Below the pieces are notes generated by a model, which was not told where the DNA came from, did not search any database, and was given only the letters and a program-made list of their open reading frames with translations. Below are positions 1 through 64,000 of a DNA stretch of 64,000 nt, piece by piece (positions within the stretch are counted from its first letter, which is position 1; each line of letters begins with the position of its first letter). The stretch spans positions 1,488,001 to 1,552,000 of the forward strand of contig NZ_CP041235.1 in assembly GCF_014905115.1 (NCBI RefSeq), written 5' to 3'. Made by a program: the position numbers and the translations under genes. The stretch comes from Sulfurimonas sediminis. Its GTDB lineage: Bacteria; Campylobacterota; Campylobacteria; Campylobacterales; Sulfurimonadaceae.

Positions 1-661
1 CATTGAGACTTTGTGCGATTTCTCGTACCTTTTCATTGCCGGTTACAATTTCAATACCCAGGGCAGCCTGCCCCATTGGCGGTATCATCATATCAAGAGA
101 GAGCTTTTGGGTATAGGGAATATCTTTGAGCAAATCGAGTCTGCTGAGTCCTATCCATGCCAAAATTATCGCATCGTACTGCCCTTCTTGTAACTTTCTC
201 AAACGTGTGTTGACATTTCCTCTCAAATCCTTGACTTTTAAATCAGGTCTTTTTTGCAAAAGTTGCATCCTGCGTCGCAGACTTGTTGTCCCAACCACTG
301 CGCCCTCCGGCAAATCTTCAAGTGTTTTGTAAGTATGCGATAAAAAAACATCACTTTGGTCCTGACGTTGCGTCACAGCTATCAGTTCCAGACCATCGGG
401 AATATATGTCGGCACATCTTTTAAACTGTGTACAGCAAGCTCTGCATTGCCTGTGAGCATCTCATCTTCAAGCTCTTTGGTAAAATGCCCTTTCCCACCG
501 ATGAGAGCCAAAGGTTTGTCTAAAACCTTATCGCCGTTACTTACTATTTTGTTAAGCACTACTTCTATTTCAGGAAAACTTACTTCAATTCTTTCCTTGA
601 TATGATATGCCTGCCAAAGTGCCAAGTCTGAAACACGTGTTGCTATTGTTAATTTTTGCAT
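1..661 (-). CDS. hemC: Porphobilinogen deaminase (hydroxymethylbilane synthase), 3' end cut by window
   Basis: HemC condenses four porphobilinogens into hydroxymethylbilane in tetrapyrrole synthesis. I read this frame by hand on the minus strand. It starts with ATG at 661 (MQKLTIATRVSDLALWQA) and runs open for about 220 residues to the window edge, with the family features ATR-x-S-x-LALWQ, LIGGKGHFTKELE, AVHSLKDVPT and GQAALGIE. The dipyrromethane-cofactor cysteine would lie beyond the edge. The ATG shares one base with the TAA of the DsbC-like gene upstream (TAATG), so the two are probably translationally coupled. The next genes upstream in this strand include hemA, so two haem-pathway genes share the cluster. 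Confidence 0.95.
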   Translation of the reverse strand, partial: MQKLTIATRVSDLALWQAYHIKERIEVSFPEIEVVLNKIVSNGDKVLDKPLALIGGKGHFTKELEDEMLTGNAELAVHSLKDVPTYIPDGLELIAVTQRQDQSDVFLSHTYKTLEDLPEGAVVGTTSLRRRMQLLQKRPDLKVKDLRGNVNTRLRKLQEGQYDAIILAWIGLSRLDLLKDIPYTQKLSLDMMIPPMGQAALGIEIVTGNEKVREIAQSLN

Positions 662-1494
662 TACTTCACTTTTAGGTATTTTTTCTTTGTGTTATCTACA
701 GAACCGTCAAGATAAACCGTCGGTGTTCCGCCAACCATAAGGTCAGTAGCTACAAGCCTGTCGTGGTTAAACTGCTTGATTACACTGGGATTTTGAATAT
801 CTTCAGGTGTAATATTTGTCCCTTCTGCTTTATTAAACGCTTCAAGAATTTTTTTGACATTTTTTTCTCTTGGATTGACTGAAACATTATAAAGTTTTAA
901 TACAACATCTTTTACACCTTGATGTTCTGCGGCAATTGCTGCTTTAACCAGTGTTGCTGAAGCAGGATGAATTCTTTCGAGTGGAAAATGGTAATAATAT
1001 ACAGCAAACTTTTGGGGCTCTTTTTTCATATCTTTAATCGCCCCTGGCACAAACCCTCTGCAAAAAGGACACAGTGGATCTGAAAAAATGACTATTTTAT
1101 GTTTCGCATTGGCATTGCCGTAAATCAAATTTTCTTTTGCATAATGTCTGGCTTTTATTGTTGGTTTAACCTTGTCAACAAGAGTTTCTCCTGTATTTAT
1201 ATCTGTCAAATCTTTTGTAATCATCTGTCCGTTTGAAAACCAAATCATTTTTTGGCGAATTACCTGCTTTGGCTTGTTTTTCAAAACAGCTTTCACATTT
1301 ACAATATAGGCATTCCATTTTGGAAGCTGCTTGAGTGATGTAACATCCTCTACTTTCACATCTACTGATTTGAGTCTGGGATTTTCACTAAATTTATCTT
1401 CTAAAAAATCTTCTATTTTTTCACTTGCTGTACTTGCATAAAGAAAACTACTTAAGAGTAGCGTCGTGCTCAATAATTTCAACATCAATGACAT
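661..1494 (-). CDS. Periplasmic DsbC-like thiol-disulfide interchange protein
   Basis: 277 residues. The N-terminus (MLKLLSTTLLLSSFLYA) is a signal peptide. Residues about 30-120 are a poorly recognised N-terminal domain. From about 120 there is a thioredoxin fold with the active site CPFC inside FSDPLCPFCRGF, and the cis-Pro motif GGTPT near the C-terminus. Family members with this layout oxidise or isomerise disulfides in the periplasm. The start overlaps the 3' end of fxsA by 47 bases; the Met at residue 4 is an equally good start. A DsbC/DsbG-type role is inferred from the fold and active site. I cannot tell oxidase from isomerase. Confidence 0.85.
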   Translation of the reverse strand: MSLMLKLLSTTLLLSSFLYASTASEKIEDFLEDKFSENPRLKSVDVKVEDVTSLKQLPKWNAYIVNVKAVLKNKPKQVIRQKMIWFSNGQMITKDLTDINTGETLVDKVKPTIKARHYAKENLIYGNANAKHKIVIFSDPLCPFCRGFVPGAIKDMKKEPQKFAVYYYHFPLERIHPASATLVKAAIAAEHQGVKDVVLKLYNVSVNPREKNVKKILEAFNKAEGTNITPEDIQNPSVIKQFNHDRLVATDLMVGGTPTVYLDGSVDNTKKKYLKVK

Positions 1495-1879
1495 CTGAAT
1501 CCTTTGTTATATTATTTTGTTCTTCAAAAGAAGAATTACATTTTCCTGATTTTACATTATAACGGTTAACAATCATACTCGTAAAAACACTAAACTGCAT
1601 GAATATACCTAATATGTCTGTTAAAAACCCAGGAATAATCAGCAGTATGGCACCAATCAGGGTAAAAAGATTTAGTCTTTCAAACTGCTCAAGGTCAATG
1701 CAGTTATAAGAGACTGCCGTCATGTTTTCGATCAAGCTTTTTCTAAAATTCACTAAAATGGATATACCTATAAATGCGCTCAAGAGAATCTCAAAAAAAG
1801 TGGCAAGTCCTCCTATAGCAGAAGAAATCTGCACAGATACAAGTACTTCCAAAAAAAGATAGACTAAAAAATAAATCAT
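1448..1879 (-). CDS. fxsA: FxsA family inner-membrane protein
   Basis: 143 residues with three to four hydrophobic segments: about 1-20, 24-45, 70-85 and 88-105. The family signature IPGFLTDILG follows the third segment. FxsA in E. coli lessens phage T7 exclusion by the F plasmid; its normal cellular role is not known. The gene lies directly against proS (stop and start adjoin at 1879/1880) and overlaps the DsbC-like gene, so it is part of one operon with proS and hemC. In Campylobacter jejuni an FxsA-like gene sits in the same position between proS and hemC, as I recall, which supports the call. The C-terminal tail (about 110-143) is polar and not conserved in the family. Confidence 0.85.
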   Translation of the reverse strand: MIYFLVYLFLEVLVSVQISSAIGGLATFFEILLSAFIGISILVNFRKSLIENMTAVSYNCIDLEQFERLNLFTLIGAILLIIPGFLTDILGIFMQFSVFTSMIVNRYNVKSGKCNSSFEEQNNITKDSDVIDVEIIEHDATLK

Positions 1880-3583
1880 TTAAATCAGTTCCGTAATTTT
1901 ATCAAATATCTCTTCACTCTTGATATCTCTTTTTTCTTTTGTTGCTCTGTCAAAAATCTGCACATGTCCATTTTGCAACTCTTTTCCGATAACAATCGTA
2001 TACGGGAATCCGATAAGTTCCGCATCTTTCATTTTAAATCCAAAACGTTCTTTTCTGTCATCGAGCATTACTTCCACATTTGCATCCTGCAGCTGCTTGT
2101 AAAGTTGTTCACCTGCTTGCACCTGCGCCTCATCTTTGATGTTACTTATCATAATATTTACCATATACGGTGCTGTTTCTTTTGTCCAGATACAGCCATT
2201 TTCATCATGATGCTGTTCTACAACTGCTGCTACAAGGCGTGAAACACCCATTCCGTAAGTCCCCATAATAAAAGGCTGTGCTTTTCCGTTTTCATCTAAA
2301 AACTCGGCTTTTAATGCTTTGGAATATGTCGTTCCGAGTTTAAAGATATGCCCTACTTCTATACCTTTTGTAAAAGAGAGCTCACCATCACAGTGCGGGC
2401 AGATATCCCCCTCATTTACTTCTGCTATATCTGCGAAATAAGCAGCATTACTGAGCACCGACAAATCTACACCTATAAAGTGATAATCTGCTTCATTTGC
2501 CCCACAGATTAAATTTGTGGCATCTTTTAAATCACTGTCAATGACATGTTTTGCCTTGTCTTGATCAAGCGGCCCTATAAAACCGGGAACCAATCCTCTC
2601 TCTTTGAGTTCTTCTTCTGTCACATCCACAATATCAAGCGCTTCTGTTGCATTGATCGCTTTTACTTCCTGAAGATTATCGCATCCGCGCACAAAGAAAA
2701 GAACAATTTCACTTGCATCTTCATATATAATTTTTTTTGCAACACATTTAACCGTATAATAAGGGTCTATTTTGAAAAACTCTGCAAGTTCATCTATTGT
2801 TTTTATCTCCGGTGTTTTAAACTTATTAAAAGAAGCTTCAGGAGCTTCAGGAATATTTGAGCGTTTGCTTCTTGAAGCTGCTTCTATATTGGCACCGTAT
2901 TCACACTTTGAACAAACAGCAATTGTATCTTCACCACTCTCTGCCAAAACCATAAGCTCTTTGGAACCGCTTCCACCAATGGCACCACTGTCAGCTTCTA
3001 CCACTCTGAAATCAAGCCCCATACGGGTAAGTATCTTTTTGTATACTGCTTCCATTGCATCAAATTCTCTGTCCAAATCTTCTGCTGTAGCATGAAAAGA
3101 GTAGGCATCCTGCATAATAAACTCTCGGCCACGCATAAGCCCAAAACGAGGACGGGCCTCATCACGGAATTTTGTCTTAATCTGATACAGATTTAATGGC
3201 AGATTTTTATAAGATGTCACACGGTTGCGGACAACATCAACCATCATCTCTTCATGTGTGGGTCCGAGTACGAAAAGATTGTTTTTTCTGTCGTGAAAAC
3301 GAAGCAGTTCTTTGCCGAACTTTTCTATTCTTCCACTCTCCTGCCACAACTCTGCGGGTGTTACAAAAGAGAGTTCCACTTCCTGGGCACCTACTTTTGT
3401 CATCTCTTCATTGATGATATTTTCTATTTTTTTAATCACTCTTTTTGCTAACGGCAGATAATTATACAAACCTGCAGCAACCTGTGTAATAAATCCTGCA
3501 CGAGATAAAAATATATGACTCGGAAGTGTAGCATCTGATGGTGCCTCTTTAGTTGTCGGTATAAAAGCTTTACTTCTTCTCAA
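1880..3583 (-). CDS. proS: Prolyl-tRNA synthetase
   Basis: 567 residues, the usual length of the bacterial long-form ProRS. It charges tRNA-Pro with proline. Class II catalytic motifs are visible: motif 2 around [17 protein letters not shown] and motif 3 near [11 protein letters not shown]. Between them (about 225-400) lies the YbaK-like INS editing domain that clears mischarged Ala-tRNA-Pro. The C-terminal anticodon-binding domain contains [18 protein letters not shown]. Start [10 protein letters not shown] is typical. Only three bases separate it from the hemA stop, so it belongs to the same minus-strand operon. Confidence 0.97.
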
Positions 3584-3586
3584 ATT

Positions 3587-4867
3587 TTAATCCTTTTTTA
3601 AATGGTGTTTGTACTGGTCTGGAATATTGTCATGTTCATCATTAAGAATATACTGCATTGCTCCGGTAACAGAATCACTTTTGGCTTCATGCGAGGCAGC
3701 ACGCATCTTTTTTGTCATATCATGCAAAAATCTTTTGATTGCCTGATGCGCCATTTTTTGGGCTTGCTTTTCATACTCTTGAGGCAGAAAACCTTTTTTA
3801 ACCGCACGTTGTGTCTCTTCCTGTGCGGCTTTTTCGGCTTTTTTATAAATCTCTTTTATGATAGGTTCCACATTGAGTGTATCAAGCCACTCATAAAACT
3901 CCACAACACTTCGCCCTACAATTCCGTGTGCCTGTCTTACATACTGTTCTCTTTGTGCTTTGTTCGCATCTACAATATCTTTTATATCATCCACAACAAA
4001 AAGAAAAATATTTTCTCTGTTTTTTATATCAATATCTCTTGGAACAGCCAGGTCAAACCAGAATCTCTCAAAATCTACATCTTCTATAAGTTCGTTGGTA
4101 ATAATAGGATAAGAGGAAGCCGTAGCAGTAAATATAATGTCAAATTCGTTAACCGCTTTGTCCAGGTCTCCAAATTCATATACTTTCGCATTGCACTCCT
4201 GTGCCAAAGTCTGGGCTTTTTGCTTGGTTCTGTTTGCAATAAAAGTTTCCACTCCATCCGAGACAAGGTGTTTTGCACAGATTTCACTCATTTCACCTAC
4301 ACCAATCACAAGTGCTTTTTTTTCACGTAAATTTTGAACCTTTTCTTTAATCTGTTTTATTGCTACAGAAGCCACAGAAACCGGTTTTGAGGATATATCG
4401 GTAAGATTTCTTACCTTTGCAGCACATTTAAACGCATGAGAGAGTGCTCGTGACATTTTTTTATCCGAATAACCGCGTTCATTAGAGAATTTAAAAGCAT
4501 CTTTTAACTGTCCTGCAATCTGTGTCTCACCGACTACCATAGAGTCTATAGAACTTGCAACCGCAAAAAGATGATGAATAGCACTACTGTCATCAACTAT
4601 CTCAGCAGTTTTTCGTAAAACCTCTTCCGGCAAACCACCTTTGAATGCCAGTAACTTCATCATATGTTCTGTTGCTTCTTCAATGTCACTGCAGCACACA
4701 TACAGTTCCATACGGTTACATGTAGCCAGCATGACAGCTTCACTGATGTTAGGCGATTTGAGAAGTCTTTGCAGACATGCCTCTTTCTCTTCATCCGTAT
4801 AGGTGAACTTTTCTCTCAGTTCCAAATCGCTGTTTTTATGTGAAAGACTTACAATTAAATAATGCAT
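3587..4867 (-). CDS. hemA: Glutamyl-tRNA reductase
   Basis: 426 residues. HemA reduces Glu-tRNA to glutamate-1-semialdehyde, the first committed step of C5 haem synthesis. The catalytic cysteine is in ATCNRMELYV, preceded by SHKNSDLELREKF. A Rossmann NADPH domain (VIGVGEMSE) and a C-terminal dimerisation domain follow. I place the start at the ATG at 4867 rather than the TTG one codon upstream, because MHYLIVS matches the family. The ATG overlaps the TGA of the polyprenyl synthase gene by one base. Near-copies of the iterated palindrome occur here (TTACATGTAG at 4716). Confidence 0.96.
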   Translation of the reverse strand: MHYLIVSLSHKNSDLELREKFTYTDEEKEACLQRLLKSPNISEAVMLATCNRMELYVCCSDIEEATEHMMKLLAFKGGLPEEVLRKTAEIVDDSSAIHHLFAVASSIDSMVVGETQIAGQLKDAFKFSNERGYSDKKMSRALSHAFKCAAKVRNLTDISSKPVSVASVAIKQIKEKVQNLREKKALVIGVGEMSEICAKHLVSDGVETFIANRTKQKAQTLAQECNAKVYEFGDLDKAVNEFDIIFTATASSYPIITNELIEDVDFERFWFDLAVPRDIDIKNRENIFLFVVDDIKDIVDANKAQREQYVRQAHGIVGRSVVEFYEWLDTLNVEPIIKEIYKKAEKAAQEETQRAVKKGFLPQEYEKQAQKMAHQAIKRFLHDMTKKMRAASHEAKSDSVTGAMQYILNDEHDNIPDQYKHHLKKD

Positions 4868-5754
4868 CAATAACTTCTTTGTATCATTGTATCTAAAATG
4901 GCAACCAAATCTTCATCTTCATGCAAAGCACTCTTCGCCTCGTTTGAGAGTTTCTGTGCCAGTTCAAAAGATTTTTCTATAGTTTTATGTTCTTGCATTT
5001 TCTTTTTCATCCATAAGAGTTCTTCTTCTGTAGGTTTTTTCGCATGCAGAGATATAAGCTTTTGCTGATCTTTTGATTCAAGTGCATTATAAAGATAAAT
5101 ATACGGCAAAGTACATTTGCCCTCTACATAATCATTCATCGCAGGTTTTCCAAGCGTTGCTTCATCTGATGTAATATCAAGAATATCATCTATAATTTGA
5201 AATGAAAGTCCTAAGTTACGTCCGTAAAGAGCATATTTGTCTGCATCTTTTCCTGCCAGCAAAGCACTCGCTTTTGCAGCTGCTTCAATGAGTGTAGCGG
5301 TTTTGAGATAGAGCATATCAAGGTAACGCTCTTCATCGCTGTTAAAACTTTCTGCCATCTTTACATCCATCATTTCACCCTTGGAGAGTGCCGTAACCGA
5401 TGAAGCAATTGTCTGTGCTACTGCTTTGTCAAAGGCAACAAGTTCGGTAAAGGCTTTTGAGTATAAAATATCTCCAAGCATGACAGCTGTTTTGCTTCCG
5501 TCTGTTGCATTTACCGATGCTGCTCCGCGTCTGGTCATTGCATCATCTATAACATCATCATGTAAAAGTGAGGCAGCATGAATCAGTTCTACTATGGCGG
5601 CTAAAAGAGGAGCATCCTTGTGTTTTGGAGCAATTTTAAGAATAAGCTTTGCCCGAAGTCTTTTTCCTCCCTGCAGCATTGCAAACAGACGGGTCACTTC
5701 ATTATAATCACACTCTTGTATCAATCTTTTTATTTGTGCTTCTACTCTTTGCAT
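4867..5754 (-). CDS. Trans-polyprenyl diphosphate synthase
   Basis: 295 residues, an all-helical isoprenyl synthase. The first Asp-rich motif is in LLHDDVIDDAMTRRGA and the second in FQIIDDILDITSD, both binding Mg-diphosphate. Length and the GKPAMNDYVEGKCTLP segment match long-chain (C30-C40) synthases that make the quinone side chain. In a menaquinone-using Campylobacterota cell this would supply the menaquinone tail; product length cannot be read from sequence. It sits between hemA and a small exported protein, an order also seen in Campylobacter. Confidence 0.9.
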   Translation of the reverse strand: MQRVEAQIKRLIQECDYNEVTRLFAMLQGGKRLRAKLILKIAPKHKDAPLLAAIVELIHAASLLHDDVIDDAMTRRGAASVNATDGSKTAVMLGDILYSKAFTELVAFDKAVAQTIASSVTALSKGEMMDVKMAESFNSDEERYLDMLYLKTATLIEAAAKASALLAGKDADKYALYGRNLGLSFQIIDDILDITSDEATLGKPAMNDYVEGKCTLPYIYLYNALESKDQQKLISLHAKKPTEEELLWMKKKMQEHKTIEKSFELAQKLSNEAKSALHEDEDLVAILDTMIQRSY

Positions 5755-6186
5755 TTATCTCGTCTTTTGTTTATTTTTTGCTGTTTCTAATCTTATTTGC
5801 TCTTTATCATCAGAGAGATAAAGCTCAAATTTTGCAATATTTTTGTTTACATCAAACTCTTTAAATTTAACCAGTATATAGGGTACATTGTAAAAATCTG
5901 CTCCAGGAGTTTTTAGTGTAACCCGAAAACTTTGATTTTTATGATTCAAGTACAGTATATTTTGCGCTACATGTTTATCATAAGAACGCAAAATTACCAA
6001 ACCTTCATTCGTGTACAAAGTCCATCTAAATGTAAAAAGTCTTGTTTTGTTATCGTATTTTACAAGAATTTTCTTTGGCTCATCCTTTTTCAGTGAAATT
6101 TCCTGCACATCCTGCAAATCACCTGCAAAAAGAGCAGCACTGCAAAGAAACAATGCTCTCAGAAAAAACTGTAAAATACTTTTCAA
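5755..6186 (-). CDS. Exported protein of unknown function
   Basis: 143 residues with a clear signal peptide (about 1-22, ending SAALFAGD). The mature part has beta-strand-like alternation (KILVKYDNKTRLFTFRWTLY, YILVKFKEFDVNKN) and no cysteines or catalytic motif I recognise. It ends in a basic tail. The gene lies four bases after the DUF2018 gene and directly before the polyprenyl synthase gene. An exported protein of this size occupies the same slot in Campylobacter, so it is a conserved but uncharacterised member of the cluster. Confidence 0.8.
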   Translation of the reverse strand: MKSILQFFLRALFLCSAALFAGDLQDVQEISLKKDEPKKILVKYDNKTRLFTFRWTLYTNEGLVILRSYDKHVAQNILYLNHKNQSFRVTLKTPGADFYNVPYILVKFKEFDVNKNIAKFELYLSDDKEQIRLETAKNKQKTR

Positions 6187-6189
6187 CTC

Positions 6190-6477
6190 CTATTCGCTTT
6201 GAGAAAGAATATCACCCATAAGTTCTATGTAAATACTTTTTGCTTTGGTTGCAACCTCATCCAAATGACTTGCTTTATATCGTGCAACTGCTGTATCAAT
6301 ATCATCACCGACCTCCTCTTGGAGCATCAACTCCATTGCAGCAACTTTTTCGACAAACTTTTCAAGCTCCTGTCTTACTATATCATTGTTCGCATTAAAA
6401 ACAACATCCATAAATTTTGATCTTGGAGAACCTCCGAAAATATCATCTTCATCTTCAAATAATGCACTGTAACTCAT
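6190..6477 (-). CDS. DUF2018 family small helical protein
   Basis: 95 residues, acidic at the N-terminus (SALFEDEDDIFGG) and helical after about residue 25, with conserved-looking KFMDVVFNANND. It resembles the DUF2018 family (Helicobacter pylori HP0242 is the structural example, an intertwined homodimer as I recall). No function is established. It sits between argB and the exported-protein gene; 12 bases separate it from argB, so co-transcription is likely. Confidence 0.75.
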   Translation of the reverse strand: MSYSALFEDEDDIFGGSPRSKFMDVVFNANNDIVRQELEKFVEKVAAMELMLQEEVGDDIDTAVARYKASHLDEVATKAKSIYIELMGDILSQSE

Positions 6478-6489
6478 ACCTAATCCTTT

Positions 6490-7341
6490 TTATTTTACTA
6501 TTTGGGTACCTACACCCTCTGATGTAAACAACTCTAAAAGCATAGAGTGTTCAAGTCGTCCGTCAATTATATGTGCTTTATGCACACCGCCGTCTATCGC
6601 TTCGAGGCAGGCATCAACTTTTGGTACCATCCCGCCGTGAATCGTTCCGTTTTCTTTGAGCACTTTTACTTCATCTTTTGTCAAGGTTGCAAGAAGTTGT
6701 TTTTCTTTGTTTAAGACACCCGGTGTATCTGTCAAAAAGATTATTTTGTTTGCACCTATGGCTTTTGCAACATATGATGCACACAGATCAGCATTGATAT
6801 TGTACCCGGGATGACCCATCTCTTCACCCGCTGCAATAGGGGCTATAACAGGAATAAAGCCCTCTTTGATGAGATTTAAGACAACATCCGCTTTGACATT
6901 TGTAATATTGCCAGTCAATCCCCACTTGGAAAAATCTTTCGCCCTTGCACGGATAAAGTGTGCATCTTTACCACTGATACCTATTGCTTTTGCATCATGG
7001 GAATTAAGCAAAGAGACTATCTCTTTATTGATCTCTCCACTGAGTATCATTTCCACAATCCGCATCGTCTCTTTTGTAGTCACGCGCTGTCCGTCTATAA
7101 ACTCTGTTTCAATTTTAAGGGCTTCGAGCATATCGGTAATCTTTTTTCCACCGCCATGAACAATTACAGGTTTGATACCTACCAAATACATAAGTAAAAT
7201 ATCTTCTGCAAACTTCTCTTTTAATTCGGGAGATGTTTGTGCCGAGCCGCCATATTTGATAACGACAATCTCTTTTCTAAACTCACGAATAAACGGAAGT
7301 GCATCAAGGAGTGTTTTTACTGTTTCAACTTTTGCCTGCAA
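6490..7341 (-). CDS. argB: Acetylglutamate kinase
   Basis: 283 residues. ArgB phosphorylates N-acetylglutamate in arginine synthesis. Motifs of the amino-acid kinase fold are visible: VIKYGGSAQ, VHGGGKKI for substrate binding, NINADLCASYVA, FLTDTPGVL, and the C-terminal GGMVPKVDA. The start MQAKVETVKTLLDALPFIREF contains the N-terminal helix typical of the hexameric, arginine-inhibited type, so feedback inhibition by arginine is plausible. It heads the minus-strand run that ends with hemC. Another arginine gene, argG, is elsewhere in the window (34086). Confidence 0.96.
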   Translation of the reverse strand: MQAKVETVKTLLDALPFIREFRKEIVVIKYGGSAQTSPELKEKFAEDILLMYLVGIKPVIVHGGGKKITDMLEALKIETEFIDGQRVTTKETMRIVEMILSGEINKEIVSLLNSHDAKAIGISGKDAHFIRARAKDFSKWGLTGNITNVKADVVLNLIKEGFIPVIAPIAAGEEMGHPGYNINADLCASYVAKAIGANKIIFLTDTPGVLNKEKQLLATLTKDEVKVLKENGTIHGGMVPKVDACLEAIDGGVHKAHIIDGRLEHSMLLELFTSEGVGTQIVK

Positions 7342-7432
7342 TATTTCTATCCTTTATGCAAAATAATTTTGTTATTCTATCCAATCTTCTATTAATGCTA
7401 CTTAAGTAACTCTTCTTGTATCATAACTATGC

Positions 7433-7438
7433 TACAAT
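7433..7438 (+). promoter_or_regulatory. Candidate -10 box for the HdeD-like gene
   Basis: TACAAT lies 32 bases before the ATG at 7470, in the 128-bp gap between the divergent argB and HdeD-like genes. An AAGGA ribosome-binding site precedes the ATG. No convincing -35 box is visible, as is usual for sigma-70 promoters in this phylum. Nothing else is evident in the gap. Confidence 0.4.
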
Positions 7439-7469
7439 CGTTCTCAAATATTTACAATAAGGAAAAAAA

Positions 7470-8015
7470 ATGTGGAAGTATCCTATAGATGAGAATCTGT
7501 TTGACAAATTTAGCAAGTATTCAAAAATTACAGGTGTAATTTTTATCATTCTCGGAATAGTTGGTATTATATACCCTGTATTTATGACATTGGCTACCGT
7601 AACCTTTGTGGCATGGCTGATGATGTTTGGCGGTTTCATGGCTGGGTATTTTACCTATATAAGTGACAAAAGTGATGTTCTCGGATGGCTTAAAAGCTTT
7701 GTACTTATAGGGATCGGTGCTTTAATGATTTTTTATCCGATGACAGGAATCGGCACAGTAGGTCTGCTCCTGGCTATATACTTTTTTATGGATTCCTTTG
7801 CCAGTTTTTCTCTTGCTATGAATATGCGTCCTGCAAACGGTTGGATCTGGTGGATGATTAATGCCCTTTTTTCCATGTTAATCGGTATTTTGTTTATTGC
7901 AGGCTGGCCTTTTACTTCCACCTATCTCATAGGCTTACTTGTCGGTTTCAGTCTTTTCTTCGATGGCTTTGCCCTGCTTGTAACAGGGTCGATTTTCAAA
8001 AAAATGAACCGCTAA
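7470..8015 (+). CDS. HdeD/DUF308 family membrane protein
   Basis: 181 residues with six hydrophobic segments arranged in pairs, the pattern of HdeD (DUF308). Glycine-rich helices such as GVIFIILGIVGIIYP and GIGALMIFYP are typical. E. coli HdeD is linked to acid resistance, but the mechanism is unknown and no acid-stress partner is nearby. The APC permease starts one base after its stop, so the two are likely co-transcribed. Confidence 0.85.
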   Translation: MWKYPIDENLFDKFSKYSKITGVIFIILGIVGIIYPVFMTLATVTFVAWLMMFGGFMAGYFTYISDKSDVLGWLKSFVLIGIGALMIFYPMTGIGTVGLLLAIYFFMDSFASFSLAMNMRPANGWIWWMINALFSMLIGILFIAGWPFTSTYLIGLLVGFSLFFDGFALLVTGSIFKKMNR

Positions 8016-8016
8016 A

Positions 8017-9303
8017 ATGCAAAAACAAAAAGCATTTGGGCTTTGGAGTGCTGTCTTTTTAGGTATAGGTTCCATGGTAGGAGCCGGCATATTTATAGTT
8101 ATCGGACAAGCTGGTGCCATGGCTGGAAATATCGTCTGGCTCTCTTTTGTTTTTGGCGGGATTATAGCCCTTTTAAGTGGTTACTCTCTGGCAAAGCTGG
8201 CAGTACGCTACCAGTCACGCGGCGGGATAGTCGAGTATCTTGTCCAGGGTTTTGGAGAAAATATTTTCTCCGGTTCTATGGGTGTCATGTTTTATTTTTC
8301 CCAGCTTATTGCCATTGCAGCCGTTGCCAAATCATTCGGAACCTACAGTGCAACATTTATGCTTCACGGTGATACAGCCTGGGTCAATATATTTGCCATA
8401 GGCATTATCGCCTTTTTCACCCTTATAAATCTTGTTGGTGCTGCTTTTGTTGCAAAGGCGGAAAACATCATTGTCATCATAAAACTCGGAGTCCTTGTTA
8501 CCTTTGCTTTTTCGGCACTTTTTACGATACAGCCTCAGCTTTTAAGTGTAGCGGACATGCCTCCTGTAAGCGGTATGGTTTTTGCCATCGGCATTACATT
8601 TTTTGCCTACCAGGGTTTTAGTGTGATTACAAATTCTGTGGAGGATATGGACAATCCAAAAGTGACCATGATGCGTTCTATGTTTGTCGCCTTGCTCATT
8701 GTGGCGGCTTTATACATACTTACAAGTATCGCTGTTTTAGGAAACCTGCCGCTTGATAAAATTATTCAGACAAAAGACTATGCCCTGGCTGAAGCGGCAA
8801 AGCCCATTTTTGGTGAATGGGGATTTAAGATCATGGCCGCCACAGCACTCCTGGCAACAGCCTCGGCTATTAATGCCACACTTTATGCTGTGACTGACAT
8901 AGGATATACAATGGCAAAAGAGGGAAATCTTCCTGAAATATACGAATATAATATCTACCGCTCTTTTGAGGGACTCATTATCAGTGCGCTGCTGATTGTA
9001 CCGATGATACTCTTTTTCAATCTGGCACAAATCACAACTGTTGCCGCTATCGTCATGCTCATCGTTCAGGGCAGTACACATATTGCGCACTTAAATCTTC
9101 TGCAGGAGAGTGGCGCAAAAAAATATCTTGTTGTTTTGGCGATTTTTTCCATGTTTGGCGTTGCGGGAATCACCCTCTATTCTACCTATAAAACCATGCC
9201 TGAGATTGCATACTATCTTATAGTTACTTTTGCTTTGGCTTTTACAACAGAATATCTACTGCGATACTTCAAACAAAGAATCATTTCTAAACAAACACAC
9301 TAA
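8017..9303 (+). CDS. APC superfamily amino-acid permease
   Basis: 428 residues with about 12 transmembrane segments. TM1 has the unwound-helix motif GIGSMVGAGIF that binds the substrate amino group in APC transporters; TM6 contains FAYQGFSVITNSVEDM. It probably imports or exchanges an amino acid or amine, but substrate cannot be assigned. The gene follows the HdeD-like gene by one base and its 3' end overlaps the convergent lpxK by 17 bases. Confidence 0.88.
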   Translation: MQKQKAFGLWSAVFLGIGSMVGAGIFIVIGQAGAMAGNIVWLSFVFGGIIALLSGYSLAKLAVRYQSRGGIVEYLVQGFGENIFSGSMGVMFYFSQLIAIAAVAKSFGTYSATFMLHGDTAWVNIFAIGIIAFFTLINLVGAAFVAKAENIIVIIKLGVLVTFAFSALFTIQPQLLSVADMPPVSGMVFAIGITFFAYQGFSVITNSVEDMDNPKVTMMRSMFVALLIVAALYILTSIAVLGNLPLDKIIQTKDYALAEAAKPIFGEWGFKIMAATALLATASAINATLYAVTDIGYTMAKEGNLPEIYEYNIYRSFEGLIISALLIVPMILFFNLAQITTVAAIVMLIVQGSTHIAHLNLLQESGAKKYLVVLAIFSMFGVAGITLYSTYKTMPEIAYYLIVTFALAFTTEYLLRYFKQRIISKQTH

Positions 9304-10177
9304 AGAGACCTTCTTTTACTTTTACTTCCAAATCCAGAAGTGAAAGGGGCAGTCCGAAATGCTCAATTTTTACATAATCTTTAAATGTTACCAAAAGAGA
9401 AGTTGCTGCATCTTTTTGTAAAATTGTTTCAAGTTCTTCTTTTGTAAAACTGTGATGGTCTTCAAAATAATGCTTTGCTACAACATCAGGAAGATATTTG
9501 TCAAGTCGTTGTGGCCTTGCTATGGCAGTCACAAGACTCATTTTTTGTGTCGGGTTCACAAGTTTTACCTCACGAAAAAAGTCTTTCTCCTCTTCTACAT
9601 GTAAAGCCTCTTTCCCCGGCCACAGACGCTCTCTAAAAGGACCTGCAGGCAGACAAAAACTGTTCTGTGTTTTTACATCGATGAGTATATCTTGCTTTTT
9701 GATATCATGTTTGGAGTAGGCATCATCCAAAAAAATTATCTCACAGCCCAGTTCTTTTGCTTTTTGTATGGCTCTTTTTCTCTCTTTGCTGACTATGACT
9801 GTAGCATTTGGAAGTTTTTTGGCATATATCATCGCTTCATCCCCACTGCTTTTGACATCACATAAAATTTCATTGCCCTCTTTGACAACAATCAAGCCTT
9901 TGGATGCCCGTCCATAGCCACGAAGTATAATCGCAGGTTTTTTGTGCTCCTTTGCCAGTGCAATAACCAAGGGGGTTTTGCCGCTGCCGCCGACAGTCAG
10001 ATTACCAACACTGACAATTTCGACAGCAAAATCCTCCGGTGTCTGTAATTTGTATCGAACATACATAATAAAACAATAGAGCCAACTCAACGGAAGCAGT
10101 AGATAAGAAAGAAGTTTTTGCAAAGGAGTTGGGTTGTAGAAATACTCTTCAACCCAAAAAACGAGCGTTTTTTTCAA
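9287..10177 (-). CDS. lpxK: Tetraacyldisaccharide 4'-kinase
   Basis: 296 residues. LpxK phosphorylates the lipid A disaccharide at the 4' position on the inner membrane. An N-terminal hydrophobic/amphipathic stretch (about 18-42) precedes the P-loop in VGNLTVGGSGKTPLV, followed by RGYGRASKG, which fits the family. The C-terminus contains FEDHHSFTKEE. It adjoins the DegT-type aminotransferase with no gap, so the two are one transcription unit. Confidence 0.94.
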   Translation of the reverse strand: MKKTLVFWVEEYFYNPTPLQKLLSYLLLPLSWLYCFIMYVRYKLQTPEDFAVEIVSVGNLTVGGSGKTPLVIALAKEHKKPAIILRGYGRASKGLIVVKEGNEILCDVKSSGDEAMIYAKKLPNATVIVSKERKRAIQKAKELGCEIIFLDDAYSKHDIKKQDILIDVKTQNSFCLPAGPFRERLWPGKEALHVEEEKDFFREVKLVNPTQKMSLVTAIARPQRLDKYLPDVVAKHYFEDHHSFTKEELETILQKDAATSLLVTFKDYVKIEHFGLPLSLLDLEVKVKEGLFSVFV

Positions 10178-11314
10178 TTACACTCTCGTTTTTGCTATTT
10201 TTTTGATTTTACTTATAACTGTTTGTACCTCTTCATCAGTCATACTTGCATAAATCGGCAAAGAAAGTACCTGTTGGAATGAACGCAGTGCTCTTGGAAA
10301 ATCATTAACACGTAAAGCATATTTGCTTTTATAGTACGATAAAAGATGAAGCGGAATATAATGCAATCCTGCCCCGATGCCCTCTTCTTTGAGTGATACA
10401 GCAAAAGAATCACGGTTTTTATCTATTTTTACTATATAGAGAGAAAAAGGATTCTCTTCATTATCCATGTCTGGAGTAATAATGTGTTCTACCCCTTCAA
10501 GTCCTTCACTGTACATTTTTGCAATCTCTTTTTGTCTTGCGATGTTTTCATCCTGTTCTTTTACCTGTGCTCTGATATAGGCTGCATTTAAATGGCTCAG
10601 TGCATAATCATTTCCAATGTCAACAACATCATAAATATACTCCAAAGCATTTTCATTGCGTACCATTGCGTGATTTGCCAGCAACCTCGCTCTTTGCATA
10701 ATATCTTCATCATTGGTCACAAGCATCCCGCCGTTACAGATATTTTTCTTTAAATGCGGAGAAAAATTAAAACAGACTATATCTGCACCTGTTGCACCGA
10801 TTTTCACTCCTTTGTATGTAGCACCAAGCGCATCACTTGCATCTTCAACAATTTTGACATTATATATGGAAGCCATCGAATAGACTCTGTCCAAATCTAC
10901 AGTCATACCGCCAATATGCGTTATGATAACCGCTTTGAGCTTTTTGGATTTGTTTTCTTCCAAATAGTTTTCTAATTGATTAAGATCAATATTGTAAGAA
11001 TCTTCGGCTATATCAATAAAAACAGGCTCAGCATCAAAATGGCGGACAACCTCAGGTACACTCGGATGCGCATTTACACTGCAGATTACTTTGTCTCCGC
11101 GTTTTAAGTCAAGGGCAAGCATGGCAAGGTGCAGTGCCGATGTGCCGTGCGATGTAGCAAGTGCATACTCTGATCCGACATACTCACGAAACTCTTCTTC
11201 AAGTTTTGGTACCTGATACAAATCTTCTCCGTCTAGTACATCACTCACATTAGAGTGTGCCTCGCGGGAACTTTCATACTTACTAAAAGGGATACTCAGT
11301 TTTTCATTTTTCAT
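10178..11314 (-). CDS. DegT/DnrJ/EryC1 family PLP-dependent aminotransferase
   Basis: 378 residues, fold type I. Family members transfer an amino group to a keto-sugar nucleotide for surface glycans. The phosphate-binding ATSHGTSALHLA, the EDASDALGATYKG loop and FNFSPHLKKNICNGGML are visible; Lys190 just before Asn is the likely PLP lysine. The loop has Asp where many family members have Gln (EDxAQ), so substrate may be unusual. Its place between lpxK and nadE suggests, but does not prove, an envelope-sugar role. No dehydratase or glycosyltransferase lies nearby. Confidence 0.85.
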   Translation of the reverse strand: MKNEKLSIPFSKYESSREAHSNVSDVLDGEDLYQVPKLEEEFREYVGSEYALATSHGTSALHLAMLALDLKRGDKVICSVNAHPSVPEVVRHFDAEPVFIDIAEDSYNIDLNQLENYLEENKSKKLKAVIITHIGGMTVDLDRVYSMASIYNVKIVEDASDALGATYKGVKIGATGADIVCFNFSPHLKKNICNGGMLVTNDEDIMQRARLLANHAMVRNENALEYIYDVVDIGNDYALSHLNAAYIRAQVKEQDENIARQKEIAKMYSEGLEGVEHIITPDMDNEENPFSLYIVKIDKNRDSFAVSLKEEGIGAGLHYIPLHLLSYYKSKYALRVNDFPRALRSFQQVLSLPIYASMTDEEVQTVISKIKKIAKTRV

Positions 11315-11330
11315 TTTTTACTCCTAGGTT

Positions 11331-12137
11331 TTATAATGTAATATCGCGTGGATAATTAAAGTCATGATTCAATGTTCTTGAAGTCAGCTTTGCAATCACA
11401 GGCATCTTTCTTTTGAAATGATTTCTAAAAATTCTTTTTATTATCATATCCAGCATCTGTTCGTCAACACCCTTTTGTATGACTTCTTCACGCGAAAGTC
11501 TCTCATCCACATAGAGTTTCATCGCTGCGTCAAGCTGGGCATAAGTATAGCCCAAATCAGCCTCATCACTTTGACCGCTCCACAAATCAGCCGAAGGTGG
11601 TTTTTCAATGATGCTTTTACTTACATGTAAGTACTCTGCTAATTCAAAAACTTCACTTTTGTACAAATCTCCTATGGGATTCACTGCCGACGCCAAGTCG
11701 CCATAGAGTGTTCCGTATCCAAGCATTAACTCACTTTTATTGCTTGTTCCCAGTACCAAAGCATTCTCTTTTGCCGAAATATCAAACAATGTTGCCATTC
11801 GCATACGTGATGAAAAGTTTCCTTTTCTGAGATTATCCATATCAGGATGCATCTCTTCATACGCTTGCAACATTGGAGCAATATTACAGACAATACAACG
11901 CATATTAAAATCACGACACAGTTCATCCGCATCATCAAGTGAGTTTTGTGATGAATATTGTGATGGCATTTTAACACATAACAGGTCATCTCCAAATGCT
12001 TTTTTCGCCAAAACAGCGACCACAGCAGAATCCAGTCCGCCGCTCAAACCAACCACTGCTTTTTTTATACCTGTCTTTTTCACTTCATTTTCTAAAAAAA
12101 GAACCAAATAGTCAGTTATCTGCGAATATTTACTCAT
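11331..12137 (-). CDS. nadE: NAD+ synthetase (ammonia-dependent type)
   Basis: 268 residues from the ATG at 12137 (MSKYSQITDYLV). A longer frame starts with TTG at 12170, but the added residues do not fit the family. NadE amidates deamido-NAD+. The PP-loop SGGLDSAVVA marks the N-type ATP pyrophosphatase fold; GTSNKSE and KPPSADLW follow. There is no glutaminase domain, so ammonia is the nitrogen donor. The perfect palindrome TTACATGTAA at 11621, extended to 14 bp, encodes Leu-His-Val. Confidence 0.95.
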   Translation of the reverse strand: MSKYSQITDYLVLFLENEVKKTGIKKAVVGLSGGLDSAVVAVLAKKAFGDDLLCVKMPSQYSSQNSLDDADELCRDFNMRCIVCNIAPMLQAYEEMHPDMDNLRKGNFSSRMRMATLFDISAKENALVLGTSNKSELMLGYGTLYGDLASAVNPIGDLYKSEVFELAEYLHVSKSIIEKPPSADLWSGQSDEADLGYTYAQLDAAMKLYVDERLSREEVIQKGVDEQMLDMIIKRIFRNHFKRKMPVIAKLTSRTLNHDFNYPRDITL

Positions 12138-12285
12138 AATATATACTAAACCTTTACAACTTATTAACAAAAAATATTATATCTAAAATTTGTAACAAAT
12201 GTTTTTTTAAGAAAAGTGATTTTAACGTTTTTGTAACAAATTTATTGTAAAATTAAGATCTAATTTTATTTTTAAAGGTTTTATA

Positions 12286-14232
12286 ATAAATTCAACAACA
12301 ATAATATCCAAACTAAAGTTATTGGTATCACTGCCTTTAATCGTTATATTTTTTGGATTTGTATTCTTAATGGTACACAGCTACAACAATCTGCAAGGCC
12401 TTTCTCATCTTAAAAAAGACGCTTTGCATATACAAAACATTTCTCTTCTGATAAATTCTCTTCAAAAAGAGAGAGGCTACAGCAGCGGGTATCTTGGTTC
12501 CCATGGGACAAAATTTCAATCACAACTGCGCAAACAGCAACAAAATACAGACAGTATATATGCTAAAATCATCTTTTTGCATGAAGATTATTCTCCTGAC
12601 AAAAAGAGACTTGCAAAACTTCGCAAAAAAGTCCAATCACGCTCTCTTAGCACTGTCGATGCTTTTAACGAGTATACAAAAATCATATACCATCTGTTAC
12701 AAAATCATCTCATGATCACCAAAACAATCAAAGAAAAAGAGATTGAACAGATGTTTCATGCCTACACAAACCTGCTTTTTATGAAAGAAGCCGCCGGTAA
12801 GATGCGAGGTTCGCTCAGCGGATTGTTTGCCCAGAAAAAACAAAACTACCAACTTGTCTTTACAGCAATGCATGCAAAAGGCGAGTATGATCTGGCACAG
12901 CAAAACTTTTTAACATATGCTTCTGATGACATTATGAAAGAGTTTTATACAATTGCACAGGCAAAGGAGTATCAATGGCTGCAAAATGTATTTAAAAAGT
13001 ACACAAAACATCAAAATATTTCTGTCACACAGGATCCAAACGAATGGTTTGCTAAAGCTACAGCTATTATAGAAGCATTTAACAGACTCCAAAAACTGGA
13101 ATTTGCCGATATTGACAGTTTGATAAACAAATATGCCTCAAGACTCAAAATAGAACTCATTATAAATATTTTTTTACTGATCCTCATCACTTTGATTATG
13201 CTTTTGCTTGGAGTCAAAATTAAAAACAGTATTTTAAGAAACTTAAAACTGTTAAGTGAATACAAAAATGCTGTTGACAGAAGCAGTATTGTTTCCAAAA
13301 CCGACAGAAGCGGAAGAATCACCTATGTAAATGATAAATTCTGCATAATTTCAGGCTATACAAAAGAAGAACTTTTAGGAAAGCCGCACAATATTGTCCG
13401 TCACAACGATATGCCAAAATCACTGTTTCGGGATATGTGGCACACTATTTTAGAAAAAAGAGCCTGGTCCGGCGTTATAAAAAACAGAAAAAAAGACGGG
13501 AGTTCTTACATAGTTGAAGTGACCATCAACCCTATCCTAAACGAAAGAGGAGAAATTGAAGAGTTTATTGCCATCAGAAATGACATAACACAGATCTTAC
13601 AACTCCACAAAGAGATAGAAGAGACACAAGAAGACATTATTCTCAAAATGGGTGAAATTGGTGAAACACGAAGCCAGGAAACAGGTTTCCATGTCAAGCG
13701 GGTAGCCTTATATTCTCAGATACTGGCAAAACATTACGGCTTGGGCGAAAAAGAGACAAAATACCTCACTATTGCTTCTCCGATGCATGATATAGGCAAA
13801 GTTGCCATTCCTGATCATATCCTGAACAAAAACGGCAAGCTGACACAAGAAGAATGGAAGGTTATGCAAACCCATGCGGAGATAGGTTATCAGCTCTTTA
13901 AAAACTCCCAAAGAGAGCTTTTGAAAACTGCAGCCATCATTGCCTATGAGCATCACGAAAAATATGACGGCAGCGGCTATCCAAGAGGTTTAAGTGGAAA
14001 AAACATTCATATTTACGGACGTATTACCGCACTTGCGGATGTTTTTGATGCCCTTGGCAGTGAACGTTGCTATAAAAAAGCATGGGAAGATGAGCGAATT
14101 TTCAAACTTATACAAGAAGAGAGGGGAAAACATTTTGATCCTGAACTTGTTGATATTTTCTTTGAACATCTTGATGAATTTTTACATGTAAGAGATAGCT
14201 ACAATGATATGCACTCTTACACAAAAGTTTAG
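12286..14232 (+). CDS. NIT-PAS-HD-GYP sensor, candidate cyclic-di-GMP phosphodiesterase
   Basis: About 648 residues. TM1 is SLPLIVIFFGFVFLMV. The periplasmic domain carries LQKERGYSSGYLGS of the nitrate/nitrite-sensing (NIT) family, TM2 is about 285-310, then a PAS domain (YTKEELLGKPHNIVRH) and an HD-GYP domain with MHDIGK, HHEKYDGSGYPRG and ALADVFDAL. The GYP motif is intact, so cyclic-di-GMP hydrolysis is likely. No in-frame ATG or GTG exists upstream of the membrane segment. The choices are TTG at 12322 or ATA at 12286, which has AAAGG seven bases upstream and restores a normal N-terminus (NSTTIISKLKLLVSLP). I prefer 12286 but the start is uncertain. Confidence 0.85.
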   Translation: MNSTTIISKLKLLVSLPLIVIFFGFVFLMVHSYNNLQGLSHLKKDALHIQNISLLINSLQKERGYSSGYLGSHGTKFQSQLRKQQQNTDSIYAKIIFLHEDYSPDKKRLAKLRKKVQSRSLSTVDAFNEYTKIIYHLLQNHLMITKTIKEKEIEQMFHAYTNLLFMKEAAGKMRGSLSGLFAQKKQNYQLVFTAMHAKGEYDLAQQNFLTYASDDIMKEFYTIAQAKEYQWLQNVFKKYTKHQNISVTQDPNEWFAKATAIIEAFNRLQKLEFADIDSLINKYASRLKIELIINIFLLILITLIMLLLGVKIKNSILRNLKLLSEYKNAVDRSSIVSKTDRSGRITYVNDKFCIISGYTKEELLGKPHNIVRHNDMPKSLFRDMWHTILEKRAWSGVIKNRKKDGSSYIVEVTINPILNERGEIEEFIAIRNDITQILQLHKEIEETQEDIILKMGEIGETRSQETGFHVKRVALYSQILAKHYGLGEKETKYLTIASPMHDIGKVAIPDHILNKNGKLTQEEWKVMQTHAEIGYQLFKNSQRELLKTAAIIAYEHHEKYDGSGYPRGLSGKNIHIYGRITALADVFDALGSERCYKKAWEDERIFKLIQEERGKHFDPELVDIFFEHLDEFLHVRDSYNDMHSYTKV

Positions 14233-14240
14233 AAGAAGCT

Positions 14241-15254
14241 TTAAAAGCTTTTTCCAAACCCTATACTTGATTTGTAGTTTATATCATTCTGTATTCCGTT
14301 AAAATTCTGATAAATCGGTTTTGAAAATGTCATAAAAAACGAGTAACCGCTGTGCATGGCGACCTGTGTGCCTACTGTTGCAAAAACAACATGATGTCCT
14401 GTGTTGTAAGCGGTCTCCCCTCCAAAATCATCTTTATACGCTTTTTCTCCGTTGAGTTCAGCAAAAAGCGATACAGAGTAGTCAAAATCTTCTTTTTCAT
14501 CTGCTCTGCAAAGCTTCTGATTATGTTGGTGCGCAAAAAGTTTGTATGAAAATGCTGCATTGTAGGTAAAAATATCCCCCAATTGACTCTCATCGACACC
14601 TTTTGTGTTTTTTTTGTACAGAATGTTTGCATGCAAAGAGAAAGTGTCAAAATCTTTTGTCAGAGCAACGCCCGCAAAAAAGTCCCATGAGCCGCTTCCT
14701 GGCTGCAAATCTGCTTCGAGGAGTTCTCCTGCATCTGCTATATCAGTTTTGCCTGTTGGTGCTTTTATTCCGGCTAAAAGAGCAACTTTCAGCGCTTTGT
14801 CATACACTTTATACTGTAGAATTGTAGAAATATCGCCTATACCCTGAGCATTTCCATGCGGATGTACTGCATACGAACCATTATCTGCTTCACCTGCGCG
14901 AATATTTACACGCGAAACATAGGGAAGTTGCATACTGAGTGTCAAATTGTCTGTGAGCCCGTAAGAGAGTGAGAGCGAATAGGAATCTATTGCATCAATA
15001 TTGTGCAAATGACTTGAACCGTTTTGCATCGCTGCTATTATAGTTTGGTCAGAGAGTGTGTTGTTTTGGACACGCTCAGCATTTATGCCAATGTAGTAGT
15101 TTCCTTTTTGCATTGTATTTGCAGAAAGTGTATACGCGGCACTCGAGCCACCCATTCCCAAGACATGCGAAGAGTTGCATGCCCATAAAGGCGTTATAGC
15201 AGCTGATGCTGCCAGCGATAGTATCTGTAGTTTTTTGAAGAGTTTTTTTTGCAT
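14241..15254 (-). CDS. Outer-membrane beta-barrel protein (phenol-degradation MetA-like type)
   Basis: 337 residues with a signal peptide (about 1-25). The mature part has many short amphipathic strands (YSLSLSYGLTDNLTLSMQLPYV) and ends in Phe, as outer-membrane barrels do. Segments such as GIGDISTILQYK and ALLAGIKAPTGKT resemble the family annotated as MetA-pathway phenol-degradation or transporter proteins. Substrate unknown. It lies next to a small His/Cys-rich membrane protein (15305-15589); 50 bases separate them, so a shared metal or redox link is possible but not shown. Confidence 0.75.
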   Translation of the reverse strand: MQKKLFKKLQILSLAASAAITPLWACNSSHVLGMGGSSAAYTLSANTMQKGNYYIGINAERVQNNTLSDQTIIAAMQNGSSHLHNIDAIDSYSLSLSYGLTDNLTLSMQLPYVSRVNIRAGEADNGSYAVHPHGNAQGIGDISTILQYKVYDKALKVALLAGIKAPTGKTDIADAGELLEADLQPGSGSWDFFAGVALTKDFDTFSLHANILYKKNTKGVDESQLGDIFTYNAAFSYKLFAHQHNQKLCRADEKEDFDYSVSLFAELNGEKAYKDDFGGETAYNTGHHVVFATVGTQVAMHSGYSFFMTFSKPIYQNFNGIQNDINYKSSIGFGKSF

Positions 15255-15304
15255 AAGTATCCTTATTAATAATTAAAAATTTTGAAATAGTTGTTTTATG
15301 AAAA

Positions 15305-15589
15305 TTAAGAATAACTTGGGGGGAGCTCTGGGATTGAGAGGAGTGTAAATTTAATTTCATTTATATATATAAAAAAAGTAGAAATGGGCACAAAACAGAG
15401 TGTTTGTTCAAGTGTAGGAAGATAGATCGGTTCTCTTTGAATATCACCATCAAAGATATTGGATGAGATACTGCATATCTGACAGTCTTCATGTACTTCT
15501 AGGTCACTGTGGTGATGAAAAACCGCCATAAGTGTCGCAAGTACAAAAAGAGCGGCAAAGTATTTTCTGAGAATCTTTCTTATTATCAT
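15305..15589 (-). CDS. Small His/Cys-rich membrane-anchored protein
   Basis: 94 residues. One hydrophobic segment (about 9-23) is followed by HHHSDLEVHEDCQICSI, with four His and two Cys in 14 residues. This looks like a metal-binding or redox site on the periplasmic side, similar in layout to small DUF2946-type proteins found near metal-efflux genes. The rest has no recognised motif. Function unknown; the neighbouring outer-membrane protein is its likely partner in transcription. Confidence 0.65.
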   Translation of the reverse strand: MIIRKILRKYFAALFVLATLMAVFHHHSDLEVHEDCQICSISSNIFDGDIQREPIYLPTLEQTLCFVPISTFFIYINEIKFTLLSIPELPPSYS

Positions 15590-15623
15590 TTTTGAATTAT
15601 AACATATTTTTTATATCAAAAAA

Positions 15624-16440
15624 TCAGCACACCTCTTTTTTTGCCATAATATTAAGTTCATTACATGTAAAGCCTGCCGCTTTTCTTGCCTCTAGATTTA
15701 AGTTTTTAGGACGTAAAAATCCTTGCGGGTAATATTTGTCTATAATTTCAAAATAGACATCTTTGTTTACACCCTCTTTTTCACAGGCATAGGCAAACCA
15801 GACATCGCCCTTTTTTACATGTGAAACCTCTTCATCAAGGATTACATGTAAAGTGTGTGTAATTTTTTCAAGCATGGTATTTTTTGGCATTCTCTGGATT
15901 TTTTGCAGTATCATAGGTGTGGCATCCAAGCCGTTGGCCTCGAGATAACGGGGAACTACTGCCATACGCTCTAATAAAGTCTGCGTTCTCTGACTTGCTT
16001 CAAAAAGAGCGTTATGTACTTCCACATCACCATATTTACTGCCAAGTTCATGCAACAGTTTTTCAAGCAGTAAAAAATGGCGTATCTCATCATCTGCAAC
16101 TTCCAGCCAATCATCATAATATTGTTTTGGCATATTTGTAAATCTGTATGCTCCGTCAAGTGCCAAATCTATAGCCGAATACTCTATGTGTGCTATGGCA
16201 TGCAGCAGATTTACCTGCCCCTCTTTTGTTGTGAGGTTTGTTCTTTTTGGAACATCCTGCGGCGGTACTATCTTACATGTAAGGCTGTATGAGGGTTCTA
16301 TAAACTCTTTTACCCTGTAATCTGTTTCAAAAACAACTCTTCCTGCTTTGTAATGCGCATAAAAATCATTAAATCTACTGATTTTTTCTTTGGGGTGATT
16401 TTGTCTGTAAAATTAACTCTAATTCTTTATAAAAATTCAT
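15624..16440 (-). pseudogene. DUF455 family ferritin-like protein, frameshifted near the 5' end
   Basis: The main frame contains the DUF455 core: LLHAIAHIEYSAIDLALDGAYRF, with ExxH iron-ligand-like residues, then ADDEIRHF and LDEEVSHVKKG. Read upstream past the TTG at 16166, the frame stays open to a TAA at 16413. The expected N-terminus starts at the ATG at 16440 (MNFYKELELILQTKSP) in another frame. Deleting one base in the GGGG run at 16392-16395 (CCCC on the coding strand) joins them into 271 residues, the normal family length. So it is a single-base insertion: real inactivation or a sequencing error. The locus holds three perfect TTACATGTAA copies and one near-copy. Confidence 0.8.
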
Positions 16441-16453
16441 ACTGCAATAATGC

Positions 16454-16459
16454 TATAAT
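16454..16459 (+). promoter_or_regulatory. Candidate -10 box for the metallo-hydrolase gene
   Basis: A perfect TATAAT lies 22 bases before the ATG at 16481, in the 40-bp gap between the divergent DUF455 and metallo-hydrolase genes. The short leader carries AGAGATT, a weak ribosome-binding site. No -35 element is clear. Confidence 0.5.
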
Positions 16460-16480
16460 AACACTAAAAAAGAGATTATA

Positions 16481-17074
16481 ATGCAGATAAAAAAACAGCC
16501 TATGGGACCGTATCAGACAAATTGTTATATTGCTACAGTTGATGGCAAAGATTTTATAATTGACCCGGGTGTCGGTGCCACTGGGTGGGTTTTGAACAAT
16601 GTCACAAATCCTGTAGCCATATTAAATACACACGGACATTTCGACCATGTATGGAGCAATTCAGAACTTCAGGAGAAACTAGGAGTCAAACTCTATACAC
16701 CAAAAGGTGATATTCCTCTGCTGCAAGACAATACATGGATGCCGGATCTGCCGCCATCTACTCCTGATGTAGCCATTGAAGGTGACGAAGAGCTTGATTT
16801 TGACGGTACAAAGGTAAAGTTTACCCATTTTCCGGGGCACTGTCCGGGGTGTTCCACTATTGAAATCGAGCATGCAATGTTCAGCGGTGATTTTATTTTT
16901 CAAAGAAGTATCGGCAGAACGGATTTTCCTTACTCCAGCCCTGAAGATATGAAAAAATCTTTAGAAAAATTCAAGCAGATTCCTTATGACAAAACTGTCT
17001 ATCCGGGGCACGGGGAAAATACTTCGATCAAACAGGAACAGCAGTACGCAGACTACTGGATCAACCAACTCTAA
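16481..17074 (+). CDS. Metallo-beta-lactamase-fold hydrolase (glyoxalase II-like)
   Basis: 197 residues. The zinc-binding motif is THGHFDHVW (HxHxDH), followed by FPGHCPGC, FSGDFIF and a C-terminal PGHGE. These give the full set of ligands for a two-metal site. The small size and the lack of a C-terminal helical domain match YcbL-type cytosolic hydrolases, which act on thioesters such as S-lactoylglutathione or related substrates. In a cell lacking obvious glutathione genes here, the substrate stays open. A methyltransferase gene follows after nine bases. Confidence 0.9.
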   Translation: MQIKKQPMGPYQTNCYIATVDGKDFIIDPGVGATGWVLNNVTNPVAILNTHGHFDHVWSNSELQEKLGVKLYTPKGDIPLLQDNTWMPDLPPSTPDVAIEGDEELDFDGTKVKFTHFPGHCPGCSTIEIEHAMFSGDFIFQRSIGRTDFPYSSPEDMKKSLEKFKQIPYDKTVYPGHGENTSIKQEQQYADYWINQL

Positions 17075-17083
17075 AGGAAACAG

Positions 17084-17682
17084 ATGCAAGATCATTTTAA
17101 AGAAAAAGCACAAAACTGGGACAGCGGTGACATACGTGTCAATGGCGCAAAAACAATTGCCGATGCTATAGAAAAAGAGATACCACTGCATAAAGATATG
17201 GAGATACTCGACTTTGGTGTGGGAACAGGACTGCTTGGTTTTAGCATTGCTCCCAAAGTAAAACAGGTTTACGGTGTGGATACCTCGGCAAAAATGCTCG
17301 AAAAACTCCAGGAAAAAAACACGCCGCAACTAGAGATAAAACCTATCATCAAGATATTGTCAAAGAACCGCTCAAACAGCAGTTTGACGGACTTATCAGC
17401 TCAATGACACTGCACCACGTAGAAGATTTGGATGCTTTTTTTGCAACAATATACAAAAATATTAAAAAAGGCGGCTTTATTGCCGTTGCCGATTTAGAAA
17501 GTGAAGACGGTAGTTTTCACTCGGACAATACGGGTGTTCACCATTTTGGGTTTGACGCACAAACACTACGCGACATCGTCCAAAAACACGGCTTTACAGA
17601 TGTAAAAATACAAAACATAAATACAATCAAAAAACCCCATAAAGATTTTGGAATATTTTTACTTACCGCCAAAAAGCACTAG
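17084..17682 (+). pseudogene. Class I SAM-dependent methyltransferase, split by a frameshift
   Basis: The first part (MQDHFKEKAQNWDSGD...) has the SAM-binding motif ILDFGVGTGLLGF and VDTSAKML. It runs out of frame near 17338-17341, a run of four A. In the next frame the protein continues as TYHQDIVKEPLKQQFDGLISSMTLHHVED, then GGFIAVADLE to the stop at 17682. Adding one A to the run gives a single 199-residue protein of normal UbiE/Methyltransf-11 shape. The downstream ATG at 17404 is internal, not a separate gene. Substrate unknown. It is either inactivated or a sequencing error, like the DUF455 frameshift 1 kb away. Confidence 0.8.
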
Positions 17683-17684
17683 AG

Positions 17685-18179
17685 TCAGGACTCTGGTGTC
17701 CCGCTCTTTTGCTCTTCCTCATCCAGCAGTTTGAGTTTTAAAACATGTTTGTCGGTTATAACAGTTTTAAATTCCCCTTCAAAAACTTTTATATCCAGAA
17801 CAAAAGCCTGTACATGTACATTTCTTTTGCGCCCTTCTTTATGTCTTACTTTTGCAACAACATCAACAACATCATGCAGTTTTACAGGAGAGAGAAACTG
17901 GCAGTCACTCGCCACCAAAACAACATTTCGCTCATTGACTGCGAGCATAGCCGCATAATCAGCAGCACCAAAAATAAAACCGCCATGAATCAATCCGACC
18001 TCATCAGCAAGCATATCAGGAATAGTTTCAAGACTCAGTTCCACATATCCCTCTTCCATCTTTATCACTTCACCGCAAAGATTTTGGTTGACCTTTTCAT
18101 GTGTTTGAATCATCACTCCATTTTCTGTATTTCTATACTCTTCAAGTTCCAATTCATCATCAAGCTGTTCATTTTTCAT
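17685..18179 (-). CDS. Hot-dog fold thioesterase-like protein (Cj0977 type)
   Basis: 164 residues. The central part ADEVGLIHGGFIFGAADYAAMLAV is the hot-dog helix with its usual HGG. Later strands (VVLVASDCQFLSPVKLHDVVDVVAKV) fit PaaI-like thioesterases. The N-terminus is extended and acidic and lacks a signal. It follows cmoB directly, sharing one base with its stop (TAATG). In C. jejuni a hot-dog protein (Cj0977) lies beside cmoB and is tied to virulence and flagellar regulation, as I recall. Acyl substrate unknown. Confidence 0.82.
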   Translation of the reverse strand: MKNEQLDDELELEEYRNTENGVMIQTHEKVNQNLCGEVIKMEEGYVELSLETIPDMLADEVGLIHGGFIFGAADYAAMLAVNERNVVLVASDCQFLSPVKLHDVVDVVAKVRHKEGRKRNVHVQAFVLDIKVFEGEFKTVITDKHVLKLKLLDEEEQKSGTPES

Positions 18180-19072
18180 TATTTTTTATCCTTTATCAGT
18201 TTTACATAGACTCTTTGCGGCGCAGGATAGCCTTCAACTGTTTTTGTATTGTCTTCAGGATCAAGAAAGTCTTCTAATGACTGTCCTTCTATCCACTCTG
18301 TTTTACGCTGTTCATCAGCATCTGTAACAGAAGTACGCAATACTTCAAATTCATCAAATCCGGCACGAAGACACCAATTTTTCAATGCTTTTATTGTCGG
18401 TACAAAATAGATGTTGGGTATTTTAGAGTAGGAAGACTCAGGGCAGAGTGCCATTTCCTCATTTCCATCTATATAAAATGTATCTAAAATCACTTCGCCT
18501 TTTTTGTCCAATCCCTTATAAAGTGATTTTAGCATGGCAACAGGATCACTTCTGTGGTACAAAACCCCCAAGCAAAAAATCATATCAAATTTTTCATCAT
18601 ATATCGGCAGATGTTCAACACCAAGAAGTTCATACACTATGTCACTTTTTACAAAATGATTGATGAAATCGAACTGTGTTTTATAGAGTGGTGAAGGATC
18701 AAAACCGACTAAAAGTTTTGGTTCGTCTTCTTGCATCCGAAACATATAGTACCCGTTGTTACAGCCTATATCGGCAACTCTTTTGTTTTTTAAATCAAAA
18801 TAGGGTCTGAGCAGATTGTATTTTATATTGCTTTTCCACTCACTGTCTATAAATGTTTCACCGATTTGAAAGGGTCCTTTGCGCCAGGGCATCAGCATTT
18901 TTGCCGTTTCATACACTTTTTTTTCATCACAGGCACCGCTGATTTTTACCACATCTGTAAGCGTTACATTACATGTAACGGCCTCAAGGCTCTCAATCGC
19001 TTCTCTCATGGGTGCTATGTTTTTCCACTGCATCCATTTTTGTCTCTCTTGTCTTAATTCTTCTAAGTTCAT
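18179..19072 (-). CDS. cmoB: tRNA U34 carboxymethyltransferase
   Basis: 297 residues from the ATG at 19072 ([16 protein letters not shown]). The frame stays open 59 codons further but without family-like sequence. CmoB uses carboxy-SAM to form cmo5U at tRNA wobble position 34. The SAM site is [15 protein letters not shown], followed by [10 protein letters not shown] and a Trp-rich [17 protein letters not shown] end. No cmoA is in the window. TTACATGTAA at 18969 encodes Thr-Cys-Asn. Confidence 0.93.
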
Positions 19073-19133
19073 TTTATGCTTTTTATAGTTAAGTTTAAGT
19101 ACAATTATATCTAAATAATAATTAAGGATTTTT

Positions 19134-20027
19134 ATGCGATTAGAAAAGAAAGCGACTGTTGTTTCAAGCAGTGTGGCTACTGTATTGATACTGCTCAAGC
19201 TCACTGTCGGAATATTAAGCGGGTCTATCGCCGTTTTGGCATCTGCCATCGATTCGCTGCTCGATTTAACGGTTTCACTCTTTAACTATTTTGCGCTTCA
19301 CAATGCAGAAAAACACCCGGATGACAAATTTCACTTTGGACGGGCAAAACTTGAACCGCTTGCGGCTGTCATAGAAGGAACAATAATTTCGCTCTCGGCA
19401 CTTTTTATCCTGTATGAAGCAATTTCTAAAATAGTGCACCCAAAAGCAATGCAGCACATGAATGAGAGTATCACTGTGATGGTGGCATCTTTTGTCATCA
19501 CAGGTTTTTTAGTCTTCTTTTTGTCATATGTGGCAAAAAAAACAGGAAACATGGTTATAAAAGCCGATGCGCTGCACTACAAAACAGACATATTTTCAAA
19601 CGGTGCTGTTCTTTTTGCGCTTGTAGCCATCCAATATACAGGAGAGTATCTTATAGATCCCATTTTAGGTATTGCCATTGCATTTTATATGATTTACTCT
19701 GCCATTCCTATAGTAAAAGAAGGGGTATTAATGCTTCTTGATGTTGCCCTGCCAAAAGAAGATATTGAAAAAATAGAAGAAATTCTCAAAAATGAAAAAG
19801 AGATCACAACCTACCATTACCTGCAAACACGAGAAGCAGGTTCACACATCTTTATCTCTTACCATCTTGTCTTTAATGTGAGCATATCACTCTACGATGC
19901 CCATCTCATATCAGACAGGATTGAAGCAAAGATAAAAGCACTTTTTCCAGATAAAAAAGTCCATATTTTAACACACATGGACCCGTATGATGATTCAGAC
20001 ATCAATGAAGAAGAGGAAGAGTGGTAA
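19134..20027 (+). CDS. Cation diffusion facilitator (CDF) family metal exporter
   Basis: 297 residues with six transmembrane segments and a cytoplasmic C-terminal domain. The transport site is visible as DSLLD in TM2 and HYKTD in TM5, the DxxxD/HxxxD pair typical of Zn2+/Fe2+ exporters of the FieF type. The C-terminus after about 205 ([25 protein letters not shown]) is the metal-binding ferredoxin-like domain, ending in an acidic tail. A TACAAT box lies about 35 bases upstream of the ATG. It is divergent from cmoB. Confidence 0.92.
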
Positions 20028-20054
20028 TAAATAAAAATATGTTATAATTTGCAC

Positions 20055-21737
20055 ATGCCTATACAAGATATAAATAAAAATGAATTTAAAAAACTTTTTG
20101 AAATCGCGATGGATGTCGCACATGTTGGATACTGGGAATGGGACATCAAAACAAATGATGTCCTGTGGAGCCGACAAAAAATCGAAATATACGGTGAAGA
20201 TGCTGATAATTATAAACCCTCCTTTGAAAAATTTCTAAATGTAATTGATGACGAAACCAAAGAAATTGTCTTTAAGGAGATTGAAGATGTTTTAAGCGGA
20301 AAAAAAGACTTCTACAATCTCGAGCACAAAATTAAACTTAAAAATGGCAAAGTCGTATGGGTACATGAAAAAGCTTTTCTTGTAAAAGACAAAAATAACA
20401 AACCAATCAAAATGATTGGTATCGTTTATGATGTAACAGATAAAATTTTAGCCAAAGAAAAACTTGATTTAAGTAATAAATACGCTAAACATCTTGAAAC
20501 ACACGATCAACTCACAAACCTGCTCAATAAAAAATCTTTATTTGAAAATGTAGACGCGCTCATAGCAAAAAAAGAAAAATTTTCACTTCTCTTTTTAGAT
20601 ATAGACAATTTTAAAATGTTTAATAATACATATGGACATATACATGGTGATTTAATTTTACAAAAAAGTTCAGAAATTTTAAAAAGGTTATTCTCTGAAG
20701 ATTTGTTATATCGCTACAGCGCAGATGAATTTGTTTTATTGCTTGACTCTTCTTATGACATTACTCAGGCACTTCAAAGTATAAAATTAACATTTATGAA
20801 GCCATTTACTGTTTCTGGGATACAGGTGAAAATAAATTTTTCCATAGGTATCTCAGAGTTTCCCAAAGATGCAAATAGCACTCAAAATATGATAACAGAT
20901 GCAAATACTGCTTTACAAATAGCAAAAAATATGAAAAATGGAACTGCTTTATTTTATAACTCTGATATGGGAGACGATATAGCGCAACAACATTTTGTTC
21001 TTGAAGAATTAGAAAAATCTGTTAAAAATGAAAGCTTCATTCCATACTATCAAGCAAAAGTAGATTCAAGAACAAAAGCCATACTCAGTTTTGAAGCACT
21101 TGTAAGAATGCAAAGTAATTCTAAAGTTATACCTCCAAATTTGTTTTTAGGTATTGCAACTAAAAACAATATCATTAATGATATCGACTACATCATGTTA
21201 AAAAAATCTCTGCATCAATTAAGACAATGGCACGATATGGGGAAAAAAGTTTCAGTATCTGTAAATTTTACTACCGGAGATTTTAACAGTATGAGAGTTT
21301 TTAAACTTCTTGAAGAAAACAGTGACCTACTACAATACCTCACAATTGAGGTAACAGAAAGTGAATTAATGAGTCTTAATATGCAAGAACTGCAATCCAT
21401 TGATGCACTTAAAAATCTCAGCATTAAACTCTCTCTAGATGACTTTGGAACTGGATACTCATCACTGCAATATATTCATAAATTGCCACTTGATGAGATT
21501 AAAGTCGACAAAGCATTTGTTGATAAAATTCCGGGACATAAAAAGGATGAGGATCTTGTTCGAATTATAAAATCAATTGCCGATACCTTTAACTTAAAAT
21601 GTGTTGTTGAAGGAGTTGAAACAAAAGAACAAATTGACTTCTTTAGCAACCTTGGTATTCATACTATCCAAGGATACTTCTATTCAAAACCTGTTGATGC
21701 CAAAACTGCTACAAAACTTCTTGTAGATGGCTTATAA
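20055..21737 (+). CDS. PAS-GGDEF-EAL protein, candidate cyclic-di-GMP phosphodiesterase
   Basis: 560 residues from the ATG at 20055; a TTG two codons upstream is less likely. PAS_3-type sensor about 10-130 (HVGYWEWDIKTNDVLWS). The GGDEF site is degenerate: RYSADEFVLLL has SADEF, so cyclase activity is doubtful. The EAL domain looks intact: SFEALVRMQ, SVNFTTGDF, EVTESE, LDDFGTGYSSL, EGVETKEQ and QGYFYSKP. No membrane segment, so cytoplasmic. A perfect TATAAT at 20043-20048 lies only six bases before the ATG and no ribosome-binding site is seen, so the mRNA may be leaderless. The gene is more AT-rich than its neighbours. Confidence 0.9.
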   Translation: MPIQDINKNEFKKLFEIAMDVAHVGYWEWDIKTNDVLWSRQKIEIYGEDADNYKPSFEKFLNVIDDETKEIVFKEIEDVLSGKKDFYNLEHKIKLKNGKVVWVHEKAFLVKDKNNKPIKMIGIVYDVTDKILAKEKLDLSNKYAKHLETHDQLTNLLNKKSLFENVDALIAKKEKFSLLFLDIDNFKMFNNTYGHIHGDLILQKSSEILKRLFSEDLLYRYSADEFVLLLDSSYDITQALQSIKLTFMKPFTVSGIQVKINFSIGISEFPKDANSTQNMITDANTALQIAKNMKNGTALFYNSDMGDDIAQQHFVLEELEKSVKNESFIPYYQAKVDSRTKAILSFEALVRMQSNSKVIPPNLFLGIATKNNIINDIDYIMLKKSLHQLRQWHDMGKKVSVSVNFTTGDFNSMRVFKLLEENSDLLQYLTIEVTESELMSLNMQELQSIDALKNLSIKLSLDDFGTGYSSLQYIHKLPLDEIKVDKAFVDKIPGHKKDEDLVRIIKSIADTFNLKCVVEGVETKEQIDFFSNLGIHTIQGYFYSKPVDAKTATKLLVDGL

Positions 21738-22736
21738 TCTTTTTGCTTTAAAATTTTTATTGGCTATATTTTCCAAAAAAACTGTGGCATAGGAACCTTT
21801 TGGCAAAGTAAAAGCAATGTTTAAAATATCAAAATGATTTTTATACTTACATGTAATATCTTGAGGATAGACCAAAGCCGCCCGACGCAGACCTTTGTCA
21901 TATAAAAATTCATCATCGTATTTTGCTTCTATTTCTCTTGCCTCGCCTCTGGCTCGGTACACATTACGTCCTGGCAAAAGTCCTGTCGGCACTACTTTTT
22001 TTGCTTGAAAATCTTTTTGAGGAGTACTTTTTGGTGTAAACAATTTCTCTTCATCTGAGAGATAGACATCTCCCTCCAAAAGCATAAATTTTCCGCCGTT
22101 TTTTTCTCTGCTCAAAAGAACTCTCTCTTTCAACCAGTCATTGAAATAGAGACTCTGATAGATAGAAACAAGAAACTTTTTCAGCTTTGCATCGTTTACA
22201 TGTAAGTCTCCTGCTATCATCGCTCGTGCCTGTTCTATGGAATCTTCATCCCGTCCAAATCTTTGGTACCCAAAATAGTTGGGCAAGCCGTTTTTTTCAC
22301 TTTTTCTAGCCAACTTTTCAATGCGTCCTGCTTCAATCTGTGTAACACCAAAAAGATTGATGCTAAAACGGTTTCCAGCCAGATCACCCATCCGTATGGA
22401 GTGGGTATGGCGTGTCACAGTGAGTATTTTTATCTGAGGATGTCTAAACTTTTTGAGCTGTTTTTCATACTTCGCCTCGACAGAAATATACTGTGTCGTT
22501 GTTGCATGTTTGTCTTTAAGTCCCCCATAGCCTATTTTTTCAGCAGGTATGTTGAGAAATTCAGCAAATGCTGCTATCATATCCCAAGTTGTAAGTTCTA
22601 CTTTCTTTACATGTAATATAGCAAAATTACCATTGCCTTTAAACGATAAAGGAATTTCATCTACTATAAAATCTTCTTTGTTTTGTTCAAATTTAAAATG
22701 TATTGTCTCTTTGTTTTCTAAATATTCTCTGTTCAA
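21732..22736 (-). CDS. truD: tRNA pseudouridine synthase D
   Basis: 334 residues starting at TTG 22736 (NREYLENKETIHFKFEQN). TruD makes pseudouridine 13 in tRNA-Glu. The catalytic Asp lies in GYGGLKDKHATTTQ; the TRUD insertion domain with GNRFSINLFG and PNYFGYQRFG follows. Its 3' end overlaps the convergent PAS-GGDEF-EAL gene by six bases. Three perfect TTACATGTAA copies occur within this 1-kb gene (21847, 22196, 22607), coding Thr-Cys-Lys once and Leu-His-Val twice. Confidence 0.94.
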   Translation of the reverse strand: MNREYLENKETIHFKFEQNKEDFIVDEIPLSFKGNGNFAILHVKKVELTTWDMIAAFAEFLNIPAEKIGYGGLKDKHATTTQYISVEAKYEKQLKKFRHPQIKILTVTRHTHSIRMGDLAGNRFSINLFGVTQIEAGRIEKLARKSEKNGLPNYFGYQRFGRDEDSIEQARAMIAGDLHVNDAKLKKFLVSIYQSLYFNDWLKERVLLSREKNGGKFMLLEGDVYLSDEEKLFTPKSTPQKDFQAKKVVPTGLLPGRNVYRARGEAREIEAKYDDEFLYDKGLRRAALVYPQDITCKYKNHFDILNIAFTLPKGSYATVFLENIANKNFKAKRL

Positions 22737-22756
22737 ATGTTTACTTCTTTTTTATG

Positions 22757-24010
22757 CTAATTGTATCTAAAAAAAAATGCATTTGTATGATTTTTCAACT
22801 TCAACTTTACTGCATTAATTCTCTTTTCAAAACTCTCACTGTTGATTAATTGGTCAATATAAAGTTTCGCCAATCTGCTTTTTAAACTGTTATGCTTTGG
22901 ATAATACTCTTTGATTAAGAAATATACATACTGTGCCAGTTCATCTTTTCCTATAAACTGATGCTCATTGTTTTCTCTTTTATAAACAGCACAGGTAAGC
23001 CCTTTTTTGATTGCATGGGTAATGTTTTCGGCAGACCTTTCTTTTGCAAATACAATGCTAAAACGCTCTCCCACTTCATGATCGCTGTCATGCGCATCCG
23101 AATTGGCAAACGGTGCCAGATACTTGTGTTTGTTTCTTATTTGAAGCGCAGTCAGGTGTGTCATGTTGTTATACTCTTTAATTTTTTCCTCTCCAAAAAC
23201 CTCAACACCGTCAAGATAGGAACTTTTAAGCATCTCTTTGTAAAAAGCCTGATGAAGATGATACTTTCCGTCTCTGTATACCCAGTTTGGATGTGCCAGT
23301 ATAGACGCACCATTTGCTTCTTTGATTTTTTTGATAACCCAGATATTTTTTGCATAATGAAAAGGGTCAATAGTTTTATCTATATCCTCTTTTTGCAGTT
23401 CCTCTACAATCTCCTGCAGCTCTTGTTCATACTTTTGTGTGTTTTTTCTCTGCTCTTCTATGGAGCTGTTTGCATTGATGGAGAGTATATGACCGTTTCC
23501 CTGGGCAATTGACATATCTTTTTTCCCACCGACACTCACTTCCTCACCACTCAGTACCAGAATATCTATATTGTTCTGTTTTACTTTTTCTATCGCCTCA
23601 AGAGAGCCTTCATAACTGTCATGGTCAGTAATGCTCACAAAATCCATCCCTGCCTGCAAAGAAGCCAAAGCCATTGCAAAAGGTGTTGTTTTGCCATCGG
23701 AATAAACAGAATGCATATGCAAATCACCCTTGAAAGGTCTTAACTTTATCATCTCTTTGTCAACACAGTAAAGACAAACGGACTTAGACTCTTTATAGGT
23801 AAAATTGACTTTTACAATAAACTCTCCAAGATAGTTCATGGTGTATGTAAATACAATATGATTGTTTTGTACAGTATAGTCTATCTTGTCTTTATGATAA
23901 TAATCCCCTCTTGAGAGGACTTCTACAGATTCAATATTACTCGTATTTTTAAGAGTAATTTTGTAAGCGGTATTTTCATTTTCCACCACTACATTTGGTG
24001 TTATCTTCAT
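22757..24010 (-). CDS. PHP-domain metallophosphoesterase-like protein
   Basis: 417 residues. The first 90 form an all-beta domain with no catalytic motif. A PHP domain follows: FKGDLHMHSVYSDGKTTP, ITDHDSYEG, ILAHPNW and FANSDAHDSDHEVGERF. These hold the His/Asp metal ligands of the CehA/McbA-type branch. About 60 C-terminal residues are basic and helical. It probably hydrolyses a phosphoester, perhaps a nucleotide or phosphonate, but substrate is unknown. No signal peptide. It lies 20 bases upstream of truD on the same strand. Confidence 0.85.
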   Translation of the reverse strand: MKITPNVVVENENTAYKITLKNTSNIESVEVLSRGDYYHKDKIDYTVQNNHIVFTYTMNYLGEFIVKVNFTYKESKSVCLYCVDKEMIKLRPFKGDLHMHSVYSDGKTTPFAMALASLQAGMDFVSITDHDSYEGSLEAIEKVKQNNIDILVLSGEEVSVGGKKDMSIAQGNGHILSINANSSIEEQRKNTQKYEQELQEIVEELQKEDIDKTIDPFHYAKNIWVIKKIKEANGASILAHPNWVYRDGKYHLHQAFYKEMLKSSYLDGVEVFGEEKIKEYNNMTHLTALQIRNKHKYLAPFANSDAHDSDHEVGERFSIVFAKERSAENITHAIKKGLTCAVYKRENNEHQFIGKDELAQYVYFLIKEYYPKHNSLKSRLAKLYIDQLINSESFEKRINAVKLKLKNHTNAFFFRYN

Positions 24011-24060
24011 TGATTTTCCTGTTTGTTTTTATAGTTTTGCATTGGATATTCTGTAGCTGC

Positions 24061-24690
24061 TTATCTCAGAAAAAATCCGTAAACAGCTGATATTGTAAGC
24101 GTATACAGAGCAAGCAAATAGACATTTCTCGGATTTCCTGAAAGTTTTGGTGTTTTAATTTCTGATACATTCAGTATCGCAAGAGTTACGCCGCTTATAT
24201 ATAAAACGGCAGAAAAAACTTCATGACTAAAAAAACCTTCAAACAAAAAGATAAAAACCAAAATAAGACTGTTGTTATCCAGTGCGAGTCCTGTATATTT
24301 TGTTCCTCCGGCAAGTCCGTATGTACTGAAATAACTGAGTCGTACAGCCGCGGCACTGACCATTATAAATGCACCTATAAGGTATACAGGTTCAAAATGT
24401 CCATAACTCAAAAGCAATACAGCAGGTGTCACACCGTAGCTTACAATGTCTATTAAAACATCCAACTGCCCTCCGAATTTCGCATCTGTGGACGTTCTTC
24501 CTTTAAGCTTTCTGGCTACCAAACCATCCGCCCAGTCAAAAGCAACAGCCCAGACCATACCTATCATAGCCGCATAATAAAGACCGGTGATACTGAAATA
24601 GATGGCTAATAGTGTACAGGCTAGGCCTGAAAGCGATAAAAAGTTTGGAATATCTCTCACATAAGAGAGAATCGTTGGTTGTTTGGTCAT
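24061..24690 (-). CDS. CDP-alcohol phosphatidyltransferase
   Basis: 209 residues from the ATG at 24690 (MTKQPTILSYVRDIPNF), with AAGGA eight bases upstream; a longer TTG start would include that site. It has six or so membrane segments. The catalytic CDP-alcohol motif is WADGLVAR, then GGQLDVLID, with DG, AR, G and two D ligands. The gap between AR and G is 12 residues, against eight in the standard motif. It makes a phospholipid from CDP-diacylglycerol plus an alcohol, or the reverse pairing. Phosphatidylserine synthase is one candidate. A cytidylyltransferase-like gene is divergent, 95 bases away. Confidence 0.8.
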   Translation of the reverse strand: MTKQPTILSYVRDIPNFLSLSGLACTLLAIYFSITGLYYAAMIGMVWAVAFDWADGLVARKLKGRTSTDAKFGGQLDVLIDIVSYGVTPAVLLLSYGHFEPVYLIGAFIMVSAAAVRLSYFSTYGLAGGTKYTGLALDNNSLILVFIFLFEGFFSHEVFSAVLYISGVTLAILNVSEIKTPKLSGNPRNVYLLALYTLTISAVYGFFLR

Positions 24691-24785
24691 AAATTGAATC
24701 CTTATCAAATTTTTACTGAATACTAAGTATATTTATGCTATTATATCTTAAATATCTTAATTTTATTACAAAAGGAAACAAAATA

Positions 24786-25226
24786 ATGATTATATATACT
24801 GTCGGAACTTTTGATTTATTACATGTGGGGCATCTGGCCTTATTAGAATACTGTAAAACACTGGGAGATACACTTGTAGTCGGTGTTGCATCTGATCAGG
24901 TTGTAAACTCTTACAAACCAAATGTTCCTGTTGTTCCTTTAGCCCAACGTATGGAGATGCTCAAAGCACTCAAATGTGTTGATGATGTAAGAGCCTATCA
25001 TGAACTTGAATATGTATCAGCCTGCAGAGAAGTGAATGCGGATATTTTTGTCATTGGAGAAGACTGGGGCGATCAACCGCATAATATCGCAGTAGAAGAA
25101 TACCTCAAATCAAAAGACAGAAAAATAGTACAAGTCAGTTATAATCCACAGACTTCTTCTACAAAAATCAAGCAAAATGTTATTGCCCAGCTGCACAAGG
25201 GAAAATACATGGCGCATATACTGTAG
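24786..25226 (+). CDS. Cytidylyltransferase-like nucleotidyltransferase
   Basis: 146 residues from the ATG at 24786, which has AAAGGA upstream; a TTG start 17 codons earlier is unlikely. The N-terminus IYTVGTFDLLHVGHLALLEY holds the HxGH nucleotide-binding motif of the glycerol-3-phosphate or ethanolamine-phosphate cytidylyltransferase family. A second family site, SSTKI (like ISTTxI), is near residue 130. It would activate a phospho-alcohol with CTP. The divergent CDP-alcohol phosphatidyltransferase is a natural partner. Confidence 0.82.
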   Translation: MIIYTVGTFDLLHVGHLALLEYCKTLGDTLVVGVASDQVVNSYKPNVPVVPLAQRMEMLKALKCVDDVRAYHELEYVSACREVNADIFVIGEDWGDQPHNIAVEEYLKSKDRKIVQVSYNPQTSSTKIKQNVIAQLHKGKYMAHIL

Positions 25227-25256
25227 CACTATAAAAGTTACAATAAAAAACGATAC

Positions 25257-26078
25257 TTACAATTCCAATCTTTTTAGCATCCGATTTGCAATCGTTATAT
25301 CTTTTTTAATTGCCTCTTTTAAGTTCTCCAAAGAGTCAAACTTCTCATTGTTTCGTATAAAATCCACAAAACTTATTTCAGCTTTTTCTTTACATGTAAC
25401 CGTACCGTCAAGTATGTGTGTCTCTACTGCAAAACTGCCGTCTGTTGTTATACGGTGCCCTATAAAACTCACAGAAGGGTGAAAATGTTCTTCATCGTCA
25501 ATGCGAGTAAGCGTTGCATACACTCCCTCTTTTGGCAGCAAAAAGTCCTTCACGCTCAGGTTGATTGTCGGAACAAGTTCCCGTGAGCCCAGACCCTGCC
25601 CGTCAACTCTTTTACCTACAATCGTATAATTATGTCCGAGAAAATCATTGGCACCTTTTATGTCGCCTATTTGAAGTTTTGCCCTTATTTTATGTGAATG
25701 TACCGAGTCGTTATTGTGTTTGACCTCTTCTACCACGACTACATCTCCTTTAAATAATTGTTTTAAATCTTCATAGGAATATTTTCTGTCTTTGCCAAAA
25801 TGAAAATCATATCCCACAACTATTTTTTTTAATTTTGGAAACTTTTTTTCTAAGAAGGCAATAAAGCCCGCTCCGTCCAAATGCCGTATATCACCAAGCT
25901 TTAGATAGACAATACGATGCTTCGTATAACGTTGTCTAAATCCGTCAGGTGTCAGGTTGGCATACCCTGTTTCTATAACAACAATGGTTCCATTGTCATC
26001 AAGCTCACGAAAAAGTGCCTGATGCCCGATGTGCATTCCGTCAAATCCGCCTATGGCAATTGATGTGCTTTTTCTCAT
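25257..26078 (-). CDS. ribF: Bifunctional riboflavin kinase / FAD synthetase
   Basis: 273 residues. It makes FMN then FAD. The N-terminal adenylyltransferase has IGGFDGMHIGHQAL (HxGH) and the C-terminal kinase has DGQGLGSRELVPTINL, a PTxN-type motif, and a Glu in the C-terminal lobe. It is slightly shorter than the usual ~310 residues, as in other Campylobacterota. TTACATGTAA at 25390 encodes Thr-Cys-Lys. 34 bases separate it from tlyA upstream. Confidence 0.92.
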   Translation of the reverse strand: MRKSTSIAIGGFDGMHIGHQALFRELDDNGTIVVIETGYANLTPDGFRQRYTKHRIVYLKLGDIRHLDGAGFIAFLEKKFPKLKKIVVGYDFHFGKDRKYSYEDLKQLFKGDVVVVEEVKHNNDSVHSHKIRAKLQIGDIKGANDFLGHNYTIVGKRVDGQGLGSRELVPTINLSVKDFLLPKEGVYATLTRIDDEEHFHPSVSFIGHRITTDGSFAVETHILDGTVTCKEKAEISFVDFIRNNEKFDSLENLKEAIKKDITIANRMLKRLEL

Positions 26079-26112
26079 ACTTGCACCTTCATTTTTTTCT
26101 TGTCTTTTAGCA

Positions 26113-28787
<2,675 letters not shown>

Positions 28788-28846
28788 TTATCTGAAACTT
28801 GATAAAAAAACATCTAACTGCTAACAATCCACTAACATTATGGTGA

Positions 28847-28852
28847 TATACT
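28847..28852 (+). promoter_or_regulatory. Candidate extended -10 box for the small Gly-rich protein gene
   Basis: TATACT preceded by TGG/TGA lies 28 bases before the ATG at 28881, in the gap divergent from ligA. An AAGGAG ribosome-binding site precedes the ATG. No -35 box is clear. Confidence 0.4.
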
Positions 28853-28880
28853 CAATTCTATAAAACATAAGGAGCGTAAG

Positions 28881-29126
28881 ATGAAAAAGATACTTGTCAT
28901 AGCATTATTATTAGCAGGCGTAAGTTATGCAGATGAAAGTTTTGCCCAACATGAGGCACAAATGCAACAAATGCAAGAGAGAACTCAACAATACACAGCC
29001 TCAGGGACAGGAGAAAAAAAACAAAACAAGTACCAATATAAAAATGGTTCACAAAATCAAGGAAGCGGTTCAGGTTCTGGAAATATGTACCAGGGTTCTC
29101 GCGGAAAAGGCGGAGGAAGAAGATAA
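28881..29126 (+). CDS. Small secreted Gln/Gly/Ser-rich protein
   Basis: 81 residues. A signal peptide (MKKILVIALLLAGVSYA) is followed by a Gln/Met-rich stretch (HEAQMQQMQERTQQY) and a Gly/Ser/Lys tail of low complexity ending KGGGRR. There is a strong AAGGAG ribosome-binding site. I recognise no family. It could be a small periplasmic RNA-chaperone-like or matrix protein, but that is a guess. It lies between ligA and hemF and may be in the hemF transcript. Confidence 0.65.
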   Translation: MKKILVIALLLAGVSYADESFAQHEAQMQQMQERTQQYTASGTGEKKQNKYQYKNGSQNQGSGSGSGNMYQGSRGKGGGRR

Positions 29127-29196
29127 ATATTTTACTCTATAGACTTTTATTTAGTCTTAACCTGCTAAAATTAGGAAAAAATTATGGATAATAAAT

Positions 29197-30231
29197 ATGA
29201 CACTAATTTTAGCAGACTCAAAAGAAGCACAAGAAGCATACACACTCGTCACTGCTTTGCAAAAAAGATTTGTTGACAAACTTGATACCCTTTCACAAAA
29301 CTTTGGAGCCGGTAAAAAGTTCAAAGAAGTGACTTGGCTCAGAGATGAAGGCATACACGGGGGCGGAAACAGATTTGAAGCACAGGACAAAAAGCTTTTC
29401 AATACCGCAAGCGTTAATGTGTCCCAAGTACATTATGATGACATGCCAGAAAAAAATCTCAAAAGTGCCACAGCCATTTCAACCATCATTCACCCAAATA
29501 ATCCGCATGTTCCCTCTGTGCATATTCACATCAGTCTGACAGAGTTGCGTAATGCACCCTCGTATTGGCGAATTATGGCTGATTTGAATCCTGCAATTGC
29601 CAATGAAGAAGATAAAAAAATGTTTGACAGTGCTCTTAAAAAGCTTGGGAGAGAAAACTATGAAGCAGGAAGAGCACAGGGAGACAAATATTTTACAATT
29701 CCCGCCCTGCAACGCACACGTGGCATCTCCCATTTTTACCTTGAAAACTACAAAACAGACAACAAACAAGCCGACGCCGATTTTGCAAAAAACTTTGGAG
29801 AGGGCATTATAGACACCTACATCAACATCACAACAAATGCTCTGCAGACAAGAACAGAAATCTCAAAAGAGGCACTCCAACAGCAACTTGACTACCACAC
29901 TCTCTATCTTTTTCAGGTCTTGACACTTGACAGAGGCACCACTTCAGGACTGTTCATCCACGACCAAAACGACATCGGCATAATGGGCTCACTCCCTTTA
30001 CATGTAAACAAAGCACTCTTGCTCTCTTGGAAAAACAAAATGCAAAAACCCCAGGATAAACTGGTACAAAACATTGCAGATGCCATAGCCGACAAGGGAG
30101 TCATTGACACATTCACAAAAGAAAAACTCGCCAAAACAGTACGCACACATTACAATAAATACCCTCAGGCACTCAGCATGCAAGCCAGCGGAAACACAAT
30201 CCCAAATACTGTTGGGAACCATAAAAACTAA
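29197..30231 (+). CDS. hemF: Oxygen-dependent coproporphyrinogen III oxidase
   Basis: 344 residues. HemF decarboxylates coproporphyrinogen III to protoporphyrinogen IX with O2. Family parts visible: GGGNRFE, ASVNVSQVHYD (like GVNVS), STIIHPNNPHVPSVHIHI, and DRGTTSGLF. The protein is a little longer than E. coli HemF (299). Presence of the oxygen-dependent enzyme suggests the cell meets oxygen; an anaerobic hemN would be elsewhere. TTACATGTAA at 29998 encodes Leu-His-Val. hemC and hemA are in the first 5 kb. Confidence 0.9.
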   Translation: MTLILADSKEAQEAYTLVTALQKRFVDKLDTLSQNFGAGKKFKEVTWLRDEGIHGGGNRFEAQDKKLFNTASVNVSQVHYDDMPEKNLKSATAISTIIHPNNPHVPSVHIHISLTELRNAPSYWRIMADLNPAIANEEDKKMFDSALKKLGRENYEAGRAQGDKYFTIPALQRTRGISHFYLENYKTDNKQADADFAKNFGEGIIDTYINITTNALQTRTEISKEALQQQLDYHTLYLFQVLTLDRGTTSGLFIHDQNDIGIMGSLPLHVNKALLLSWKNKMQKPQDKLVQNIADAIADKGVIDTFTKEKLAKTVRTHYNKYPQALSMQASGNTIPNTVGNHKN

Positions 30232-30254
30232 TATATTGCCAATAAGTTAAGCAG

Positions 30255-30338
30255 TTTTTTCGGAACGCGGACTTCAGTCCGGGTTAAGAGTGTCAAGACT
30301 ATTGCAACAGCCGGCACTGAAGTACCGGTTCCGAAAAA
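30255..30338. repeat. REP/BIME-like inverted repeat in intergenic space
   Basis: Two hairpin-forming arms face each other in the 136-bp gap between hemF and the MATE gene. The left arm holds CGGACTTCAGTCCG (30268-30281), a self-complementary hairpin. The right arm holds CCGGCACTGAAGTACCGG (30311-30328), also a hairpin with one mismatch. Outside them TTTTTCGGAAC (30256-30266) and GTTCCGAAAAA (30328-30338) are an exact 11-bp inverted pair, so the whole 84 bp can fold into one long imperfect stem. This is the layout of paired REP elements moved by RAYT transposases. It could also end both convergent transcripts (T and A runs at the edges). Confidence 0.65.
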
Positions 30339-30367
30339 GTCGCTAAACTCAATGGTATTGAATAGAT

Positions 30368-31681
30368 TTATACTTTTGTATAAAGCCACTCTCTTTTAGA
30401 GTACAAGTACCGGTATATGATGCCTTTTATCAAAGTTTCTATATTCATAATAGCAAAAATCACAACAACTCCATAGCCCATATGATAAGCTATATAGGAA
30501 GGAATCACACGAAAAAGCCATAAAGAAGAGACATTGACTTTGAGGGTGGTTTTTGTGGCACCGGCTCCTCGAAGTGCTGCGGAATAAACAAACATAATTG
30601 CAAGCGGAATCTGTGCCAAGCCTACCAGTATCAGATACTTTGAAGCAACTGCAATCGTCAGAGCGTCTTTTGTAAAAAAACTGACAAGAAACTCCGGAAA
30701 AAGTATCATAATCAGCCCGACACTTCCCATAAATACATAAGCAATCCGTCCGGAAATTATCCCCATATTATAGGCTTTGTCAAAATCTTTTTTACCAATA
30801 TTTTGCCCGACCAGTGCCATTGCGGCGATAGCAAAACCAAAACCGGGCATAAAGGCAATGCCCTCAACCCGGAGTCCTACCTGATAACCTGCAAGTTCTG
30901 CCGTTCCATACGCAGTGATGATGGAGACAAAAACCAAAAAACTCATACTCGATATACCACGGTCAAGCGCCGCACTCCAACCGACTTTTAGAACTCTTTT
31001 GACATCTTTGATTCGCACAATCGGGATAAAATCCAGGCTCGAATTCATCTTTTTTATAAATATATAGTAGGCAACAACATTAAATATATAAGAGATGACT
31101 GTCGCAATAGCCGCACCTTCTATGCCCCTGGCTTCAAATCCAAAATGCCCAAATATCAATACATAATTTAAAAAAGCATTCAAAGCAGCAGAAAAAAGTT
31201 TGATATACAAAGAACTTTTTGTATCTCCCGCGGCACTCAGAGCATTATAAAGCAGGTTGTCCAAAAATATCACGACAATGCCGAGTGATAAAACTTTAAA
31301 GTAGATACTGCCCTGCTCTACAACGGCAGGTGTTGCCCCCATCCAGCTGTAAAAATGCGTGCTGCCGAAATAACCCCCTATCGTGACAAAAAAAGCCAAA
31401 ATTACGGCAAGAATGACAAGCGAAAAGAGAAGTGCCGAGGCTCTTTTTTTTCTGCCCTGCCCAATAAATCGAGATATAAGTGCATTGCCGCCTATGACAT
31501 ACAGCGTCATCAACACATTGATTATCATCATAAACTGCATACTCATACCGACAGCTGCAAGTGCCGCAACACTCACGGTTCCCACCATCAGCATATCTAT
31601 AAGCACCTGTAAAATATCTACAAGGTGTTTGAGCGCTGCAGGAAAGGCAAGGGAGAGAACTTTTTTAGTATCCGGTGAAAT
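30368..31681 (-). CDS. MATE family multidrug/cation antiporter
   Basis: About 437 residues and 12 membrane segments in two similar halves, with LIDMLMVGTVSVAALAAVGM and the corresponding GLRVEGIAFMPGFGFAIAAMALVGQN. It probably extrudes drugs or cations against H+ or Na+. The first recognised start (GTG, 31606) would remove 25 residues of a typical family N-terminus (SPDTKKVLSLAFPAALKHLV). That stretch is open and in frame, but its only plausible start is ATT at 31681, which shares one base with the stop of the gene upstream (TAATT), like the TAATG junctions elsewhere here. The start stays uncertain. Confidence 0.85.
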   Translation of the reverse strand: MSPDTKKVLSLAFPAALKHLVDILQVLIDMLMVGTVSVAALAAVGMSMQFMMIINVLMTLYVIGGNALISRFIGQGRKKRASALLFSLVILAVILAFFVTIGGYFGSTHFYSWMGATPAVVEQGSIYFKVLSLGIVVIFLDNLLYNALSAAGDTKSSLYIKLFSAALNAFLNYVLIFGHFGFEARGIEGAAIATVISYIFNVVAYYIFIKKMNSSLDFIPIVRIKDVKRVLKVGWSAALDRGISSMSFLVFVSIITAYGTAELAGYQVGLRVEGIAFMPGFGFAIAAMALVGQNIGKKDFDKAYNMGIISGRIAYVFMGSVGLIMILFPEFLVSFFTKDALTIAVASKYLILVGLAQIPLAIMFVYSAALRGAGATKTTLKVNVSSLWLFRVIPSYIAYHMGYGVVVIFAIMNIETLIKGIIYRYLYSKREWLYTKV

Positions 31682-31953
31682 TATTTTTGAAAAAATTGTG
31701 CTACCTCTTGCATCGTTTCTATCAGTGCCTCTTTTGTATCAAACTCCAAAACTTTTTTATCTCTTTGGTTTTCTCCCGGCGGTGTATAATCAAATACCAG
31801 CACATAGTTTATGAGTTTTACCTTATCACCGTATAAGTCAAACCATTCCAAACTCATTTCGGCAATTTCACTCTGCATATCAATGACAACTGCCCCATAC
31901 AGACGTGTCAAATTCTCCAAACTGATCTCACCCTCTTTTGATTTGTAAATCAT
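31681..31953 (-). CDS. Conserved-looking small protein of unknown function
   Basis: 90 residues, soluble, acidic, no signal. It has an alpha/beta look: EISLENLTRLYGAVVIDMQ, then SLEWFDLYGDKVKLINYVLVFDY, and a C-terminal helix. I recognise no family. It overlaps the small membrane protein gene by four bases and meets the MATE gene with a one-base overlap, so it is translated as part of the MFS-to-MATE operon. Confidence 0.6.
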   Translation of the reverse strand: MIYKSKEGEISLENLTRLYGAVVIDMQSEIAEMSLEWFDLYGDKVKLINYVLVFDYTPPGENQRDKKVLEFDTKEALIETMQEVAQFFQK

Positions 31954-32195
31954 TCTTCTCCCTTGTCTAAACTTTTTTCCATTTCACCGTTTTTCATTTT
32001 CAAATATGCCAAAAATCCGAATATCGTGCCTGTTACAATAAAACCTGCACCAATCACATCCTCTTTTTGCACTGCCATTATTATCCAGCAGATATCGGCA
32101 AAAAGATAGACAATCACTGCCTGATAAATCTTTCCTTTATAGGTAAGATACGCACCAATGTTTAACAATAAGCCGCCAAGTATTGCAAAACTCAT
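31950..32195 (-). CDS. Small integral membrane protein of unknown function
   Basis: 81 residues with three predicted membrane helices (about 2-17, 24-42, 46-65) and a charged C-terminal tail (KMKNGEMEKSLDKGEE). No family recognised. It overlaps the MFS gene upstream and the 90-residue gene downstream by four bases each (ATGA-type junctions). Such coupling suggests it is made in fixed ratio with the transporters. Confidence 0.6.
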   Translation of the reverse strand: MSFAILGGLLLNIGAYLTYKGKIYQAVIVYLFADICWIIMAVQKEDVIGAGFIVTGTIFGFLAYLKMKNGEMEKSLDKGEE

Positions 32196-33400
32196 AATGA
32201 AATCTCTTTTATTTTTTGACTTTTAAGTACATATTTATAGTAAATAGCGCCAACAAAAAAACCGCTGCCAATTATAGCCGTAATTGCCTCTAAAGAAAAT
32301 GAATGTGCTGCCAAAAAGCCAATCATATACGAAGTAAAAGCTGCCGAAGACAAAAACAGCATGTCATTATAGGCAACAATCCGTCCATAGTATTTTTTTT
32401 CTATATTTTTTTGCAAAAGCGTATAACTGTAAGACCATAAAGTCGTTGTAAAAAAACCGACAAGCACGCTCGCTGCCAAAGAAAGATAAAAATTATGCAT
32501 CAAAAAAGCCCATATCCAGACAGCTGTTCCCTGGGCTATAAATACATAAACAAGCCTTGTGTTGTTAATCCATTTTCCAATATATACCGGACCGATGACA
32601 AGACCTACGGCACGAGCCGAGTGCAGTAGTCCAAGAGCCAGTGAAGCCGCGATAAAAGAGGCATAATACTCATCGACCATCAAGGCCACCAAAGCATCAA
32701 ATGCTGTCAGTCCGACAAAAGAGTGGATAATCATCAGATGAAGAGCTTTTGGTGTTCTTTTGAGATAAACAAAAGTCTCCTGCATCATTCTAAAAATATT
32801 TTCTTCAATTTTCAGTATTTCTATTTTAATTTCTGTATAAAAGAGCAGCCAAAAAGCTATAAAAAACATCAATCCGTCAAGCAAAAAGGCCGTTTTTATA
32901 CCAAACCAATAGACAACAAAACCGCTTACTGCCATTCCCAGTGTATATGAAAACGACCAGATAATAGAGTGCAGTTCATTAGCACGCTGCAATTTGCTCC
33001 CATGCAGGATTTTTGGCAAAAGTGACATCTCTGTCGTAAAATAGAATGAAGCTGCTGCCATTTTAAAAAATATCAGTACATACAAAAGCAACAAGTCCGA
33101 AACCTCTGTCACAAATATCAAAGAAACAGTAGCGACTATTTCCACTGTTATAAGCAGCAGCATTAGTTTCTTGGGATTCATCCTGTCTATAACAGGACCC
33201 GAATACGGAGCCTGTAAAACACCGGCAAAAAAGTTCAGCATTGCTACAAAACCGACAACAGAGGCGGATACATGTAACTCAATAAGCAGAGTATAAATAG
33301 CAACATTGGAAAACCAGGCCCCAAAATAAGAAATCAGCTGAATTGTCGAAAGCTGTCTTAATACTTTCTCTTCTTTGAGTAATTTTATATATTCTTTCAT
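32192..33400 (-). CDS. MFS transporter (enterobactin-exporter-like)
   Basis: 402 residues with 12 transmembrane segments. The loop 2-3 signature appears as GPVIDRMNPKKLMLLL, a variant of the MFS motif DRxxRK. Its closest look-alike in layout is the EntS-type drug/siderophore exporter subgroup. Substrate unknown; no siderophore genes are near. It is first in a four-gene overlapping operon with two small proteins and a MATE antiporter. A near-copy of the palindrome is at 33268. Confidence 0.82.
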   Translation of the reverse strand: MKEYIKLLKEEKVLRQLSTIQLISYFGAWFSNVAIYTLLIELHVSASVVGFVAMLNFFAGVLQAPYSGPVIDRMNPKKLMLLLITVEIVATVSLIFVTEVSDLLLLYVLIFFKMAAASFYFTTEMSLLPKILHGSKLQRANELHSIIWSFSYTLGMAVSGFVVYWFGIKTAFLLDGLMFFIAFWLLFYTEIKIEILKIEENIFRMMQETFVYLKRTPKALHLMIIHSFVGLTAFDALVALMVDEYYASFIAASLALGLLHSARAVGLVIGPVYIGKWINNTRLVYVFIAQGTAVWIWAFLMHNFYLSLAASVLVGFFTTTLWSYSYTLLQKNIEKKYYGRIVAYNDMLFLSSAAFTSYMIGFLAAHSFSLEAITAIIGSGFFVGAIYYKYVLKSQKIKEISL

Positions 33401-33456
33401 AAATGCAAGATTATCATAAATTTTTTAGGATAAACAAAAAAAATTCAAATATTTTC

Positions 33457-33483
33457 TAAAGTAATTAAACTATTAGTCGATTT
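33457..33483 (+). promoter_or_regulatory. Sigma-28 (FliA) promoter for flaG
   Basis: TAAAGTAA (33457-33464), exactly 11 bases, then GTCGATTT (33476-33483). The E. coli FliA consensus is TAAAGTTT-N11-GCCGATAA. Spacing is exact and the core TAAAG and CGAT match. The ATG of flaG is 38 bases downstream, behind an AAGAGGAG ribosome-binding site. FlaG genes are sigma-28 targets in related bacteria. Confidence 0.75.
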
Positions 33484-33520
33484 TGTCATTAACAATTATA
33501 CTTTATAAGAGGAGTATGTC

Positions 33521-33922
33521 ATGGATGGCATTGCAAATGTTGCAAGACAGCAACAGTCACAGGTAGGTTCGGCAGAAATACAGGGAAGATCACAAAATCA
33601 GACACAGCAGGTACAGCAGACAGCACAGACAAGAACAAAACAGGCTGATGTTGTCAAAGAGATGCAAAATGACGCAACTGATAGTACAAAAAAGACAGAT
33701 TCTCAAAAAGATGTTGAAAATCTGGTAGAGGAGCTCAATAATGCATTATCTCCACTCAATACAAGTATAAAATTTGGAGTAGACAAGAATGACATCTTTT
33801 ATGTAGCAGCGATAGATACAAAAACAAATACCATTATTCGAAGATTTCCTGCAGAACAGGCACATGATTTTCTTCCAAAAATGCAAGAGGTCAGCGGAAT
33901 TTTATTTGATTCCAAAGGGTAA
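33521..33922 (+). CDS. flaG: FlaG family flagellar protein
   Basis: 133 residues. The first 70 are Gln/Thr-rich and low complexity. The C-terminal FlaG domain (about 68-130) has VEELNNALSPLNTSIKFGVDKND and IIRRFPAEQAHDFLPKMQEVSGILFDSKG, the family's DxxTxEVIRxIP-like part. FlaG tunes filament length in related bacteria. It stands alone here, with no fliD or fliS after it, under its own sigma-28 promoter. Confidence 0.87.
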   Translation: MDGIANVARQQQSQVGSAEIQGRSQNQTQQVQQTAQTRTKQADVVKEMQNDATDSTKKTDSQKDVENLVEELNNALSPLNTSIKFGVDKNDIFYVAAIDTKTNTIIRRFPAEQAHDFLPKMQEVSGILFDSKG

Positions 33923-34045
33923 AGTGTACTTCACAAAGTACTGCATTTACTCTTGAACCTTCTTTACATGTAAACACACCTTTACTAAGTTTTATTAAAA
34001 CGAACAAATACAAAATTCATAAGCAACTTCTCACCTATTTTTCGT

Positions 34046-34051
34046 TATAAT
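34046..34051 (+). promoter_or_regulatory. Candidate -10 box for argG
   Basis: TATAAT lies 35 bases before the argG ATG at 34086, in the 163-bp gap after flaG. The gap also has the only intergenic copy of TTACATGTAA (33964-33973). I see no ArgR box and no clear terminator hairpin. Confidence 0.5.
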
Positions 34052-34085
34052 CGCGGTAATTATTTTATTATCAAAGGTTTTTTAC

Positions 34086-35309
34086 ATGAAAAAAAGTGTT
34101 AAAAAAGTTGTTTTGGCATACTCTGGCGGACTTGATACCAGTGTTATACTCAAATGGCTGCAAGACGAATACAAATGCGAAGTTGTTACTTTTACAGCAG
34201 ATTTAGGACAAGGCGAAGAACTTGAACCTGCACGCGCAAAAGCACTTGAACTTGGCATCAAACCTGAGAATATTTTTATTGATGATTTACGCGAAGAGTT
34301 TGTAAGAGATTTTGTTTTCCCGATGTTTCGTGCCAATGCTATTTATGAGGGAGAATATCTTTTAGGGACATCCATTGCCCGTCCTTTGATTGCAAAACGT
34401 CAGGCAGAAATTGCAAAAATCACCGGTGCCGACGGTGTAGCTCATGGGGCAACAGGAAAAGGAAACGATCAGGTCCGTTTTGAAATGGGTTATTTAGGGC
34501 AAGATTCAACACTGACTATCATCGCTCCTTGGCGTGAATGGGACTTGAATTCTCGTGAAAAACTTTTGGCCTATGCGGCGGAGCATGGTATACAGATTGA
34601 GAAAAAAGGAAAAAAATCTCCTTACTCAATGGATGCCAACCTGCTGCATATCTCTTATGAAGGCGGGATTTTGGAAGACCCTGCAGCAGAACCGGAAGAG
34701 TCAATGTGGCTGTGGACAACTTCACCCCAAAAAGCACCAGATACTCCCGAATATATAGAAATCGAATACAAAAACGGTGACCCGATTGCACTCAACGGAG
34801 AAAAACTCTCACCGGCCACAATGCTACAGACACTCAACGAATATGGAAACAAACACGGAATTGGTCGTGTTGACATCGTTGAAAACCGTTTTGTCGGTAT
34901 GAAAGCCCGCGGATGTTATGAAACTCCGGGCGGAACAATTATGCTTAAAGCTCACAGAGCAATAGAATCCATCACCCTTGACCGTGAAGCAGCACACCTT
35001 AAAGATGAAATGATGCCTCGTTATGCAAAACTCATTTATAACGGTTTTTGGTTTGCACCTGAGCGTGAAATGCTTCAAGCTGCCATCGATCAAACACAAA
35101 AATGGGTAGAAGGCACAGTACGATTAAAACTCTACAAAGGAAATGTTACAGTTGTGGGAAGAAATTCTGATGTCTCCCTTTTCAACCCTGAATATTCCAC
35201 TTTTGAAGAAGATGAAGTTTACAATCAAAAAGATGCAGAAGGTTTTATAAAACTCAACGCATTACGTTTTATCATTGAAGGTAAAGCAAGAAACAAATTT
35301 AAAAAATAA
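34086..35309 (+). CDS. argG: Argininosuccinate synthase
   Basis: 407 residues. ArgG joins citrulline and aspartate using ATP. The PP-loop is in [28 protein letters not shown] and [17 protein letters not shown] fit the family. It follows flaG but has its own -10 box. Two more genes, the FTR-rhodanese fusion and rplI, follow on the same strand with short gaps of 15 and 20 bases, so they may share its transcript. Confidence 0.97.
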
Positions 35310-35324
35310 CTAAAGGAACGATAG

Positions 35325-36062
35325 ATGAGTATAATAAAAATTGATATGAATTCACCGGAATTTCAGGCGGAACTTGAAAAAACAATCAAATTTACAGACA
35401 AGGTCAATGCACAGTTCGGTTGGGTCTACAACCCGCAAGAAGAAGTGAACGAAGGCGTACAGATGGGCCTTGCACGAAACAAAATGATGTACAAAAAAAG
35501 ATTTTGTCCCTGTTTTATGGTTGAAGAAGTTGATGGAAAGCCAAGAAGTGTTGATGACAGAATCTGTCCTTGTAAACCTGCCATTGAAAAAGAGATTCCG
35601 GAGGGTGGAGTATGTCACTGTGGAATTTTCTGTACTCCTGAATTTGCTGAGAAAAAGCGTATTGAACTCGGTATGGAAGAGGCCGCACACAGTCACTCAA
35701 GAGGACTGACAAAAGAAGAGTGCGAAATACTTGTTAACAAAGACGAACTTGACGGAGATGAGCTTGTATCCCTTTTAGAAGCACGTGATCTTAAAATGGT
35801 TGATTTTAAGCTTGTAGATGTACGCGAGTACATGGAATGGCAGATGGGACACATTAAAGGTGCGGACAAACTGGTACCGACAAGTTCATTTTTTCAAACA
35901 TGGGAAGAAACAAACTACGGTAAAAATGAAAACATCATACTCTACTGCCATGTAGGAAGCCGTTCTGCGCATGTTGCAAGAATTCTTACAGACAACGGTT
36001 ATACAAAAATCGGAAACTTAACAAATGGTATTGTTGCCTATCCGGGTGAAATAGAAAGATAA
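35325..36062 (+). CDS. Ferredoxin:thioredoxin reductase catalytic domain fused to rhodanese
   Basis: 245 residues in two parts. Residues about 1-125 match the catalytic beta subunit of ferredoxin:thioredoxin reductase: CPC at 62-64, CPC near 83, and CHCGIFC near 97, which together hold the 4Fe-4S cluster and the redox disulfide. Residues about 150-245 are a rhodanese domain with the active-site loop CHVGSRS. FTR passes electrons from ferredoxin to thioredoxin-type disulfides; rhodanese moves sulfane sulfur. The fusion suggests ferredoxin-driven reduction of a persulfide or disulfide. No partner FTR alpha subunit is near, as in FTRs outside plants. Confidence 0.85.
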   Translation: MSIIKIDMNSPEFQAELEKTIKFTDKVNAQFGWVYNPQEEVNEGVQMGLARNKMMYKKRFCPCFMVEEVDGKPRSVDDRICPCKPAIEKEIPEGGVCHCGIFCTPEFAEKKRIELGMEEAAHSHSRGLTKEECEILVNKDELDGDELVSLLEARDLKMVDFKLVDVREYMEWQMGHIKGADKLVPTSSFFQTWEETNYGKNENIILYCHVGSRSAHVARILTDNGYTKIGNLTNGIVAYPGEIER

Positions 36063-36082
36063 AATAAAACTAGGAATAATCT

Positions 36083-36529
36083 ATGAAAGTATTATTAATT
36101 AAAGATGTAAAAAGTTTAGGAAAAGCCGGTGAAGTCAAAGAGGTCAAACCGGGTTATGGTCAAAACTTTTTAATTAAAAAAGGTTTTGCCAAACCTGCAA
36201 CACCTGAGATTATTGCTGAACATGAGGCAGAAATCAAAAGAAAAGAAGAAGAAGAAAAAGCTGAAATAGCAAGACTCAAACAGATTGCAGAAAAACTTGA
36301 TAAACTCGAAGTTATCATTACTAAAAAAGTAGGTAACAATGGTCATCTTTTCGGAGCTATAACCAAAGAAGAAGTTGCCAATGCACTCAAAGAACAGCAT
36401 AGCATAGAGATAGACAAAAAAGCTATTACCGACAAAGCCGTCATCAAAACAATCGGTGAGCATGACTTAGATTTAAAACTCGGCCATGGAATTCATGCAA
36501 AACTTCATGTCGATGTACAGGGAGAGTAA
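36083..36529 (+). CDS. rplI: 50S ribosomal protein bL9
   Basis: 148 residues. The N-terminal domain MKVLLIKDVKSLGKAGEVKEVKPGYGQNFLIKKG is the bL9 signature, followed by a long charged helix (about 45-75) and the C-terminal RNA-binding domain (GNNGHLFGAITKEEV). bL9 helps hold the reading frame. Seven bases separate it from hslV. Confidence 0.97.
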   Translation: MKVLLIKDVKSLGKAGEVKEVKPGYGQNFLIKKGFAKPATPEIIAEHEAEIKRKEEEEKAEIARLKQIAEKLDKLEVIITKKVGNNGHLFGAITKEEVANALKEQHSIEIDKKAITDKAVIKTIGEHDLDLKLGHGIHAKLHVDVQGE

Positions 36530-36535
36530 GAATTA

Positions 36536-37081
36536 ATGTTTGATGCTACTACTATACTGGCCTACAAAGGCAAAAATAAAGCCGTTATCGGTGGTGATGG
36601 CCAAGTCACCTTTGGAGACAGCGTTTTAAAGGGCAATGCAACAAAAATTCGTACACTACACCATGGTAAAATCCTCGCAGGATTTGCCGGAAGTACTGCT
36701 GATGCTTTTAATCTGTTTGATATGTTTGAAGAATTTTTAGAAAATAAAAAAGGAGATTTACTCAAATCTGTTGTTGAGTTTTCTAAGGCTTGGAGAAAAG
36801 ACAAAGTGCTGCGTCGTCTTGAGGCTATGATGATCGTTTTGAACAACGAGCACATATTTATTTTGACAGGAAACGGTGATGTGGTTGAGCCCGAAGACGG
36901 ACAAATTGCTTCTATAGGAAGCGGAGGCAACTTTGCCATTTCGGCTGCACGTGCATTAAAAAAGCACGCTTCATTGGATGAAGAGGAACTTGTCAAAGAG
37001 TCTTTACATGTAGCGGCAGATCTTTGTATATACACCAATCATAATATCAAAACATTGATACTAGATGGAGAAAAAGAGTGA
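36536..37081 (+). CDS. hslV: ATP-dependent protease subunit HslV
   Basis: 181 residues, Ntn-hydrolase of the HslUV (ClpYQ) protease. The catalytic Thr is within [12 protein letters not shown]. Three residues (Phe-Asp-Ala) lie between the initiator Met and the TT pair, so a short propeptide must be removed; E. coli HslV starts [17 protein letters not shown] and the C-terminal ICIYTN-like [10 protein letters not shown] are typical. A near-palindrome copy is at 37014. The stop overlaps the GTG start of hslU by four bases. Confidence 0.95.
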
Positions 37082-38406
37082 ATTTAACACCAAAAGAAAT
37101 TGTAGAATATCTAGACAACTATGTCATTGCTCAAAAAGATGCAAAAAAAACCATTGCACTTGCTTTGCGAACGCGCTACAGACGTATGCAACTTGATGAT
37201 GAGCTTAAAAATGAAATCACTCCGAAAAATATTTTAATGATTGGTTCAACCGGTGTCGGAAAAACAGAAATATCACGCCGTTTGGCTAAAATGATGAAAG
37301 TACCGTTTATAAAAGTTGAAGCAAGCAAATATACAGAAGTGGGTTTTGTCGGTCGTGATGTAGAATCTATGATTCGTGATCTGGTTGTAAATGCTATCAG
37401 CATTGTCAAAGCGGAACAAGAAGAAGCAAACAAAGACAAAATAGAAAACTACATCATCAATAAAATCACAGAAAAACTGCTCCCTCCCCTTCCTGCCGGT
37501 GCGAGTGATAGCAAAAAAGATGATTATCAACGCCTCTTGGAAGCTATGGAAAAACGTATAGAATCCGGTGAAATGGATGATAAAGTCATAGAACTTGAAA
37601 TAGAAAAACTCAATATCGAATTTAATGATACAAATTTGCCGCCGGAAATGGCGAAAGTGCAAGAGAGTTTTTCCAAAGTCTTTGCCACGATTAACAAAGA
37701 AGACAACAAAAAAGAGGTAACAGTTAAAGATGCCAAAATGCTCCTTCGTCAAGAAGCGACCAACAAACTTCTTGACATGACAAGAGTAAACGCAGAGGCA
37801 TTGAGACGGGCAGAAAACGGAGGGATTATTTTTCTTGATGAGATAGATAAAATTGCACTCAGTGAAAAAAGTCAGGGACGCAATGATCCTTCAAAAGAAG
37901 GAGTCCAGAGAGACCTCTTGCCTATCGTAGAAGGAAGCAGCGTTTCAACAAAATACGGAACAATCAATACCGACCATATTCTCTTCATTGCAGCCGGTGC
38001 TTTTCATGTAAGCAAACCAAGTGATTTGATTCCTGAACTGCAAGGAAGATTTCCTTTGCGTGTTGAACTCGAAGCATTGACAGAAGAAACACTCTATCAA
38101 ATTTTAACAAAAACACAGAACTCTTTACTTAAGCAATACCAAGCACTATTAGGTGTCGAAGGAATGAAGTTAACATTTGAAGATGAAGCGGTAAGAGCTA
38201 TCGCAAAACTTGCACACCGTGCCAATGAAACGGCTGAAGATATCGGTGCAAGACGCCTGCATACTGTGTTGGAGCGGATACTTGAAGATATCAGTTTCAA
38301 TGCAGATGAGTATAAAGGCAAAGAGTTTGTCGTCACAGCAAAACTTGTGCATGAAAAACTCGATAACGCCGTAGAAGATGAAGATTTATCAAGATATATA
38401 CTATAA
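37078..38406 (+). CDS. hslU: ATP-dependent protease ATPase subunit HslU
   Basis: 442 residues, GTG start in GTGA overlap with hslV. AAA+ unfoldase that feeds HslV. Walker A is [13 protein letters not shown], Walker [14 protein letters not shown], and the pore loop GYVG appears as VGFVGRDV. The I-domain (about 110-240) is normal, and the C-terminus ends DLSRYIL, the tail that docks into HslV. Confidence 0.97.
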
Positions 38407-38413
38407 TAGTCCC

Positions 38414-38481
38414 GTAAAGGAACAAAGTCCCTTTACTCCGCTTACGCCGCTGAGGCGACTGAAGGCAGACACTTGTGTCTG
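38414..38481. repeat. Three consecutive hairpins between hslU and era
   Basis: The 101-bp gap holds three inverted repeats in tandem: GTAAAGG/CCTTTAC (38414-38420 with 38430-38436), CGCC/GGCG (38445-38448 with 38454-38457), and CAGACAC/GTGTCTG (38466-38472 with 38475-38481, exact). The region is more GC-rich than its surroundings. No T-run follows any hairpin, so it is not a clear rho-independent terminator. It could be a repeat element, an mRNA-processing site or part of a small RNA. Confidence 0.5.
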
Positions 38482-38507
38482 TAGAAAATAATTGACAAGG
38501 TTTATAA

Positions 38508-39392
38508 ATGACTAAAGCTGGTTTCGTTTCCTTGATTGGACGTCCGAATGCAGGTAAAAGCACCCTAATGAATTCCCTTTTGGGCGAAAAAATTGCAATG
38601 GTAAGTCAAAAAGCCAATGCAACAAGAAAGCGTTCAAATGCAATCGTTATGCATGAAAATGCACAGATTATTTTTGTTGACACACCCGGTTTGCATGAAA
38701 AAGAAAAAATGCTCAATCAGTTTATGCTTGATGAAGCCCTTAAAGCCATGGGTGATTGTGATTTAATCGTCTATCTTGCACCGGTGACTGACTCAACTGA
38801 GCATTATGAAAGATTTTTAAAAATCAATAACGGACGGGTAAAGCATATTATTGTTTTAAGCAAAATAGATCAGGTTTCGCAAGAAAAGCTTTTTAAATCC
38901 ATTAGTGCCTATAATAAATATGCTGATCACTTTGAAGCACTTATTCCCGTAGCCATTCCTCGTAAGGTAGGTCATAAAGATTTATTGGATACTATTGCAA
39001 AAAACCTGCCGAAATCTCCTTATCTGTATGACCCTGAGGATTTGACAAGTGAACTCGTGCGTGATATATATGCAGGATTTATTCGTGAAGCTATTTTTGA
39101 AAACATCAGTGATGAAGTCCCTTACGAATCGGATGTCATTATTGACTCTATCGAAGAAGAAACAGGCATTGACAGAATTTATGCCACTATAATTATAGAA
39201 AAAGAGTCTCAAAAAGGAATCATTATCGGAAAAGGCGGTGAAGCCGTCAAACGCATAGGAAAATCTGCCCGAGAGAAAATCGAAAGACTCAGTGGGAAAA
39301 AAGCCTATTTGAACCTTCAGGTAACCGTTAAAAAAGGCTGGACAAAAGACAAAAACTTCCTTAAAGAGATAGGATATGACCATGGGCAATAG
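38508..39392 (+). CDS. era: GTPase Era
   Basis: 294 residues. Era binds the 3' end of 16S rRNA in 30S assembly. G1 is GRPNAGKSTLM, G3 DTPGLHE, G4 LSKIDQ, and the C-terminal KH domain has GIIIGKGGEAVKRIG. An AAGG ribosome-binding site precedes the ATG. The 3' end overlaps the L,D-peptidase gene. Confidence 0.97.
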   Translation: MTKAGFVSLIGRPNAGKSTLMNSLLGEKIAMVSQKANATRKRSNAIVMHENAQIIFVDTPGLHEKEKMLNQFMLDEALKAMGDCDLIVYLAPVTDSTEHYERFLKINNGRVKHIIVLSKIDQVSQEKLFKSISAYNKYADHFEALIPVAIPRKVGHKDLLDTIAKNLPKSPYLYDPEDLTSELVRDIYAGFIREAIFENISDEVPYESDVIIDSIEEETGIDRIYATIIIEKESQKGIIIGKGGEAVKRIGKSAREKIERLSGKKAYLNLQVTVKKGWTKDKNFLKEIGYDHGQ

Positions 39393-40374
39393 ATTTTACT
39401 TTTTCGTTATAAGTATTATCTGTACACTTTGTTTTTCAACTGCTGCACTTGCTTCAAATCATGACATTTTAACAAACTATCGACTGCATGGCATTAAAAA
39501 TATTCAAAAGGAGTTGGATAAAAGCCTTGGCGATAAAAATTATTGGCAGGAGTTTCTCAAAAACAAAGATACCCAATTTGGCTATATTGAATCCTATACA
39601 AATATTTTACTGTGTGACAAATCGAAATCAGAACTGTTAATTTACTCCAGAGACCAGAACAACACCTATAAGCTACGAAAAGAGTACAGTGCTTTTACAG
39701 GAAAATTCAAAGGAGACAAAACAAAAGAAGGCGACCTTAAAACACCTGTTGGAGTTTATGATATTGTAAAAAAACTGTCAAAAGTTGACTCTTTTTACGG
39801 TCCAATGGCATTTGTGACTTCCTATCCGAACCTGTATGACAGGTACAAAGGCAAAACAGGACAGGGTATCTGGATCCACGGACTGCCAAGCAATCAGGAA
39901 AGAGACGAATTTACAAAAGGGTGTATTGCCATCAATAACAAAAGCATAGAATGTCTTAATAAAAATATTGATATCAAAAAAACAATATTGATTATAAAAG
40001 AAAAGACAAACAGCAGAAATACTGTATCAAAAGAGACCTTGGCACTGCTTTTATCTAATCTGTATGCATGGCGTTATTCCTGGCTTTATAATAATCTCGA
40101 AGATTATCTTCACTTCTATGCAGAGGAATTTAAAAGATTTGACGGTATGAATCTTGAAAAATTCAAACAGTACAAGCAAAGAGTTTTTAGCAAAAATGAA
40201 AATAAAATCATACTGTTTCGCGATATAAATATCATTGCATATCCCAATATTGAAAACCTGTATAAGATAACCTTTAACGAAGAGTACAAATCCGACAGCT
40301 TCTCTTTTCATGGAAAAAAGATATTGATTGTACGCTTACAAAACAATCAATTTAGCATTATAACAGAGAAATAA
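39382..40374 (+). CDS. pgp2: Pgp2/Csd6-like L,D-peptidase of the YkuD family
   Basis: 330 residues from the ATG at 39382, which has AGGA seven bases upstream; an ATG two codons earlier lacks spacing. Signal peptide about 1-24. YkuD catalytic domain about 75-210 with GIWIHGLPSNQERDEFTKGCIAI, holding the His and the nucleophilic Cys. The C-terminal part (about 220-330) has the NTF2-like look of Csd6/Pgp2. In C. jejuni and H. pylori this protein trims tetrapeptides to tripeptides in peptidoglycan and gives cells their helical shape. It is followed at once by the Pgp1-like gene. Confidence 0.88.
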   Translation: MGNRFYFFVISIICTLCFSTAALASNHDILTNYRLHGIKNIQKELDKSLGDKNYWQEFLKNKDTQFGYIESYTNILLCDKSKSELLIYSRDQNNTYKLRKEYSAFTGKFKGDKTKEGDLKTPVGVYDIVKKLSKVDSFYGPMAFVTSYPNLYDRYKGKTGQGIWIHGLPSNQERDEFTKGCIAINNKSIECLNKNIDIKKTILIIKEKTNSRNTVSKETLALLLSNLYAWRYSWLYNNLEDYLHFYAEEFKRFDGMNLEKFKQYKQRVFSKNENKIILFRDINIIAYPNIENLYKITFNEEYKSDSFSFHGKKILIVRLQNNQFSIITEK

Positions 40375-41340
40375 ATGCCTCTGATTTTCAATATATGCCT
40401 GGCACTTCTTTTTTCATCTGTTCTCAATGCAAATATTCAGCTCATTAAAAAAGAAAACAGTGACTCAAACACTACCCTTTTAGTTATAGGCGGAATTCAC
40501 GGTAATGAACCTGGCGGATATTTTGCAGCTTCAATACTGGCCACACACTACACTGTAACATCTAAGAATTTATGGATTATTCCGAACTTGAACAAAGAAA
40601 GTATTATGGCTAACAAACGTGGCATTCATGGTGATATGAATCGTAAGTTTTCACATATCAAAAAAGATGACAAAGACAGAGAAATCATCAAAGAAGTCAA
40701 AAAAATAATACTTTCAAAAAAAGTTTCTTTAGTCTTAAATTTACACGACGGACATGGTTTTTACCGCAAGCAGAACCAGGGCAGTATATTTAATCCGAAT
40801 GCCTGGGGACAGACCTGTGTTATTGACCAATGCCAACTCCAGCAAAAACAGCTTTTTGGTGATTTAAACACTATTGCAGAAACAGTCAAAAACAATATCA
40901 ATAAAAAACTCCTGAAAAAACATCACAGTTTCAATGTAAAAAACACCAATACAAAGTATGAAGATGAGGCAATGCAGCTTTCTCTTACCTACTTTGCTGT
41001 TACAAATGACAAGCCGGCATTTGCCATCGAGACAAGTAAAAATCTCTCCAGTTTGTCCCAAAAAGTCTTTTATCAACTCCTGGCAATCGAAGAGTATATG
41101 AAAATAATGGGGATCTCCTACAAACGCGACTTTGCATTAAATGCAGCACAAATCACGAATATAATAAAAAACTATGGAACATTAGTAATAAATCACAATA
41201 TTTTGTTAAATTTGAATGATATAAAAAACTCTTTAAGCTATATTCCGATAAAATCAAAAAGTAATGAGTTTTATTTCTCCCATCCATTGGGAGACGTGAA
41301 AAGAAAAAAAGGCAGATATTTGATATATATTTGGGAATAA
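40375..41340 (+). CDS. pgp1: Pgp1/Csd4-like peptidoglycan D,L-carboxypeptidase
   Basis: 321 residues with a signal peptide (about 1-19, ending SVLNA). M14-type zinc site: GGIHGNEPGGYF has His-x-x-Glu, and LNLHDGHGFYR holds the third ligand. H. pylori Csd4, as I recall, has Gln where this protein has the canonical His. The enzyme cuts tripeptide side chains to dipeptides. It adjoins the L,D-peptidase gene with no gap, so the trimming steps are encoded together. The C-terminal ~100 residues form the extra domains of the M99 family. Confidence 0.86.
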   Translation: MPLIFNICLALLFSSVLNANIQLIKKENSDSNTTLLVIGGIHGNEPGGYFAASILATHYTVTSKNLWIIPNLNKESIMANKRGIHGDMNRKFSHIKKDDKDREIIKEVKKIILSKKVSLVLNLHDGHGFYRKQNQGSIFNPNAWGQTCVIDQCQLQQKQLFGDLNTIAETVKNNINKKLLKKHHSFNVKNTNTKYEDEAMQLSLTYFAVTNDKPAFAIETSKNLSSLSQKVFYQLLAIEEYMKIMGISYKRDFALNAAQITNIIKNYGTLVINHNILLNLNDIKNSLSYIPIKSKSNEFYFSHPLGDVKRKKGRYLIYIWE

Positions 41341-41374
41341 GTTAGTAACTACACTTAAACCCCAATACTTTAAA

Positions 41375-41617
41375 ATGTCGGATTATTGTCCCGAAAAATA
41401 CAAAATTGTTATAGACAATAACGAAGTTTCTTTGCCAAAAGCTTCAGAATTTTATGTAAGTGACGATTTTAAAATCGTCAAGAGTAAAAAACACCGTGTG
41501 AATGTTATAGGTTATTACAAAAAAGACAGAGTAGATGAGAGTCAGATAAACATATCTTTAAAACAGTTAAACAAACACTATTCAGTTGATAACAATAACA
41601 AAAACATACAGGATTGA
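41375..41617 (+). CDS. Small protein of unknown function
   Basis: 80 residues, charged, no signal or membrane segment. The frame starts at ATG 41375 without a clear ribosome-binding site. It has an N-terminal CPEKYKIVID segment and a SKKHRVNVIGYYKKD middle. I recognise no family. It sits between the Pgp1-like gene and the MSHA-type operon and could be the first gene of that operon. Confidence 0.5.
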   Translation: MSDYCPEKYKIVIDNNEVSLPKASEFYVSDDFKIVKSKKHRVNVIGYYKKDRVDESQINISLKQLNKHYSVDNNNKNIQD

Positions 41618-41680
41618 GTTTTACAAAAATGATGAATTTTGTTCCATGTTATTGGTTCATTTTAAATAGGATTATAGTTA

Positions 41681-43216
41681 ATGAATACATCAACACAGCA
41701 CTCTTTTTCAAGTGTATTATCAATTAATCCATACAAAGAGACATACTTTAGTGGAATATCGAGTTTCATCACAGAAACAACAAGTCCAAAATTTTCAAAA
41801 GACCAGTTTGTAATTTCATATATCAGTACAAAAGAATTTATAAATGCCCAGATTGCAATCAGTAAAAATATTCCCGAGGAAGATCTGTTTGATGCTATCA
41901 GCAACAAAGCATATGATGAACTGGCCCTTGATCAGGCAGTTGAGTATAAAATTCGCTACATTGAGTCATTTGACACATTAGATGAAGAAAACAGATATTT
42001 TCATGTCTTTATTGTAGACCCTTTGGATATAACCAATACTTTTATAAAAATTGTTGAAAAAGTAAAATATATTGATGTCATTATTCCTTCGCCTCTTTTA
42101 ATCAAATCACTTTATACAAAAGAGCTCATCGACAGTAACGGTGTACACTGTTTTATATACATTCAGGAAAATGATGCATTTTTGACTATTTACGGCAACA
42201 AAGAATTTGTTTATACCAAATCTTTAAAATATTCTCTTGTAGAAATGCATGAGCGTTTTTGTGAACTGTATGGTGAAAGAATTGAATATAACGAATTTAT
42301 ACGCTTTTTTTCAAAAGAAAATCTTAAAGAAACTACAAGTGATTACAAAGAATTTTTTATTCGTCTTTATAAAGAATTGTTTGCAAACATCAATGATATT
42401 CTCACCTATGCAAAAAGAGCATTTGATATTGAAAAATTCGAACATGTATATATAGGAGCACAACTTCCGACTGTAACAAAACTTTATGAAATGCTGGAAG
42501 TTGAGTTAAATATAAAGTCAAGTGAATTTGAATTTGATTACGGTTTTGAGACTGAAAATGAATATGTTGATCAACTGCATGCACTTATGCATATTTACAC
42601 AACACTGCCAAAAGATGAAATATATGAATGTAATTTTACTGATTACAGACGACCGCCGAAATTCATCAAACGAGAAAGCGGCAAACTTATAATTTTAATA
42701 TTTGCCTCCTTTGCTCTTGCATTTGCATACCCTATAACATATTGGATACTCACGTATGCACAGACTCTGCAAGAAGATCTGCTCAAACAAGAATACAAAG
42801 AGATTCATAATATCAAAATAACCAGAGAGGCAACTATTAAAAACAGGAAAGCAGACAAAGAAAAATCATTGAAACTGCTTGCCAAAGAAAAAACAGAATA
42901 TTCTGAGAAAAAAAACACTCTTATGAAAATTCATGAAGTAAAAGTTGATTATCCTATGAAAGCAAAACTTTTAACAATGTTCACTAAAAACTTAAACAAG
43001 TATGGTGTAAAGATTGAAGAAGCAAAATATACAGAAGATAATAAAACAAAAATACTGACTTTTTATTTAGTTGCCAACAATGACAGAAAGATTACGCAAC
43101 TCGTTGAATATCTCACTAAGATTTATGAAGGAAAATACAAGTTTATCCTTGAAGAGATTGTCTTTGATGAAAAAACAAATAAATATTTCAGTGAATTAAA
43201 GGTGCGTATATTATGA
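41681..43216 (+). CDS. MshI-like (PilM/PilN-type) pilus assembly protein
   Basis: 511 residues. Residues 1-320 look like a cytoplasmic actin-like PilM/GspL domain. A membrane segment (about 338-358, LIILIFASFALAFAYPITYWIL) and a coiled coil (about 365-420) are followed by a small periplasmic ferredoxin-like domain, the layout of PilN. It is thus a fused PilM-PilN platform protein, as in MshI-type proteins. First of nine tightly packed genes; ATGA overlap with the next. Confidence 0.7.
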   Translation: MNTSTQHSFSSVLSINPYKETYFSGISSFITETTSPKFSKDQFVISYISTKEFINAQIAISKNIPEEDLFDAISNKAYDELALDQAVEYKIRYIESFDTLDEENRYFHVFIVDPLDITNTFIKIVEKVKYIDVIIPSPLLIKSLYTKELIDSNGVHCFIYIQENDAFLTIYGNKEFVYTKSLKYSLVEMHERFCELYGERIEYNEFIRFFSKENLKETTSDYKEFFIRLYKELFANINDILTYAKRAFDIEKFEHVYIGAQLPTVTKLYEMLEVELNIKSSEFEFDYGFETENEYVDQLHALMHIYTTLPKDEIYECNFTDYRRPPKFIKRESGKLIILIFASFALAFAYPITYWILTYAQTLQEDLLKQEYKEIHNIKITREATIKNRKADKEKSLKLLAKEKTEYSEKKNTLMKIHEVKVDYPMKAKLLTMFTKNLNKYGVKIEEAKYTEDNKTKILTFYLVANNDRKITQLVEYLTKIYEGKYKFILEEIVFDEKTNKYFSELKVRIL

Positions 43217-43845
43217 AAATAAATCTTGAAGACTATCTCCATAGAATAGATGCAGCTTTTAAAAACAAAACCCAAAAAGACATCTATATGACTTACCTTA
43301 TGGTTGTCGGTATCATTTTTGCCTTTGCATACCTTCTGTTCTGGGACAGTTCATTTGACAAATTCACACAGACAAGGGCCAGTGTACAAAATCTCCAGAC
43401 AAAGATAAATGCCGATAAAACATTTCTGCAGCATAACCCTGAAACGAAAATTCTACAGCTTGAAAAAGAAATTAGAAACATAAATAATGAAATAGTTGTC
43501 ATAAAAGACACAAACTCTTATATAAAAAGTAAAATTGAAACTATTTCATCTTTAATATATGATGAACGGGCATGGGGTGAATATCTTGATTCCATAGCAA
43601 CCAATGCACAAAAATACAATGTCAAACTGCTTACCCTGACAAATAAATATGCAAAAAATGAGAGTTCTTTTGGTCATATACTCGATATTACAATTGAATC
43701 AACTGCGAATTACAAAAACACCTTGAAGTTTATCAATTCGCTAGAGCAGAGTGAACTGGTCGTTGATATACACAACTTTGATATAAAAGCTGATCAAGCG
43801 CTGATTTCTGATTTAAATATATCTGTATGGGGGATTACATACTAA
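43213..43845 (+). CDS. MshJ/PilO-like pilus assembly protein
   Basis: 210 residues: short cytoplasmic start, one membrane segment (about 25-45), a coiled coil (about 55-100), and a periplasmic alpha/beta domain. This is the PilO/GspM layout. It would pair with the PilN-like part of the preceding protein to link the inner-membrane platform to the secretin. ATGA overlap upstream and TAATG overlap downstream. Confidence 0.7.
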   Translation: MKINLEDYLHRIDAAFKNKTQKDIYMTYLMVVGIIFAFAYLLFWDSSFDKFTQTRASVQNLQTKINADKTFLQHNPETKILQLEKEIRNINNEIVVIKDTNSYIKSKIETISSLIYDERAWGEYLDSIATNAQKYNVKLLTLTNKYAKNESSFGHILDITIESTANYKNTLKFINSLEQSELVVDIHNFDIKADQALISDLNISVWGITY

Positions 43846-44291
43846 TGAAAAAATTCTATTTGATTTTAATGCTCCTTCTGACATCGCAACTTTTTTCCAA
43901 CAATCTGGCATGGGTTGATGAGCAGATTGAAGCGATTAAACCACCAAGAATCGGAGTTTCTGAAAAAGAAATTTCAAGGATAAAAGATCCTTTTATTTTT
44001 TTACACAAGAAAAATGATTCAAAAAAACACAAAACAGGCAAAAAAACAGTATTTGGTGCACATGCAAACTACAAAAAAGTTACGCGACACAGTACTGTGC
44101 ATTTCAGGCTTGATGCCATCTTAAACAAATCAGCAATGATTAATGGAAAATGGTATAAACAGGGTAAATATATTTATGGTTATAAACTGGCTAAAGTTGG
44201 TAGAAATTCTGTTCTATTAGTTCGAAAAAATAAAAAACTTCTGCTTTCAACAAAAAGTAAAAGTAAAAAAATAAAAATCTATAATAAGTAG
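43845..44291 (+). CDS. MshK/PilP-like periplasmic protein
   Basis: 148 residues from the ATG at 43845 that overlaps the previous stop (TAATG). Signal peptide about 1-20. It has a basic middle and a C-terminal beta region (MINGKWYKQGKYIYGYKLAKVGRNSVLLVRKNKK), the pattern of MshK/GspC-type proteins that contact the secretin. The match rests on position and layout more than sequence. Confidence 0.6.
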   Translation: MKKFYLILMLLLTSQLFSNNLAWVDEQIEAIKPPRIGVSEKEISRIKDPFIFLHKKNDSKKHKTGKKTVFGAHANYKKVTRHSTVHFRLDAILNKSAMINGKWYKQGKYIYGYKLAKVGRNSVLLVRKNKKLLLSTKSKSKKIKIYNK

Positions 44292-44300
44292 GGATCTCAA

Positions 44301-45941
44301 ATGAAATTTATACAAACATCGGTTTATGCAACAATAATCACCGCGATGCTTTCAACAACTAGCTTTGCAGATTGTTCTTATGAACTTTTTAGTATCAGTT
44401 CTGCAAAAAATACTAAAATCATTGACTTTGTAGAACAATTGAGTGATGAATGTGGTTTCAGTATCATAGTAACAGATCCTCATGCTGAGAAATTCCTAAA
44501 AACAAAGCTGAATAAAACAAACTTAAAGAATTTAACGATTGATGAAGTGTTGGATATTATATTGACACAGCATAATCTTTCCTATACGCTTGACAACAAC
44601 CTTCTAAAAATATCTTATTTAACAACAAAAGTTTTTAACATAGACTATATACTCTCACAAAGAAAAAGCACAGGCAGTACAGATGTCACACTCAGTTCTT
44701 CTTCAAATGCACAACAACAGGGAGGAGGAGTTGGCGGTGGCGGCGGCAGATCTGCCAATTCTCAAAGAGGCGCCGGTGGGAACTCAGGAACCGGTGGAGG
44801 CAATTCTACATCAGATACAGGTGTGAAAATCGAAAGTTCTGATGAAGTTAAATTTTGGGAGCAACTCGATACAGAGTTTCAGAGTATTCTCAACCGTCCA
44901 AATGACATATACAAAGCAACACCTCCAATCATAAACAAAAATGCAGGGCTGATAACTGTAACAGCTACAGATAAACAGCTCAAGCGTTTTGAAAGTTATC
45001 TAAAAAAACTGCAGGACAAGGTAAAACTCCAGGTACTGATTGATGTACAACTGCTCTCCGTTACCATGAGTAAGGGAAAAACAACAGGTATAGACTGGAA
45101 ACAGCTGTATGCTTTGCAAAATGTCAAACTCTCTGCAAGTACAGCAAACTATAACAATATCGGTACGACAATACCTGCCAATGGAATTATTACAGATACT
45201 GCTGCGACAGGCGCGGGTGCATCACAACTTTTTACTATGAGTGCCGGTGGACAACTGACAGAAGTTATCAAATTTTTAAAAACACAGGGAGATGTTACTT
45301 CCATATCGAATCCGAAAGTTCTTACTTTAAACAACCAACCGGCACTTATTACAGCAGGGACAGAGTATTTTTATAAAATACTCTCATCAACCAACCAACA
45401 GGGAACAGGCGGCGGAGTTGCTGCTACAACCCAAACCGATTTGGTAAACTCTGTCTTTGCCGGTGTTCTTCTAACAATTACTCCGGAAATTTCTGACGAC
45501 AAAACAATTACTCTGAGAATAAACCCCTCTCTTTCAGAAACAACAACAGATATCTCCCAAACACCAAATACAGGAAGAGATATGCCGCCGGATTTAAACC
45601 GCCGTCAGCTCTCTTCTGTTGTAACAGTAAAAGACGGTAACAGAATTATTTTAGGCGGACTTATAAATTCCAAAAACACAAATAATTCAAATCAGGTTCC
45701 AATTTTAGGCAGTATTCCCTTCCTGGGTAATTTATTTAAACATGAAGAGATGGTAAAAACAGTTGAAGAACTTGTCATAATTATAGAACCGCATATTATC
45801 CATAAAGAAAAAGATTCAATCTCTTTAAGTGATTTAGGCTATGAGGGACTGAGCGATGAATTACTTACACTTGAAATGGCTTCAAAAAAGAAAAAAGAGA
45901 TAAAACTGAATCAAACTGATGATAGGGAAGAAGGTAAATAA
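44301..45941 (+). CDS. MshL/PilQ-like secretin
   Basis: 546 residues with a signal peptide. N-terminal STN/N0-type domain (about 30-110), then a Gly/Ser/Asn-rich linker (about 135-175), N1-like domain, and the secretin domain with GVLLTITPEISDDKTITLRINPSLSE and the VPILGSIPFLGNLF lip. Forms the outer-membrane channel for the pilus. No lipobox is seen. Confidence 0.9.
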   Translation: MKFIQTSVYATIITAMLSTTSFADCSYELFSISSAKNTKIIDFVEQLSDECGFSIIVTDPHAEKFLKTKLNKTNLKNLTIDEVLDIILTQHNLSYTLDNNLLKISYLTTKVFNIDYILSQRKSTGSTDVTLSSSSNAQQQGGGVGGGGGRSANSQRGAGGNSGTGGGNSTSDTGVKIESSDEVKFWEQLDTEFQSILNRPNDIYKATPPIINKNAGLITVTATDKQLKRFESYLKKLQDKVKLQVLIDVQLLSVTMSKGKTTGIDWKQLYALQNVKLSASTANYNNIGTTIPANGIITDTAATGAGASQLFTMSAGGQLTEVIKFLKTQGDVTSISNPKVLTLNNQPALITAGTEYFYKILSSTNQQGTGGGVAATTQTDLVNSVFAGVLLTITPEISDDKTITLRINPSLSETTTDISQTPNTGRDMPPDLNRRQLSSVVTVKDGNRIILGGLINSKNTNNSNQVPILGSIPFLGNLFKHEEMVKTVEELVIIIEPHIIHKEKDSISLSDLGYEGLSDELLTLEMASKKKKEIKLNQTDDREEGK

Positions 45942-45944
45942 TCT

Positions 45945-46751
45945 ATGGACAGTATCTTTGCAAAGTCAAAAAATGTTTTCTTAGATACAGTCAATGCCAA
46001 GGACTATATACAGTTAGACAGAGTTTCTACAATCTATAAATCCTTAAAAGACTCTATATCCAAACCATTGAAGATGGTCCTTCTTTTTGGAAAACCGGGA
46101 ACCGGAAAAAGTATGTTTCTGAGTAAACTCTATGATGATTTAGCGCAAGAGTGCGATATCTATCTTTATGAAACACCTATTTTAGATGAAACAGAATTTT
46201 ATAAAGTCCTCGCTCAGGATATTTTCAACATCCGATATAATGACACCTTAAACTTAACGCAGTTTATGAAAATTGTAAAAGAGAGAGCTGTTGAAAAGGC
46301 ACCAATTGTTTTGCTTGATGAAGCACAACTCTATTCTGAAGTTTTAATGGAAAAAATAAGACTTTTATCAGATACAAGATGTATTAAATTCGTTATAACT
46401 CTGCATAAAACAGAAAAAGAAGATCTCATCGCAAAAGAGCATTTTCAAACAAGAATCTGGGAAACTTTTGAACTTGAAAATGCATCAAAAGCAGAACTCA
46501 AGATTTATATACAAAAAAAACTTATGAAGGCAAACTGTTTTGATACAGCAAATATGTTTCACACCAAAACAGTAAACAATATTTACAAACTTACACAGGG
46601 AAATTACAGAGATACCAATAAACTGCTTTATACTCTTTTTGACATCTATCACACCTATGAACAGAGTAACCATTACCCCTTAAGTACCACACATATTCCA
46701 AACAAATTTGTTGAAATGGCTGCCATACACACAGGACTTATCAATGCTTAA
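45945..46751 (+). CDS. MshM/ExeA-like AAA ATPase
   Basis: 268 residues. Walker A is FGKPGTGKSMFLS and Walker B PIVLLDEAQLY; the sensor region ends FVITLHKTEKEDL. This is the ExeA family, which in type II secretion helps place the secretin through peptidoglycan. The usual peptidoglycan-binding domain of ExeA is absent, as in MshM. The next gene starts inside its last codons. Confidence 0.85.
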   Translation: MDSIFAKSKNVFLDTVNAKDYIQLDRVSTIYKSLKDSISKPLKMVLLFGKPGTGKSMFLSKLYDDLAQECDIYLYETPILDETEFYKVLAQDIFNIRYNDTLNLTQFMKIVKERAVEKAPIVLLDEAQLYSEVLMEKIRLLSDTRCIKFVITLHKTEKEDLIAKEHFQTRIWETFELENASKAELKIYIQKKLMKANCFDTANMFHTKTVNNIYKLTQGNYRDTNKLLYTLFDIYHTYEQSNHYPLSTTHIPNKFVEMAAIHTGLINA

Positions 46752-47541
46752 TATTCGTGATTTGGAAAAACGTTGGAAAATCTATAAAATAAAATCATTT
46801 TTACCTTACGTCATTGTCAGTATTGTTTTATTCGCGATTATTCCGGCTGTTTACTACTTTTATACAACCAACACTAAAGCTGTATCACAAAAAAAGCCTG
46901 CTACCGCAAAAAAAACAGTTCCAAAACCAATTCTTCCACCAAAAAACAAACCGGCAGCAGTAAAAGTCAAGCCGGTGAAAATACAGCCAAAACCAGCACA
47001 ACCTAAAACAGTTGTCACAGACAAAACAAAAGAGACATCTTTCCAAACACTCAAGCCATCAATGAATTTTATGAAAAACATTCAACACGAAGTGAGACAA
47101 CCACAATACAGATATAAACAGACAAAGCAAAAGCATTTCAAAGAAAGAAAAATTACAGAGGCTGTTCAAGATATCTCAGTCAAATTGCCTTCAATAAAAA
47201 AAGAGAAAAAAATCACTATCACTATCCAAAGAAAAGAGACCCAAAATGATATTTTTGAAATTATCAAGCGTTTTAAAAAGAACAAGAACCCTGCTTTGAG
47301 TCTTTTTGTTGCAAAAAAATATTATGAACTTGGAAACTACAAGCAGGCATATAATTATGCACTGATTACAAATCAGATCAATTCCAATATTGAGGCAAGC
47401 TGGATTGTTTTTGCAAAATCTCTTATGCAGCTTCACCAAAAAAACAAAGCAATCCATACACTGCAGGAATATATAAAAGTTTCACACTCAAGTAATGCCG
47501 AAATTCTCTTAAATGAAATCAAATCAGGAAAATTCAGATGA
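46744..47541 (+). CDS. MshN-like TPR protein
   Basis: 265 residues from the ATG at 46744; a frame start 12 codons upstream lies inside the ATPase gene. One membrane segment (about 18-38), then a Pro/Lys-rich linker (KKPATAKKTVPKPILPP) and C-terminal TPR-like helices (about 180-260, ALSLFVAKKYYELGNYKQAYNYAL). The layout fits MshN, thought to help assemble the pilus in the envelope. Confidence 0.7.
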   Translation: MLNIRDLEKRWKIYKIKSFLPYVIVSIVLFAIIPAVYYFYTTNTKAVSQKKPATAKKTVPKPILPPKNKPAAVKVKPVKIQPKPAQPKTVVTDKTKETSFQTLKPSMNFMKNIQHEVRQPQYRYKQTKQKHFKERKITEAVQDISVKLPSIKKEKKITITIQRKETQNDIFEIIKRFKKNKNPALSLFVAKKYYELGNYKQAYNYALITNQINSNIEASWIVFAKSLMQLHQKNKAIHTLQEYIKVSHSSNAEILLNEIKSGKFR

Positions 47542-48083
47542 AATTACTACTGCTAGTCATAGTTACATGTAACCTTTATGCCTATAATATAAAACAAAAT
47601 TTATTTACTTTATATCAAAATAAAAAATATGAAGAGGTCTGCACCATAGGTTTTAACAATTTTCAAAGATATAAAAAAGATGAAGAGTTTGTCAGTTTAT
47701 ATGCATTTGGCTGTTTACATTCAGACTATATAGACAGATTGTCAATACCGATAACAATGTTGAAATTTTCAAAAGAAGCTCGTGCAAACTCAGCCTATTT
47801 TGCAGTTATTATGATGCAAAAGAAACTTTTATACCATGCCCTTATCGATGGATATGAATTGTCCCAATATGTTTTACCCTCAACAGATTATATATTGTCA
47901 AAAGTCTTTGACTTATATGTACAACTGGGGAAACATAAACCCAGAACCTTTTATCTGTTCAATGATCCGACAGATAAAAAACTAAGCTATAAACTCTATA
48001 TTTCAAAAGATGAGAGAATAAGCAAGATGATTATTGAAGAATATTATGATACAATAATTTTAAAACGTCACATATACTGGTAG
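47538..48083 (+). CDS. Exported protein in the MSHA-type operon, unknown function
   Basis: 181 residues with a short signal peptide (KLLLLVIVTCNLYA). The rest is helical with repeated YxxK patterns (QNKKYEEVCTIGFNNFQRYKKDEEF), perhaps TPR-like. It is not part of the Vibrio MSHA set I know, so it may be a Campylobacterota addition. TTACATGTAA at 47563 lies in the signal peptide and encodes Thr-Cys-Asn; it is the only copy in the operon. Confidence 0.65.
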   Translation: MKLLLLVIVTCNLYAYNIKQNLFTLYQNKKYEEVCTIGFNNFQRYKKDEEFVSLYAFGCLHSDYIDRLSIPITMLKFSKEARANSAYFAVIMMQKKLLYHALIDGYELSQYVLPSTDYILSKVFDLYVQLGKHKPRTFYLFNDPTDKKLSYKLYISKDERISKMIIEEYYDTIILKRHIYW

Positions 48084-48091
48084 GAGTTATT

Positions 48092-49828
48092 GTGGATAGA
48101 ATAACAACTGATTTACTTGCCAACGGCTCAATTATGAAAGGCCAGGTTGACAGGCTTCTGGCAAAAGGAATTAGTGAAAATTTAATTCTCAGAGACATCA
48201 CACTTTCCGGCTTCATGACTATGGATCGTCTTATAAGATTTATTGTGCAACAAATAAGAGAAGGCGTTTATGACCTCTCTATTATAGACAATTATGATTA
48301 TATAGAAGAAAAAGCAGTCCTGCAAAGACTTGCAAAAGAGCTGAATCTTCTTTTTGTTGATCTTGATTCCATTGATATGGATTATAATCTTATTGAAAAA
48401 GCTCCTCTTAACCAACTTGAAAAACACAATGCTATTCCTGTCTCACAGGATGATCTGAGTGTTACTGTCGCTTTTAGTGATCCATTAAACATGGATGCGC
48501 AAGAAGCTGTCCAACGACTCTTTCCAAGAAAAGTTCTTAAAATTGCTTTGGCAACAAAAAAACAGATTGTCTCCTATCTTTATAAAATCAGTCTCAAAGA
48601 CAGTATTAAAGATCTGGTCAAAAAAATACGGGAAGAACTGAACTCTATCAGTTCTATTGAAGAGCAACAAGAAGCCTCCTCTATTTTACAACTCATAGAT
48701 GTTGTTTTAAAAACATGTATTAATGCACGGGCAAGTGATGTCCATATCGAACCTACTGAAAAAAACTGTGTGGTTCGTGGACGTGTTGACGGAAAACTCA
48801 CAGAAATGTTTATTTTCGAAAAAGACATCTATCCGCCTCTGGCATCAAGGCTCAAACTGCTTGCAAATTTGGATATAGCTGAAAAAAGAAAGCCGCAAGA
48901 TGGTCGTTTTTCTACTTTAGTTGGGGCAAGAGAGTATGATTTTCGTATATCGACACTGCCTATTCTTTATGGCGAATCAATTGTTATGCGTGTTTTAGAC
49001 AAACAAAAAGCGCTTGTAAAACTGGAAGATGCAGGAATGGACTCCAGCAGCTATCAAAAACTGCTCAAGGGGCTTAAAACTCCTTATGGAATTATTTTAG
49101 TTACCGGACCTACGGGAAGCGGTAAAACGACTACTTTATATGGTGCATTAAATGAGCTGAGAAATGTTGAAGACAAGGTTATTACTGTTGAAGACCCTGT
49201 AGAGTACAGAATGAATCTTATTCAACAGGTACAGGTAAATGCAAAAGTAGGTCTGAGTTTTGCCGATGCACTCAGGTCAATTTTAAGACAAGATCCAGAT
49301 AAAATCATGATTGGTGAAATTCGAGACCAGGAAACTCTCGAAATTGCCATAAAAGCAGCACTTACCGGACACATGGTCATCTCTACACTGCATACAAATG
49401 ATGCAATCAGTGCAATACCCAGAATGGCAGACATGGGAATAGAACACTACCTCATCAGTGGTGCACTTGTAGCCATTCAGGCACAAAGACTTGTACGAAA
49501 GATATGCAGACACTGTAAAACAGAAGACACACTTTCGGCATCCGTTTTGGAAGAGATAGACGGAGTTGTGCCCGAGGGGACAATCTTTTACAAAGGCAGA
49601 GGCTGTAAAGAGTGTTCAGATACAGGCTATATGGGAAGAGAAATGATTTGTGAAGTACTTAACATTTCAGAAGAACTCTCTTCTTTGATTGCCAAAGGTG
49701 CATCAAAAGAACAGATGCTTGAACAGGCAAAAAAAGAGGGATTTGTCGGACTCTTTCAAAATGGTATTCAAAAAGCAATTGACGGAATAACCAGCATAGA
49801 AGAGATATTAAAGGTAGCCAAGGGATGA
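48092..49828 (+). CDS. MshE/GspE-type pilus assembly ATPase
   Basis: 578 residues, GTG start behind AGGAG. The N-terminal ~100 residues have the hydrophobic pattern of a MshEN cyclic-di-GMP-binding domain (LILRDITLSGFMTMDRLIRFIVQQ) but without the RLG lead, so binding is uncertain. Walker A is GPTGSGKTTTLYGAL, Walker B near KIMIGEIRDQETLEIA, the Asp box EDPVEYR, and a four-Cys zinc site (CRHC ... CKEC). It powers pilus extension. No PilT-type retraction ATPase is in the window. Confidence 0.92.
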   Translation: MDRITTDLLANGSIMKGQVDRLLAKGISENLILRDITLSGFMTMDRLIRFIVQQIREGVYDLSIIDNYDYIEEKAVLQRLAKELNLLFVDLDSIDMDYNLIEKAPLNQLEKHNAIPVSQDDLSVTVAFSDPLNMDAQEAVQRLFPRKVLKIALATKKQIVSYLYKISLKDSIKDLVKKIREELNSISSIEEQQEASSILQLIDVVLKTCINARASDVHIEPTEKNCVVRGRVDGKLTEMFIFEKDIYPPLASRLKLLANLDIAEKRKPQDGRFSTLVGAREYDFRISTLPILYGESIVMRVLDKQKALVKLEDAGMDSSSYQKLLKGLKTPYGIILVTGPTGSGKTTTLYGALNELRNVEDKVITVEDPVEYRMNLIQQVQVNAKVGLSFADALRSILRQDPDKIMIGEIRDQETLEIAIKAALTGHMVISTLHTNDAISAIPRMADMGIEHYLISGALVAIQAQRLVRKICRHCKTEDTLSASVLEEIDGVVPEGTIFYKGRGCKECSDTGYMGREMICEVLNISEELSSLIAKGASKEQMLEQAKKEGFVGLFQNGIQKAIDGITSIEEILKVAKG

Positions 49829-51072
49829 AGTATTTTATAGCAACTGTTTTGACAAAAGGAAAAAAAGAGGAGATTGGACTCTATGCTGAAAACAAAAAAG
49901 AAGCAAACAGTTATGCCAAACTAAAATTTTCCGGTATCATCATCAAGGTTTCAGAAGCCCAGGAGCCTCTGGAAGTACAACTTAAAAGATTTAAAACAAA
50001 TTTTTTATCAAATATAAAAAAAAGAAAAATCAAACCTGATGCCCTTATTGCCACTATACGACAGCTGGCTGTTATGACAAATGCCGGTATTTCCATCCAT
50101 GACTCTCTGACAGAGATAGCAAATGCAACAACAGACGAAGCCCTTAAGAGTGTTTTTTCAAAAATTGCAGAAGATATTAATGCAGGACACTCCATTTCAT
50201 CTGCCATGCAAAACTTCCGGTATGAACTTGGAAACCTTACAATTGCGATGGTTGAACTCGGAGAAAAGACAGGTAATCTCGATGAAGCCTTATACTCTTT
50301 GGCAAATATGCTTGAAGAGATACGGGCCAATGTTGTAAAGTTTAAAAAAGCGATGGCTTATCCGAGAAATGTCATGATTGCCATGGCTATAGCGTTTACA
50401 GTTTTAATATCCTACGTTGTCCCTCAGTTCAAAGCTATATTTGAGGAACTTCATGCCGAACTGCCTCTGCCGACAGTTATTCTTTTGAAACTTGAATATA
50501 TTTTCAATAACTTCGGTCCCTATGTTTTAGCCGGATTAGCTGTAGCATTTCTGATATTCAAATATCTTATCAACAATTATGAACATATACGATACGGTTG
50601 GCATAAATTTTTACTGAGAGTGTATCTCATAAAAAATATTATTAAATTTGCAACTTTAAGTAGATTCACCCTTGTATTTTCTGAACTTATTCGAGCCGGA
50701 ATTCCTATAGCCGAAGCTCTTGATACCGCCACAGCAATGGTAGACAACCTTCCCCTCAAAAGAAAACTTCAATCAGTCATCAGCACTGTAGAAAAGGGAG
50801 GAACACTGAATAAAGGACTTGAAGAAACAGGACTTTTTGAAAATATGATTATTCAGATGATTCGTGCAGGAGAAGACAGTGGTACTCTTGATACAATGAT
50901 TAAAAAAGTTGCAGAATACTATAAGATGCGATTTGATGCGATTATTGACGGCTTAAGTGAAGCCATAGAACCTATTATGCTCCTGATAATAGCTTCTATG
51001 GTTATATTACTGGCACTTGGTATCTTCTTACCAATGTGGGATATGGGAAATGCGGTGCAGGGAAGAAGATAG
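49825..51072 (+). CDS. MshG/GspF-type inner-membrane platform protein
   Basis: 415 residues, ATG in overlap with the ATPase stop. Two GspF domains (about 75-200 and 275-400), three membrane segments, ending LALGIFLPMWDMGNAVQG. Both repeats show the family's ExTGxLDEAL / EDSGTLDTMIKK signature. The last 97 codons are part of a 618-bp sequence that is repeated after the insertion sequence, but this copy is complete. Confidence 0.93.
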   Translation: MKYFIATVLTKGKKEEIGLYAENKKEANSYAKLKFSGIIIKVSEAQEPLEVQLKRFKTNFLSNIKKRKIKPDALIATIRQLAVMTNAGISIHDSLTEIANATTDEALKSVFSKIAEDINAGHSISSAMQNFRYELGNLTIAMVELGEKTGNLDEALYSLANMLEEIRANVVKFKKAMAYPRNVMIAMAIAFTVLISYVVPQFKAIFEELHAELPLPTVILLKLEYIFNNFGPYVLAGLAVAFLIFKYLINNYEHIRYGWHKFLLRVYLIKNIIKFATLSRFTLVFSELIRAGIPIAEALDTATAMVDNLPLKRKLQSVISTVEKGGTLNKGLEETGLFENMIIQMIRAGEDSGTLDTMIKKVAEYYKMRFDAIIDGLSEAIEPIMLLIIASMVILLALGIFLPMWDMGNAVQGRR

Positions 51073-51399
51073 CTACACCGCAGTAACAGTTACTACTCTG
51101 GCGGTTTTAGAAAGAAAATTTTTCATATTTTCTTCACTTGCTGTAATTATATATGATACTTTTGTATCAAATTCTTTGTGTGCTATCACAATGTCAGATA
51201 CCTGACACTCATACTCGACAAAGCGCACATCACTGTAATCAAAAACAATTTTTTGCGTCAACTCTTTTTTATACTCATACAGCTCTGCTTTTTCAATGAC
51301 TAAATTCACAGCATCACTGTATGCTCTGACCAATCCGCCCGTTCCTAACTTTGTACCGCCAAAATAGCGTACGACAATCACAGCAGTATTGATAAGTTT
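50782..51399. repeat. Left copy of the 618-bp target duplication
   Basis: Identical, wherever I compared it, to 53175-53792 (offset 2393 bases). Starts AGCACTGTAG, ends GATAAGTTT. Before 50782 the bases differ (C against G), and after 51400 they differ again; base 51400 matches by chance or is shared. It holds the 3' end of mshG and the last 109 codons of yigZ. The two copies flank the insertion sequence in direct orientation. Confidence 0.9.
51073..51399 (-). pseudogene. YigZ 3' fragment, cut by the insertion sequence
   Basis: The last 109 codons of yigZ (from KLINTAVIVVRYFGG to the stop), identical to the complete gene at 53466-54044. The 5' end is replaced by left-end IS sequence. The resulting 138-codon frame (51073-51489) has a junk N-terminus from the IS and is unlikely to be functional. 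It lies convergent to mshG, the stops being adjacent. Confidence 0.88.
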
Positions 51400-53174
51400 C
51401 CTGAATTCCACGAATTCAAAAAAATTAAAAGAAGACCACCTATACATCCCTAAAACAGGGAGGCTGTGTTGTAAAAGTGGGTGGCACAAACTTTAAGAGA
51501 TATTTTTTTATAATACCTTTATGTATATCAGAAAAAAGAAAAATACAAGTGGTTCAATAAGTATCCAGATTATAAAAAAGATAAAGGGTAAATCTAAAGT
51601 AATTGAGAGTATAGGATGCTCAAAAGATCCAGATAAAATAGAAAGACTTTTAAAAAAAGCTCATAAACGAATAAAAGAGTTAGAGCCTACACTATTTGAT
51701 AGTGTAAAGCAAGAGGAACAAAAACTAAAATTTTTGCCAATATCAAATGAACAAGTAATACCCATAGGTGATGAGTTATTTTTTGGTGCGATATTTGACA
51801 GGATTTTCAATAAAAAAACTATTTTTCAATCAGTTTATAAAGCAAATGATAAACATGAGCTTTTTAAAGCACTTGTTATCTCAAGAATACTCTACCCAGG
51901 CAGTAAACTTTATCTGAGTGATTATCTTTTTTATTTTAAAAAGAAAGAGATTAGTGATGAAGCGATATACCGATTGGTAGATAGTCTCTATAAAGATGAA
52001 GTAAAACAAAGAATTGAAGAAGCTGTATATAAAGATACACTTGCAAAAGTAGGTGGTAAAATAGCAGTATGCTTTTATGATGTAACAACTCTGTTTTTTG
52101 AAAGTGAAAGTGAAGATGATTTAAGACGCATAGGCTTTTCCAAAGAGGGCAAATTGGCTCGTCCTCAAATACAACTTGGACTATTTACAACCTTACAAGG
52201 CTATCCACTCTCCTATGAGGTGTATCACGGTAAAAAATATGAAGGGCACACACTTCTTGAAGCACTACTAAACTTTCAAAAGAAATTTAAACTTAAAAAC
52301 AAACCTATTGTAGTAGCAGACAGAGGAATGCTCAATGATGCAAATATTGCTTTTTTAGAAAATAATGGATACAAATATATACTCGGTGCAAAAATTAAAA
52401 TGTTACCAAGTGGTATCAAAGATAAAATTATAAATCTGACGTTTATTGATGATAACGTAACCCATGAAATAAATATCCACAAAACCATAACATATAAACA
52501 AGATAAACAAAAACATTCTCTTGATATATCCCAAAGGCTCATCCTGACATATTCATCACAAAGAGCGAAAAAAGACAAATACCTAAGAGAAAAAGCTTTA
52601 GATAAACTCAAAGCAAAAATAGAGTATTCAACAAACCTGACCAAAAACGATTTAAAACTCTCCCATTATGCAAAATATTTGGATATTGTAGATGACTGTA
52701 AGGTGGAGTTTAGACTCAATCATAATAAAGTTTTACAAGATAGTAAGCTTGATGGACTAAAAGGGTATTTAACAAACGATACTACACTTTCCCATAAAGA
52801 TATAATAGAACATTACCAAAATCTCTGGCATATTGAAAAAGCTTTTAGAATCTCAAAAACAGATTTGCAAATACGACCAATACATCATAGGTTAGAACAC
52901 CGTATAAAGGCTCATATCCTCATTAGCTTTGTAGCTTATGCCATATATAAAGAGTTTGAAATAAAAACAAGAGAGATTAAAAAAGAGTATCAAATATCAT
53001 ATAAAATTTTACGAGATTTAATTAAACATGTATTTGCTATAAAGTTCGATGATGGTGAGATATTTCCCATTAAGCTATCAGAAGTCCAGCAAAAGTTTTA
53101 TGATGCTTTACATAGCTAAATTTTAAAATATTTTAAGGTTACTCAAAAGTGGGTGGCAAATCGTGGAAAACAGG
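51400..53174 (+). mobile_element. IS1634-type insertion sequence, complete
   Basis: About 1775 bp between two 618-bp direct repeats. The ends are imperfect inverted repeats: left CCTGAATTCCACGAATT, right (read inward) CCTGTTTTCCACGATTT, 14 of 17 matching. A 14-bp direct repeat AAAAGTGGGTGGCA lies inside both ends (51473-51486 and 53145-53158). A TCCCT/AGGGA hairpin lies near 51447-51462. It carries one intact transposase gene. The IS1634 and IS1549 group is known for long target duplications of variable length, which fits this case. Confidence 0.9.
51521..53119 (+). CDS. IS1634-type DDE transposase
   Basis: 532 residues, IS4 superfamily. The DDE set is visible: FYDVTTLFFESE (first Asp), VVADRGMLN (second Asp), and YQNLWHIEKAFRISKTDL (Glu, in the form Y-(2)-L-(3)-E-(6)-K of the YREK signature). 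The N-terminus is MYIRKKKNTSGSISIQII. No stop or frameshift, so it is probably active or recently so. A degraded relative of its first ~35 codons is at 59423-59533. Confidence 0.9.
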   Translation: MYIRKKKNTSGSISIQIIKKIKGKSKVIESIGCSKDPDKIERLLKKAHKRIKELEPTLFDSVKQEEQKLKFLPISNEQVIPIGDELFFGAIFDRIFNKKTIFQSVYKANDKHELFKALVISRILYPGSKLYLSDYLFYFKKKEISDEAIYRLVDSLYKDEVKQRIEEAVYKDTLAKVGGKIAVCFYDVTTLFFESESEDDLRRIGFSKEGKLARPQIQLGLFTTLQGYPLSYEVYHGKKYEGHTLLEALLNFQKKFKLKNKPIVVADRGMLNDANIAFLENNGYKYILGAKIKMLPSGIKDKIINLTFIDDNVTHEINIHKTITYKQDKQKHSLDISQRLILTYSSQRAKKDKYLREKALDKLKAKIEYSTNLTKNDLKLSHYAKYLDIVDDCKVEFRLNHNKVLQDSKLDGLKGYLTNDTTLSHKDIIEHYQNLWHIEKAFRISKTDLQIRPIHHRLEHRIKAHILISFVAYAIYKEFEIKTREIKKEYQISYKILRDLIKHVFAIKFDDGEIFPIKLSEVQQKFYDALHS

Positions 53175-53465
53175 AGCACTGTAGAAAAGGGAGGAACACT
53201 GAATAAAGGACTTGAAGAAACAGGACTTTTTGAAAATATGATTATTCAGATGATTCGTGCAGGAGAAGACAGTGGTACTCTTGATACAATGATTAAAAAA
53301 GTTGCAGAATACTATAAGATGCGATTTGATGCGATTATTGACGGCTTAAGTGAAGCCATAGAACCTATTATGCTCCTGATAATAGCTTCTATGGTTATAT
53401 TACTGGCACTTGGTATCTTCTTACCAATGTGGGATATGGGAAATGCGGTGCAGGGAAGAAGATAG
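53175..53465 (+). pseudogene. mshG 3' fragment after the insertion sequence
   Basis: The last 97 codons of mshG, repeated after the IS. An in-frame start exists in the IS end (53163, giving MENRSTVEKGG...), but the product would be only the last GspF segment. It probably is not functional. Confidence 0.88.
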
Positions 53466-53792
53466 CTACACCGCAGTAACAGTTACTACTCTGGCGGTTT
53501 TAGAAAGAAAATTTTTCATATTTTCTTCACTTGCTGTAATTATATATGATACTTTTGTATCAAATTCTTTGTGTGCTATCACAATGTCAGATACCTGACA
53601 CTCATACTCGACAAAGCGCACATCACTGTAATCAAAAACAATTTTTTGCGTCAACTCTTTTTTATACTCATACAGCTCTGCTTTTTCAATGACTAAATTC
53701 ACAGCATCACTGTATGCTCTGACCAATCCGCCCGTTCCTAACTTTGTACCGCCAAAATAGCGTACGACAATCACAGCAGTATTGATAAGTTT
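53175..53792. repeat. Right copy of the 618-bp target duplication
   Basis: Direct repeat of 50782-51399. It carries a truncated mshG end and the 3' part of the complete yigZ. After 53793 the sequence continues into the rest of yigZ without a break, showing that this side is the original right flank. Confidence 0.9.
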
Positions 53793-54044
53793 CTGTCCTT
53801 GCAAAACCATCAGGGAGGGTTTTCCCGATGTTCCCGAAGGTTCACCGTCATCACTTGAGTGTTCCACTATTTGTTCATACTCATTCAGGTACCTGTACGC
53901 CGTTACAAAATGCCGTGCTTTAGGATGTTCTTCTTTTAGTTTATGAAGCAGTGTTTCATATTTGTCGTATGGCACCAGGCAGGCAATAAACTTTGACTGC
54001 TTCACTTCAAGAGTATTTGCATACTCTTCTTTTATATAGTACAT
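53466..54044 (-). CDS. yigZ: YigZ/IMPACT family protein
   Basis: 192 residues, complete. UPF0029 domain with the signature DGEPSGTSGKPSL and VIVVRYFGGTKLGTGGLVRAY, then a C-terminal ferredoxin-like domain. The family is linked to translation control but its biochemical role is unclear. The gene spans the right duplication boundary and so survived the IS insertion. The near-palindrome GTACATGTAA is at 54039, over its start. Confidence 0.93.
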   Translation of the reverse strand: MYYIKEEYANTLEVKQSKFIACLVPYDKYETLLHKLKEEHPKARHFVTAYRYLNEYEQIVEHSSDDGEPSGTSGKPSLMVLQGQKLINTAVIVVRYFGGTKLGTGGLVRAYSDAVNLVIEKAELYEYKKELTQKIVFDYSDVRFVEYECQVSDIVIAHKEFDTKVSYIITASEENMKNFLSKTARVVTVTAV

Positions 54045-54056
54045 GTAAAGTACATT

Positions 54057-54767
54057 TTACGCTAAATTGGTATAAACTTTTTGAACATCCTCATCATCTT
54101 CAAGTCTTTCTAAAATCTTATCAACATCAGCCTGTTCTTCTTCACTTATTTGTATAGGCGTATTTGCAATTCGCTCAAGTGTTGCTTTTGTAATTTCTAC
54201 ACCCATTTTTTCCAGTGCTTCATTCATCGTACCAAAACTTGTATAGTCAGCTGTCACTAAAACAACTCCGTCTTCTGTCTCTATCTCTTCAAGTCCTGCA
54301 TCTATAAGTTCAAGTTCCAACTCTTCTATATCCATATCTTCTGAAAGTGGAAACTCAAAAAGAGCCTTACGCGAAAACATAAATTCCAAAGAACCGTTTG
54401 TCAGCATCTCTCCGCCGTTTTTATTTAAAATACTTTTGACATTTGCGACTGTTCTTGTGTTATTGTCAGTGGCACACTCAATAAAAAGCAGTACCCCGTG
54501 AGGTGCTTTTCCCTCAAAGTTTACCTCTTTCATATCGGCACTGTCTTTGGCAGTCGCTCTTTTTATAGCTGCATCAATGTTGTCTTTTGGCATATTTTCA
54601 GCTTTTGCATTTAAAATTGCAGTTCTGAGCTTTGCATTCATATCGGGATCTGTTCCGCCCTCTTTTGCCGCCATTGTGATAACTTTTCCAAGTTTTGGGA
54701 ACAATTTGGACATTGCTCCCCATCTTTTTAATTTTGATGCTTTTCTATATTCAAACGCTCTACCCAT
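54057..54767 (-). CDS. yebC: YebC/PmpR family protein
   Basis: 236 residues. The N-terminus [21 protein letters not shown] and [15 protein letters not shown] are the YebC signature, with [19 protein letters not shown] in the middle. The family acts as a transcriptional regulator in some bacteria, and TACO1-like members help translate hard sequences. It is 12 bases from the yigZ start and may be in one transcript with it. Confidence 0.94.
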
Positions 54768-54840
54768 AAAAAAATTCCTTATTCCGATTATTTTTGAAAT
54801 TATACCATTTTCAATGTATAATACGGTAGAAGGAACACCT

Positions 54841-55290
54841 ATGAGGCTCAGTTTTAGATTAAAACATCATTTTTTCAGTGCTTTTCGTGAACTCTTTGTA
54901 CATCATCACGGTTCATTGGAATTTCGTGCAAAAATTTTTTCCCTGATAATCGCAGCCAATAAAGAAGCAACAGTAGAAAGCTATATCCTTATAAAAAATA
55001 TTGGACTCGATCTCTACAAAGAAGATACCGACAGAGCAAACCTTCTGATGCTTTCAACAAAAGAACTTGTAAAAAAAGTACAGGACAACAATGGTCTAAA
55101 TATTGATGCACTTGTTTTAAACATACAAAAAGAGTTGAAAATAATTCCCAGATATGCACATAAAATAGACATTGACTCACTTCGCAGGCTGCTCCGGTAT
55201 ACTTATGATACGGATACTTTGGCCTACCAGGAAAATATTTTAGAATTTTTACAAAAAATTAAAGATGAAACACTAAACAACAAAGGATAA
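54841..55290 (+). CDS. Protein of unknown function upstream of metY
   Basis: 149 residues from the ATG at 54841, which has AGAAGGA ten bases upstream; a longer frame to 54547 is antisense to yebC. Helical, with no membrane part: [26 protein letters not shown], then a C-terminal part with [19 protein letters not shown] recognise no family. It is three bases before metY and is surely in its operon. Confidence 0.65.
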
Positions 55291-55293
55291 ACT

Positions 55294-56559
55294 GTGGATA
55301 TACAAACATTGGCACTCCATGCCGGATATGAAAAAGACTCGCAAGGAACTATGGCGGTTCCGATTTATCAAACAACGGCCTATGAGTTTCGTGATGTAGA
55401 GCATGCTGCGAATCTTTTTTCATTAAAAGAACTCGGCAATATATACACACGTCTCAACAATCCCACAACGGATGTTTTTGAAAAACGTTTTGCAGCACTT
55501 GAAGATGGTGAAGCAGCCATTGCCACAGCAAGCGGTATGAGTGCAATCTTTTTTGCAATTGCCAATGCAGCCCAGGCAGGAGACAATATTATCTGTGCCA
55601 AACAGCTTTATGGAGGCAGCTTGACGCTTAGCACACATACACTCAAACGCTTTGGCATAGAAGCCAGATTTTTTGATGTGCATCAAGCAAAACAGATAGA
55701 AGCACTTATTGACGAAAATACAAAAATAATCTTTTTTGAATCATTGACAAATCCAAGTATTGATGTAGCAGATATAGAAGCAATTACCTCCATTGCAGAC
55801 AAACATAATATTTTAACTGTTGTTGACAATACAGTTGCAACACCTGCTTTGTGCCGTCCATTTGAGTTTGGAGCAGATATTACTGTACACAGTGCCAGTA
55901 AATATACTACAGGTCAGGGGCTTGCCATAGGCGGCATCATGGTTGAAAGAAAAAATCTGACAGAAAAACTCAAAGACAATCCGAGGTATGCTCATTTTAA
56001 TGAGCCTGATGCTTCGTACCACGGACTTGTCTACACAGATGTCGGGCTTCCTCCCTACACGCTTCGTGCCCGCCTTTCCCTTTTGCGTGATTTGGGGGCT
56101 GTTGTCTCTCCGTTTAATTCATGGCTCTTTATTCAAGGAATCGAGACACTCCCTTTACGCATGAAAGAACATTCAAAAAATGCACTTTTACTGGCAGAAT
56201 TTTTAGAATCACATCCAAAGGTAAAAAAAGTAAACTACCCTGGTTTAAAAAGTAATCCAAACTACAAAAATGCCCAAAAATACTTTCAAGACGGTTTTTG
56301 CAGTGGACTGCTCAGTTTTGAGGTTGAAAATTTTGATGAAGCAACAAAAATTGTCAATGCCACAAAACTCTATTCTCTTGTTGTCAATATCGGTGATTCA
56401 AAATCGATTATTACACACCCTGCTTCGACAACGCACCAGCAGCTCTCACATGAAGAGCTGGTTGCCTGTGGTGTTCCTGAAGGCCTGATTAGAATTTCTT
56501 GTGGTTTGGAGAGTCCAAAAGATTTAATTGAGGATATGAAACAGGCACTTGAAGCATAA
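55294..56559 (+). CDS. metY: O-acetylhomoserine sulfhydrylase
   Basis: 421 residues, GTG start. PLP enzyme of the Cys/Met metabolism family. LHAGYEKDSQGTMAVPIYQTTAYEF and the PLP-lysine motif SASKYTTGQGLAIGG are visible. It makes homocysteine from O-acetylhomoserine and sulfide. metX, which makes O-acetylhomoserine, follows 51 bases later. This direct sulfhydrylation route suits a sulfide-rich setting. Confidence 0.94.
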   Translation: MDIQTLALHAGYEKDSQGTMAVPIYQTTAYEFRDVEHAANLFSLKELGNIYTRLNNPTTDVFEKRFAALEDGEAAIATASGMSAIFFAIANAAQAGDNIICAKQLYGGSLTLSTHTLKRFGIEARFFDVHQAKQIEALIDENTKIIFFESLTNPSIDVADIEAITSIADKHNILTVVDNTVATPALCRPFEFGADITVHSASKYTTGQGLAIGGIMVERKNLTEKLKDNPRYAHFNEPDASYHGLVYTDVGLPPYTLRARLSLLRDLGAVVSPFNSWLFIQGIETLPLRMKEHSKNALLLAEFLESHPKVKKVNYPGLKSNPNYKNAQKYFQDGFCSGLLSFEVENFDEATKIVNATKLYSLVVNIGDSKSIITHPASTTHQQLSHEELVACGVPEGLIRISCGLESPKDLIEDMKQALEA

Positions 56560-56610
56560 TTAAGACTCTTTTGCTAAAATACTGTTACTAATTTTCGGAG
56601 AGCAATCACC

Positions 56611-57717
56611 TTGTCTTTAAACCTGCAAACACATACAGAACATTTTACAAATCCGCTCTATCTTGAGAGTGGACGTATTTTGGAACCGTATGATATTACT
56701 TATGAAACCTATGGAACGCTCAATGATGACAAGAGTAATGTCGTTGTTGTCTGTCATGCACTCACAGGTTCCCATCATGCCGCAGGACTCTATGAAGGAG
56801 AGGCAAAGCCTGGTTGGTGGGATGGTTTTATCGGTCCCAAAAAAGCGATTGATACCGATAAATATTTTGTAATCTGTTCCAATGTTATAGGAAGCTGCTT
56901 TGGTTCCACAGGTCCTATGAGCATGCAATATCCCCACCATGAACCATACCGTTATAAATTTCCCGTTGTCAGCATAAAAGACATGGTAAAAGCACAGCGT
57001 ATTTTGTTTGACAGGCTTGATATTCACAGAGTACATGCAATAGTCGGCGGTTCCATGGGTGGTATGCAGGCACTCCAATTTGCCATACACTATCCAAACT
57101 TTGCGAACAAAATCATTGCAATGGCGACAACACATGCAACACAGCCATGGGCAATAGCTTTTAACAAAGTTGCGCAGGAATCCATTCTTAATGATCCTGA
57201 TTTCAAACAGGGGTATTATGACCCAAAACTGCTTAAAGAACAGGGACTCTCCGGGATGGCAGTCGGTCGTATGGCAGGGCATATCAGCTTTTTGTCACCT
57301 GAGTCAATGCGTGAAAAATTCGGCAGAGAGTATAAGCTCACAGATGGACTGTATGAGCTTTTTGGAAAATTTCAGGTTGAGTCTTATCTGGAATACAATG
57401 GTTATAATTTTACAAAATGGTTTGACCCTTTGTCTTATCTTTATATCACAAAAGCCATTAACATCTATGACCTGTCTCGAGGATTTGACTCACTGGATGA
57501 AGCACTAAAAAGAATAACCTCTGCTCTGTATCTGATAAGTTTTAAAAATGATCTGCTGTTTAAAAACAGTGAGATGCAAGAAATGGCACAGATACTCAAA
57601 AAAATAGGAAACAGAAATCATGATTATGTAGATATTGACAGTAACTATGGGCATGACGCATTTTTGGTAGAGCTTGATAAATTTGAAAACAATGTAAAGG
57701 ATGCACTCAATGGCTAA
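56611..57717 (+). CDS. metX: Homoserine O-acetyltransferase
   Basis: 368 residues, TTG start with CGGAG upstream. Alpha/beta-hydrolase fold: VVCHALTGSHHAAG for the oxyanion site, nucleophile Ser in VGGSMGGMQALQ, Asp in ISFKNDLLF, and His in SNYGHDAFL. It acetylates homoserine for metY. The 3' end overlaps xseB by eight bases. Confidence 0.95.
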   Translation: MSLNLQTHTEHFTNPLYLESGRILEPYDITYETYGTLNDDKSNVVVVCHALTGSHHAAGLYEGEAKPGWWDGFIGPKKAIDTDKYFVICSNVIGSCFGSTGPMSMQYPHHEPYRYKFPVVSIKDMVKAQRILFDRLDIHRVHAIVGGSMGGMQALQFAIHYPNFANKIIAMATTHATQPWAIAFNKVAQESILNDPDFKQGYYDPKLLKEQGLSGMAVGRMAGHISFLSPESMREKFGREYKLTDGLYELFGKFQVESYLEYNGYNFTKWFDPLSYLYITKAINIYDLSRGFDSLDEALKRITSALYLISFKNDLLFKNSEMQEMAQILKKIGNRNHDYVDIDSNYGHDAFLVELDKFENNVKDALNG

Positions 57718-57898
57718 AGAAAAATTTGAAAAAAAACTCCAAAATGCCAAAGAAATTTTGGAAACACTTATGAGCCCGGAGATTACACTTGAAGAGAGTG
57801 TAAAAGCCTATGAAAAAGGCATGAAAGAGTTGGCCGAAGCACAAAAAATGCTCGAAGAAGCTCAAATCAAAATTCAAAATTTAAAAACTACGCAATGA
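57710..57898 (+). CDS. xseB: Exodeoxyribonuclease VII small subunit
   Basis: 62 residues from the ATG at 57710 (MAKEKFEKKLQNAKEI). Two helices with ITLEESVKAYEKGMKELAEAQKML, the XseB signature. It binds XseA, which is not in the window. It overlaps metX at its start and the nitrilase-like gene at its end. Confidence 0.88.
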   Translation: MAKEKFEKKLQNAKEILETLMSPEITLEESVKAYEKGMKELAEAQKMLEEAQIKIQNLKTTQ

Positions 57899-58710
57899 GA
57901 GCGGCAGTTTTACAGCTCAATGCACAGGGAATGAGCTCTACAAAACTTTATAACTATATTCGGGTAGCCAGTAAAAAAGGCGTCAAAGTCCTGCTCCTTG
58001 GTGAATACGTTCTCAATCCTTTTTTCAAAGAACTCGAACAGATGTCTGTCTCTATGATAAAAGAGCAGGCACTCCATCAGATTAAAATCCTAAAAGAACT
58101 CTCTTTAACATACAGTATAACAATAATCGCGCCCTTGGTTATTGTCAAAAAAGATAAAATTTACAAATGCATTGCAAAGTTTTCTCCAACATCTGCCTCT
58201 TACTACAATCAGCAAATCCTTATTAACTATGCCCACTGGAATGAAGAGAAATTCTTTGCAAATGAGCTTGCACCACTGCTCTCCCCTATGGTTTTTAAAA
58301 TTGACGGCTTCAAATTTGCGGTAATGAATGGATTTGAACTTCATTTTGATGATTTTTTTGCTAAACTTAGAAATAAAAATATAGACTGTTTGCTCGTACC
58401 GAGTGTTTCAACTTTTGAGTCTTATGAGAGATGGAAAGCATTAATACTCACAAGAGCATTTACACACAATATGTATATACTCAGAGCCAACAGAATCGGT
58501 GAGTATCAGGACAAAGAGTTTGTATGGAAATTTTACGGTGATTCTATCTTGGCATCCCCGAATGCAGAAATTTTAAACCATTTGGGAAATACTGAAGAGT
58601 TAATGATAGTTGATATGAGTCATACAGATGTAGTACGCGCTCGTCGCACATGGGGATTTAAAGAAGCTGTCAGCAAGAGAGCATTAAAACTTACAAAAAA
58701 GGATTTATAA
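57895..58710 (+). CDS. Nitrilase-superfamily protein lacking catalytic Lys and Cys
   Basis: 271 residues, carbon-nitrogen hydrolase fold. The first catalytic residue Glu is in LLLGEYVLNP. The usual Lys position (YxK) reads YNQQIL, and the usual CysxD motif reads VMNGFELHFDDF. So two of the three Glu-Lys-Cys residues seem replaced by Gln and Asn. It may be a non-enzymatic or altered member. No signal. It overlaps xseB by four bases, and its stop shares a base with the ThiF-like ATG. Confidence 0.8.
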   Translation: MRAAVLQLNAQGMSSTKLYNYIRVASKKGVKVLLLGEYVLNPFFKELEQMSVSMIKEQALHQIKILKELSLTYSITIIAPLVIVKKDKIYKCIAKFSPTSASYYNQQILINYAHWNEEKFFANELAPLLSPMVFKIDGFKFAVMNGFELHFDDFFAKLRNKNIDCLLVPSVSTFESYERWKALILTRAFTHNMYILRANRIGEYQDKEFVWKFYGDSILASPNAEILNHLGNTEELMIVDMSHTDVVRARRTWGFKEAVSKRALKLTKKDL

Positions 58711-59384
58711 TGATGGAGTATTTTCACAGACAGGTGCAACTTTGGGGAGAAGAGACACAAAAAAATCTTCAGACAAAAAAAATAGCAATTGTTGGAGCAG
58801 GAGGGCTCGGTTCTTCTTTGAGCTTTGCATTGGGTTCTACAGGAATCGGAGAAATTCACATTATAGATTTTGATGATGTAAGTCTGCATAATATTCACAG
58901 ACAAATTGCTTTTAAACTAGGAGATGAAGGAAAGAACAAAGCAAAAATAAACGCTGAAATTATACAACAGCGATGTCCCTTCACAAAAGCTGTTGCCCAT
59001 GAGTGTAATTTTGAAGAGTGGAGCAAAAAGAACATTGCAGTGGATCTCATTTTAGATGCCACAGACAATCTTCCTACACGCGGAGATATTAACACTTATG
59101 CAAAAAAAGTCAATACACCCTGGATTTATGGAAGTGTAGAAGCATTTCACGGACAGGTTTGTTTTTTTGACAAATCATCTTTTAATGACGCTTTTAAAAT
59201 AGTACAAAAAACACCGGCAGGCATTGCAGCACCTATCGTTATGCACATAGCATCCCTGCAGGCAAACCTTGCTTTGAGATTCTTGGCAGGCTTACATGTA
59301 AAGAAAGATTTGCTTTATTATCTCTTTTTCAACGAAGAGGGAGAACTTGTTACTCAGAAGTTTGGATTGCCAACAGAGGATTGA
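58710..59384 (+). CDS. ThiF/MoeB/HesA family E1-like protein
   Basis: 224 residues. Adenylating Rossmann domain: IAIVGAGGLGSSLSF, IDFDDVSLHNIHRQIAF, and LDATDNLPTRGDINTYA. It lacks the CxxC zinc pairs seen in MoeB. It would activate a ubiquitin-like sulfur carrier C-terminus (ThiS or MoaD type), but no such gene is adjacent. TTACATGTAA at 59292 encodes Leu-His-Val. Confidence 0.87.
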   Translation: MMEYFHRQVQLWGEETQKNLQTKKIAIVGAGGLGSSLSFALGSTGIGEIHIIDFDDVSLHNIHRQIAFKLGDEGKNKAKINAEIIQQRCPFTKAVAHECNFEEWSKKNIAVDLILDATDNLPTRGDINTYAKKVNTPWIYGSVEAFHGQVCFFDKSSFNDAFKIVQKTPAGIAAPIVMHIASLQANLALRFLAGLHVKKDLLYYLFFNEEGELVTQKFGLPTED

Positions 59385-59422
59385 TCATAAACAACAAACG
59401 AACTGGTGTGTTTGCATGACTT

Positions 59423-59533
59423 ATTTATACTTTTGCTACCCAAAAAAGAAACAGTAGCGGAACAATCAGTATTCAAATCATAGATTGAAAAACCGAAAAT
59501 ATAAGGTAGTTGAGACTATAGCATGCCTTAAAT
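59423..59533 (+). pseudogene. Decayed 5' remnant of an IS1634-type transposase
   Basis: By eye the stretch reads KKRNSSGTISIQIID, then stop and frameshift, then KYKVVETIACLK. This matches the start of the transposase at 51521 (KKKNTSGSISIQIIKK and KSKVIESIGCSK) at both protein and DNA level. The rest of the gene is missing. No flanking long repeat is seen. It fills part of the 163-bp gap between the ThiF-like gene and higA. Confidence 0.75.
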
Positions 59534-59547
59534 CCATTAGTAGAATT

Positions 59548-59838
59548 TTATGCGGCTCTATGTATCTCTTTTAAATTTTCTTTTTGTTTTTGATATGTTT
59601 TGTACAAATCATAAGCATTTTGTAAATTTAACCAAAACTGTGGAGTTGTACCGAAATATTCAGAGAGTTTTAAAGCCATAAGTGGCGTTATACCTCTTTT
59701 TTCATTATAAAGTTCACTCAGTGTTTTTATGCCGACTTTCAAGTCTTTTGAGAGTTTTGCTTGCGTTAAATTCAAGGGGAGTGCAAACTCTTCTTTTAAT
59801 ATAATACCTGGATGTGTACTTGGTCTAATCTCTTTCAT
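59548..59838 (-). CDS. higA: HigA-type antitoxin
   Basis: 96 residues from the ATG at 59838 (MKEIRPSTHPGIILKEEF), with AAGGAT upstream; a longer frame to 59865 overlaps the toxin gene. HTH XRE domain: LNLTQAKLSKDLKVGIKTLSELYNEKRGIT, then ALKLSEYFGTTPQFWLNLQ, the HigA/VapI signature. It would bind and repress its own promoter and neutralise HigB. The toxin gene precedes it, the order typical of higBA. Confidence 0.9.
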   Translation of the reverse strand: MKEIRPSTHPGIILKEEFALPLNLTQAKLSKDLKVGIKTLSELYNEKRGITPLMALKLSEYFGTTPQFWLNLQNAYDLYKTYQKQKENLKEIHRAA

Positions 59839-59848
59839 ATAAAAATCC

Positions 59849-60133
59849 TTATTTATGATAATCATCTATATATACATCATAGGCATTAGAATTTTCAAAT
59901 TTAAAAATTAGTCTAAATTGGTTATTAATTCTAATACTGTAAAAACCTTTTAAATCACCCTGTAATTGTTCAAGATGATTAGATGGTGACACTTTCAAGT
60001 CTTCCAGTGCAAAAGCTGCATCTAACATATCTAATTTTCTTTTACCGATATTATTAACTACTTGAGAAAACTTTTTTTGGTATTTACCATTAAAAAGCTG
60101 TTTTGTGTATTTGCATTTAAAAGACTGAATCAT
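59849..60133 (-). CDS. higB: HigB-type toxin (RelE superfamily)
   Basis: 94 residues. Features of the HigB mRNA interferase: DMLDAAFALEDLKVSPSNHLEQLQGDLKGFYSIRINNQFRLIFKFENSNAYDVYIDDYH. The Arg and His residues expected for RNA cleavage are present near the C-terminus. It lies 10 bases upstream of higA. The ATTGT-rich, near-palindromic stretch just before its start (60134-60175) may be the operator. Confidence 0.88.
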   Translation of the reverse strand: MIQSFKCKYTKQLFNGKYQKKFSQVVNNIGKRKLDMLDAAFALEDLKVSPSNHLEQLQGDLKGFYSIRINNQFRLIFKFENSNAYDVYIDDYHK

Positions 60134-60175
60134 ATTGTTATATTATCGCAATATGATAATATTGTCAAACAATCG
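60134..60175 (-). promoter_or_regulatory. Possible higBA promoter/operator
   Basis: AT-rich stretch with two copies of ATATTATCGCAATATG-like sequence: CATATTGTTATATTATCG and CGCAATATGATAATATTG face each other. The inverted repeat ATATTGCGATAATAT is centred near 60147-60155. HigA dimers bind such repeats. No experimental support can be drawn from sequence. Confidence 0.35.
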
Positions 60176-60236
60176 AATATACCTTTACTTCTGTGTAATG
60201 AGAAAATTAAAGTAAGATTGATTCAAAAAATGTAAG

Positions 60237-60313
60237 TGGTGGGTTCTGAGTGACTCGAACACTCGACCGCTCGGTTATGAGCCGAGAGCTCTAACCAACT
60301 GAGCTAAGAACCC
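60237..60313 (-). tRNA. tRNA with CAU anticodon (Met, or Ile2)
   Basis: 77 nt including an encoded CCA. On the minus strand: acceptor GGGTTCT pairs with AGAACCC, D-stem GCTC/GAGC, anticodon stem CTCGG/CCGAG with loop CTCATAA, T-stem GAGTG/CACTC with TTCGAGT loop. All stems are perfect. The CAU anticodon could be elongator Met or, if the C is changed to lysidine, Ile2. Sequence alone does not settle this. It is not the initiator, because the 1-72 pair is G-C. Confidence 0.95.
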
Positions 60314-60377
60314 ACTTGTTGTTGGTAGGTCGGAATTATACAAGGAGCTTCCTTATATAATCCTTATTATAAGGCTG

Positions 60378-60815
60378 CTACTGCGTATTTATCATCCAAA
60401 TAGAAAATATATCCAAATATCTCCAAAATGAGTTCAAGGATGTTTCTGTCACGCCCTTTTCTTTTAGTTCTTCTAAAAGCGGTTTATAAAGCTCCAGCCA
60501 TGTTTGACGGGCTTTTGCATCAATTCGAAACGGTGCATGACGACCGACCATTTGCGGTGCCCCTCTGTTTGTATTAAAATACTTCGGTCCTCCGCATATT
60601 TGAATAAAAAAATCTGCCGAATTCACTTTTGCTTTTTCAAACTCTGCATCATCCTGAGGAAAAAGATGAGAAATATCACTCTGCTTTATTGCATCATAAT
60701 GTTTACTAATCAGTTCTCTGATGCCTTCTTCTCCTACTTCTAATAAAAATTCCGGTATTGGTTTTGTTACCGGTGGTCTTACACCAAACTGTGCCTGGCT
60801 TATTTCTAAATTCAT
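60378..60815 (-). CDS. Truncated haemoglobin, group II-like
   Basis: 145 residues. 2-on-2 globin: FFIQICGGPKYFNTNRGAPQMVGRHAPFRIDAKARQTWLE shows the GGP-x-Y, the proximal His in GRHAPF, and the conserved Trp of group II. It binds haem and probably handles O2, NO or peroxide. It lies two bases after the RND gene on the same strand, so both are likely co-transcribed. Confidence 0.9.
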   Translation of the reverse strand: MNLEISQAQFGVRPPVTKPIPEFLLEVGEEGIRELISKHYDAIKQSDISHLFPQDDAEFEKAKVNSADFFIQICGGPKYFNTNRGAPQMVGRHAPFRIDAKARQTWLELYKPLLEELKEKGVTETSLNSFWRYLDIFSIWMINTQ

Positions 60816-60817
60816 TT

Positions 60818-63800
60818 TTATCCTTTGTTTGTCTGAGGTGGTTTTATTTTATATACAACGGCATAAAGCAAAGGGACATACAACAGATTTAACACTGTTG
60901 CCCATGCGATACCATATCCCAAAGATATTGCCATCGGTTGGAGTATTTTTGCCTGGCCTGATGCAAAAAATATAAGCGTTAAAAGCCCCAGTACGGTTGT
61001 CAGCGATGTCAAAAGAATCGGTCTGAGTCGTGTTTGCGCTCTTTTCATCAGATCTTCTGTATTTTTGGCATTTTTTATAAAATCTACCATGATAAGTCCA
61101 TCATTAACGACAACGCCTGCAAGCCCTACTATACCTATGAGTCCCGGCATAGTCAGGTTTAGCCCCATTATCCAGTGTCCCACATAAACACCCAGAAGTA
61201 CAAGAGGAATTGTACTGATAACAATTAAAGATTTTCTTATAGAATCAAAGAGCCACACCAAAGTAATAAAAATTAAAAATATTGCTATAAGCGCCGACTG
61301 CATCATCTCTCTTTTGTTTTTGTTATTCTCTTTTTCTTCTCCTTTGATATCTACAACAATGCCCTCTTTTTTAAACTTTTGCAGTGTCGGTTGGAGTTTT
61401 TTCATAAGTTCGGATGATGTTATAATTTTTTTGTCTGTAGAAGCATAAACACTGCGTATTCTTTTGCCGTTTTCTTTTTTAAGCGTTACAAAGCTTTGGA
61501 TATACTCAAAATCACATATCTCTTTTAAGGCAACATATTTGTCTGACCCCGGAACCTGCAACTCTATTGTATGTATAGAACGTATCTCTTTATTTACATT
61601 GCTGTCAAGTCGTATACGCACCAACCCCTGGTCATTAAAAAGTTTTCCGTATTCCCCTTTCAGATAATATGCCCGCAGTTCATTTGAAATATCCTGTTCA
61701 GTAAAGCCCAGTTCCTGACCGTATCTGTTTACATGTAACTTTAGTTCTTTCTCACCGAGTGTTGCATCATCCGCTATATTGTAAACACCTTTAATACCTG
61801 CGAGTTCTTTTTCAAGAATTTTCAGGTAGGGTATAACACTTTGGGCGTTTTTTGTACTCAAACCAATTTCGACATCATGTGCTATCACCCCTGCACCAGG
61901 AACTTTTACAACAAGCTCTTCAAAAGCTGATTTTTGATTTTGCAGTACTTTTTTAATCTCTTTTGCTATCTCTTTTGCATCTTTTTTACGTGTTTGTACT
62001 CCAGGATTGTACTCTATAGAGAGATAAGGGCTGATGTATGTATCAAAAAAATTCTCAGGCGCTCGCTCGTGCAAATCTATAAATATATGAAACATGTTCT
62101 CACCAAGTTCTGCTCTGTTTTTGGCATCCATTTTAAAGCCGATAACAGAGGTTACAGAGGAGACATCTTCATTGTTTATGTTTTTAAGAATGATATTTTC
62201 CAGTTTTGTTACAATTTTTTCCGTATCTTTGAGTTCATTGTTGATATTTACCTTTCCATAGACATATATTTGTGTATTGTCAAAATCCGGAAAAAGCTGA
62301 AATTTTGCATTTTTAATCATTACAAATTCAAGTAAAACAATGCTCACAACAATAACACTCAAAGAGAGAAACTTTCTTCTAAAAAGAAAATGCAGGGCCC
62401 TGCTGTACCAGTCGTGCATTTTTTGCCAAAATCGTTTTGTAAAACTCCCTTCTTTGGAGATTTTCAAAAAATCATGTGCATGCAAGGGAAGAAAATAAAA
62501 AGCTTCAAAGAGTGAAGAGAGTAAAAGTACCGTTATCATGATAGGAATAATCTTAATAAACATTCCCATTTCACCTGTCATCAAAAGCATAGGTAAAAAT
62601 GCAAAAACTGTTGTAAGCGTTGCGGTGAGTACAGCAGGAAACATCTCTGCCGCACCTGTTATGACCGCTTCTTTTCTATCCATCCCCTCTTCAAGGTGTC
62701 TGTAGATGTTCTCGGCTACAACTATTGCCTCATCAACGAGCATTCCAAGCGCAATCAGTGCTCCCAGAAGAGAGAGCATATTAAGACTGTCTCCCAATAT
62801 CTCTGTTACGATAAGCCCTATCATAAAACTTACAGGAATACCGAGTGCGACAACAAAGGCTATGCCTCGGTTGATAAAAATCAGCATTGCCAGAAAAACA
62901 AGCATCAAACCAAACATTATATTTGAAAAGACGGTATTGAGGCGGTTTTTAATCCATACAGAAGTATCTGTATAGATATTATAATCCAAATCAGGATGTT
63001 TTGCTTCTTGTTTTTTTAAAAGTTCTCGTATCTCTTTTACCAAAGCAATGGCATTGCCGTTTTTGCTTTTTGTGACATTTATTGAAATATTTCGTACACC
63101 ATTATAATGGGAGAGTTCCACCTCATCACTCAACTTGAAAGAAACCTCTGCAATGTCGCCGATTTTGACTCTTTTTCCGCCAACATCAATGAGTGTATTT
63201 TCAACTGCTTCTTTTGTCTTTTCACCGTTATATGTAGAAATATAAAGATGATTTGCTTTTTGCTTGATGGTGCCTATGGGAAAAATCGAACTTATTTTGG
63301 AGAGTTGTGCGATAACCAATGTTGAGGAGAGTCCGTAGGCTCTTATTTTTTGCGGATTAAGCTGTATATCCAGCTCTTCATCGGCATCACCACGAATTGT
63401 AATGTCACTCAAATCCTTAAACTTGCTTAATTCAGATTTAAGTTCATCTGCATGTTTTAGCAGTGTTTCCTTGGAAACATCTCCAGAAAGTGCTATGAGT
63501 ACAAGGGGAAATGCATGTGTTTTGATTTTGGCAACAGGCTCATTCATATCTGCCGGCAAATCTTTTTTTACACTGCTCACTACATCTTTGACATCATTAA
63601 GCACTAAAATATTATCCGAACCGTTTTTAATGTCTGCACTGATACTGAACGAACCGTTTTTAATACTGCTTTTTATATCTTCAAGTGCATCAATATTCTG
63701 CAAATCATTTTCAATACTCTGCACAACCATTTTGTCCAAAATATCAGCCGATGTTCCTGCATAACCACCCTTTATGGTTATTTTATCCATATTCATCGGA

Positions 63801-63919
63801 GGGAAAATCTCTTTGGGTATATTGATATATGCAAAAATGGAGAGCATAAAAATAAAGAGTAATAGTATATGGTTTAAAAGTGGTTTTTCTATAGCAAATT
63901 CTATAAACTTACGAATCAC
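60818..63919 (-). CDS. RND family efflux transporter permease
   Basis: 1033 residues, GTG start with AAGGA upstream. Twelve membrane segments in the 1+5+1+5 layout of AcrB-type pumps, with two large periplasmic loops. GMLVDEAIVVAENIYRHLE has the Asp of the proton relay in TM4; VVNDGLIMVDFIKNA is the matching TM10 part. It likely exports lipophilic compounds or metals. An adaptor and an outer-membrane channel should lie to the right, beyond the window. TTACATGTAA at 61729 encodes Leu-His-Val. Confidence 0.92.
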   Translation of the reverse strand: MIRKFIEFAIEKPLLNHILLLFIFMLSIFAYINIPKEIFPPMNMDKITIKGGYAGTSADILDKMVVQSIENDLQNIDALEDIKSSIKNGSFSISADIKNGSDNILVLNDVKDVVSSVKKDLPADMNEPVAKIKTHAFPLVLIALSGDVSKETLLKHADELKSELSKFKDLSDITIRGDADEELDIQLNPQKIRAYGLSSTLVIAQLSKISSIFPIGTIKQKANHLYISTYNGEKTKEAVENTLIDVGGKRVKIGDIAEVSFKLSDEVELSHYNGVRNISINVTKSKNGNAIALVKEIRELLKKQEAKHPDLDYNIYTDTSVWIKNRLNTVFSNIMFGLMLVFLAMLIFINRGIAFVVALGIPVSFMIGLIVTEILGDSLNMLSLLGALIALGMLVDEAIVVAENIYRHLEEGMDRKEAVITGAAEMFPAVLTATLTTVFAFLPMLLMTGEMGMFIKIIPIMITVLLLSSLFEAFYFLPLHAHDFLKISKEGSFTKRFWQKMHDWYSRALHFLFRRKFLSLSVIVVSIVLLEFVMIKNAKFQLFPDFDNTQIYVYGKVNINNELKDTEKIVTKLENIILKNINNEDVSSVTSVIGFKMDAKNRAELGENMFHIFIDLHERAPENFFDTYISPYLSIEYNPGVQTRKKDAKEIAKEIKKVLQNQKSAFEELVVKVPGAGVIAHDVEIGLSTKNAQSVIPYLKILEKELAGIKGVYNIADDATLGEKELKLHVNRYGQELGFTEQDISNELRAYYLKGEYGKLFNDQGLVRIRLDSNVNKEIRSIHTIELQVPGSDKYVALKEICDFEYIQSFVTLKKENGKRIRSVYASTDKKIITSSELMKKLQPTLQKFKKEGIVVDIKGEEKENNKNKREMMQSALIAIFLIFITLVWLFDSIRKSLIVISTIPLVLLGVYVGHWIMGLNLTMPGLIGIVGLAGVVVNDGLIMVDFIKNAKNTEDLMKRAQTRLRPILLTSLTTVLGLLTLIFFASGQAKILQPMAISLGYGIAWATVLNLLYVPLLYAVVYKIKPPQTNKG

Positions 63920-63928
63920 TGCTGTTCC

Positions 63929-64000
63929 TTAAAAGAGAGTATCTAGTATTTGGTTTTTAAATTTTATCGACTCAACAGAGGCGCGGATGAGTTTGTTTTC
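63929..64000 (-). CDS. C-terminal end of the gene upstream of the RND permease (cut by window)
   Basis: An open frame enters from the right edge and stops at TAA (63929-63931), nine bases before the RND GTG. It reads ENKLIRASVESIKFKNQILD-TLF. The position suggests an adaptor or outer-membrane channel of the same pump, but 23 residues are too few to tell. Confidence 0.5.
   Translation of the reverse strand, partial: ENKLIRASVESIKFKNQILDTLF

Follow-up and report, generated by a model that had tools for sequence, protein, structure and literature searches.

The window analyzed here, a 64,000-nucleotide stretch of the Sulfurimonas sediminis genome (contig NZ_CP041235.1, positions 1,488,001 to 1,552,000), contains a gene that joins the catalytic domain of a ferredoxin:thioredoxin reductase (FTR) to a rhodanese domain (Table 1). 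In Pfam searches of the predicted protein, FeThRed_B scored 114 bits against a cut-off of 22 and Rhodanese scored 58.2 bits against a cut-off of 22.2, with no other family matching at E up to 1. Both domains stand above cut-off in one 245-residue open reading frame, as the sequence-only reading of this locus had claimed, and the fusion is confirmed as real and not the product of chance; the domain pair is detectable by automatic annotation. Elsewhere in the window, at 41681-51072, a series of same-strand genes resembles a type II secretion or pilus cluster by eye from the translations (secretin-like, GspE-like ATPase and GspF-like proteins).

Table 1. Features of the FTR-rhodanese fusion locus, in window positions.
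Feature	Position	Strand	Remarks
argG	34086..35309	+	15 bases upstream of the fusion gene, same strand
FTR-rhodanese fusion gene	35325..36062	+	open frame, 245 aa; both Pfam domains above cut-off
FTR catalytic domain (FeThRed_B), residues 16-121	35370..35687	+	Pfam E 4e-33
First CPC: C61, C63	35505..35513	+	present in the protein; invariant in fusions
Second CPC: C81, C83	35565..35573	+	present in the protein; invariant in fusions
CHC: C97, H98, C99	35613..35621	+	Cys invariant; H98 in 109/110 fusions
Extra Cys C103 (CHCGIFC)	35631..35633	+	in 108/110 fusions
Linker, residues 122-148, with near-invariant HSxGL (124-128)	35688..35768	+	from the fusion alignment
Rhodanese domain, residues 149-239	35769..36041	+	Pfam E 1.2e-15; fold match Z up to 15.8
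Rhodanese active-site loop C208-H-V-G-S-R213-S214	35946..35966	+	six residues from Cys to Arg
rplI	36083..36529	+	20 bases downstream of the fusion gene; followed by hslV, hslU

An AlphaFold2 model of the fusion, built with 81 sequences, reached a mean pLDDT of 89.9 and a pTM of 0.61, indicating that each domain is well predicted but that their mutual placement is not; mean pLDDT in the linker region (residues 121-130) was 68. Foldseek matched the model to rhodaneses and to structures of FTR and ferredoxin:disulfide reductase (FDR), among them 1dj7, 7c3f, 7c2b, and 7pwe, and a second structure comparison gave rhodaneses only among the best 50 matches listed, the best with a Z of 15.8, and so bears on the rhodanese half alone.

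The FTR half carries the complete cysteine set of its family. By homology with the plant and cyanobacterial enzyme, we take C61, C81, C83, and C97 to be the cluster ligands and C63 and C99 to form the redox disulfide. These six cysteines and C208 of the rhodanese half were invariant in all 110 rows of a fusion alignment (109 of them distinct) that comprised the window protein, 80 of 196 confirmed contig loci, and 29 FeThRed_B matches from the phylum sample; the stand-alone locus L030 was excluded, and an organism may recur in the set as a genome of our sample and as a named contig. The sequence-only reading had reported these seven cysteines as intact and had named variation of the Fe-S ligands as grounds for abandoning it; the ligands did not vary in any row. 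The extra cysteine, C103, was also present in 31/31 FTRs from split pairs, tandem arrangements, and stand-alone genes, and is therefore not peculiar to the fusion.

The fusion gene is the single FeThRed_B match in its own genome. The FTR variable subunit (PF02941) was not found in that genome by a search that did give a match in the control Synechococcus. The genome contains six rhodanese matches, 11 thioredoxin-family matches, and a thioredoxin reductase above cut-off, with the best thioredoxin match 0.5 kb away. The lack of a variable subunit, together with a thioredoxin reductase gene close to a thioredoxin gene, suggests that the fusion is free for another job. FeThRed_B was found in two of 14 control genomes, Synechococcus and Methanosarcina. 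A selenoprotein form was considered for four listed FTR matches with TGA codons (G238, G347, G387, and G219) and rejected: all four FTRs have six cysteines and no stop inside the aligned FTR, so that TGA is most simply the end of the gene.

The rhodanese half has an active-site loop whose six-residue spacing from Cys to Arg is, as a rule, the sulfurtransferase length, and C208, G211, S212, R213, and S214 were invariant in 110/110 fusion rows. The residue after C208 was His in 102 rows, Leu in five, and Tyr in three, and in the set used for trees it was His, Leu, Tyr, or Phe in 56/56 fusion rows (50 loci, six rows being second copies from the same loci). In contrast, Arg directly follows the catalytic cysteine in 8/8 rhodaneses of split pairs and in 3/3 stand-alone rhodaneses. 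The fused rhodaneses thus depart from the canonical CRxGxR loop at a position where Arg is linked to how thiosulfate and other anionic donors are bound, and without it sulfurtransferase activity may be weak or changed. Because all fused rhodaneses group together in the tree, the Arg may have been lost only once. Stand-alone rhodaneses from this subfamily whose loop reads CRTGNRT occur near the fusion in L201 (4551-4871) and L021 (about 960), and at L177 a distant rhodanese gene (1429-1863) and a stand-alone FTR lie about 6 kb apart.

The surroundings of the fusion gene are a housekeeping setting. Across the window's family it lies among argG, rplI, hslV, and hslU, with no sulfur genes there. 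At 66 of the 80 loci examined (of 196 confirmed), argG lies at most 200 bases upstream and rplI at most 200 bases downstream on the same strand. The other 14 include loci that differ only by a longer called start (L037, L047, and L101), loci whose start is too near the contig end for argG (L054, L082, and L088), loci with no rplI match (L046, L051, and L057), loci where rplI (L079 and L092) or argG (L097) is farther away, and two Sulfurovum loci with neither gene (L110 and L111). Two loci of family f8 (L174 and L183) keep the order argG, fusion, rplI, hslU with one opposite-strand gene between.

The survey of domain architectures that the sequence-only reading had called for found the fusion to be widespread in Campylobacterota. 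In the window's family, 140/151 genomes carry it as a full-length match without inner stops (116/117 of the good genomes), and ten of the 11 genomes lacking it are assemblies less than 90% complete, G399 being the exception; the reading's own counter-prediction, separate genes in all close relatives, is thereby ruled out. FeThRed_B was present in 164/397 genomes of the phylum sample and the fusion in 142/397, spread over families f1, f4, f5, f7, f8, f9, f10, and f11. The 142 are what remains of 161 matching genomes after removal of 16 whose best match was taken, by E-value, to be an FTR alone and three with inner stops; G364, counted among the 16, has an adjacent FTR and rhodanese pair, and G061, G224, and G371 have a FeThRed_B match yet are absent from the 161. 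Families f2 and f3 had no fusion in the phylum sample. Judging by where named loci are placed in the trees, f1 appears to be Sulfurimonas-like and f4 Sulfurovum-like. None of the titles of the 80 loci names another phylum, and two say only "bacterium". The plasmid collection gave 11 matching records, one of them, in Sulfurovum, across the FTR part, and viral contigs gave no confirmed match. One genome of the window's genus carries two complete fusion copies in tandem (G327:C51:73337-74811).

The host had been called a likely sulfur oxidizer from the DNA alone, and two results agree: the window protein is 95% identical to a protein of a Sulfurimonas metagenome-assembled genome (MAG), and the window's own genome is among the 91 of 397 with soxB above cut-off. 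The suggested tie between the fusion and sulfur oxidation fared less evenly. On one side, 79 of the 91 soxB genomes carry the fusion and 89 carry some FTR, and the two traits are associated over the 397 genomes (Fisher odds ratio 25, p 6e-31, kinship ignored). On the other side, soxB is missing from 63 of the 142 fusion genomes, no sulfur genes neighbor the fusion in the window's family, family membership confounds the association, and families f2 and f3, with neither the fusion nor soxB above cut-off, inflate it. Among fusion genomes, soxB was found in 32/39 of f7, 33/52 of f1, 10/21 of f4, 2/15 of f10, and 0/7 of f5, indicating that the fusion is neither confined to nor dependent on Sox. We therefore reject sulfur oxidation as a necessary or defining trait of fusion carriers. 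The reverse citric acid cycle is likewise not supported as a necessary trait: the ATP-citrate lyase marker PF16114 was above cut-off in 122/397 genomes, the window's own included, but strong matches (E <1e-30, counted by eye) were found in only 3/15 fusion genomes of f10 and 5/39 of f7.

FTR and rhodanese also occur as adjoining, separate genes on the same strand at eight loci. One is on a Sulfurovum mangrovi plasmid, where separate FTR and rhodanese genes are annotated in that order, and seven are in f4 genomes (L165-L169, L194, and L195); G264, G225, and G219 have a split pair plus a fusion. Some FTR genes were recovered by tblastn, beyond ORF calling. Among six split-pair loci with long flanks, genes for a DapE-like protein and a histidine kinase lie downstream in 6/6, an Fe-S and an NrfD (polysulfide-reductase-type) subunit downstream in 5/6, a molybdopterin subunit in 4/6 (the S. 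mangrovi stretch ends before that point), and a thioredoxin-like gene in 4/6; none of the genes beside the pair scored above the cut-off of an NCBIfam model. The pair stands upstream of this conserved DapE-like/histidine kinase run in L165-L169 and L112, mostly with Fe-S, NrfD, and molybdopterin subunits, and soxB lies 9 to 26 kb away in G264, G204, and G225. A further 17 rows are stand-alone FTRs of the same family without an adjoining rhodanese; identity of stand-alone FTRs to the FTR domain of the window protein reaches ~82%. At L173, L201-L204 (f5), and L190 (f9), a stand-alone FTR directly precedes an FTR-rhodanese fusion, placing two FTRs side by side; at L173 it overlaps the fusion by 14 bases.

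Quick trees (SH-aLRT support only, 107-113 columns, weakly resolved, and without the rhodanese rows of the six tandem arrangements in which a second FTR precedes the fusion) gave different pictures for the two halves. In the rhodanese tree, the eight pair rows cluster together (support 96) and lie outside the set of 56 fused rows (support 89), which suggests one fusion of neighboring genes. In the FTR tree, whose resolution is weak, stand-alone, pair, and tandem FTRs are interspersed with the fused ones, and a single fusion origin is not seen; the fused FTR halves take two positions, with starred branches that force at least two changes, so that either some lines lost the rhodanese, two fusions occurred, or the tree is in error. 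The simplest history on the rhodanese side would be that an old neighboring pair fused, with the Sulfurovum line retaining or duplicating the pair. Gene fission, rhodanese losses, and two fusions are alternative histories compatible with these trees.

We tentatively propose that the fusion reduces persulfides (sulfane sulfur) with electrons from ferredoxin, as an iron-sulfur counterpart of NADH-dependent persulfide reductase (Npsr); this may well be its role, though we stop short of calling it probable. In this scheme C208 would accept sulfane sulfur from a persulfide, either of a small molecule or of a protein, and the persulfide so formed would be brought over the conserved linker to the redox pair C63/C99 of the FTR half. 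Attack by an FTR thiol would then release H2S or pass the sulfur on, leaving a disulfide that the [4Fe-4S] cluster (C61, C81, C83, and C97) would reduce with single electrons from reduced ferredoxin. Cluster-mediated single-electron reduction of a disulfide by reduced ferredoxin is established for FTR. The ferredoxin-driven persulfide reduction suggested by the sequence-only reading is plausible. Two intact active sites lie on one chain and are conserved jointly, and they are found as neighboring genes in some relatives; the adjoining same-strand genes may be read as a second sign that both act together. Several observations speak against the proposal: the placement of the domains is not confidently predicted in the model (pTM 0.61), the gene lies outside a sulfur operon in the window's family, many fusion genomes lack soxB (63/142) and FTRs of the same family stand alone, the usual Arg after the rhodanese cysteine is absent, and the neighbors of the split pairs match no named sulfur enzyme at NCBIfam cut-offs. 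A more specific version, possible but doubtful in our judgment, is that free-living Campylobacterota have here an enzyme of a new type, a persulfide reductase driven by ferredoxin through an iron-sulfur cluster, that arose by early fusion of two neighboring genes and whose rhodanese was retuned by loss of the Arg from thiosulfate-like anions to internal or neutral persulfides.

An unlikely competitor holds that the protein is mainly a ferredoxin-dependent reductase of thioredoxin, or of another small dithiol protein, and that the rhodanese is a tethered, separate sulfurtransferase that does no more than share the polypeptide or draw on thioredoxin once it is reduced. In its favor, the FTR domain is whole and structurally matched by FTR and FDR entries, the genome has 11 thioredoxin-family matches, stand-alone FTRs are close relatives at up to ~82% identity, and 4/6 split pairs have a thioredoxin-like gene nearby; yet a thioredoxin reductase gene already sits beside a thioredoxin gene, the variable subunit is absent, and the joint upkeep of both domains, with the adjoining pairs, argues for a shared reaction. 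It is less likely still that the fusion serves biosynthetic sulfur delivery (thiolation of tRNA, cofactors, or Fe-S clusters), with the rhodanese handing persulfide sulfur to an acceptor while the FTR half resets disulfides. MoeZ/MoeB-type sulfurtransferases do appear among the rhodanese profile matches, all below cut-offs, and both the housekeeping position between argG and rplI and the occurrence in soxB-poor groups (soxB in 0/7 f5 and 2/15 f10 fusion genomes) fit such a role. However, no sulfur acceptor gene is a constant neighbor at the loci inspected, and families f2 and f3 lack the fusion; if these are Campylobacter- and Helicobacter-like, as we guess, they need such cofactors too. A noncatalytic rhodanese that serves in docking or regulation, as in plant TROL, where a rhodanese-like domain docks FNR, would suit the lack of the Arg after the catalytic cysteine in all fusions examined but is improbable, because nothing would keep the cysteine in a domain used purely for docking, whereas C208, with G211, S212, R213, and S214, is invariant in 110/110.

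If the fusion is a persulfide reductase, it would tie the ferredoxin electron pool directly to intracellular sulfane sulfur, could explain how the cells handle persulfides made by sulfide and thiosulfate metabolism, and would place FTR in a function remote from photosynthesis and perhaps also from thioredoxin. Most of its named hosts are of the Sulfurimonas or Sulfurovum type, bacteria that are dominant in many sulfidic vents and sediments and whose carbon fixation depends on low-potential ferredoxin.

Balsera and colleagues (2013) reportedly treated FTR catalytic subunits in deep-branching chemoautotrophs and their structural diversification. The window protein shares with the catalytic subunit of plants and cyanobacteria the FeThRed_B domain with six cysteines and the Foldseek matches 1dj7, 7c3f, and 7c2b, and it differs in having no variable subunit encoded in its genome and in having a fused rhodanese and the extra Cys 103. 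The FDR fusions 4tpu (listed as rubredoxin and presumably from Methanosarcina) and 7pwe (glutaredoxin/FDR of Desulfotalea) also join an FTR-type domain to a second module, but here the partner is a C-terminal rhodanese, and the Pfam search detected no rubredoxin or glutaredoxin domain. The best NCBIfam profile for the FTR half, the FtrB family double-selenoprotein (NF041072, E 8.4e-16), reached 57.9 bits against a cut-off of 160, and the window protein has Cys at these sites as well as a rhodanese. A persulfide dioxygenase-rhodanese fusion (5ve3) likewise combines a sulfur enzyme with a rhodanese, although the catalytic domain there is a dioxygenase and none is common to both. Among the titles and opening parts of abstracts listed by full-text searches of an open-access library, no paper treated an FTR-rhodanese fusion, and the passages that discuss selenoprotein FTR and the FTR/FDR classes in three papers do not mention one (PMC2398784, PMC7278568, PMC9312934).

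Npsr and CoADR-RHD enzymes (3icr, 3nta, and 6pfz) resemble the fusion in combining a disulfide reductase with a C-terminal rhodanese that has a conserved cysteine; their rhodaneses matched the model with Z 12.0-14.2, and other rhodaneses matched better, up to 15.8. In passages of its description, Npsr uses FAD, NADH, and bound CoA, the cysteine of its C-terminal rhodanese is the initial sulfur acceptor, and its substrates are persulfide and polysulfide (PMC7969121). The fusion is not itself an Npsr, since the FAD pyridine-nucleotide disulfide reductase domain was not found in the Pfam search (E up to 1); in its place stand the [4Fe-4S] FTR domain and, by implication, ferredoxin. Npsr would nevertheless be the closest working model, and we hypothesize that the fusion works like it, with reducing power supplied through an iron-sulfur cluster.
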